Below, in pieces: positions 1 through 34,332 of a stretch of 34,332 nucleotides of DNA. The stretch comes from Acidobacteriota bacterium (lineage in GTDB: Bacteria > Acidobacteriota > JAAYUB01), in contig JAFGRT010000111.1 of NCBI GenBank assembly GCA_016935015.1, positions 1-34,332 on the forward strand. The letters run 5' to 3'. The notes beneath the pieces are model-generated. The model saw only the letters and a program-made list of their open reading frames with translations, ran no database searches and was not told where the DNA came from. Numbering within the stretch: position 1 is the stretch's first letter; every line of letters begins with the position of its first letter. Made by a program: the position numbers and the translations under genes.

Positions 1-359
1 CCCTGCTCGGGGAGCCGGGTGGTGAATTCCCAGGGTGCCACTTCCGGTTGCGCATTGGTCAGGGCGGCCAGTAGCGCCGATTTGCCGGCGTTGGGCGGGC
101 CCACCAACACCACACGGCCGGCCCCCTCGCGGGGAATATTGGACGGATCATGTCGTTTCGCCGCTTTCCCCTTTTTCTGGGTTTCCTTGCGCAGCTGGGC
201 GATTTTGCGTTTGATGTCGGCCTGCAGCTTTTCCGTCCCCTTGTGCTTGGGAATCAGGGACATCATCTCCTGCAGCGCAGCCAGCTTGTCGTCGGGCTGG
301 GTGGCCCGTTTGTAGCGCTGTTCCGCTTCCAGATACTGGGGCGTCAGATTGGCCGGCAT
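1..359 (-). CDS. GTPase of the Obg/DRG type, N-terminal part (cut by window edge)
   Basis: Read leftward from the ATG at 357-359, this gives 119 residues before the window ends. The first ~85 residues are a charged helical region (MPANLTPQYLEAEQRYKR..., then a Lys-rich stretch). A Walker A/G1 loop GPPNAGKS follows at about residues 92-99 and then the start of the switch region. A helical N-terminus before a G domain beginning GxPNxGKS is typical of Obg/DRG-like GTPases that carry a C-terminal TGS domain, but the rest of the G domain and any TGS domain lie outside the window. A purine-rich GGAGAGAG lies just upstream of the start. The gene diverges from the tat operon and has its own candidate promoter. 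The role is unknown; related proteins act on ribosomes. Confidence 0.72.
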   Translation of the reverse strand, partial: MPANLTPQYLEAEQRYKRATQPDDKLAALQEMMSLIPKHKGTEKLQADIKRKIAQLRKETQKKGKAAKRHDPSNIPREGAGRVVLVGPPNAGKSALLAALTNAQPEVAPWEFTTRLPEQ

Positions 360-380
360 GGGACTCTCTCCACGGGGTCT

Positions 381-409
381 ATTATACGAATTCAACGCCG
401 GGATGAAAA
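381..409 (-). promoter_or_regulatory. Candidate sigma-70-type promoter for the GTPase gene
   Basis: On the minus strand a perfect -10 TATAAT (386 down to 381) lies 17 bp from TTTTCA (409 to 404), which matches four of six -35 bases. Transcription would begin near 374, leaving a leader of about 15 bases before the ATG at 359. Seen by eye only. Confidence 0.5.
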
Positions 410-514
410 GCTCTTTCGACCGCCGGGGGCGCGGATGAAAAGAGAGAGTATCTGTCTGAGAAGACGCTTTTTCGCTGCCTCCCGGCCGGAGATGTGGTGC
501 CCCGAAAACAATAT

Positions 515-543
515 TTGGCGGGTACCCGGAAAACTGATATAAT
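515..543 (+). promoter_or_regulatory. Sigma-70-type promoter of the tat operon
   Basis: TTGGCG (515-520), a 17-base spacer and a perfect TATAAT (538-543). The -10 is extended: TG at 535-536 gives TGnTATAAT. The predicted start near 550 leaves about 30 bases of leader before tatA/B. It diverges from the promoter at 381-409, so the 220-base gap is a shared promoter region. Confidence 0.65.
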
Positions 544-579
544 AACGTACCGTTCGCGGCGGGGTGAGGTCCCGAAGCC

Positions 580-864
580 ATGAATTTTGGTTTGCCCGAA
601 ATGCTGATCATCTTCATTCTGGCGTTGCTGTTGTTCGGGCCGCGCAAACTGCCTGAAATCGGTCGCACCGTCGGCCGGGCCATGGCGGAATTCCGCCGGG
701 CTTCGGATGAGCTGAAAACCTCCCTGATTCAGGAAGTGGAAATGGAAGAAAACACCGGAATCAGGGAATTGAAAGAGGACCTCAGCCAGATCCGCCGCGA
801 CCTGGACGATGCCTCCAAATCACTCACGGATTTTGACGATATCAAGAAAGACCTGAAGGGCTGA
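580..864 (+). CDS. tatA: Twin-arginine translocase subunit, TatA/TatB family
   Basis: This 94-residue membrane protein of the Tat system exports folded proteins across the inner membrane. One N-terminal transmembrane helix (about residues 5-20, LPEMLIIFILALLLFGP) ends in the conserved FG hinge. An amphipathic helix follows (RKLPEIGRTVGRAMAEFRRA) and then an acidic coiled-coil-like tail. The FGPRKLPEIGR signature is diagnostic of the family. The longer charged tail leaves it open whether it works as TatA or TatB; no second homologue is in the window. Its TGA overlaps the ATG of tatC by one base, so the two are probably translationally coupled. The gene symbol is the family default. Confidence 0.9.
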   Translation: MNFGLPEMLIIFILALLLFGPRKLPEIGRTVGRAMAEFRRASDELKTSLIQEVEMEENTGIRELKEDLSQIRRDLDDASKSLTDFDDIKKDLKG

Positions 865-1673
865 TGCGTAAACGGGTGGAAGCGGAAAATCGGCAACATG
901 ACGCCGAAGGCCACGACAACGAATCCGGTTTTCAGCGAATGACCATCCTGGAACACCTGGAGGAGCTGCGGCGGCGTCTGATCCGGGCGCTGGCGGCGGT
1001 CGGACTGATTTTTCTGGCCACCTACGCCATTCATGAGCAGCTGTTCGAACTCGTAGCCAAGCCCCTGACCCAGTTTCTGCCCGAGGACGGCCGCCTCGTT
1101 TATCTGAAGTTGCAGGAGCCGTTCATCCTGTATATCAAGGTGGCCGTCGTCTCGGCGATTGTTCTGGCAGCACCCTACATCCTCTACCAGATCTGGCTGT
1201 TCATCGCGCCGGGTCTTTATCGTCACGAGAAACGCTACGTTATCCCGTTCATCATTTTCTCGTCAGCGCTGTTCATGTCCGGTTGCAGCTTCGCCTATTT
1301 CATCGCCTTTCCCAACGCCTGTGCCTTTTTCATCGATTTGGGCAATCCGTATACGCCCAATATCGCCATCGATATGTTTTTTGACTTGGCCATGTTCATC
1401 ATCCTGGGCATGGGTGCCGTTTTCCAGTTGCCCCTGATCATCGTGTTTCTGGCTCTGATGGGGGTGGTCACACCCCGTTTCCTGATCCAGAAATTCCGCC
1501 ATGCCATTCTTATCATTTTCATCATCGCCGCGGTAATCTCACCGACGACCGACGCGGTAAACCTGTTTCTTTTTGCCGGTCCCATGATTCTGCTCTATAT
1601 CATCAGTATCGGGCTCTGCTGGCTCATCGCCCGGCGGCGGGACAAGCAGCGGCAGGAGAGTACCGCTGGCTGA
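864..1673 (+). CDS. tatC: Twin-arginine translocase receptor subunit TatC
   Basis: TatC is the multi-spanning core that recognises twin-arginine signal peptides. The protein has 269 residues. After a hydrophilic extension of about 25 residues comes the signature MTILEHLEELRRRLIRAL, followed by alternating hydrophobic helices, including YIKVAVVSAIVLAAPYILYQ and the conserved loop WLFIAPGLYRHEKRYV. The chosen start overlaps the tatA/B stop (TGATG). An internal ATG near 939, just before the signature, is an alternative that would remove the extension. Predicted Tat cargo occurs in this window at 14251 and 25935. Confidence 0.95.
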   Translation: MRKRVEAENRQHDAEGHDNESGFQRMTILEHLEELRRRLIRALAAVGLIFLATYAIHEQLFELVAKPLTQFLPEDGRLVYLKLQEPFILYIKVAVVSAIVLAAPYILYQIWLFIAPGLYRHEKRYVIPFIIFSSALFMSGCSFAYFIAFPNACAFFIDLGNPYTPNIAIDMFFDLAMFIILGMGAVFQLPLIIVFLALMGVVTPRFLIQKFRHAILIIFIIAAVISPTTDAVNLFLFAGPMILLYIISIGLCWLIARRRDKQRQESTAG

Positions 1674-1741
1674 GCGCCGGACCGGCCCCTCATTTCCTCG
1701 CCACAAGGCGAAGAAGGCCGGCCGCAGCACCTCCCAAGAAA

Positions 1742-2686
1742 ATGGCCGGTGGTGATGAACGAAAGCGCGATATGCACGCAGTCCCAGAAAAAAGCATCTG
1801 CCTGGTGGCACTGGATATCGACGGTACGCTGTCCGACACCCAGTACCGCATTCCGCCGGCCAATCGCCAGGCGATACAGGATTTGAGGGACGCCGGTATC
1901 ATCGTTGTCCTGGCTACCGGGCGGCGGTTTGCCAGTGCCGTCCGTTTTGCCCGGGCCGTCGGCGTGACGGCGGCGGGTATCTTTCAGAACGGGGCCGTCA
2001 TCAAGGATATCCGCAGCCGGCAACTGGTCTTCTGGCAGGGCCTGTCACCGTCGTTGGTACGCCATGTGCTGAAAATGGGCCGCATGGAGGGTTTCTCGCC
2101 GCTGGTTTTTTTCGGACCGGATGGACCCGGGCGTATTCTGCTGGAAGAGCGACGCCTTACCCATTGCCCGCTGGAAGCGTATCTCATGCGCAGCTGGGAC
2201 GATGTGGTCGTTATCCCCTGCCTGGCCGAGACCGATCTGTCCAACGTGGTCCAGGTCATGTTCTGCGGACCGGTGGCGGCCATGCGCCGGTTGGCCGAGC
2301 GGTTGCGGAACAGGCTGGAGCGGGACGCCAATATTTTCCTGACGGAGTATCCGCAGCGGGATCTGACCCTACTGGACGTGATGCACTGGAGCGTCTCCAA
2401 GGGAGATGCCCTGCGACGGGTGGCGGGGATCTACGGATTGCCGTTGCGGCAGACGGCAGCCATCGGTGATAATTTCAACGACCTCGAAATGCTGCAGGCG
2501 GCGGGACTGGCCCTGGTGATGGGCAATGCGGATGAAAGACTGCGGGCCCGTTTCCGGAATGTGCTGCCCGATTGCGCCGCCGGCGGAGTGGCGTGGGGGA
2601 TCTGGCGGTATATTCTGCCGCGTGAGGACCGTCTGACGGAGTGGTTTCCGGCGCAAAACCCCACCGGGAAGGAGGAACATGGCTAG
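1742..2686 (+). CDS. HAD-superfamily hydrolase, Cof-like (type IIB)
   Basis: All four HAD motifs are visible: LDIDGTLSD (nucleophile Asp) near residue 24, LATGR (motif II), SKGDALRRVAG (motif III Lys) and GDNFNDLEML (motif IV). The large cap between motifs II and III is typical of Cof-type sugar-phosphate or nucleotide phosphatases. The substrate cannot be told. The start is uncertain: the ATG at 1742 has no clear ribosome site, and an ATG at 1772 (MHAVPEK) is equally possible. The gene lies 68 bases after tatC and overlaps mutL by 8 bases, so it is probably in the same operon. Confidence 0.88.
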   Translation: MAGGDERKRDMHAVPEKSICLVALDIDGTLSDTQYRIPPANRQAIQDLRDAGIIVVLATGRRFASAVRFARAVGVTAAGIFQNGAVIKDIRSRQLVFWQGLSPSLVRHVLKMGRMEGFSPLVFFGPDGPGRILLEERRLTHCPLEAYLMRSWDDVVVIPCLAETDLSNVVQVMFCGPVAAMRRLAERLRNRLERDANIFLTEYPQRDLTLLDVMHWSVSKGDALRRVAGIYGLPLRQTAAIGDNFNDLEMLQAAGLALVMGNADERLRARFRNVLPDCAAGGVAWGIWRYILPREDRLTEWFPAQNPTGKEEHG

Positions 2687-4538
2687 GATCCGGGTTCTAC
2701 CCGCCAGTATCATCAACAAGATCGCCGCGGGCGAAATCGTCGAGCGGCCGGCATCGGTGGTAAAGGAACTGCTGGAGAACTCCCTGGATGCCGGGGCCGG
2801 CCGGATCGAGATCACGGTGGATGGGGGCGGCAAGACGCTGATGAGCGTTCGTGACGACGGGGAAGGGATGACCCGTGACGACGCCCTGCTGGCGTTCGAG
2901 CACCATGCCACCAGCAAGATCCGGACCGCAGATGACCTGGCCAGTGTCTGCAGTCTCGGTTTTCGGGGCGAGGCGTTGCCTTCCATCGCCGCCGTTTCGC
3001 GGCTGTCCTTGCGGACCGTGGCACGATCCTCGTCCGAGGGCGCCGTGCACGTCGGCACCCTGGTGGAGATTCATGGCGGGGTAGTGCGCGAAGTCAAGGA
3101 TATCGCCTGGGCGGAGGGCACCGAAATCACGGTGCGTCAGTTGTTTTACAACACGCCGGCCCGTAAAAAGTTCTTACGGGCCGAGAGCACCGAGAGCGCC
3201 CATATTGTGCGCCTGGTCATGCATTACGCATTCGCCAATCCGGCCGTCGCCTTCTGTCTTACAAACAACGGGCGGCGCAGTATCGACGCGCCACCTGTGA
3301 AAGCGCTTTCCGAGAGAATTCATCAGCTCTTCGGCGAACAGTTCCTGGAGCGGATGATCCCGCTGGACAAGTCATGGGAAGGCGTACGCGTATGGGGCAT
3401 GATCTCCCGCCCTGAGCAGCGACGCTCCGGCACCGATGCCCAGTATTACTTTGTCAACGGCCGCATGGTCCGGGACCGGCTCCTCACGGCTACCCTCTCG
3501 AAGGTGTACCGGGACATCCTGCCGGTGGGCACGTACCCCACGGCCATTCTTTTTCTGGAAATCCCGCCGGAGGAGATCGACGTCAACGTGCATCCGGCCA
3601 AAACGGAGATCCGTTTCCGTCAGCCCTGGCCGGTGCAAAATTTTTTCCGTTCCGTCATCCAGGAAACGCTGCAGGGGCATCGCGCTTTCGCCGCCTATCG
3701 TTTCCCTGCTGAACCGGCATCCGCCGCGTCGGCTGACGACACCGTCGATCCGGCCGAGTCCTACCGCTCGCGGGTCGCCCAGCGGCTCGATAGCATTTAC
3801 GAAACAAGCGGGAAGTCCTTCCTACAAGCGGCGGCCGGTCATCCCCGGCTGAATTTTCCCTTGCCGGAATCCCGCTTCTCCACGCCGGCTGAGGTCGAAC
3901 CGGCAATGGGCGGCGAAGTCCAGGGGGGGGGAGCCGCGGCCGCCGGGCCGGTGACGGAGCCGACCATCTGGACGGTTTTGGGGCAGTGGCGGGACAGCTA
4001 TATCGTGGCCGCCACACCCGATGAGCTCATGATCATCGATCAGCACGTCGCCCATGAACGCGTTCTCTATGAGGATTACCTCAGGCAGATGGCTGCCGGC
4101 GACGTACCCCGCCAGAAATTGCTGGTTCCTCTGCAACTGGAGCTTACTTCGGAACAGTTGCTCCTGTTTGATCGTCTGCAGGAACGGTTCATCGCCAATG
4201 GATTCGAGATGGAGCCTTTTGGTGCCCGGTCCTTACTGGTCAAAGCCATTCCGGCCCTGGCCAGCCACTGTGAGGTGGAACAGCTGGTCTTCGAAATTCT
4301 GGAGCGGATTGAGGACGAGGGCGATAATTTCGCCGTGGCCGATATCCAGGAGCGGGTGGCCGCCGGGCTGGCCTGCCGGGCGGCGGTTAAAATCAACACG
4401 CCGTTGCATGCCGAGAAAATGGATTTCCTGGTGCACCGCCTGCTGGCGACGGAAAACCCCATGAGTTGCCCCCACGGGCGGCCAGTGGTGCTGCGCATTC
4501 ATATCCGGGACCTGGAAAAAAACTTCCTGCGGGTCTGA
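2679..4538 (+). CDS. mutL: DNA mismatch repair protein MutL, endonuclease type
   Basis: This 619-residue GHKL ATPase links mismatch recognition by MutS to strand incision. N-terminal motifs: GEIVERPASVVKELLENSLDAG, DDGEGM and LGFRGEALPSIAAVS. A poorly conserved Pro/Ala/Gly-rich linker spans roughly residues 340-425. The C-terminal dimerisation domain keeps the endonuclease signature DQHVAHERVLYE (residues 454-465, matching DQHA-x2-E-x4-E with Ala to Val), an ACR motif, CPHGRP (Cys597) and a terminal FLR. This predicts a nicking MutL, as in bacteria without MutH. The start has a strong GGAGG and sits inside the end of the HAD gene. A run of nine G at 3923-3931 lies in the linker. Confidence 0.95.
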   Translation: MARIRVLPASIINKIAAGEIVERPASVVKELLENSLDAGAGRIEITVDGGGKTLMSVRDDGEGMTRDDALLAFEHHATSKIRTADDLASVCSLGFRGEALPSIAAVSRLSLRTVARSSSEGAVHVGTLVEIHGGVVREVKDIAWAEGTEITVRQLFYNTPARKKFLRAESTESAHIVRLVMHYAFANPAVAFCLTNNGRRSIDAPPVKALSERIHQLFGEQFLERMIPLDKSWEGVRVWGMISRPEQRRSGTDAQYYFVNGRMVRDRLLTATLSKVYRDILPVGTYPTAILFLEIPPEEIDVNVHPAKTEIRFRQPWPVQNFFRSVIQETLQGHRAFAAYRFPAEPASAASADDTVDPAESYRSRVAQRLDSIYETSGKSFLQAAAGHPRLNFPLPESRFSTPAEVEPAMGGEVQGGGAAAAGPVTEPTIWTVLGQWRDSYIVAATPDELMIIDQHVAHERVLYEDYLRQMAAGDVPRQKLLVPLQLELTSEQLLLFDRLQERFIANGFEMEPFGARSLLVKAIPALASHCEVEQLVFEILERIEDEGDNFAVADIQERVAAGLACRAAVKINTPLHAEKMDFLVHRLLATENPMSCPHGRPVVLRIHIRDLEKNFLRV

Positions 4539-5291
4539 TCAGGCCAGGATCGAATATCCCCCATCCACAATGATGGTCTGGCCGTGAATCATTTCGGCCA
4601 GGGAAGTGCACAGAAAGTAGACGACATTGGCCACGTCTTCCGGCGTTGTCAGGCGTCCGGCAGGCGTCCGCTGCCGTGAGTGCGCCAGCAGCGTGTCCCG
4701 GTTGGGGAAATGCTTGAGGGCATCCGTATCCACTACTCCGGCGGAAACAACGTTCACATTGATTTTCTTCGGGGCCAATTCTACCGCCAGATGACGCACC
4801 AGGGACTCCAGTGCCGCCTTGGAGGCGCCGACGGCGGCGTAATTGGGAATGGCCCGTATCGCCCCCAGACTGGACACGGCCACGATCGTGCCGCGCCGGC
4901 CCGTCATGAGCCTGACGGCCTGTTGGGTGAGGTGCATCAGGGCGCTGGCGTTGATGTTCATGGTCCACTGCCAGTGCCTTTCAGTGAGCTCAAGGGCCGG
5001 CTTGAGCACACCCGAGGCGGCATTACTGACGAGGATATCCAGCCGTCCGAACTCCATGGCGATTTTTTCAAAAATACAGGCGATATGACCCTCGTCGGCC
5101 ACGTTGCCGCGGATGATCAGCGCGCGGACGCCATGGGCCTCGATTTCGCGGGCCGTCTCCTGAGCCGTCCGCTTGTTGCGGAAATAGTTGATGGCAACAT
5201 GGACCCCCTCAGCGGCCAGTCGCAAAGCGATGGCCCGGCCGATGCCCCGTGACGCTCCGGTGACCAATGCATATTTACCCTTGAGATTCAT
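4539..5291 (-). CDS. fabL: Enoyl-[ACP] reductase III (FabL-type SDR)
   Basis: This short-chain dehydrogenase of 250 residues is predicted to reduce enoyl-ACP in fatty acid elongation with NAD(P)H. The nucleotide-binding motif TGASRGIG is at residues 11-18, followed by SNAASGVLKPALEL and NINASALMH. The catalytic pair is Y151-x6-K158, the enoyl-reductase spacing, not the Y-x3-K of ordinary SDRs. HFPNRDTLLAHSRQRTPAGR and GQTIIVDGGYS closely follow Bacillus FabL as I remember it. The ATG at 5291 is chosen because GGAGGAG lies 6-7 bases upstream. An ATG 15 bases earlier (5306) would place that ribosome site inside the gene. Its stop abuts the mutL stop. A divergent promoter pair separates it from feoA. 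Confidence 0.88.
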   Translation of the reverse strand: MNLKGKYALVTGASRGIGRAIALRLAAEGVHVAINYFRNKRTAQETAREIEAHGVRALIIRGNVADEGHIACIFEKIAMEFGRLDILVSNAASGVLKPALELTERHWQWTMNINASALMHLTQQAVRLMTGRRGTIVAVSSLGAIRAIPNYAAVGASKAALESLVRHLAVELAPKKINVNVVSAGVVDTDALKHFPNRDTLLAHSRQRTPAGRLTTPEDVANVVYFLCTSLAEMIHGQTIIVDGGYSILA

Positions 5292-5355
5292 GATCCACTC
5301 CTCCATGACGGATCATTTGGCCGGAACGGGTCCGACGACTGAAAAAGTGCGGGTT

Positions 5356-5384
5356 ATTGTACTTGACAACCGCTGGGGATGCAA
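5356..5384 (-). promoter_or_regulatory. Candidate sigma-70-type promoter for fabL
   Basis: On the minus strand TTGCAT (5384-5379), a 17-base spacer, and TACAAT (5361-5356). The predicted start near 5349 gives a leader of about 58 bases to the ATG at 5291. Confidence 0.5.
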
Positions 5385-5423
5385 TCCATCATCTGCCGAA
5401 TGTGAAATCCATGAAAAAAACCC

Positions 5424-5452
5424 TTGAAATCCGATCAGAAGTCCGCTATAAA
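5424..5452 (+). promoter_or_regulatory. Sigma-70-type promoter of feoA-feoB-dtxR
   Basis: TTGAAA (5424-5429), an exact 17-base spacer and TATAAA (5447-5452). The DtxR-type operator begins at the next base, so a bound repressor would cover the start site. The leader from about 5459 to 5544 is close to 85 bases. Confidence 0.65.
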
Positions 5453-5470
5453 TTAGGTGTGCCTAACTTA
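5453..5470. promoter_or_regulatory. DtxR/IdeR-type iron-responsive operator
   Basis: TTAGG-TGTG-CCTAA (5453-5466) is a perfect interrupted palindrome, extended rightward by CTTA. It closely matches the known DtxR/IdeR consensus TTAGGTTAGCCTAACCTAA. It directly follows the -10 box of the feo promoter, and the operon encodes a DtxR-family protein. The simplest reading is iron-dependent autorepression. No similar palindrome was seen upstream of the ferritin/encapsulin genes. Confidence 0.75.
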
Positions 5471-5544
5471 TGCTCCGGAGACCGGACATCGGCTGAAGGA
5501 TCTGCGGAACACAATGGCGGCAGAGGGCACAGAAAGGTCATGAA

Positions 5545-5769
5545 ATGACGCTGGACAAGCTGCAAATGGGAACGAGCGCCAGGCTGATGCACATTGATTC
5601 TTCGGCGACCTTGCGCAGCCGGCTGCTGGAGCTGGGTCTGACCCCCGGCACCGATGTTTCCATTGTTCGCGTAGCCCCTATGGGCGACCCAATCGAAGTG
5701 AAAGTGCGGGGCTATCGCCTGACCCTCCGAAAAAAAGATGCCGCACTCATTAACTGCCAGAAAATCTGA
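5545..5769 (+). CDS. feoA: Ferrous iron transport accessory protein FeoA
   Basis: This small SH3-like cytoplasmic protein (74 residues) supports FeoB in Fe2+ uptake. Typical FeoA features: an opening L-x-x-L-x-x-G stretch (TLDKLQMGTSARLMHI), RLLELGLTPGTDVSIVRVAPMGDPIEVKVRGYRLTLRKKDA and a short end. The start has weak Shine-Dalgarno matches (GAAAGGTCATGAA). The end overlaps feoB by 32 bases, implying translational coupling. It is the first gene after the DtxR-type operator. Confidence 0.93.
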   Translation: MTLDKLQMGTSARLMHIDSSATLRSRLLELGLTPGTDVSIVRVAPMGDPIEVKVRGYRLTLRKKDAALINCQKI

Positions 5770-7975
5770 GTCCGTTCCCAAACTATCTGACATCAGCCTG
5801 CCGGTGGATGCACCTTTGACCGTGGCCATCGCGGGTAATCCCAATGCCGGAAAAACCACCCTGTTCAATGCCCTCACGGGTGCCAACGCCAAGATCGGCA
5901 ATTATCCCGGTATCACCGTCGAGCGGCGGATGGGTCTGCTGGAGTTGCCTCGGGCCGGTCTCGTCGAACTCGTGGATATTCCCGGCACCTACAGCCTGAC
6001 GGCCCGGTCCGCCGATGAGGAAGTGGCCATCATCGAACTGCTGGGCCGTAAAGGTTTCAAGCGGCCCGACGCGGCCATCGTCGTCCTGGATGCCACGGCC
6101 CTTGAACGCAACCTTTTTCTGCTGATGCAGGTGCTGGAATTCGAAGTGCCGGTGATCGCCGCCATCAATATGCTGGACGCGGCGCACAAGGATTGTATCG
6201 AGATCGATTTCGAGAGCCTCCAGGAGATATTCCAGGTACCCTTTATCGGGGTCAGTGCCCGAAAGCGGCAAGGGATTGGGGAGTTGAAGGCCGCGCTGGA
6301 TCATTTGCTGGCCACCGGAAAGCCGCCTGTTCCGGAGCGGTGGTTATGGCATCCGCCCGCCGTACTCGAAAAGGATCTGAACCTGCTGGAGCCCGTCCTG
6401 AAACGGGAGCTCGACTTTCTGGAGACGCCCAACCGTCGCCGAGCTTTTGCCCTGTGGTTGCTGATGAGTCTGCGGGAAAACGTGGAGCTGCAGGTGGCGC
6501 CGGTTATCCTGGATGAAGCCCGCCGGGTGCTGAGGCGAATTCGCAAGGCCGGCCGAGACCTGGACCGGGAAGTGATTCTGAAGCGGTATGAATTCATCGA
6601 TTCCCGGTCGGTTGATTATATCCGGCGTCCCTCGGAACAGTGCCGAACACCGTCGGACCGTATCGACACCGTCCTGACCCACCCCGTCTGGGGGTTCCTG
6701 ATTTTCATGTTCATCATGGGCATCATCTTCCAGGCGTTGTTTTCGTGGTCGGATCCCTTTATCAGTCTCCTGGAGCAAGGCTTCGGCGCATTATCGCGCT
6801 GGCTGGAGGTCATTCTCCCTGCGGGTTTTCTCCGGGCGCTCCTCATTGATGGCATCATCGCCGGCGTGGGCGCCGTCGTCGGCTTCCTGCCCCAGATCCT
6901 GTTTCTGTTCCTTTTTATCTCCTTGCTGGAAGGGACCGGCTATCTGGCCCGCGCCGCCTTCATGATCGACGGGGTCATGCGCCGCATCGGGCTGCACGGA
7001 CAGGCCTTCGTCCCCATGCTGAGCGGGTTGGCCTGCGCCGTGCCGGCCATCCTGGCCACGCGGACAATCGAAAGCCGCCGCGACCGGTTGCTGACCCTGA
7101 TGGTGGTGCCTCTCATGAGCTGTTCGGCCCGCCTGCCGGCCTATACCCTGATCATCGGCGCAATATTTCCGGCCACTCAGCAGTGGGGCTTCATCAGTTA
7201 TGGAACCATGATTCTACTGGGAATCTATGTCCTGAGCACCGTCCTGGCTCTGGTGGCCGCCGGCATTCTGGGAAAAACGGTCTTCAAGGGAAAGCCGCAG
7301 CCGCTACTCCTGGAATTGCCTCCCTACCGGTTACCCGACCTAAAATCGTTGGGGATGACCTTGTGGGAGCGGTCGCGGGTGTTTTTGTCCACGGCCGGCA
7401 CCATCATTCTGGTGATGACGGTGATCCTGTGGGTTTTGTTACGTTTTCCGGGGGAAACGCCGGCCGAAATCACCGGCCAGATGGCGCAGGCCCAGGCGGC
7501 CGGGGACGCCACCCGGTTGGAAGCGCTGCAGAACGAAGCCCAGGCGGCCCGTCTGGAAAACAGCTATGCCGGGCAGCTGGGCACCCTGATCGAGCCGGTG
7601 ATCAAGCCCCTGGGATTCGACTGGAAGATCGGCGTCGGCCTCATCGGCGCCTTCGCCGCCCGGGAAGTGTTCGTGTCGACCATGGGTGTGGTGTATGGTA
7701 TCGGCGACGACGGGAACGAGGAATCCACCGGTCTGCGGCAGGCGATGACCGATGCGCGCCGGCCGGATGGGCGGAAAGTCTGGACCCCTCTGACAGGGGT
7801 CAGCCTGATGATCTTTTTCATGATCGCCATGCAATGTATGAGCACCCTGGCTGTGGTGCGCAGCGAAACCAAAAGCTGGAAGTGGACGTTTTTCCTGATC
7901 GCTTATCTGACGGGAACGGCCTATATCGCCTCGCTGTTGGTATACCAGGGCGGGCGCCTGCTGGGGCTGGCGTAG
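5738..7975 (+). CDS. feoB: Ferrous iron transporter FeoB
   Basis: Fe2+ permease with an N-terminal G domain, 745 residues, near the family norm. The G1 loop GNPNAGKT is at residues 33-40, then NYPGITVERR (switch I) and DIPGTYSL (G3). A helical spacer follows, then a polytopic domain with the characteristic FLPQILFLFLFISLLEGTGYLARAAF and GLACAVPAILATRTI segments, MSCSARLPAYTLII, and late helices after a soluble loop (about residues 580-630). The ATG at 5738 lies inside feoA. No other Met precedes the G domain, though a GTG about 22 codons later is possible. It is cotranscribed with feoA and, 53 bases downstream, the DtxR-type gene. Confidence 0.95.
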   Translation: MPHSLTARKSESVPKLSDISLPVDAPLTVAIAGNPNAGKTTLFNALTGANAKIGNYPGITVERRMGLLELPRAGLVELVDIPGTYSLTARSADEEVAIIELLGRKGFKRPDAAIVVLDATALERNLFLLMQVLEFEVPVIAAINMLDAAHKDCIEIDFESLQEIFQVPFIGVSARKRQGIGELKAALDHLLATGKPPVPERWLWHPPAVLEKDLNLLEPVLKRELDFLETPNRRRAFALWLLMSLRENVELQVAPVILDEARRVLRRIRKAGRDLDREVILKRYEFIDSRSVDYIRRPSEQCRTPSDRIDTVLTHPVWGFLIFMFIMGIIFQALFSWSDPFISLLEQGFGALSRWLEVILPAGFLRALLIDGIIAGVGAVVGFLPQILFLFLFISLLEGTGYLARAAFMIDGVMRRIGLHGQAFVPMLSGLACAVPAILATRTIESRRDRLLTLMVVPLMSCSARLPAYTLIIGAIFPATQQWGFISYGTMILLGIYVLSTVLALVAAGILGKTVFKGKPQPLLLELPPYRLPDLKSLGMTLWERSRVFLSTAGTIILVMTVILWVLLRFPGETPAEITGQMAQAQAAGDATRLEALQNEAQAARLENSYAGQLGTLIEPVIKPLGFDWKIGVGLIGAFAAREVFVSTMGVVYGIGDDGNEESTGLRQAMTDARRPDGRKVWTPLTGVSLMIFFMIAMQCMSTLAVVRSETKSWKWTFFLIAYLTGTAYIASLLVYQGGRLLGLA

Positions 7976-8028
7976 TTCGCCGGGGGAGCGGCCGGAATGA
8001 CGCACGAGAACGAGGAGGGTATATACCG

Positions 8029-8706
8029 ATGGCTTCAGAATCCACCGAAATGTATCTTTCGGTCATCTACCGCCTGACCTGCAAAGCGGAACGGGCCACC
8101 GTCAGCGAGATCGCTTCAGCCCTGGGGATCAGTTTGCCGAGTGTATCGGAGAAAGTGAAGCATCTGGCCGACCAGAAGCTGGTGCTGCACGAGTGGCGTG
8201 AAGGGGTGACCCTGACGGCCAGGGGTACCCGTATCGCTTTGAAAATGCTCCGCAAGCGGCGCCTGATCGAGACGTTCCTGGTGGAAATGGCCGGGTATGA
8301 GCTGGACGAAGTGCATGAGGACGCTTGCCGGCTGGAGCACGCCGTGTCCGACCGCCTGGCGGACCGGCTCGATGCCATCCTCGGGCATCCCGAGATGGAC
8401 CCCCACGGCCATCCCATCCCCAACCGCGACGGGACCGTTGCGCAAATTTGTTACGTACCTCTTTCCGAGTTCAAACCGGGCGCTGTGCTGGTCTGTCGCC
8501 GGCTGGAGTGCCTGATAAAGCCGGACGGCCTCAGCTTCCTATGTGACAAGGGAATCACACCGGGCGCCCGTTTCCGGGTGGAGGCCGTGGACGAAGACAC
8601 CGGTGCGTTTACGCTACGCCTTCGCCATGCCCGAGTCGAAATTGCGCCGGAACTGGTGGAATCCATTCGCGTGACACCGGTGGGAACGGCCACCGCCCGT
8701 TCCTGA
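8029..8706 (+). CDS. DtxR/MntR-family metal-dependent repressor
   Basis: 225 residues with three DtxR parts: an N-terminal winged helix (MYLSVIYRL, VSEIASALGISLPSVSEKVKHL), a dimerisation and metal domain, and a C-terminal FeoA/SH3-like domain from about residue 145. Aligning by eye with Corynebacterium DtxR gives a constant offset of two. The primary-site ligands are all present: Met8, Cys100, Glu103 and His104. In the ancillary site Glu81 and His96 are kept, but the equivalent of His79 is Arg77. The start is the ATG at 8029 after GAGGAGGG; a longer frame upstream belongs to feoB shadow sequence. It occupies the position often held by feoC and probably represses the operon through the operator at 5453. 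Confidence 0.9.
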   Translation: MASESTEMYLSVIYRLTCKAERATVSEIASALGISLPSVSEKVKHLADQKLVLHEWREGVTLTARGTRIALKMLRKRRLIETFLVEMAGYELDEVHEDACRLEHAVSDRLADRLDAILGHPEMDPHGHPIPNRDGTVAQICYVPLSEFKPGAVLVCRRLECLIKPDGLSFLCDKGITPGARFRVEAVDEDTGAFTLRLRHARVEIAPELVESIRVTPVGTATARS

Positions 8707-8861
8707 TCCGAAGCCTCGCCTGCCGGCCGATGAACCTCATCGTTCTGTCGGCCCGCTGATTTCAACTCAACCCTGGTGTCCTTGCACCGCTCGATAGCTG
8801 GGCGCCGGATATACACCGCTCCGCGGACATGCTCCCCCGCAGTCGTCGCCGGCGGGGTGGC

Positions 8862-11800
8862 TCAATACTCCTCCCAGCTCTTGATGGCGATGTTGTCCGG
8901 ATCCAGCCGGCAGAAGGCGGTGATGAAAGCCGCTGCCAACCGGGCATTGGTGATGAGAGGGATGTTGTAGTCGATGGCTCCCCGCCGGATCTGATAGTCG
9001 TTCTGGAGTTCCTGGCGGGAAAGGTCCTTGGGAATGTTGATGACCAGGTCTACCTGGCGGTTACGGAGATAGTCCATGGTATTGGGGCGGGCGTCTTCAT
9101 CGGGCCAGTGCAGCACCTGGGCGTCGATGCCGTTGAGTTTGAGGAAGTCGGCCGTGCCCCGGGTGGCAAACAGCTGGTATCCCTTTTCGGCCAGCAGACG
9201 GCAGCCGGGGATAAGCTCGACCTTGGAGCGAATGGGGCCCGTGGAGAGAAGGATGCTGCGGCGGGGGATGGTGTAGCCTACGGCCAGCATGGCCGAGAGA
9301 ATGGCTTCGTAAAAGCTGTCACCCAGGCAGCCCACTTCACCCGTGGAGGCCATTTCCACCCCCAGCACCGGATCGGCCTGCTGCAGGCGGGCGAACGAAA
9401 ACTGGGGCGCCTTGACACCGATGTGTTCCAATTCGAAGCTGGATTTGTCGAGTTTTTCCGCCGGCAGGCCCAGCATCACCCGGGTGGCCAGGTCGATGAG
9501 ATTGACCTTGAGGACCTTGGATACGAACGGAAAGCTGCGGGAGGCACGGAGGTTGCATTCGATGACCTTGATGTCGTTGTCCTTGGCCAGGAATTGAATA
9601 TTGAAGGGGCCGGAAATGTGAAGATTCTGGGCGATGCGCCGGCTGATGCGCTTGATGCGGCGCAGGGTCTCGATGTAGAGCTTCTGGGCGGGAAAGACCA
9701 TGGAGGCGTCGCCCGAGTGCACACCGGCGAATTCCACGTGCTCGGAGATGGCGTAGGCCAGCAGGTCCCCGTCGCGGGCCACGGCATCGATTTCGATCTC
9801 CTTGGCTTCCTGAATGAATTCCGAGATCACCACCGGATGCTGCTTGGACACACGGGCGGCCAAGGTCAGCAAGTGCTCCAGCTCCTCCCGGTTGGAGACC
9901 ACGTTCATGGCCGCTCCGGAAAGCACGTACGAGGGACGGATCAGCACCGGATAACCCACCTGTTCCACGAAGCCGTACACATCGGCGAGGTGGGTCAATT
10001 CGCGCCAGCGCGGCTGGTCGACGCCCAGTTCGTCCAGCATCTGTGAAAACTTGTGGCGGTCCTCGGCGCGGTCGATGGACAGCGGCGATGTCCCCAGGAT
10101 GGGCACATCCAATCGGTGCAGGCGCAGGGCCAGGGTGTTGGGAATCTGGCCGCCGGTGGAGACGATGACCCCACGGGGGATTTCCAGTTCGACGATGTCC
10201 ATGATCCGTTCCAGGGTCAGTTCCTCGAAATACAACCGGTGGCAGATGTCGTAATCGGTGCTGACGGTTTCCGGATTGTAATTGATCATCACCGGTCGAA
10301 GGTCAGCTTTCTGGACCGTCTGTAGGGCATTGACGCAGCACCAGTCGAATTCCACACTGCTGCCGATGCGGTAGGCGCCTGAGCCGAGGACGATGACGGA
10401 CCGACCGTCGCGGGGGAACGGGATGTCATGTTCATCGGCGCTATAGGATAGGTAAAGATAATTGGTCCGGGCCGGAAATTCGGCGGCCAGGGTATCGATC
10501 TGCTTGACGTAAGGGGCGATCCCTTCCGCCTGGCGGTAACGCCGGACGGCCAGCAGGTCCTCCTCTATCCGAGCGGCCGGGCTCCTCAGGATCAGGCGGG
10601 CCAATTGAAAGTCGGAGAAACCCCGCACCTTGGCCTCTCGCAGCAGCTCCAGCGGCACATCCGCCAGGGAATCATAACGGGCCAATTCAGTGCTGATCCG
10701 GGCGATGTTCTTGAGTTTCAGCAGAAACCAGCGATCGATGCGGGTCAACTCCCAGATGTGGTCTATGGTCATGCCCTGTTCCAGCGCGGCGGCGATGACG
10801 AAAATTCGCATGTCCGTGGGATAGGCCAGTTCCTGCTCCAGGTCACCGAATTCCAGATTGCGGTTACCCACAAAGCCATGCATTCCCTGGCCAATCATGC
10901 GCAGACCCTTCTGGACTGCTTCCTCGAAAGTGCGGCCGATGGCCATGACTTCACCCACGCTTTTCATGCTGCTGCCGATGTGTTTGGACACGCCGGCGAA
11001 CTTGTTCAGGTCCCAGCGGGGAATCTTGCAGACAATGTAGTCCAGGGCCGGTTCGAAAAAAGCGGAAGTGGTGCGGGTAATGGCGTTTTTCAGCTCGTGC
11101 AGGCCGTGGCCCAGTGCCAGCTTGGCCGCCACGAAGGCCAGGGGATAGCCGGTGGCCTTGGACGCCAGGGCACTGGACCGCGACAGGCGGGCGTTCACTT
11201 CGATGACCCGGTAGTTCTCGGAGTCGGGATCCAGGGCGTACTGCACGTTGCACTCGCCGACGATGCCGATGTGGCGGACGATGCGGATGGACAGCTCCCG
11301 CAGCAGGTGATACTCCCGGTTGGTTAGCGTCTGGGATGGCGCCACTACGATGCTCTCACCGGTATGAATGCCCAGCGGATCGAAATTTTCCATGTTGCAG
11401 ACGGTGATGCAGTTATCGTGACGGTCCCGAACGACCTCGTATTCCACTTCCTTCCAGCCGCGCAGGGATTCTTCGATGAGGACCTGTTCGGAGGTGGTGA
11501 AGGCCCGGTCGGCCAGGGCGGTCAGCTCGGCCGGATCGTGACAGAAACCGCTGCCCAGCCCCCCCAGGGCGTAGGCCGCCCGGACAATGACCGGGTAACC
11601 CAGTTCCGTCGCCGCGGCCAGGGCTTCCTTGGTGCTGGTCACCGCCATGCTGCGGGCGGTGCGGACGTCGATCTCGTCGAGTTTGCGCACGAACCGGTCG
11701 CGGTCCTCGGTGTCGATGATGGCCTGGATGGGCGTGCCCAGCACGGCGACGCCATACCTGTCCAGAATGCCCTGCCGGTGCAGGCGGATGCCGCAGTTCA

Positions 11801-12080
11801 GGGCCGTCTGGCCGCCGAACGCCAGCAGAATGCCGTCCGGCCGCTCCCGGGCGATGACCCGCTCCACGAAGTATGGGGTTACCGGCAGAAAGTAGATCCG
11901 GTCGGCGATCCCTTCGGAGGTCTGCACGGTGGCGATATTGGGATTGATAAGGACCGTGGCGATGCCTTCCTCGCGCAGGGCCTTTAGCGCCTGGGAGCCG
12001 GAGTAGTCGAACTCACCGGCTTCGCCGATCTTGAGGGCGCCCGAGCCCAGTACCAGGATTTTACGAACGGATTCGGTCAT
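8862..12080 (-). CDS. carB: Carbamoyl-phosphate synthase large subunit
   Basis: This 1072-residue synthetase makes carbamoyl phosphate for pyrimidine and arginine synthesis. It contains the two homologous ATP-grasp halves: the first starts GSGALKIGEAGEFDYSGSQ, the second GSGAYRIGSSVEFDWCCVNA. Other landmarks are NPNIATVQTS, GGLGSGF, HTGESIVVAPSQTL and NARLSRSSALASKATGYPLA. The end is a methylglyoxal-synthase-like regulatory domain (ISSTGPIRSK-like region to ...NTMDYLRNRQVDLVINIP). The N-terminal motif style (IGEAGEFDYSGSQALKAL) resembles eukaryotic CPS I/CAD more than E. coli CarB. It follows carA by 49 bases on the minus strand. No convincing terminator with a U-run was seen after it. Confidence 0.96.
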   Translation of the reverse strand: MTESVRKILVLGSGALKIGEAGEFDYSGSQALKALREEGIATVLINPNIATVQTSEGIADRIYFLPVTPYFVERVIARERPDGILLAFGGQTALNCGIRLHRQGILDRYGVAVLGTPIQAIIDTEDRDRFVRKLDEIDVRTARSMAVTSTKEALAAATELGYPVIVRAAYALGGLGSGFCHDPAELTALADRAFTTSEQVLIEESLRGWKEVEYEVVRDRHDNCITVCNMENFDPLGIHTGESIVVAPSQTLTNREYHLLRELSIRIVRHIGIVGECNVQYALDPDSENYRVIEVNARLSRSSALASKATGYPLAFVAAKLALGHGLHELKNAITRTTSAFFEPALDYIVCKIPRWDLNKFAGVSKHIGSSMKSVGEVMAIGRTFEEAVQKGLRMIGQGMHGFVGNRNLEFGDLEQELAYPTDMRIFVIAAALEQGMTIDHIWELTRIDRWFLLKLKNIARISTELARYDSLADVPLELLREAKVRGFSDFQLARLILRSPAARIEEDLLAVRRYRQAEGIAPYVKQIDTLAAEFPARTNYLYLSYSADEHDIPFPRDGRSVIVLGSGAYRIGSSVEFDWCCVNALQTVQKADLRPVMINYNPETVSTDYDICHRLYFEELTLERIMDIVELEIPRGVIVSTGGQIPNTLALRLHRLDVPILGTSPLSIDRAEDRHKFSQMLDELGVDQPRWRELTHLADVYGFVEQVGYPVLIRPSYVLSGAAMNVVSNREELEHLLTLAARVSKQHPVVISEFIQEAKEIEIDAVARDGDLLAYAISEHVEFAGVHSGDASMVFPAQKLYIETLRRIKRISRRIAQNLHISGPFNIQFLAKDNDIKVIECNLRASRSFPFVSKVLKVNLIDLATRVMLGLPAEKLDKSSFELEHIGVKAPQFSFARLQQADPVLGVEMASTGEVGCLGDSFYEAILSAMLAVGYTIPRRSILLSTGPIRSKVELIPGCRLLAEKGYQLFATRGTADFLKLNGIDAQVLHWPDEDARPNTMDYLRNRQVDLVINIPKDLSRQELQNDYQIRRGAIDYNIPLITNARLAAAFITAFCRLDPDNIAIKSWEEY

Positions 12081-12129
12081 GATGACCTGCCTTGCGGCGA
12101 ATATTGTCCACCCTCGCCGGTCTCATCCA

Positions 12130-13224
12130 TCAGAGTTGCGCCGGCCGCCCGGTCCGTACGATGTCCAGGAAGATATCGAAAAGGAAACCCGTGTCCGTGG
12201 GTCCGCCCGAGGCCTCGGGATGAAACTGGGTGGAAAAAAACGGGTGCGATGTGTGGCGAATACCCTCACATGTACCATCGTTCAGATTGCGGAACAACGT
12301 TTTCCAACCGGAGGGGAGAGTGGTGTCGTCCACGGCGAAACCATGGTTCTGGGACGTAATGAAACAACGGTTACTGCCCGCCTGGATCACCGGCTGGTTG
12401 TGGCCGCGATGGCCGTACTTCAGCTTGTAGGTCTGGGCGCCGGCGGCCAGGGCCATCAGCTGGCTGCCGAGGCAGATGCCGAACACGGGGCGCCCCTGGG
12501 CCATGGTGGCCTGCAGATGGCGGATGGTGGCCTCGCATTGTTGCGGATCACCCGGGCCGTTGGTCACGAAGAGCCCGTCGAATTCTTCACCGGCCGGGTC
12601 GTGGTCCCAAGGGACGCGGATAACGGTGGTGTCCCGCGCCAGCAGGCATCGCAGGATGTTGGTTTTCACGCCGCAGTCCACCAGCAGGATGCGGTGTTGG
12701 CCCTGACCGTAAACGATTCTACGGTTGGTGCTGACCTGCGCCACCAGGTTGAGAGCATTGGGGTCGTAGAAGGGCATATCGGCGGCGGTGGGGGTGAGTG
12801 TACCCAACATGGTACCCCGCTCCCGCAGGAGCTTGGTGATGTGGCGGGTGTCGACGCCGGAAATGGCCGGGACGTTATGCTCGGCCAGCCACTGTCCGAG
12901 GCTGCGGCCGGCGCTCCAGTGGCTGTACTCGGGCGAATAGTCGGCGATGACCAGGCCGGAGATGCGGATGCGATCGGATTCGAAGAACCGCGGCAGTCCG
13001 TTTTCCGGTACGTCTTCCGGCACGCCGTAATTGCCGATGAGCGGAAAAGTGGAGACCAGGATCTGGCCCTGGTAGGAGGCGTCGGTCAGGCTTTCGGGAT
13101 AACCGGTCATGGCGGTGTTGAACACCACCTCGCCGGCCGCCGGGCACGACGCCCCGAAGGAACGGCCGAAAAATTCGGTCCCATCCTCCAGAATCAGTTT
13201 CATGATGGGCGGGAACTCTGCCAT
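12130..13224 (-). CDS. carA: Carbamoyl-phosphate synthase small (glutaminase) subunit
   Basis: 364 residues supplying ammonia from glutamine to CarB. The N-terminal CPSase small domain (LILEDGTEFFGRSFGA, GEVVFNTAMTGYPESLTDASYQGQI) is followed by a class I glutamine amidotransferase domain with GPGDP, the nucleophile motif GICLGSQL and FHPEASGGPTDT (catalytic His and Glu). The ATG at 13224 is preferred because AGGA precedes it. An ATG at 13203 is closer to the family's usual start (MKLIL). A longer open frame to 13320 begins upstream of the predicted transcription start and is unlikely. Operon order is carA-carB. Confidence 0.95.
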   Translation of the reverse strand: MAEFPPIMKLILEDGTEFFGRSFGASCPAAGEVVFNTAMTGYPESLTDASYQGQILVSTFPLIGNYGVPEDVPENGLPRFFESDRIRISGLVIADYSPEYSHWSAGRSLGQWLAEHNVPAISGVDTRHITKLLRERGTMLGTLTPTAADMPFYDPNALNLVAQVSTNRRIVYGQGQHRILLVDCGVKTNILRCLLARDTTVIRVPWDHDPAGEEFDGLFVTNGPGDPQQCEATIRHLQATMAQGRPVFGICLGSQLMALAAGAQTYKLKYGHRGHNQPVIQAGSNRCFITSQNHGFAVDDTTLPSGWKTLFRNLNDGTCEGIRHTSHPFFSTQFHPEASGGPTDTGFLFDIFLDIVRTGRPAQL

Positions 13225-13291
13225 GGATTCCTGATGGTGACCGGCTCTCAAACTGGATCCGCCGGAGCGAATGACGCGAAAATTTCGAGTC

Positions 13292-13320
13292 ATGGTACAG
13301 AAAACGGCCGCCGTTTGCAA
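13292..13320 (-). promoter_or_regulatory. Candidate sigma-70-type promoter for carAB
   Basis: On the minus strand TTGCAA (13320-13315), a 17-base spacer and TACCAT (13297-13292). The predicted start is near 13285, about 60 bases before carA. A GTAAC-GAATG-GTTAC inverted repeat lies upstream at 13364-13378, and a 14-base GC palindrome at 13333-13346; either could be a regulator site. Confidence 0.5.
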
Positions 13321-13403
13321 CAGCTTTATGGGGGCGGCCGGCCGCCGGCAATGACGCCGGCAAGTAACGAATGGTTACACATTTCTGTCTGACGCTGTTG
13401 CCG

Positions 13404-13440
13404 GTCCCGCCGCGACGCCACTGCTGCCGGGCGGCGGGAC
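13404..13440. repeat. Ten-base inverted repeat upstream of the -24/-12 promoter
   Basis: GTCCCGCCGC (13404-13413) and GCGGCGGGAC (13431-13440) are exact inverted copies separated by 17 bases. The right arm ends 12 bases before the -24 element. It could be a regulator site or a hairpin between the divergent carAB and dockerin-protein transcripts. No T-run follows, so an intrinsic terminator is less likely. Confidence 0.4.
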
Positions 13441-13452
13441 ATCGTGACTGTC

Positions 13453-13468
13453 TGGCATTTATTTTGCA
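13453..13468 (+). promoter_or_regulatory. Candidate sigma-54 (-24/-12) promoter for the dockerin/DUF362 genes
   Basis: TGGCA (13453-13457) and TTGCA (13464-13468) are separated by six bases, so the invariant GG and GC have the exact spacing of sigma-54 promoters (consensus TGGCAC-N5-TTGC). Transcription would start near 13479. That leaves a 28-base leader containing GGGAGGAGAGG before the ATG at 13507. No enhancer-binding protein gene is in the window. Confidence 0.55.
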
Positions 13469-13506
13469 ATAGTTTTGTGATACAGTGGCCGCGGGAGGAG
13501 AGGGTC

Positions 13507-14208
13507 ATGCGGGTTTGGTGTCTGTGTTTTCTGTTACTGGGAAGTGTCGTCTTGTACGGGGCGGTGCCCAATCCGGATCAGAACGCCGACGGAACCATGA
13601 GCGAGACGGATCTGCAGGCGCTGGCCGCCTACCTGGTCGGCAATGACGCGCCGGCTGTGGCGGCGCTGCGGGCCGACCTCAGTGGCGATGGCCAGGTCGG
13701 GGCCCCCGACCTGGTGGAGATGCAGCTGCTGTTGGCCGGGCAGCCCGTCCGCAATTACGTCCTGCTGCACCGCGCCGTCGACGCCACCACGTTGCCCCCC
13801 ACCGGCCGTGTGACGGTGACCATGACCGTCGGTCACTACGGCCGGGATGTCATCCGTGGTTTCTGGCTGACGGACTGCACCCCGGCCACATTGGAGCTGA
13901 CGGCGTTTTCCGTCTGGCTCGAGGGGGTGGAGCTACTCGATGTGTGGCCCGAATCCGGCCTGCCCGGCGACATCTATGACTCGTATGTCGCCCGGCGCTG
14001 GGTGCTGGAAGTCCCGCCCGATTTTGTCGCCGGTCACCCGCTGGTCCCGGGCGAGACCCTGCTGGTGGTCATGGAGCTGACCGCGACGGCGGCGGGCAGC
14101 CATGCGCTGGATGCCTGTTCCTGGGCAGGTGACGGCCCGGCCGGTGTCGGCCCGCTGTTCGCTGTCGGTGATGCCGCCCTGAGCGTGATGGTGACTGTCG
14201 GGGAATGA
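13507..14208 (+). CDS. Secreted protein with dockerin type I-like repeats
   Basis: 233 residues. A short Sec signal peptide (MRVWCLCFLLLGSVVLYGAV) is followed at once by two calcium-loop repeats: DQNADGTMSETDLQALAAYL and, about 40 residues on, DLSGDGQVGAPDLVEMQLLL. Their D-x-N/S-x-D-G-x5-D pattern is that of dockerin type I modules. The remaining ~150 residues are beta-rich (VTVTMTVGHYGRDVIRGFWL...) and not recognised, perhaps an Ig-like or cohesin-like fold. Dockerins are usually C-terminal, so placement right after the signal peptide is notable. No cohesin partner is recognised nearby. The ATG at 13507 has a strong ribosome site. The gene lies 42 bases before the next and probably shares its transcript. 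Confidence 0.75.
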   Translation: MRVWCLCFLLLGSVVLYGAVPNPDQNADGTMSETDLQALAAYLVGNDAPAVAALRADLSGDGQVGAPDLVEMQLLLAGQPVRNYVLLHRAVDATTLPPTGRVTVTMTVGHYGRDVIRGFWLTDCTPATLELTAFSVWLEGVELLDVWPESGLPGDIYDSYVARRWVLEVPPDFVAGHPLVPGETLLVVMELTATAAGSHALDACSWAGDGPAGVGPLFAVGDAALSVMVTVGE

Positions 14209-14250
14209 GGGCGGCTGGCCCGGTGGCCAGCATTTTGGCGGAGGAGAACC

Positions 14251-15552
14251 ATGGTGGCGGATGACAAGCTGTGGCGGCGGCTGGGCATGACCCGGCGGCA
14301 GTTTTTACGGGCCTTCGGAATCGCTTCGGGTGCGCTAACGCTGGCGCCCCGCTGGTGGGAGGGTTTCATTCGGGCGTCGACCCTGGCGCCCACCGAGCGG
14401 GTGTACGTGGTGAAAAATGGAGATTGCTTCCAGAACATGAGCCGGCTGTGGGAATTGCTGGATGGTGTCGAACGCTGGATCTCCCCGACGGATGTGGTGG
14501 TGATCAAGGGGAACGCCCAGTGGTCGCGTCAGGGTTATACGCACACCGGTTGCATCAAGGGCATGGTGGATGAAGTCCTGGCCATCCCCGGCTATGACGG
14601 CGAGATTCACATCTGCGACAATGTCCAGGTCGGTTCCCCCTACGGCTTCACCGCCACGCCGGGTTACCAGCGGGAGCACAACTGGCCGGATCACAACTGG
14701 AACTCCCTGGCGGCGGCGTACCAGTCGGCCGGAGATCCCGTGGCCGCCACCCAGTGGCTCAACAGCGAGAGCGACATTACCGGTCCCGCCGACGGCCCGG
14801 GCTGGATCCGCAGCTATTTCCCCTTTTACGGCCGCGACTCCTATTTCTCCTATCCCGTGTTCGCCTCGTCCCTTACTCCGGGCCGCCTGATCGACATGCG
14901 TCACGGGATTTGGGAAAACGACAGTTACACCGGCCGGGATGTCAAGGCCATCGTCATGGCCACTCTCAACAATCACGGCTCGGGCGGCGAAGATTACGCC
15001 GGTGTGACCAGCGCCATCAAGAGCTTCTTGGGGGCCACGGAGATGCACAACAGCTGGTATTCCTCCACCTGGAATCACAACGGCCAGAACCACTATCACG
15101 TGCACAGCACCAGTTACAGCCGCGGCCGGGCCGATTACGCCGGAGAGCTCACGGCGCAGTATATCCGGACCATGTACGCGCCGGTGCTCTACATCACCGC
15201 CGCCATCTGGTCGGGCCATGTTTCCCGCACCGGCGACGCCGTGGAGACGAAGACGGTGCTGGCCGGCACCAATCCGGCGACACTCGATTACGTGGCCTGC
15301 CGCGAGGTCATCTCGCCGCACGCATCATGGCTGAACCCCGACGCCGACAACAACACCCGCCGCCAGATCACCGGCTGCATCGCCGGCGGGGTGGGCACCA
15401 TCGACCCGGACCTATTCGAGGTGGTGACCTATAATTTCGACAATCCCACCGTCACCCGCCTGGAAATCGACCGCAAGATCCGCGATTTCCGGGCCGGCCT
15501 GGCCACCGAAGCCGAAGTCAACGCCTTGATCCAGCAGTATATGGAGCAGTGA
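14251..15552 (+). CDS. Tat-exported DUF362-like protein
   Basis: 433 residues. The N-terminus carries a twin-arginine signal (MTRRQFLRAFGIASGALTLAP, Arg pair at about residues 14-15), predicting export folded through the Tat system. The body follows the DUF362 pattern: DVVVIKGNAQWSRQGYTHTG, an EVLAIPGYDGEIHICDN stretch, LNNHGSGGEDYAGVTSAIKSFLGA (equivalent of the family's vTgaiKN region) and LAGTNPATLDYVACREVI near the end. DUF362 proteins often accompany Fe-S or redox proteins, but the reaction is unknown and no Cys cluster is obvious here. It is rich in His, Trp and Asn in the centre (HNWPDHNW, HNGQNHYHVHS), which could bind metal. A GGCGGAGGAG site precedes the ATG. It probably forms an operon with the dockerin protein. 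Confidence 0.75.
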   Translation: MVADDKLWRRLGMTRRQFLRAFGIASGALTLAPRWWEGFIRASTLAPTERVYVVKNGDCFQNMSRLWELLDGVERWISPTDVVVIKGNAQWSRQGYTHTGCIKGMVDEVLAIPGYDGEIHICDNVQVGSPYGFTATPGYQREHNWPDHNWNSLAAAYQSAGDPVAATQWLNSESDITGPADGPGWIRSYFPFYGRDSYFSYPVFASSLTPGRLIDMRHGIWENDSYTGRDVKAIVMATLNNHGSGGEDYAGVTSAIKSFLGATEMHNSWYSSTWNHNGQNHYHVHSTSYSRGRADYAGELTAQYIRTMYAPVLYITAAIWSGHVSRTGDAVETKTVLAGTNPATLDYVACREVISPHASWLNPDADNNTRRQITGCIAGGVGTIDPDLFEVVTYNFDNPTVTRLEIDRKIRDFRAGLATEAEVNALIQQYMEQ

Positions 15553-15663
15553 GTTATTCGGTTTCCCGGACGGGGGCGTTCCTTTGTCCGAATCCAGTTG
15601 CCAGATGAATTCCCCTGAAGCAAACCAGGCCCATCCGGCGGCTTTGTTTAGGAACTTCGTGCC

Positions 15664-15692
15664 TTGCCATTTCGTAGGGTCAGGCGTACGAT
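15664..15692 (+). promoter_or_regulatory. Candidate sigma-70-type promoter for sppA
   Basis: TTGCCA (15664-15669, five of six matches to TTGACA), a 17-base spacer and TACGAT (15687-15692). The start would be near 15699, about 55 bases before the sppA ATG. The rest of the 200-base gap after the DUF362-like gene shows only a weak CGGAC/GTCCG inverted pair. Confidence 0.5.
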
Positions 15693-15753
15693 GGGTATCA
15701 ATTCATCGCTGGGATCGCATGACCTGACACAAATCCAAGTAAGGAGGAGCATC

Positions 15754-17529
15754 ATGCCACAATCACGCGGCCGTTTCTTCTGGTCGTTGGGACTGATCAC
15801 CTTTATCGTGATCATCCTGGTCCTCGTGATCGCCCTGGTCGCCTGGCTCGCCGGACCGGGTGTTCCGGGGAAGACCATTCTGGAAGTGAATCTCGAGCAG
15901 GGGATGATCGAATATGTGCCGCAGGATCCGTTGGCCGAGACCATGGCCGGCGGTTTGGTGCGGGTGAGGGACGTGGTGGAGGCCATCGAACGGGCGGCCG
16001 GAGACGAGCGCGTGGTGGCGCTCTACGCTCGCATCGGTGCGGCGGACATGGGGCTGGCCAAGATCCAGGAAATCCGTGACGCCGTGGCCGCCTTTCGCGC
16101 CGGCGGCAAACCGGCCTTCGCCTTCGCCGAAACCTTCGGTGAATTCGCCGGCGGCAACGGGTCCTACTATCTGGCGACGGCCTTCGATGAGATCTATCTT
16201 CAGCCTTCGGGTGATATCGGACTAACCGGACTGATAATGGAGTCCCCATTTCTCAGGGGAACATTGCAGAAGCTGGGTATCGAGCCGCGCATGGATCACC
16301 GCTATGAATACAAGAACGCCAAGAACATGATGACCGAGACCGCGTTTACCGAGGCCCATCGCGAGGCCATGACCAAGGTGATGAACGCCCACTACGGGCA
16401 GGTGGTGCGCGGGATCGCCGCCGGGCGGGGGTTGTCCGAGGAACAGGTGCGGGAGGTTATCGCCCGCGGGCCCTATCTGGGAGAGGAAGCCCTGCGGGCG
16501 GACTTGGTGGATGAAATGCTCTACCGGGACGAAGTCATGGGTAAGATCAAGACCCGGGTGGGGGCGGACGCCGAGCTGCTCTATCTGGACAAGTATCTGG
16601 AGCGGGCGGGCCGGCCGCACGAATCCGGGCCGGTCATCGCCCTGATCTACGGCGTGGGCGGCGTCGAGCGCGGAGCCAGCGGATACGATCCCCTGTTCGG
16701 GGATGTCACCATGGGCGCCGATACGGTGGCGGCCGCGTTCCGGGCGGCCATCGAGGATGAGGAGGTCCGGGCCATCCTGTTCCGGGTGGACAGCCCCGGC
16801 GGCTCCTATGTCGCCTCGGACACCATCTGGCGGGAAACCCAGCGCGCCCGGGCCGCCGGCAAGCCGGTGATCATCTCCATGGGCGACGTGGCCGGTTCCG
16901 GCGGGTACTTCGTGGCTATGGGCGCCGACAAAGTCGTGGCCCAGCCGGGCACCATCACCGGCTCCATCGGTGTGCTGGGAGGCAAGATGCTGACCCGGGC
17001 CTTCTGGCAGGAGAAAATCGGCATTACCTGGGACGATGTCACCACCAGCGAGAACGCCACTATCTGGACCGGCACCCATGACTATACCGAGCAGGGCTGG
17101 GCCCGCTTCCAGGCCTGGCTGGACCGGGTCTACACGGACTTCACCGGCAAGGTGGCCGAGGGACGGAACATGCACCTGGAGAGGGTGAGAGAGATCGCCA
17201 AGGGACGGATCTGGTCTGGCGAAGACGCCCGGGAGCTGGGCCTGGTGGATGAGCTGGGCGGCTTTCCCGTGGCCCTGCGTCTGTGCAAGCAGGCGGCGGG
17301 AATCGGCCTGGAAGAGAGCATCCAGCTGCGATTGTTTCCGGAGGAGAAAGGCTTTTTCCAGCTGCTGATGGAGGAGGGGCCGCCGAGCAGTGACCCGGCC
17401 ACGGCGGCGGTGCTGCAGCGCACCCTTCGCGCCGTGCAGCCGGCCACCCGGCTGGCGGCCGAACTCGGTCTGCTGGCCGACCGCGGGGTGCTGACCATGC
17501 CCGTCGTGCGCGCCAACGGCCGACGGTAA
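15754..17529 (+). CDS. sppA: Signal peptide peptidase SppA (protease IV), long form
   Basis: 591 residues, the double-domain (67 kDa) form. It degrades cleaved signal peptides in the inner membrane. One N-terminal transmembrane anchor (LGLITFIVIILVLVIALVAWL, about residues 12-32) is followed by tandem ClpP/crotonase-like domains. The Ser-Lys dyad is visible: Lys187 in YEYKNAKNMMTETAF and Ser382 in DVAGSGGYFVAMGAD, with GTITGSIGVLGGK after it. The ~195-residue separation matches E. coli Lys209/Ser409. The ATG at 15754 is selected by AAGGAGGAGC; an open frame extends upstream to 15664 but overlaps the promoter. A strong terminator follows. Confidence 0.94.
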   Translation: MPQSRGRFFWSLGLITFIVIILVLVIALVAWLAGPGVPGKTILEVNLEQGMIEYVPQDPLAETMAGGLVRVRDVVEAIERAAGDERVVALYARIGAADMGLAKIQEIRDAVAAFRAGGKPAFAFAETFGEFAGGNGSYYLATAFDEIYLQPSGDIGLTGLIMESPFLRGTLQKLGIEPRMDHRYEYKNAKNMMTETAFTEAHREAMTKVMNAHYGQVVRGIAAGRGLSEEQVREVIARGPYLGEEALRADLVDEMLYRDEVMGKIKTRVGADAELLYLDKYLERAGRPHESGPVIALIYGVGGVERGASGYDPLFGDVTMGADTVAAAFRAAIEDEEVRAILFRVDSPGGSYVASDTIWRETQRARAAGKPVIISMGDVAGSGGYFVAMGADKVVAQPGTITGSIGVLGGKMLTRAFWQEKIGITWDDVTTSENATIWTGTHDYTEQGWARFQAWLDRVYTDFTGKVAEGRNMHLERVREIAKGRIWSGEDARELGLVDELGGFPVALRLCKQAAGIGLEESIQLRLFPEEKGFFQLLMEEGPPSSDPATAAVLQRTLRAVQPATRLAAELGLLADRGVLTMPVVRANGRR

Positions 17530-17536
17530 CCCATTT

Positions 17537-17569
17537 CCGGCCGCCAGGCCCTGGCGGCCGGTGATTTTT
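17537..17569 (+). terminator. Intrinsic terminator of sppA
   Basis: A near-perfect GC hairpin, CCGGCCGCCAGG against CCTGGCGGCCGG (17537-17561), is followed by TGA and five T (17565-17569). It lies 8 bases after the sppA stop. Confidence 0.8.
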
Positions 17570-17603
17570 CCCAAAGGCGAATCCCTGAAAAAAGGGAGGA
17601 CAC

Positions 17604-17624
17604 CCCGGCCGACCATCGGCCGGG
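17604..17624 (-). terminator. Hairpin, possible terminator for the 17719-19680 gene
   Basis: CCCGGCCGA-CCA-TCGGCCGGG is a nine-base perfect stem. Read on the minus strand it lies 95 bases past the stop of the DxDDT gene. It is followed by GTGTCCTCCC and then six T, so the U-run is further away than usual. The stretch between this hairpin and 17719 holds nothing else recognised. Confidence 0.4.
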
Positions 17625-17718
17625 AGGGCCCTGCTGCATCAGCCTGAGCTAGAGCGCAGACAGTTTCACACCGCCACCGGCTACACCCTGATCCGGCGCC
17701 CGCTGTCTCCGGGGATGT

Positions 17719-19680
17719 TTACGAGGCGTCCGCTGCGGGGGAGATCAGGGTCCGGTATTTGGCGAACGTCAGTAGGCAGAGCGCCTTGGTGACGGTGGGA
17801 GAAGTCCAGTATGTGTATATACAGGTTCGCTCGCCCAGCTGTTGTTCGGCGGCCGCCTGACAACGGATCCATTGCCGGCGAAACTCCTCTTCCGGCAAAA
17901 TGCCCCGCACGCCGTGAATCCTCAGATTGTCATAGTTCTCGGCCACATTCATAGGAAAGAGAAAGGGGACGGTATCGATCCCCTTGATGGATCCGGAAAA
18001 ACAGGCGTTTTCCCAGGAGGGACTGGCCGAGTTGAGCCGGGTATAGAGCCAGGTTAGGCTGCGCCGTACCGCTTTCCTGATCTCCGGCGGAGTGTCTGTT
18101 CGCCAGTCGCGACGATCCGGTTGCTGGTCATTGCTCACCGTCCAAATATCCAGCAGGGCATTCAGGGCCAATGCCGTACTGTACAATCGGTCGTCCAGGA
18201 TGGCCAGACTGCCCGGCCAGAAGGTCTCGTGTTCCATCCGCGCCAGGAGCTGCCGGGTACCGGGTCCGCGCAAGACCGGTCCCAGCTCTTGACGCCATTC
18301 CTCCATAAAGGACCAGGGCAGCGGTGAGCGGGCCGCGCCGTCGTTCAGCAGCCGCAGATTGGCGGCCAGGAAGCGGTAATAATTCAGGACGTTGGGATAA
18401 TAGAGCAGAACGATGTCCCTCTCTTCTGCCAGGAGATCGCGCTCCACCACCCAGCACAACAGTTGCCCCGTGTGCCGGTAGCAATGGATGAAGGCCACGG
18501 GCAGATGGGGCGGATTTTCCCGCCGGGCCGGTACGAGGAATTCCGCGTTCAGACCCAGCAGAATATTGGCGCAGACAGACGGCTCCACGTTGTTCATGTT
18601 CAGGGGAATCTTGGTGCCGCGGGTGCCGAACTGCACCCCTTCGTAGGGTGATTGCAGCCAGGTGGTCATAAAGGCCGGGGCGGCGGAATCCGTTGTCTGC
18701 ATGTATTCCCGGATCCAGCAATAGGTTCGCGGATCGATCAGGTTGACGGTCCGGTCCGTCGACAACGGCTGGTAGGCATACCGGGCAATCAGGGCCAGCA
18801 GCTGTTCCAGATCCTTGTTGGCGGCGCGCCATGCTGCCCGGTCCGGCGAGAAGTCCGGAGAACAGCTCTGGATGGCGGCGCCGACGGAGAGGGCCAGGCC
18901 GGTGTCATCCAGATCGGCCGGCATGTTGAAGCGGTTCAGGAATCCCCGGGCATCCCCTTGCAGATAGCCGATCTGCAGATCGGGTGATCCCAGAATGCGG
19001 ACTTGGGTGATGTCCATGCCGATGCGCTGCAGGAGGGGGGCCAATACGGGGAAGACATGGGCGGCATAGGAAACGATTGTGATGATATTATCCGGATTCA
19101 GTCGCCAGCCGTGGGCCGCTATTTTTTGCTGCCAGAAACCGTAAGCCGGCACCCCGTCCGACAGATTCCGATCACGAAAACGCAGTATTTGGTGGACGGA
19201 AGGGGTCAGTTGATCAGGCGTCAGGCGGATGGCGCCCAATTGATGCGCTTCCAGCAAACTTTGGGTGACGATGCTGGTGGCAAACATGTTGGTATCCGTG
19301 AGCTGGAAGAAGGAACGAAGCCAACGACAGGCCGGCGTTGCCATGGTTTCGCCGAAAAAAAAATGCCCCACCTGGATGGCGGAGGGATACAACCCATGGT
19401 AGCGTTTGTGCAACAGGTAGCCGGCCAGGCGGCCCATCATCGGATGCCGAGCGGTCCATTGATCGGCCCGGATGGATTCGTTCAGCCACTGGATAATGAA
19501 TTGAACCTGCTGCTCCGCCAGCGGAGTGTGATGATCCATGTAGCCATCACTCTCCGGATGGAACGACGGGATGAAGAGAACCGCCAGGATGAGGATCCGT
19601 TGTAGACCGCGACGAAGGGGTCTCGCGGAATAGGATGGGTGGCCGGAATCGCCCGTCGCTGTGTCCGGTGATGCTTTCAC
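17719..19680 (-). CDS. Unrecognised helical-repeat protein with a DxDDT motif (terpene-cyclase-like?)
   Basis: 653 residues from a GTG at 19680 (GGAG ten bases upstream), or 606 residues from an ATG at 19539, which also has GGAGAG upstream. With the longer start, residues 23-38 (RRGLQRILILAVLFIP) look like a signal peptide or anchor. I do not recognise a family by name. Seen directly: D256-L-D258-D259-T260-G, matching the DxDDTA acid motif of class II terpene cyclases, plus repeated helix-turn phrases typical of alpha/alpha toroids (DTNMFATSIVTQSLLEA, VEPSVCANILLGL, DRLYSTALALNALLDIW, SPTVTKALCLLTFAKY). QW motifs are not obvious. The fold is inferred and the reaction unknown. The gene is downstream of an exporter operon on the same strand, 149 bases away. 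Confidence 0.6.
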   Translation of the reverse strand: MKASPDTATGDSGHPSYSARPLRRGLQRILILAVLFIPSFHPESDGYMDHHTPLAEQQVQFIIQWLNESIRADQWTARHPMMGRLAGYLLHKRYHGLYPSAIQVGHFFFGETMATPACRWLRSFFQLTDTNMFATSIVTQSLLEAHQLGAIRLTPDQLTPSVHQILRFRDRNLSDGVPAYGFWQQKIAAHGWRLNPDNIITIVSYAAHVFPVLAPLLQRIGMDITQVRILGSPDLQIGYLQGDARGFLNRFNMPADLDDTGLALSVGAAIQSCSPDFSPDRAAWRAANKDLEQLLALIARYAYQPLSTDRTVNLIDPRTYCWIREYMQTTDSAAPAFMTTWLQSPYEGVQFGTRGTKIPLNMNNVEPSVCANILLGLNAEFLVPARRENPPHLPVAFIHCYRHTGQLLCWVVERDLLAEERDIVLLYYPNVLNYYRFLAANLRLLNDGAARSPLPWSFMEEWRQELGPVLRGPGTRQLLARMEHETFWPGSLAILDDRLYSTALALNALLDIWTVSNDQQPDRRDWRTDTPPEIRKAVRRSLTWLYTRLNSASPSWENACFSGSIKGIDTVPFLFPMNVAENYDNLRIHGVRGILPEEEFRRQWIRCQAAAEQQLGERTCIYTYWTSPTVTKALCLLTFAKYRTLISPAADAS

Positions 19681-19730
19681 TCGGTGTGGTCTCCAGAATC
19701 ATTTTCGGTCGATTTTGCGTCCGATCATGT

Positions 19731-19757
19731 TGTGTGAATACACATGCAATTCAATTG
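19731..19757. promoter_or_regulatory. Pair of inverted repeats upstream of the DxDDT gene
   Basis: TGTGT-GAAT-ACACA (19731-19744) and CAATT-C-AATTG (19747-19757) lie 50-80 bases upstream of the GTG at 19680. The first resembles sites of CRP/FNR-type regulators in symmetry but not exactly in spacing. The surrounding 149 bases are AT-richer than the coding flanks. No convincing -35/-10 pair was found. Confidence 0.3.
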
Positions 19758-19829
19758 TAATGGCACATGACCCCAAATTCAAGGGCGAAGAGGGTGGGAC
19801 TTTCGTCCGGACCGCGCTCTGAGCGGATA

Positions 19830-21086
19830 TCATTCGTAACGCAGGGCTTCGATGGGGTCCAGGTGGGCGGCCTGTCGCGCCGGCCAGGCGCCGAACAGCA
19901 GGCTGATGCCGCCCAGCACCGTCAGCGAGATGATGAAAGCGGGGATGGTGATGATCAGGTAGATGTCCCCCTGGCCGGAAGTGTCCTGGAAGATGTTGCT
20001 CAGGAAAGGGATGCCTCCGATCAGCCAGGCGACCAGGCTGGCCAGCAGGTAGCCGGTGGCGCCGCCAGCCAGGGTCAGGATGAAGGTCTCGCACAGGAAC
20101 TGCACGAGTACGTGGCGCCGCTTGGCGCCCAGGGCGCGCAGGGTGCCGATCTCCCGGCGGCGGCTGCGCACGGAGAGCAGCATGATGTTCATCACCCCCA
20201 CCCCGCCGATGCACAGGGTGATGACCCCCACCAGCAGCACCGTGATGTTGATGGCGCCCGTAAAGCCGTCGATGATGGACTGGAGCTCGGAAAAGCGGTT
20301 GAGGTCAAAGGCTTTGTCATCGGCAGGATCGAAATGGTGCCGCTCGGCCATGATCTGGAAGAACTGGCGTTCGGCCGCGGTTTCGAACTGGCCGGCCACC
20401 GGCTGCCAGACCATGACGCTGAGGTAGCGGGTGTCGGTCATGACGGCCATGGTTTCAATGGGGATCATGGCGGAGCGGTCATCGGGCTGGAAATAATTGG
20501 AGATAGAGATTTTTTTCCGCAGCACACCCACCACCCGGAAGCGGATACCGCGGATTTTCACCTCCCGGCCGACGGCGGGCATCTGACTGAAGAGCTGCTC
20601 CTTCAGGTCATGGCCCAGGACCACCACCCGGGCCATCTGCCGCTCCTCTTCCGGGGTGAAGAAGCGGCCGTCGGCCAGGTACATGCCCCGGATTTTCTCA
20701 TAGCAGGCGCTCACGGCCCGGATGCCGGCGGTGGTGTAGCGCTGTCCGTACTGGATTTTGTAGCGGCGGAAGACCTCGCCGCTGGCCTGCCGGATGAGCG
20801 GGGCGTTGGCCCGCACCAGATCCACGTCCCGTTTTTCCATGCGCAGGGCGCGGCCGGCCTTGAGTCCCCCGGCCTGCTTGCTGGTCTGGCCGTTCCAGAC
20901 CACCACCACCTGGTCGCCGAGATAGCTCATGCCGATGTGCATGGCCCTGCTGAAGCCGTCACCGTATGCCATGAGGATCATGAAGGCCATGATCCCCCAG
21001 GTGACTCCCAGAATGGTCATGACGGTGCGCACGGGATTCCGGGCGATGGCTTGCCAGGAGAGTCGGATGATGGATCGAACGTTCAT
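19830..21086 (-). CDS. ABC transporter permease, MacB/FtsX type (second)
   Basis: 418 residues with MacB-like topology. One N-terminal helix follows RSIIRLSWQAIARNPVRTVMTILGVTWGIMAF, then a large periplasmic domain (about residues 45-280), then three C-terminal helices (ITVLLVGVITLCIGGVGVMNIMLLSV, the FILTLAGGATGYLLASLVAWL segment and IPAFIISLTVLGGISLLFGAWPA), ending PARQAAHLDPIEALRYE. The conserved GGVGVMNIMLLSVRSRRREIGTLRALGAKR loop contacts the ATPase in this family. No nucleotide-binding domain is fused. It follows the other permease by 13 bases and is the last gene of the exporter operon. Confidence 0.88.
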   Translation of the reverse strand: MNVRSIIRLSWQAIARNPVRTVMTILGVTWGIMAFMILMAYGDGFSRAMHIGMSYLGDQVVVVWNGQTSKQAGGLKAGRALRMEKRDVDLVRANAPLIRQASGEVFRRYKIQYGQRYTTAGIRAVSACYEKIRGMYLADGRFFTPEEERQMARVVVLGHDLKEQLFSQMPAVGREVKIRGIRFRVVGVLRKKISISNYFQPDDRSAMIPIETMAVMTDTRYLSVMVWQPVAGQFETAAERQFFQIMAERHHFDPADDKAFDLNRFSELQSIIDGFTGAINITVLLVGVITLCIGGVGVMNIMLLSVRSRRREIGTLRALGAKRRHVLVQFLCETFILTLAGGATGYLLASLVAWLIGGIPFLSNIFQDTSGQGDIYLIITIPAFIISLTVLGGISLLFGAWPARQAAHLDPIEALRYE

Positions 21087-21099
21087 GGGCAGCTCCCGC

Positions 21100-22425
21100 T
21101 CATTCCTCGAACCGCAACGCCTCCACCGGGTCGAGGAAGGCGGCGGTGTAGGATGGGTAGAAGGCCGCGGCCAGGGCCACGAACACCAGGAAACCGAAGG
21201 CCGACAATCCCACCCATTTGGACACGATCATGCCGGCGAACACATCGGGCAGGGGCAGACTGTTGATGACACCGCAGAGTCCCATGGCCCCCAGGTAGCC
21301 CAGCAGGCCGCTGCCCAGCGAGATGAGCAGCGCTTCCAGAAAAAACATGGCCAGGATGTTCAGGCGGGTGGCACCCAGGGCCTTGCGCAGACCGATCTCG
21401 CGGGTGCGCTCCCGCACGGAGACCAGCATGATGTTCATGACGCCGATCCCGCCCAGCAGCAGCGTCACTACGGCCACAAAGCCCAGAAACAGTTTCATGG
21501 AGGAAAAGATTTGGGTGATGAATTTGGCGTCTGTGGCCGTATTCCAAATGGGCAGGGCGTCTTCGTCCAGCGGATCGAAATGATGATGCCGGGCCAGGAT
21601 CTCCCGCACCTGCAGCTCGGCCACATCCCCTTCGGCCATCCCTTTTGGTTGCAGAATGAGGTTGGAGATGTGCCGGTCGCCGTAAGGGCCGCTGCGGAAA
21701 GGGAAATCCCGGCGCATGGCCGGGTAGGGGACGAAGATCTTGCCGTCGTCCCGACCGCTGTAGGAGCCGTTCTGGGTTTTCGGGGGCAGGATCCCCACCA
21801 GGCGATAGGTATATCCCTGCAGGCGCACCGGATCGCCGGGTGCGGCCCGGCCGGCGAAGAGCTGCCGGTTGACCTCGTGGCCGATGATGCACACCCGGGC
21901 GGCGTCGGTTATGTCTTTTTCGATGAACTGGCGTCCCTGGGCCGGAAAGATACTGCGCATCGCCATGTAATCCACCAGGACGCCGCTGACGTCGAAATTC
22001 CCCTGGTTGATGTCGGTGGCGCTGATGAGGTCGTAACGGCTCAATTCGGGGCTCAACCGCTGCAGGTGGAAGGCTTCGCGCTGCAGAATCTCATAGTCAT
22101 CCACGGTCAGGTAGATCTGCTTGTTGGGGCGGATGCCCGGGCCGGCGATGCTGGTGGAACCGCCCCAGACGATGATGATGTGGCGGCCCATGGCGTACAT
22201 CTTCTCCATGTGGGCCTGGCGCATGCCTTCCCCGACAGCCACCAGGATGATGAGGGAGGCCACACCCCAGGCGATGCCCAGCATGGTCAGGAAGGAACGC
22301 AGCCGGTTCTGGTTCAGATCGGCCCAGGTCTCGCGGATCAGGTCCAGCGGGGCGATGCTCAGCCGGTGACGGCGACGGGAACGGCCCTGGCTGGACTCAC
22401 GCTCTGGTCGGTATGGGTAAATCAT
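21100..22425 (-). CDS. ABC transporter permease, MacB/FtsX type (first)
   Basis: 441 residues. A basic, cytoplasmic N-terminal extension of about 25 residues (ERESSQGRSRRRHRLS) precedes the MacB-like core: IRETWADLNQNRLRSFLTMLGIAWGVASLIILVAVGEG, a periplasmic domain, GGIGVMNIMLVSVRERTREIGLRKALGATR and three C-terminal helices ending ALRFEE. It is homologous to the next permease, so the two may form a heterodimeric channel. It lies 15 bases after the fusion protein gene. No ATPase domain is present. Confidence 0.88.
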   Translation of the reverse strand: MIYPYRPERESSQGRSRRRHRLSIAPLDLIRETWADLNQNRLRSFLTMLGIAWGVASLIILVAVGEGMRQAHMEKMYAMGRHIIIVWGGSTSIAGPGIRPNKQIYLTVDDYEILQREAFHLQRLSPELSRYDLISATDINQGNFDVSGVLVDYMAMRSIFPAQGRQFIEKDITDAARVCIIGHEVNRQLFAGRAAPGDPVRLQGYTYRLVGILPPKTQNGSYSGRDDGKIFVPYPAMRRDFPFRSGPYGDRHISNLILQPKGMAEGDVAELQVREILARHHHFDPLDEDALPIWNTATDAKFITQIFSSMKLFLGFVAVVTLLLGGIGVMNIMLVSVRERTREIGLRKALGATRLNILAMFFLEALLISLGSGLLGYLGAMGLCGVINSLPLPDVFAGMIVSKWVGLSAFGFLVFVALAAAFYPSYTAAFLDPVEALRFEE

Positions 22426-22440
22426 GGTGTATCACCGGGC

Positions 22441-23691
22441 TCACTGCAGCACGACACGATCCTCCCCCGAAAGTCCACGGATGACCTCGACCCGCGAACC
22501 GTTGCTGATGCCCACGTCCACGGGGACGCGCCGCACCAGCTGTTCTTCGCCGGTTTGATGGATCAGGTCGACGAAGGCCGCCTTGTTTTCATCGTAGACC
22601 AGCGCCGTTTCCGGAATCTGCAGGACATCCGCCTTGCGGGCCAGGATGATCTCGGCGTTGGCGCTCATGTTCACCCGCAGGTCCGTATGCTCGGAGAGCA
22701 GCCGGACCCGGACCTCGAAGCGGGTGACATTGTCCTCTTCGAGGCCCATGGGGGAAATGCGGAAGACCTCGCCCTCGAACCGCCGGTCGCGGTAGGTTTC
22801 CACCGTCAGTCGGACCGGCTGGCCGGTGTGGATTTCGCCCACATCGCTCTCGTCCACGTCCCCCTTGAAATAGAGCTCGCGCGTGTCGCCCACCACCATG
22901 ATGAGGGTGGCGTTGGAACCCAGCTGCAGGATGGAGCTGACGGCGTCGCCCTCCTCCAGGTGCCGCTTGAGGACCAGGCCGGCAATGGGGCTGCGGATGG
23001 TGGCGTAGCGCAGGTTTTCCTCGGCGCGCTGCAGGGCGGCCTCGCCGGCGTGCAGGTCGGCGCGGGCCTGATGGACGGCGGTTTCGGAAGTGTAGTATTC
23101 AGCTTCACGCAGCAGGACATTCTTCTTCAGGACGTTATCGCGAACCTCTTCGGCGCGGAAGCGCTGCTCCACCATGTCCAGGTCGGACTTGGCAACCAGT
23201 TGGGCATCGTACACTTCCTTGATCCGCTCGTATTCGCGCCGGGCAAATTCCAGGTCCTGGTTCCGGGCCTCTTCCTTTGCTTTCTCCAGGGCCAGGGCGG
23301 CAGATTTCATCTCGGCGGCGGCCTTCTCCAGCAGCGCCTGCCGGGCCATGACATGGGCCCGGGCTTCCCGCACCGATGCTTCCAGTTCCTGGCGGTCCAG
23401 TTCGAGCAGGACCTGGCCTCTTTCCACCATGTCCCCCTCATCCACGTAGAACTGCTGAATGATGCCGCTGGCCTTGGACTTGACGTCGATCTTGGTGACG
23501 GGCTCGATCTTGCCGGTGGCCACCACCGAGCAGACCATCTCGCCCGATTGCACCGCGACGATGCGTTCATCGGGGATGAGGCTGTCGGTACTGAACAGAT
23601 TGCTGAAGACAAAATAGATGCCGCCGATAATGATCAGGACGACAACGATGGTCACGATTCGCAGCATCGTCACCCCGGTTTTGTTGCCCAT
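22441..23691 (-). CDS. Membrane fusion protein, MacA/HlyD (RND-type adaptor) family
   Basis: 416 residues: an N-terminal membrane anchor (LRIVTIVVVLIIIGGIYFVFSNL), a split biotinyl-lipoyl domain (GKIEPVTKIDVKSKASGIIQQFYVDEGDMVERGQVLLELDRQELEA and, on the return, LRYATIRSPIAGLVLKRHLEEGDAV), a long coiled-coil hairpin between them (about residues 95-210), and a beta-barrel region. It bridges inner-membrane transporter and outer-membrane channel in tripartite exporters. GGGAGG lies six bases before the ATG. It is first in an operon with two permeases; no outer-membrane TolC-like gene or ATPase is adjacent. Confidence 0.9.
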   Translation of the reverse strand: MGNKTGVTMLRIVTIVVVLIIIGGIYFVFSNLFSTDSLIPDERIVAVQSGEMVCSVVATGKIEPVTKIDVKSKASGIIQQFYVDEGDMVERGQVLLELDRQELEASVREARAHVMARQALLEKAAAEMKSAALALEKAKEEARNQDLEFARREYERIKEVYDAQLVAKSDLDMVEQRFRAEEVRDNVLKKNVLLREAEYYTSETAVHQARADLHAGEAALQRAEENLRYATIRSPIAGLVLKRHLEEGDAVSSILQLGSNATLIMVVGDTRELYFKGDVDESDVGEIHTGQPVRLTVETYRDRRFEGEVFRISPMGLEEDNVTRFEVRVRLLSEHTDLRVNMSANAEIILARKADVLQIPETALVYDENKAAFVDLIHQTGEEQLVRRVPVDVGISNGSRVEVIRGLSGEDRVVLQ

Positions 23692-23760
23692 AGGTTACCT
23701 CCCAAGCATGTCTACCTATATAGAACGGCAATCGGGCCGGTGATGTTCCCAGAAATTTCT

Positions 23761-23788
23761 TTGCAAACCTCCGCTTTTCCCGTAAGAT
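23761..23788 (+). promoter_or_regulatory. Weak candidate promoter for the TauE-type gene
   Basis: TTGCAA (23761-23766), a 16-base spacer and TAAGAT (23783-23788), four of six matches in each box. It lies in the 187-base gap between divergent genes. No convincing promoter was found on the opposite strand for the exporter operon. Confidence 0.3.
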
Positions 23789-23878
23789 ATTCGTTCGGTC
23801 CCCGCCCCCCAGCCGGGGGCGCAGGACGGGCCGGCGGCGGTCTCCAACCGGCTCGGGAAATGGGCGGCACTGGGCATT

Positions 23879-24661
23879 ATGGATCTTGACCATCTTCTGA
23901 TTTTGTGCGGCGCCACGTTTCTCATCAGCATCCTGGGTGTGGTCACGGGTGGGCATTCCATGCTGACGGTGCCCGTCATGATTTTTTTCGGGATGCCACC
24001 GGCGGTGGCCGTAGCCACCAACCGGTTCGCCAATATTTTTCTGGCCGGTTCCGGGGCTTACAAGTTTTACCGCAACAAGAAGATCCCCCTGCGGTTCACC
24101 TGGCCCTTCATCGTGGCCAGTATCCCCGGCGGGGCGGCCGGAGCACTGGTGGTGCTGCATCTCAGCGGCGATCTCATCCAGAAGATCATCGGCGCGTTCA
24201 TGGTGGTCATCGTGCTCGTCGGGCTGATTTCCCGTCGGGCCGGCCTGGCCGACCTGGAGAGTTTCGATTTCTCCCGGCTGCGGATGGGGTTCGGCCTGGT
24301 GATTGGCTTTCTCATCGGTATTTACTGGGGTTTCTTCGGCGGCGGCGGCATGACCCTGTTCATCCTGTTCCTGACCCTGACCTTCGGCCTCAGTTTCCTG
24401 CAGAGCGTCGGCACGAGCAACCTGGCCATGGGGCTGTCCTCGCTCCTAGCCGTTATCATCTTCATTGTCAGCGGCGCCGTGGACTTCGTCGTGGGAACGG
24501 CCATGGCCGCCTGCATGGCCGGCGGGGCCTGGATCGGCGCCCACTGGTCCATCCGGGTGGGCAACGTCTGGGTCAAACGGGTATTCACGGTGGTGATCTT
24601 CATCCTGGCCGTCAAGCTCATCTTCGGCTGGCCCGATTTTACGGCCATTCTCCAGCCCTGA
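23879..24661 (+). CDS. TauE/SafE-family membrane permease
   Basis: 260 residues, hydrophobic throughout with about eight predicted helices in two repeats. Family signatures are GVVTGGHSMLTVPVMIFFGMPPAVAVATNR near the start and, in the second half, GIYWGFFGGGGMTLFILFLTL with SVGTSNLAMGLSSLLAV. The family moves sulfite, sulfoacetate and other anions or sulfur compounds; the substrate here cannot be told. No sulfur genes are nearby. Only a weak ribosome site precedes the ATG. The next gene starts 64 bases downstream. Confidence 0.87.
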   Translation: MDLDHLLILCGATFLISILGVVTGGHSMLTVPVMIFFGMPPAVAVATNRFANIFLAGSGAYKFYRNKKIPLRFTWPFIVASIPGGAAGALVVLHLSGDLIQKIIGAFMVVIVLVGLISRRAGLADLESFDFSRLRMGFGLVIGFLIGIYWGFFGGGGMTLFILFLTLTFGLSFLQSVGTSNLAMGLSSLLAVIIFIVSGAVDFVVGTAMAACMAGGAWIGAHWSIRVGNVWVKRVFTVVIFILAVKLIFGWPDFTAILQP

Positions 24662-24725
24662 CCTTCGTGCGGTCACGGCAAGATGGAGCATGAGACATTT
24701 CTGTTCATGATCCGTATACGGAGGC

Positions 24726-25853
24726 ATGACCTTTCACATTTCGCTGCATGAGATTCTGTGCTGCGTCACGGTGATCCAGCTGTGGTTGTTCGCCCTGTTC
24801 CTGGCCTGGCCCTATCCGGGACGGTCCCCGGCCCATCGGCTGCTGGCTCTCTTCCTCTTCATCAAGAGCCTGGGCATCGTCACTCATCTCCTCGCCCGTC
24901 GGCCCGAGATTCTGCCCGATGTCCTCTTTCTCCTGGTGCCGTTCATTTTCGTCTGGTCGCCGGTGATGGATCTGTATGTCCGGGCCACGCTGGAACCGGA
25001 TTTCTCCCTGCGCCGGCGGCATGGACTGCACCTGTTGCCCTTCCTCCTTTCCGCCGGCTATTTTCTCACGGTTTATCATCTGCAGAGCGATCCGGTTAAA
25101 GCCCGGATCGTGGCCGGTCTTGACACGGCGACACCGGTGGCGGCCGGGGTCATGGAAATCGGCTACCTGGTGCAGGTCCTGGCGTATCTCGTGGTGGCGG
25201 CATTCCACGTGAATCGTCACCGGGCGGCGCTCCCCGAGCCGGCCCGGCGCTGGCTGGCCCTGTTTCTGGGCGGATTCGGCCTGATCTGGCTGGCCGACGG
25301 TGGCCTGATGCTGGCCCGGCTACTGGGAAAGCGCTCGCCGATGGACCCATGGGGCAGCCTGGTGATGGTCCTGATCTTTGGATATGCCAACCTGGTGTTG
25401 TATATGGGCTGGCGTCACCCCCAGCTGTTCAGCGGGAACGGTGCGGCACCCCGCTATCGATACTCCCCGCTCTCGACAGCCGACAAGGCCGATATCCTGC
25501 GTCGTTTGCAGGCATCCATGGCCGGGGACAAGGCCTTTCTCGACCCCAACATGACCTTGTCCCGCTGTGGTCGCCGGCTGGGCATCACGCCACGCTACAT
25601 TTCCCAGGTACTCAATGAAACCTTGGCCACCACGTTCACGGATTTCATCAACGAGTACCGCATCGCCGAAGCCTGCACCCATTTGGCCGCTCCGCACCCG
25701 GACGACCGGTCCATCATGGAGATCATGCTCGCCTCCGGATTCACCAATAAATCCACTTTCTACAGGGTTTTTCGCAAACACACGGGCCGGACACCCCTGG
25801 AGTACCGCCAACGGGCCACTCCTGCCGCTGTGGAGAGTGCTCTCCGGTCCTGA
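24726..25853 (+). CDS. Membrane-bound AraC-family transcription regulator (7TM-HTH)
   Basis: 375 residues. The first ~235 contain about seven hydrophobic helices (ILCCVTVIQLWLFALFLAW, HRLLALFLFIKSLGIVTHLL, VLFLLVPFIFVWSPVMDLYV, LHLLPFLLSAGYFLTVYHL, IGYLVQVLAYLVVAAFHV, WLALFLGGFGLIWLADGGLML, LVMVLIFGYANLVLYMGW). The C-terminal ~115 residues are an AraC DNA-binding domain: SRCGRRLGITPRYISQVLNE (first helix-turn-helix), then FTDFINEYRIAEACTHL and IMEIMLASGFTNKSTFYRVFRKHTGRTPLEYRQ (second). Such proteins sense a signal in or at the membrane and act on nearby genes. The aldo/keto reductase downstream, with a palindrome in its leader, is the obvious candidate target. The ribosome site is ACGGAGG. 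Confidence 0.88.
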   Translation: MTFHISLHEILCCVTVIQLWLFALFLAWPYPGRSPAHRLLALFLFIKSLGIVTHLLARRPEILPDVLFLLVPFIFVWSPVMDLYVRATLEPDFSLRRRHGLHLLPFLLSAGYFLTVYHLQSDPVKARIVAGLDTATPVAAGVMEIGYLVQVLAYLVVAAFHVNRHRAALPEPARRWLALFLGGFGLIWLADGGLMLARLLGKRSPMDPWGSLVMVLIFGYANLVLYMGWRHPQLFSGNGAAPRYRYSPLSTADKADILRRLQASMAGDKAFLDPNMTLSRCGRRLGITPRYISQVLNETLATTFTDFINEYRIAEACTHLAAPHPDDRSIMEIMLASGFTNKSTFYRVFRKHTGRTPLEYRQRATPAAVESALRS

Positions 25854-25882
25854 TTCATGTTTTGGAACCACCCATCCCCAAC

Positions 25883-25904
25883 TTTACTGCGGTACCGCCG
25901 TAAA
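25883..25904. promoter_or_regulatory. 22-base dyad-symmetric element before the aldo/keto reductase
   Basis: TTTAC-T-GCGGT joins directly to ACCGC-C-GTAAA, a full inverted repeat with one mismatched pair. It sits in the 81-base gap after the AraC-type gene and 30 bases before the reductase ATG. It has no T-run behind it, so an operator or mRNA hairpin is more likely than a terminator. Confidence 0.5.
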
Positions 25905-25934
25905 CCCGCACATTCTGTTTTCCGGGAGTGAACC

Positions 25935-27143
25935 ATGAGCACACAATGGAACCGACGTGATTTTTTACGGAGAGCGGCGGGGACGGCCGCCGCCGCTGGT
26001 CTCGCCGGCACCGGTAGCTGGGCCGGAACCCAACCGACGCCGGTGGGTGACATGAGCCGCCGGACCCTGGGCCGGACCGGCCTGCAGGTGCCGGTCATCA
26101 GCCTGGGGGTGATGAACGCCTCGAATCCGGCGCTGCTCCGGCGGGCCTGGGATCTGGGCGTGCGCCATTTCGACACGGCCGCCTATTACCAACGCGGCCG
26201 CAACGAGGAAATGGTGGGCGAGGTGATGCAGGAACTGAATGCCCGGGACGAGGTGGTAATTGCCACCAAGATTTACCTGCCGCCCGAGCGGCGGCACATC
26301 GCCGATGAGGAGGTGCGACAGTTTTTCCTGAATTCCGCCGAAGAGAGCCTGCGACGTCTGCGAATGGATCATGTGGACATCCTCTATGTCCACAATGTGT
26401 CGGATATCGACTACCTCTACCGGCCGGTGGTGGTGGAGGTCATGCAGGCGCTCAAGCAGGCGGGTAAAGCCCGGTTTATCGGCTTCACCACCCACCGCGG
26501 CATGGATCCGTGTATCGCCGCCGCGGCCGAACGGGGTGGCTGGGACGTCATCGCCACCGCCTTTAACTATTCCCTCGGCGAGGACAAGGACCTTTTGCAG
26601 GCCATGGCCCGGGCCCATGAGCAGGGACTCGGTCTGGTGGCCATGAAGACCCAGTGCACCCAGTACTGGTACCGCGAGCACCTGCCGGACTATTTCCAGC
26701 GCTTCTACCAGGGCGAGATCCTGCATACGGCCGTCCTCAAGTGGGCCGTGCGTCACCCTTTCGTGACCACGGCCATCCCCGGCTGCACCACCTTCGAGCA
26801 GCTGGAGGCCGATGTCCAGGCCGGGCGCACGCTGGAGTATACGGCCGCCGAGCGGGAGTTTCTCGAATCGCGGAACGTGCGGGCAGCCCTCAGCTACTGC
26901 CGCCAGTGCGCCCGGTGCGTGGCCGGTTGTCCGGCCGGCGTCCAGGTGCCGACGTTGATGCGGGCGCACCTGTACGCCGTGTGCTACGGCAACCACGACG
27001 CCCTGCAGGCCGCCCTGGCCGAGATCCCGCCCGGGGCCGGGCTGGAGGCCTGCCGCGACTGCCAGACCTGCCGGGTGACCTGCGTCCGGGGCATCCCGGT
27101 GGCCGAACGACTGGCGGAGTTGCAGCGGATTGTGCGGGTTTAG
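25935..27143 (+). CDS. Tat-exported aldo/keto reductase with C-terminal [4Fe-4S]-type domain
   Basis: 402 residues in three parts. (1) A twin-arginine signal, NRRDFLRRAAGTAAAAGLAG, predicts export through Tat. (2) An aldo/keto reductase TIM barrel from about residue 40 has the complete catalytic tetrad Asp80, Tyr85, Lys112 and His153 (HFDTAAYY, ATKIYLP, LYVHNV). (3) A ferredoxin-like tail has two Cys4 sets: C322-x2-C325-x2-C328-x3-C332-P and C373-x2-C376-x2-C379-x3-C383. Cytoplasmic relatives with similar clusters are common, and Tat export fits insertion of cofactors before transport. The substrate is unknown, and NADPH use outside the cytoplasm would be puzzling. It may be controlled by the upstream AraC-type regulator. 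Confidence 0.9.
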   Translation: MSTQWNRRDFLRRAAGTAAAAGLAGTGSWAGTQPTPVGDMSRRTLGRTGLQVPVISLGVMNASNPALLRRAWDLGVRHFDTAAYYQRGRNEEMVGEVMQELNARDEVVIATKIYLPPERRHIADEEVRQFFLNSAEESLRRLRMDHVDILYVHNVSDIDYLYRPVVVEVMQALKQAGKARFIGFTTHRGMDPCIAAAAERGGWDVIATAFNYSLGEDKDLLQAMARAHEQGLGLVAMKTQCTQYWYREHLPDYFQRFYQGEILHTAVLKWAVRHPFVTTAIPGCTTFEQLEADVQAGRTLEYTAAEREFLESRNVRAALSYCRQCARCVAGCPAGVQVPTLMRAHLYAVCYGNHDALQAALAEIPPGAGLEACRDCQTCRVTCVRGIPVAERLAELQRIVRV

Positions 27144-27194
27144 CCGCCGGGTAGTGGCATGTTTCGTCCACCCCCGCTAACCGGAGGAATCATC

Positions 27195-27893
27195 ATGAAA
27201 GAAGCATCCGCTGCCGATTCCGGGCAGGCCCAGCGGGCCAGGATTCGAGCGCCCAACGGGTGGCCCTGGCGACGGATCGTCATCCCCGGACTGGTCGCCC
27301 TCGGCTTGGTGCTGGTTCCACCCCAACCCATGCCGGACGTGAACCGTCACCAGGCGGGAGAGCCGGCGGCGGCGCTTCACGTCCCGTCCGGTCGGGGGAT
27401 CCTCCCCAACGGCCGTCTGCCGGCGGCGGAATGGGCCGATGCGGCGGCCGTCTCCGTGGCGGGCCCGTTTGAACTGCGATTGAAGCAGGATGAACGTTAC
27501 GTTTACCTCGGCATCCGCTTCACCGGCGACATGCACACGGGCGTCGAGCTGTATCTGGCCGCCGGGACGGCCCCACCCCGCAAACTGCACGTCTCGGCGG
27601 CGCTGGGGGAGGCGGAACTGGGCGTTGCCGGCTGGTCCGACATGCGCTGGGGCGGGAACATCGACTGGACCGCCAATGCCATTGGCCTCATCGTCGTGGA
27701 GGGTCAGCGCCAGGTGGTGCCGCTGGAGGGATTCGAGTTCCAGATCGCCAAAGGGATGTTCACCGCACAGACCTGGCGGCTGCGGATCCATCTGAAACGG
27801 CCGGATGTTTTCTTCCCGGCGGCATCGGATCCACAGCAGCCCGGGACATGGTTCGCCGTTTCGCTGGCGGAGGCGGAAACGCCGGCGGAGTGA
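27195..27893 (+). CDS. Secreted or membrane-anchored beta-rich protein (CBM9/DOMON-like)
   Basis: 232 residues. The N-terminal ~25 are basic and Ala-rich and precede one hydrophobic segment (RRIVIPGLVALGLVLVPP, about residues 26-44), so it is a signal anchor or uncleaved signal. The rest alternates beta-strand-like segments: GRLPAAEWADAAAVSV, FELRLKQDERYVYLGIRF, GVELYLAAGT and WFAVSLAE. The order 'xxEW..A..v, then l..DerYvYLgi.f' recalls carbohydrate-binding family 9 or DOMON-type domains seen in exported enzymes. No catalytic motif is seen. CCGGAGGAAT lies before the ATG. It follows the reductase by 51 bases and is probably cotranscribed, perhaps a partner of the exported reductase. Confidence 0.55.
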   Translation: MKEASAADSGQAQRARIRAPNGWPWRRIVIPGLVALGLVLVPPQPMPDVNRHQAGEPAAALHVPSGRGILPNGRLPAAEWADAAAVSVAGPFELRLKQDERYVYLGIRFTGDMHTGVELYLAAGTAPPRKLHVSAALGEAELGVAGWSDMRWGGNIDWTANAIGLIVVEGQRQVVPLEGFEFQIAKGMFTAQTWRLRIHLKRPDVFFPAASDPQQPGTWFAVSLAEAETPAE

Positions 27894-28043
27894 GACCACC
27901 AGCCGATCGCATCCATTGGAAGGCGGATTTCCACCTCCAGCGTTCCGCCCGGCGGCTTGCGCTCAGGGGGCACAATCTCGTCATGCTGGACCCCGACCCA
28001 GGCATTCCCCTCTCACCCTGAATCAGGTGCTTCCGGTAATTAA

Positions 28044-28059
28044 TGGCAAATGAGTTGCA
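28044..28059 (+). promoter_or_regulatory. Candidate sigma-54 (-24/-12) promoter of the MscS gene
   Basis: TGGCA (28044-28048) and TTGCA (28055-28059) with the exact six-base gap between them, as in the element at 13453. Transcription would start near 28070, 74 bases before the ATG. The upstream part of the 250-base intergenic stretch (27894-28040) shows no other feature. Confidence 0.5.
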
Positions 28060-28116
28060 ATCCGGGGGCGGAATTCGTACAATGAGGGATCGATTACAAT
28101 TTGCAAATCATTGCAA
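28055..28116 (+). promoter_or_regulatory. Overlapping sigma-70-like promoter and TTGCAA repeats
   Basis: TTGCAA (28055-28060), a 17-base spacer and TACAAT (28078-28083) could also act as a sigma-70 promoter. The palindromic hexamer TTGCAA recurs at 28101-28106 and 28111-28116, and GCAAAT precedes it in both places. The repeats just upstream of the ATG could be a regulator site, or chance in an AT-rich leader. Sigma-54 and sigma-70 readings share bases and cannot both be assumed. Confidence 0.35.
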
Positions 28117-28143
28117 AATAGAAACATTCAATGGGAGTCCATC

Positions 28144-29955
28144 ATGGGTAAGCGTTGGTATGTCTTTGGTGTGGCCTTCCTGCTGCTCCTCGGCGGCGGG
28201 TTGCTGGCGCAGCAGGGTTCAGCGCCGGAGCCGGCCGGCAAGGTGCAGGAGGAGGATCTCCCCCGGCCGGTGCGGCCGGAACTGGCCAGTCCCCGGGCTA
28301 CCATGAAAACGTTTCTCGAAGCGTTTTATCAGACGGATGAACGGGGTAATTATTATATGGACGAACCGATGGCCGTCTCCTGCCTCGACCTGTCCGGTTT
28401 GCTGCCCGATGTGCGGGAGCTATCGGGTCATGAGCTGATCATTCAGCTGAAAGAGGTCATCGACCGCACCGAGCTGGTGGATTTCGAGAAAATCGCCGAT
28501 CTGTCCGAGGGCGAGCCATATGTCTTCCTGCGCATCCCCGGTTCCGGCGAGGTGACCATTGCCCGGGTGGACAACGGTGAATGGCTCTTCACGAAGGAAA
28601 CGGTGGCAAGCCTGCCCGAACTCCACCGCGCCATGGAGGACCGGGCCGTGGTGGAGGGCGTGGAGCGGCAGGCGCCTGAACTGCAATCCTTATCCGCCTG
28701 GCTGAAATCCAGCATGCCCGAGTCGTTGCGTGAACGGATCTTCTTTCTGGAATATTGGCAGTGGATCGGCCTGTTCGCCCTGATCCTGCTCGGTTTTATC
28801 CTCGACAAGCTGGTGGTCTTCGTCATGCACGTCGTGGTGTTGCGGTACCTGGAGCGCCGGCAGCAACAGGTGGACTTGGTGATGCTGCGCAAGAGCCTGC
28901 GGCCCATCGGTCTCCCGTTTATGGCCTTGCTTTGGTGGGTCGGTATTTCCTGGCTGGGCCTGCCGCCCACGGTGCTGCAGGTGCTCCTCGTGGCGATGAA
29001 GTTTATCGTCGCCGTGGCCATGGTGCTCATCGCCTACCGCCTGGTGGACCTGCTGAGCGATTTTCTGGCCCGGCGGGCGGACAAGACCGAAAGCAAGTTC
29101 GACGATCTGCTGGTGCCCCTGATCCGCAAGTCCCTGAAGGTGTTCATCGTGGCCTTCGGTATTGTCTTCGTGGCCGACAACCTGGGCACCGACGTGCAGG
29201 GGCTCCTGGCCGGCATCGGTCTCGGCGGTCTGGCCGTCGCCCTGGCCGCCAAGGACGCGGTGAGCAACCTGTTCGGCTCACTGACGGTGCTGCTGGACCG
29301 GCCGTTCCAGGTGGGCGACTGGGTGGTCATCGGCAATGCCGAAGGGACCGTGGAGGAAGTGGGCTTCCGTTCCACCCGCATCCGGACGTTCTACAATTCC
29401 CTCATCACCCTGCCCAACTCCATCCTCATCAGCGCCTCGGTGGACAACCTGGGCATGCGCCGCTACCGCCGCTGGTCCACCAAGCTGGGCCTGACCTACG
29501 ACACGCCGCCCGAGAAGATCGACGCCTTCTGCGAGGGCATCCGCGAGCTCATCCGCCGGCATCCCTACACCCGCAAGGATTACTTTCACGTCTACATGAA
29601 CGAATTTGACAACGCCGCACTGAACATCCTGCTCTATGTTTTTTTCGAAGCCCCGGACTGGGCCACGGAGCTGCGCGAGCGACATCGTCTGGCCGTGGAC
29701 ATCATCCGTTTGGCCCGTGAACTGAACGTGGAGTTCGCGTTTCCCACCCAGACCCTGTACCTGCGTGAGGAGAAATGGTCGCCACCGAAACAGGCCGGCC
29801 GGGACTATCCCGCCGAATCCGCCCGCCTGCAGGACAAGACGCGGGCCGACGCCGGCGACCTGGTGAACGAGGCGCTGGGCGGGACCATTCCCCCGCCGGT
29901 AATCTTCGCCGTGCCGTCGCCGCCCGACGATGCCGCCGACACGGACAGCGAGTGA
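28144..29955 (+). CDS. MscS-family mechanosensitive ion channel with periplasmic domain
   Basis: 603 residues. A signal peptide (WYVFGVAFLLLLGGGLLAQ) precedes a soluble, probably periplasmic domain (about residues 25-195) not recognised by name. Membrane helices follow (from about residue 204: WIGLFALILLGFILDKLVVFVMHVVVL and three more). The pore helix is GLLAGIGLGGLAVALAAKDAVSNLFGSLTVLLDRPFQVGDWV (about residues 350-390), followed by the MscS beta domain (GTVEEVGFRSTRIRTFYNSLITLPNS) and an alpha/beta C-terminal domain. The last ~40 residues are a variable tail. The channel releases solutes under hypo-osmotic shock. GGGAG lies six bases before the chosen ATG. No gene is cotranscribed with certainty. 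Confidence 0.93.
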   Translation: MGKRWYVFGVAFLLLLGGGLLAQQGSAPEPAGKVQEEDLPRPVRPELASPRATMKTFLEAFYQTDERGNYYMDEPMAVSCLDLSGLLPDVRELSGHELIIQLKEVIDRTELVDFEKIADLSEGEPYVFLRIPGSGEVTIARVDNGEWLFTKETVASLPELHRAMEDRAVVEGVERQAPELQSLSAWLKSSMPESLRERIFFLEYWQWIGLFALILLGFILDKLVVFVMHVVVLRYLERRQQQVDLVMLRKSLRPIGLPFMALLWWVGISWLGLPPTVLQVLLVAMKFIVAVAMVLIAYRLVDLLSDFLARRADKTESKFDDLLVPLIRKSLKVFIVAFGIVFVADNLGTDVQGLLAGIGLGGLAVALAAKDAVSNLFGSLTVLLDRPFQVGDWVVIGNAEGTVEEVGFRSTRIRTFYNSLITLPNSILISASVDNLGMRRYRRWSTKLGLTYDTPPEKIDAFCEGIRELIRRHPYTRKDYFHVYMNEFDNAALNILLYVFFEAPDWATELRERHRLAVDIIRLARELNVEFAFPTQTLYLREEKWSPPKQAGRDYPAESARLQDKTRADAGDLVNEALGGTIPPPVIFAVPSPPDDAADTDSE

Positions 29956-30083
29956 AATGGAGAGGGAAAACAGGCCGCCACCCTTCTGCCGGCGGGAACA
30001 ATGGGTTGGATTCCCCGGATTTCTTCGCATCAGAAGGTAATGTGCATACATCTAAAATTTTGAAATTCACAAGGAGGTGAGAC

Positions 30084-30458
30084 ATGGCTGGTGAATACCA
30101 TGAGCCGTATGAACTGCTGCCCGATGAAGCCATCGAGTTTCATCGGATGATCAAGAGCGTGATCGAGGAGCTGGAGGCCGTGGACTGGTACAACCAGCGG
30201 GCCGCCGTGACCAAGGATCCGGCCCTCAAGGCCATCGTCGAGCACAATCGCGACGAGGAGATCGAACACGCCTGTATGGGATTGGAATGGTTGCGCCGCA
30301 ATTTCGCGAACTGGGATGAGAACCTTCGCACGTACCTGTTCACCGAGGCGCCCATCACGGAGATCGAGGAGGCAGAAACGGGTGGTGCTGCCGCCGGCGA
30401 GGGTGCGGAGCCGGAGTCGGGCACGGATTCATCATTGGGCATTAAAAGCTTAAAATAA
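30084..30458 (+). CDS. Encapsulated ferritin (EncFtn)
   Basis: 124 residues. This ferroxidase oxidises Fe2+ inside an encapsulin shell for mineral storage. The two-helix half-ferritin is complete: IEELEAVDWYNQR and HNRDEEIEHACMGLEWLRRNF. Compared from memory with Rhodospirillum rubrum EncFtn at an offset of three, the ferroxidase ligands are Glu29, Glu59 and His62 (Rru Glu32, Glu62, His65), with Trp35 and Tyr36 also kept. After a Gly/Ala/Glu linker the protein ends SLGIKSLK, a classic encapsulin cargo-loading peptide. AAGGAGGTGA gives a strong ribosome site. The shell gene begins 14 bases later. The 128-base upstream gap is AT-rich before the ATG, but no clear promoter was found. Confidence 0.95.
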   Translation: MAGEYHEPYELLPDEAIEFHRMIKSVIEELEAVDWYNQRAAVTKDPALKAIVEHNRDEEIEHACMGLEWLRRNFANWDENLRTYLFTEAPITEIEEAETGGAAAGEGAEPESGTDSSLGIKSLK

Positions 30459-30472
30459 GGAGGAATACGACA

Positions 30473-31276
30473 ATGGATATACTGAAACGATCACTGGCTC
30501 CCATTCCGGTCGAGGCCTGGAGTCTCATCGATGATGAGGCGCGCCAGGTGCTGAAGGGCCGCCTGACCGGCCGGCGCTTCGTGGATTTCAACGGACCGCT
30601 GGGTCTGGAATTCGCCTCCCTGAACACGGGGCGGTTGCTGGACGTCGACGCCGAGCGGGTGGATGACAATATCTCCTACAAGATCCGCAAATCCATGCCG
30701 GTTGTAGAACTGCGGTACCCCTTCCGGCTGAAGATCGAAGAACTGGAAGCCCTGGTGCGCGGCGCCCAGGACGCGGAGATCGATCCCCTGCTGAACGCCG
30801 CCAAGGCCATGGCCGACGCCGAAGATAACGCCATCCTCTTCGGTTTGAAGCCGGTCTCCATCCCGGGGGTCCTCGCTGCCTCCCCCCACAAGGCCCTGCC
30901 GGTCACCAAGGAAGGGGAGCGGGTCATCAGCGCCCTGTCCAGAGGCGTGAAAAAGTTGCGCGACGCGTTTGTGGACGGACCTTACGCCCTGTTGGCGGGG
31001 ACAGAGATGCTGGCCGACATCCAGGCCCAGCACGAAGGCGGTTATCCTATCCTCAGTAAAATCAAGGATATGCTTGGCGGAGACATCATCAAGTCGCCCT
31101 TCCTGGGCAAGGAAGGCGCGCTGGTGTCCACCCGCGGCGGTGACTACGAACTGTTTGTCGGCCAGGACCTGTCCATCGGTTTCAACCGCCAGGACGGGGC
31201 CGAAGTGGAATTGTTCATGTTCGAAACCTTCACCTTCCGGGTGAATACGCCGGAGGCTTGCATCCCGCTGAAATAA
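30473..31276 (+). CDS. Family 1 encapsulin shell protein
   Basis: 267 residues with the HK97 phage-capsid fold, self-assembling into a nanocompartment. Its length matches the 24 nm T=1 shells such as that of Thermotoga maritima, which it resembles throughout: MDILKRSLAPIPVEAWSLIDDEAR, GRRFVDFNGPLGLEFASL, IRKSMPVVELRYPF, and near the end STRGGDYELFVGQDLSIGF and ETFTFRVNTPEACIPLK. The cargo is the ferritin encoded immediately upstream, with which it is surely cotranscribed. TAAGGAGG precedes the ATG. A GC hairpin follows the stop. Assembly state (T=1 or larger) cannot be read from sequence. Confidence 0.95.
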   Translation: MDILKRSLAPIPVEAWSLIDDEARQVLKGRLTGRRFVDFNGPLGLEFASLNTGRLLDVDAERVDDNISYKIRKSMPVVELRYPFRLKIEELEALVRGAQDAEIDPLLNAAKAMADAEDNAILFGLKPVSIPGVLAASPHKALPVTKEGERVISALSRGVKKLRDAFVDGPYALLAGTEMLADIQAQHEGGYPILSKIKDMLGGDIIKSPFLGKEGALVSTRGGDYELFVGQDLSIGFNRQDGAEVELFMFETFTFRVNTPEACIPLK

Positions 31277-31284
31277 TCGGGCAT

Positions 31285-31315
31285 AAAAAAAGCCGGCGGA
31301 CCGAAGTCCGCCGGC
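31285..31315. terminator. Hairpin between the convergent encapsulin and kinase genes
   Basis: GCCGGCGGAC-CGAA-GTCCGCCGGC (31292-31315) has a ten-base stem and tetraloop. Seven A precede it (31285-31291), so the U-run serves minus-strand transcripts. On the plus strand no U-run follows, so it could only weakly terminate the encapsulin message or protect its 3' end. Confidence 0.6.
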
Positions 31316-31436
31316 GTTAAGCGGGTAGCTTTCTATGTAGCACTATTACAGATGATAAACCGTCATCGATGGTTGAAATTATTTTTGTAATTTTTTCGTC
31401 CCCTCCATAATCTCTATCGTTTCAATAGATTGTCCC

Positions 31437-31475
31437 GAAAAAAAATTCCCCGCCGCCGGAGATACCCGGTGGCGC
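31437..31475 (-). terminator. Intrinsic terminator of the propeller-kinase gene
   Basis: On the minus strand, CGCCACCGG-GTATCT-CCGGCGGCG (31474 to 31451, one mismatch) is followed by GGGAA and eight T (31445-31438). It begins 20 bases after the kinase stop. The AT-rich stretch 31316-31436 between the two hairpins holds no gene. Confidence 0.65.
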
Positions 31476-31494
31476 GCCCATCGCAGGGATTCCA

Positions 31495-34332
31495 TCAGCG
31501 GGCGGACCCTATCCGGCGCAGTTCATCCCGGATGGCGGCATGGTCGGCCAGGCGCTCCCGGCGCGACCGGCGGATCAGGGCCAGGCAAAAATCCGACACC
31601 GCCGCCGGGATAGCCGGGTCCACTTCCCGTGGCGGCACCGGGTCCTCATGCAGCAGCGCGTACATGAGCCGGGCCGGATCGTTGTCCTCGCCGTGGAAAG
31701 GGGTGGTGCCGGTCAGCATCTCATAGAGAATGATGCCCAGGGCGTAGAAATCCATGGCCGGATGGGGGGCGAGTCCGCCCAGCTGTTCCGGCGGCAGGTA
31801 GGGTAGGGTGCCGGCCAGGCGGCCGGTGCGGGTCAGGGCCGGCTGGCCGATGAGGGTGGCGATGCCGAAGTCGAGGATGCGAATGGATGGCGGTCCGTTA
31901 TCTGGTGCATGGAAGGCGAAAGACGACGGCGGACTGTGGTTGGCCGGTGGGAGAATCATGATGTTTTCCGGCTTCAGGTCGCGATGGATGATGCCGGCTT
32001 TGTGCATGTCATGGACGGTATCCGCCAGAGGGGCGAACAGGGCCAGGGCCTGATCGGGCGGCAGCGGACCGTGTTCGGTCAATCGCTGCCGCAAATCCTG
32101 CCCGGCGCAGAATTCCATCACCCAGTACAGGCGACCCTGGTGCCGGCCCTGATCCAGCAGGCGGACTACGTTGGGATGGTCCAGCCGGCGCAGGACCTTC
32201 CCTTCCTGTTCGAACCGGCGGTGCGTTTCAGCCGTGACCAGTTCCGGATGCAGGAGCTTGATGGCCACCAGGCGGCGGGTTTTGCGGTCGCGGGCCTTGT
32301 GGACGGTGCCCATGCCGCCCTGGCCCAGGGTGGCGAGGAGTTCGTAGTGGCCGATGGTGTGGGCGCGGCGCCAGTCGTGGAGAATGGTCCGCCAGCGGCG
32401 CACGCCGCGGTAGCCCACGTAGAGGAGGGCGGCGAGACCGACGAAGCCCAGCAGGGTGAACCAGCCCTGGCGCCAGAAAGGGGCCTGAACCACCAAAGCC
32501 AGGATGGCGGTACGGGATTGCCAGGGGCCTTCGCCCCGGGCGGCGCTGACCTCGAAACGATACCGGCCCGGTGCGAGTCCCACCAGTCGCAGGTTCCGGT
32601 CGCTACCGGCATCCAGCCACTGTTCGGACAATCCCTGCAGGCGGTAGCGGAAGCGAATCCGTTCAGGCGTGGCCAGGGCAATAGCCGTGTAACGGATCGT
32701 CAGGACGGCATCGGCCGGGCATTCCAGTTCTTCTTGGATACTCACCGCCTGCCCGCTGAGCCGCACCTCTTCAATGAGGACCGGCGGCGCATCTTTGCCG
32801 GTGTTGTCTGGCCGGGGATCCACCCGGATCACCCCGGCGGCCGAGGGAAACCACAGATTGCCGTCGGCCGTCTTGATCGCACCGGGGCAATTGCCCCCAC
32901 TGCCGCGCAGAGTTTTCAAGCCATCGGCGAGGCCGACGCGAAGGCACTCCACTGTCGGCATAACGCCGTCGGCGCATCGCCGCAGCTGCTCGGCGGCCAC
33001 CGAAAACAATCCCTGATCGCTGCTCATCCAGAAACGGCCGAAATCATCCTCGAGAATCTGGTAGAGGTAGTTGCTGGCCAGGCCCCGCCGGGTGTCCACC
33101 ACGGCGAAGCCTTCCTCCCGCCAGCGCGCCAGCCCGCCGCCGTGAGTGGCGATCCACAGACTGCCGTCCCGGTCCGGATGGATATCGTACACGCTACCGT
33201 GAGGCAACCCGTCAGTGGTTCGATAGAAGCGAAAATCTTCACCCACCCGATAGCCGACGCCGTTGTCGGTGCCCACCCAGAGACGGCCTTGTCGGTCCTG
33301 GGAGATGGTACGAATGGTTTTCTCCGCCGGCCGGTCTGATGGGAGCCAGGTATGGAGCCGGTCGTCCACCAGACAACTGAGGCCGTCCCGACTGCCGAAC
33401 CACGTCCGGCCCCGGTCGTCCATGTAAATGGCCAGGACCGACGGATCGTCATGGAGATAGAACGGTCGCCAGCGCATGAATTCGTCTCCCTGGCGGCGGA
33501 ACACGCCATGGGCGTCGGTGCCGGCGAGGAGGTTGCCGTCCGGGCCGAAGCCCAGGGAGCGGACAAAAGGTGCATCGATGCCGTTGTCGAAGCCGGCGAT
33601 GTGGTATCCCTGCCTGTCCAGTCGCTGCAGGCCGGCCGGCCCGCCGCACCAGACGCCGCCCGCCGGATCCGCCAGCAGGGTGTAGACCGGCGCATATTCG
33701 CCGTCGGCCAGCGGCAATGTGGTGATGGAACTCTTGCGAAAGCGGTCGAGGCCGCCGCTGGTGCCGACCCACAGGTTACCCTCCCGGTCGGCCAGGAGCC
33801 GGTGCACCTGGTGACCGCTCAAGCCGTCCGCACCGGTGAAGGTATGGACGGTGTCGCCGGCCAGACGGGCCAGACCGCGGTCGGTGCCGATCCACAGACC
33901 CTTTTCATCATCCATCAGCAGGCAGCGGACTACCGGTGACGGCAGACCCTGCACCGGACCATATGTCCGCCGGCCCCGGTCCGTCTGGCGCACCAGCCCG
34001 CGCGTCGTTCCCACCCACAGGTTCCGATCCGCGTCCTCGAGTAGGGCCGCAATAGCGGTTTCCTTGAACTCCGGTGCCGAGGAATTTTGGAATCTCTCTT
34101 TTGCCATGGCACCAAGACCCAGCCGGGTACCGCAGAGCAGCACGCCGTTCCGCCGCCGGAAGACGCTGAGCACGGTATGATGGATAAGGCCCTGTTCTTC
34201 GGAATAGATCACCCAGGACGGCGGCGTGCAGCGGATCAGTCCGTCGTAGGTGGTGCCGGCCCAGATCTGATTCCCCTCATCGACGTACAGTGTTTCGATT
34301 TCCAGCGGCGGTGAGTGCGGCGCCGCGGTCGG
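31495..34332 (-). CDS. Beta-propeller sensor fused to a Ser/Thr protein kinase (5' end outside window)
   Basis: 945 residues are visible; the frame stays open to the edge, so the start is missing. Residues ~1-530 are two-component-regulator propeller repeats, each with a GxLWIGTxxGLxR-like phrase (RNLWVGTTRGLVR, KGLWIGTDRGLAR, GNLWVGTSGGLDR, GRLWVGTDNGVGY). A Y_Y_Y Ig-like domain follows (RFRYRLQGLSEQWLDAG), then one transmembrane helix (FTLLGFVGLAALLYVGYRG). The cytoplasmic part is a Hanks-type kinase beginning HYELLATLGQGGMGTVHKA with Lys692 (VAIK), Asp785 (HRDLKPEN) and Asp821 (DFG), counted from the window edge, so it should be active. It resembles hybrid two-component sensors with the His kinase replaced by a Ser/Thr kinase. 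Ligand and substrates are unknown. Confidence 0.9.
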   Translation of the reverse strand, partial: PTAAPHSPPLEIETLYVDEGNQIWAGTTYDGLIRCTPPSWVIYSEEQGLIHHTVLSVFRRRNGVLLCGTRLGLGAMAKERFQNSSAPEFKETAIAALLEDADRNLWVGTTRGLVRQTDRGRRTYGPVQGLPSPVVRCLLMDDEKGLWIGTDRGLARLAGDTVHTFTGADGLSGHQVHRLLADREGNLWVGTSGGLDRFRKSSITTLPLADGEYAPVYTLLADPAGGVWCGGPAGLQRLDRQGYHIAGFDNGIDAPFVRSLGFGPDGNLLAGTDAHGVFRRQGDEFMRWRPFYLHDDPSVLAIYMDDRGRTWFGSRDGLSCLVDDRLHTWLPSDRPAEKTIRTISQDRQGRLWVGTDNGVGYRVGEDFRFYRTTDGLPHGSVYDIHPDRDGSLWIATHGGGLARWREEGFAVVDTRRGLASNYLYQILEDDFGRFWMSSDQGLFSVAAEQLRRCADGVMPTVECLRVGLADGLKTLRGSGGNCPGAIKTADGNLWFPSAAGVIRVDPRPDNTGKDAPPVLIEEVRLSGQAVSIQEELECPADAVLTIRYTAIALATPERIRFRYRLQGLSEQWLDAGSDRNLRLVGLAPGRYRFEVSAARGEGPWQSRTAILALVVQAPFWRQGWFTLLGFVGLAALLYVGYRGVRRWRTILHDWRRAHTIGHYELLATLGQGGMGTVHKARDRKTRRLVAIKLLHPELVTAETHRRFEQEGKVLRRLDHPNVVRLLDQGRHQGRLYWVMEFCAGQDLRQRLTEHGPLPPDQALALFAPLADTVHDMHKAGIIHRDLKPENIMILPPANHSPPSSFAFHAPDNGPPSIRILDFGIATLIGQPALTRTGRLAGTLPYLPPEQLGGLAPHPAMDFYALGIILYEMLTGTTPFHGEDNDPARLMYALLHEDPVPPREVDPAIPAAVSDFCLALIRRSRRERLADHAAIRDELRRIGSAR

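Follow-up and report, generated by a model that had tools for sequence, protein, structure and literature searches.

The question raised by this locus is what kind of protein carries a motif reminiscent of class II terpene cyclases in a 653-residue chain that matches no described family and begins with a signal-peptide-like segment. The gene lies within the window, the whole stretch of 34,332 nucleotides from an Acidobacteriota genome that was analyzed. An initial annotation had suggested that its product, P0001, represents a separate branch of class II terpene-cyclase-like proteins or, given the hydrophobic N-terminus and an exporter encoded nearby, a non-enzymatic or exported toroid. The gene, the site preceding it and the relevant segments of the protein are as follows.

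17719..19680, reverse strand: toroid or class II terpene-cyclase-like gene (P0001, 653 aa), assigned by open reading frame and family membership
19754..19782, reverse strand: weak promoter-like site within the 149 bases that precede the P0001 gene, 9/12 consensus matches
19561..19596, reverse strand: hydrophobic segment ILILAVLFIPSF, residues 29-40, following RPLRRGLQR; probable signal peptide or N-terminal anchor
18898..18915, reverse strand: DLDDTG, residues 256-261; predicted acid motif, D258 being the putative general acid and D256 the putative base, like AstC D273 and D271
18565..18594, reverse strand: NNVEPSVCAN, residues 363-372; family signature NxVDxVVNAN, with N372 equivalent to the acid-positioning N324 of AstC
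18394..18402, reverse strand: YYP, residues 427-429; Y428 equivalent to AstC Y361 and AsDMS Y427
17752..17808, reverse strand: WTSPTVTKALCLLTFAKYR, residues 625-643; C-terminal family helix, consensus W.S.ayTTA...EALakY

The open reading frame starts with GTG, about 9 bases downstream of a GGAG ribosome-binding site, and displays normal coding bias over its whole length (GC3 about 0.73). A second in-frame start, ATG at residue 48 with a ribosome-binding-like GGAGAG upstream, would yield a product without the signal peptide. Promoter-like sites before the gene occur in the number expected by chance. The DLDDTG motif is present at residues 256-261, as annotated, and the nucleotide coordinates originally assigned to it, 18901-18915, cover D-L-D-D-T, the full motif extending over 18898-18915. 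From amino acid composition, we estimate that DxDDT would appear by chance in roughly 1% or fewer of the proteins of this size. The hydrophobic N-terminal segment and the helical repeat phrases that had been pointed out (TALALNALL at residues 502-510 and TKALCLLTFAKY at 631-642) are likewise present.

Searches with P0001 alone bear out the remark that no family could be recognized: there was no match to Pfam or NCBIfam models at E <= 10, and comparison with PDB sequences returned only noise. BLAST against 297 Acidobacteriota genomes retrieved the window itself and no relatives, and none was detected in 40 related genomes, the gene being absent from the sister genomes, by tblastn against plasmids and phages, or by an exact 8-mer peptide scan of the contigs of about 85,000 genomes. 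A looser motif pattern produced a single AT-rich match in the same phylum, which was judged to be due to chance.

Relatives were accessible through another motif, NNVEPSVCAN, which resembles NxVDxVVNAN; a degenerate DNA scan for this signature was applied to viral contigs and subsequently to genome contigs. Among the six matches in viral contigs, one is a true relative (L004), which also carries DIDDT; a further scan of viral contigs with the alignment A1 revealed no relative. In genome contigs, 107 stretches match the degenerate motif, most of which encode family proteins containing it, and many of the motif-matching proteins carry DxDDT 45-121 residues upstream of NxVDxVVNAN. The family thus assembled includes about 95 relatives from bacteria and archaea. 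The nearest relatives of P0001 are proteins of 566-595 aa from Bdellovibrionota, Campylobacterota, Muiribacteriota, Riflebacteria, Elusimicrobia and proteobacterial metagenome-assembled genomes, with which it shares, in the same order, D129 (TDTN), FW183, N252-P254, D256-x-D258-D259, TW341, NNV365, V369-x-A-N372, LYYP429, TAL504, W556, W625-x-S627 and KY642. Neither DxD nor YYP was part of the search pattern; N372 was, so its conservation in the motif-selected set is not independent, and this residue is also kept in four relatives found by profile.

P0001 belongs to this unnamed family, which is characterized by DxDD, NxVDxVVNAN, YYP and W.S.ayTTA (for example, L013, L025, L088, L095 and L112). 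A blastp comparison with one member (L054) gave an E-value of 7.6e-8 in a small database, and a model of 99 members, from whose final alignment P0001 is absent, recovered it with 45.3 bits (hmmsearch, E 2.6e-11 at Z = 100000), compared to 1.3 bits for the best of 200 shuffled sequences. In hhalign, P0001 as a single sequence aligned with the long clade (A2) at 97.0% (E 8e-11, residues 121-513) and with the short clade at 73% (E 3e-5), with DxDD, NxVD, YY and W.S in register. P0001 retains 19 of the 21 columns that are conserved in at least 85% of the members outside the search motif, with an overall identity of about 20%. Compared to the rest of the family, P0001 contains three insertions (approximately residues 284-330, 383-420 and 566-622, the last, near the C-terminus, of about 60 residues) and, uniquely in an alignment whose sequences were chosen by this signature, has E366 in place of D and C370 in place of N. 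In the phylogenetic tree, its branch measures 2.66 changes per site and is weakly placed; because the branch is so long, we do not assign it to a specific clade. These sequence comparisons make P0001 a solitary, deeply branching member of a genuine, unnamed family, for which the combination of DxDD, NxVDxVVNAN and YYP offers a simple handle for finding further members.

The affinity of the family, and through it of P0001, with the class II terpene cyclase superfamily is supported by profile searches. In the PDB, an 84-member profile (A3) recovered class II terpene cyclases of every type: squalene-hopene cyclase (SHC; 1GSZ, E 1.1e-18), lanosterol synthase (4.9e-11), drimenol synthase (3.4e-9), AstC (2.5e-7), the merosterolic acid synthase MstE (about 1e-6) and copalyl diphosphate synthases (below 1e-5), with protein prenyltransferases and macroglobulin domains far behind and no convincing glycosidase. 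This outcome agrees with the initial proposal of a class II terpene-cyclase-like protein on a branch of its own. The DxDD block of the family sits on the DVDD of SHC (YPDVDDTA), P0001 DLDDT aligns with the family DxDDT, and, at the family-profile level, repeats of the P0001 type match the QW-like repeats of SHC; hhalign of the family against SHC gave 97.6% (E 2.9e-12). The profile of the short clade (A4) aligned with almost the whole cyclase domain of drimenol synthase (E 2.9e-26), such that the DlDdt of the short relatives coincides with DLDTT of AsDMS, and also matched AstC (E 4.5e-18). At E <= 0.01, a threshold distinct from the curated cut-offs, PF13243 is matched by 22 of the 84 members, TIGR01507 by 23 and TIGR01787 by 29. 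P0001 itself matches neither PF13243 nor TIGR01507, and the 12 long rows of A1 match no Pfam squalene-cyclase model at E <= 1. The long clade is covered by no Pfam or NCBIfam model, and members outside it reach generic squalene-cyclase models only, in a family that spans many bacterial and archaeal phyla.

SHC consists of two toroid domains; it resembles the family in its QW-like repeats and DxDDTA, whereas NxVDxVVNAN is not seen in its alignment. MstE (6SBB) is a stand-alone, single-domain class II cyclase, but its best match covers the repeat half only, and the protein is the shorter of the two, its PDB chain having 367 aa. In anatomy, P0001 comes closest to the beta-domain (TC-beta) cyclases, among them AstC, MstE and the drimenol synthases fused to HAD. 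AsDMS (9MHS, 9M7D) and AstC (22TY, 22TZ), in which TC-beta is fused to HAD, align with the short relatives over nearly the full length of the profile and share with P0001 the DxD, the acid-positioning asparagine (AstC N324), the tyrosine (Y361/Y427) and the order of the motifs; PSVCAN of P0001 also resembles PVVCCN of AstC. Unlike these enzymes, P0001 contains no HAD domain detectable with Pfam, its N-terminus comprising the signal-like segment and helices, has DxDDT where AsDMS and AstC have DxDTT, and is about twice the length of their domain, with additional N-terminal helices, insertions and a probable signal peptide. The family adds a large set with a checkable active site to the single-domain class II cyclases, few of which are characterized.

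The catalytic residues of these enzymes have been probed by mutagenesis. The acid of AstC is D273, which N324 and Y361 hold in place, and the base is D271; N324A, Y361F, D271A, D271N and T274A abolish the product, and D273N abolishes cyclization (PMC13244436). In AsDMS, analysis of Y427F, D331A/N and D333N identified D331, D333 and Y427 as essential (PMC12365925). In our alignment, AstC D271, D273, N324 and Y361 correspond to D256, D258, N372 and Y428 of P0001, N324 being the last asparagine of NRVDPVVCCN and Y361 the tyrosine of FYP; AsDMS Y427 is the second tyrosine of YYP. The check on conservation that had been proposed for the DxDDT motif gave a clear result: across the 84-sequence alignment, aspartate occupies the D256 position in 81 of 82 sequences, the D258 position in all 82 and the D259 position in 72 of the 82, and Y428 is tyrosine in 83 of 84. 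The lack of conservation that would have refuted the initial proposal was thus not seen, and it is this conservation, more than the rarity of the motif by composition, that carries weight. The superfamily assignment, the alignment of the motifs and the conservation of the residues rest directly on these data.

The diphosphate ligands present a different picture. K314 of AstC anchors the diphosphate; the equivalent position is occupied by V or M in 12 of the 13 long-clade rows (M362 in P0001) and by R in 8 of the 10 UbiA-linked rows. P0001 has no counterpart of AstC K314, S450 or K451, and a GPKK-like segment preceding the C-terminal helix is missing from P0001 and the long clade. Given the lack of these lysine/arginine and C-terminal K/R ligands, together with the probable signal peptide, a polyprenoid devoid of diphosphate is the likely substrate.

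Export of P0001 is probable, judging from its N-terminal segment and from the long clade, where most full-length relatives begin with a signal-peptide-like hydrophobic segment, several of them with a lipobox. To our knowledge, known terpene cyclases act on the cytoplasmic side, so that export would be odd. A search of the open full-text literature found no paper that brings together class II terpene cyclases, a signal peptide and the periplasm.

We consider it reasonably likely that P0001 is a deeply divergent toroid of the class II superfamily that cyclizes a diphosphate-free polyprenoid at the outer face of the inner membrane; catalysis and the class of substrate, like export, are what we infer. 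Under this model, a polyprenoid chain would sit in the cavity of the toroid, D258, held by N372 and Y428, would protonate a double bond, and the ensuing carbocation cascade would close at least one ring and be terminated by D256 or water. Neutral lipids would be candidate substrates, as would the tails of lipid carriers or quinones. Against this model, we counted the lack of a direct match between P0001 and a cyclase model, the glycosidases among which Foldseek found its best toroids, the uncertain placement, the E366 and C370 substitutions, the absence of isoprenoid neighbors, the odd export and the alternative ATG at residue 48. More tentatively still, P0001 might belong to a clade of envelope-acting class II cyclases that have lost the diphosphate ligands and cyclize finished polyprenoids, such as polyprenols, lipid carriers, quinones or carotenoids, with signal-peptide or lipoprotein forms in Bdellovibrionota, Campylobacterota, Muiribacteriota, Riflebacteria, other groups and this Acidobacteriota genome. 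If this exported clade is active, polyprenoid cyclization would be placed in the bacterial envelope.

A terpene-cyclase fold could also have been retained without catalysis, P0001 being an exported toroid with a hydrophobic chain or another protein as its ligand and with an acidic motif of structural importance. The signal-peptide-like N-terminus, the changes of D366 to E and N370 to C within the signature, the three insertions relative to the family, and the absence of the gene from sister genomes and of recognizable pathway genes nearby are all compatible with such a protein. We nevertheless find this unlikely: D256, D258, N372 and Y428 are all retained at about 20% identity, as are 19 of the 21 conserved columns, and DxD and YYP are nearly invariant across the family, including the short members encoded beside UbiA prenyltransferases. 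As for the initial suggestion of a non-enzymatic exported toroid, the relatives support export itself, and the retention of the complete acid network makes this alternative the less likely one. We assign a rather low probability to a cytoplasmic class II cyclase that starts at M48 or is attached to the membrane by its N-terminus and uses a prenyl diphosphate or squalene. The ATG at residue 48 with GGAGAG upstream would permit such a product, short relatives retain phosphate ligands and adjoin UbiA genes, and class II cyclases such as SHC are themselves attached to the membrane; however, the GTG start has a good ribosome-binding site, long-clade relatives possess signal peptides and lipoboxes, the diphosphate ligands are absent from P0001 and the long clade, and the genome contains no match to the squalene-hopene cyclase C-domain.

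Structural modeling bears on a further alternative, that P0001 is some other alpha/alpha toroid, a glycosidase or lyase acting on polysaccharides, with a coincidental DxDDT. AlphaFold2 with the 84 sequences produced a helical model (pLDDT 71.9, pTM 0.80; pLDDT 34.8 without the relatives), for which Foldseek found no significant match in the PDB (E > 0.4) or among viral structures. The weak matches include many alpha/alpha toroids, such as GH88, GH48, glucoamylase and NAG isomerase, and terpene cyclases are absent from the matches listed; accordingly, we predict the alpha/alpha toroid fold of P0001 from the profiles rather than from Foldseek. These non-significant hits are what speaks for a glycosidase. 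The family profile matches class II cyclases at 1e-18 and no convincing glycosidase, DxD, N and Y fall on the active site that mutagenesis has established for a cyclase, and no GH or PL family recurs among the 84 members, for which we recorded a single pectate lyase match (E 0.004) and single glycosidase-type NCBIfam matches (E 3.5e-5 and 0.007). We therefore rejected the identification of P0001 as a glycosidase toroid, which appears highly improbable.

Upstream of P0001, at 19830-23691 on the reverse strand, are genes for two MacB/FtsX permeases and an HlyD-type adaptor; the open reading frames scanned include no adjoining ABC ATPase. This is the exporter to which the initial annotation had drawn attention. 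The permease next to P0001 is about 68% identical to its sister-genus counterpart, and three sister-genus genomes keep the permease pair, adjoining a RimO-like gene, without the toroid gene. Functional coupling of P0001 with the MacB-type exporter was accordingly ruled out, as the latter is no dedicated partner. No isoprenoid genes were recognized beside P0001. Elsewhere in the window, genes for an EncFtn-like encapsulated ferritin and, after it, an encapsulin shell protein (Linocin_M18) form a ferritin-encapsulin pair (30084-31276, forward strand), and a 905-aa fusion combines two-component-regulator propeller repeats, a Y_Y_Y domain and a protein kinase domain (31495-34212, reverse strand).

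At seven loci of short relatives (L004, L033, L037, L038, L040, L083 and L112), a neighbor falls in a UbiA-type prenyltransferase cluster, an assignment based on Pfam tests of two members. These UbiA-linked relatives are about 350 aa long and contain DxDD and the signature, and some also lie near a glycosyltransferase. The loci, from Acidobacteriota and Bacteroidota, are a candidate prenyl-lipid cluster, and given the UbiA neighbors, prenyl-lipid chemistry fits these short members; this context is not carried over to P0001, since its own neighbors are unrelated.

Additional associations were observed around family members. A family of about 350-aa proteins, two of which were tested against Pfam and gave no match, recurs beside members in bacteria and Methanothrix (L014, L055, L064, L100, L106 and L107). 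A genome of the same phylum encodes a 605-aa protein (L147:283-2097, forward strand) with an apparent class I prenyl-synthase-like half (FDDLEDIKDD) and a toroid half, in which DxDTL replaces the DxDD of the family. Finally, a YCF48/BNR-like protein recurs beside the cyclase-like gene at L019, L027, L029, L048, L049 and 10 further loci in Bacteroidota; wherever its orientation was checked, it is encoded on the opposite strand, and in L027 it has a signal-peptide-like N-terminus.
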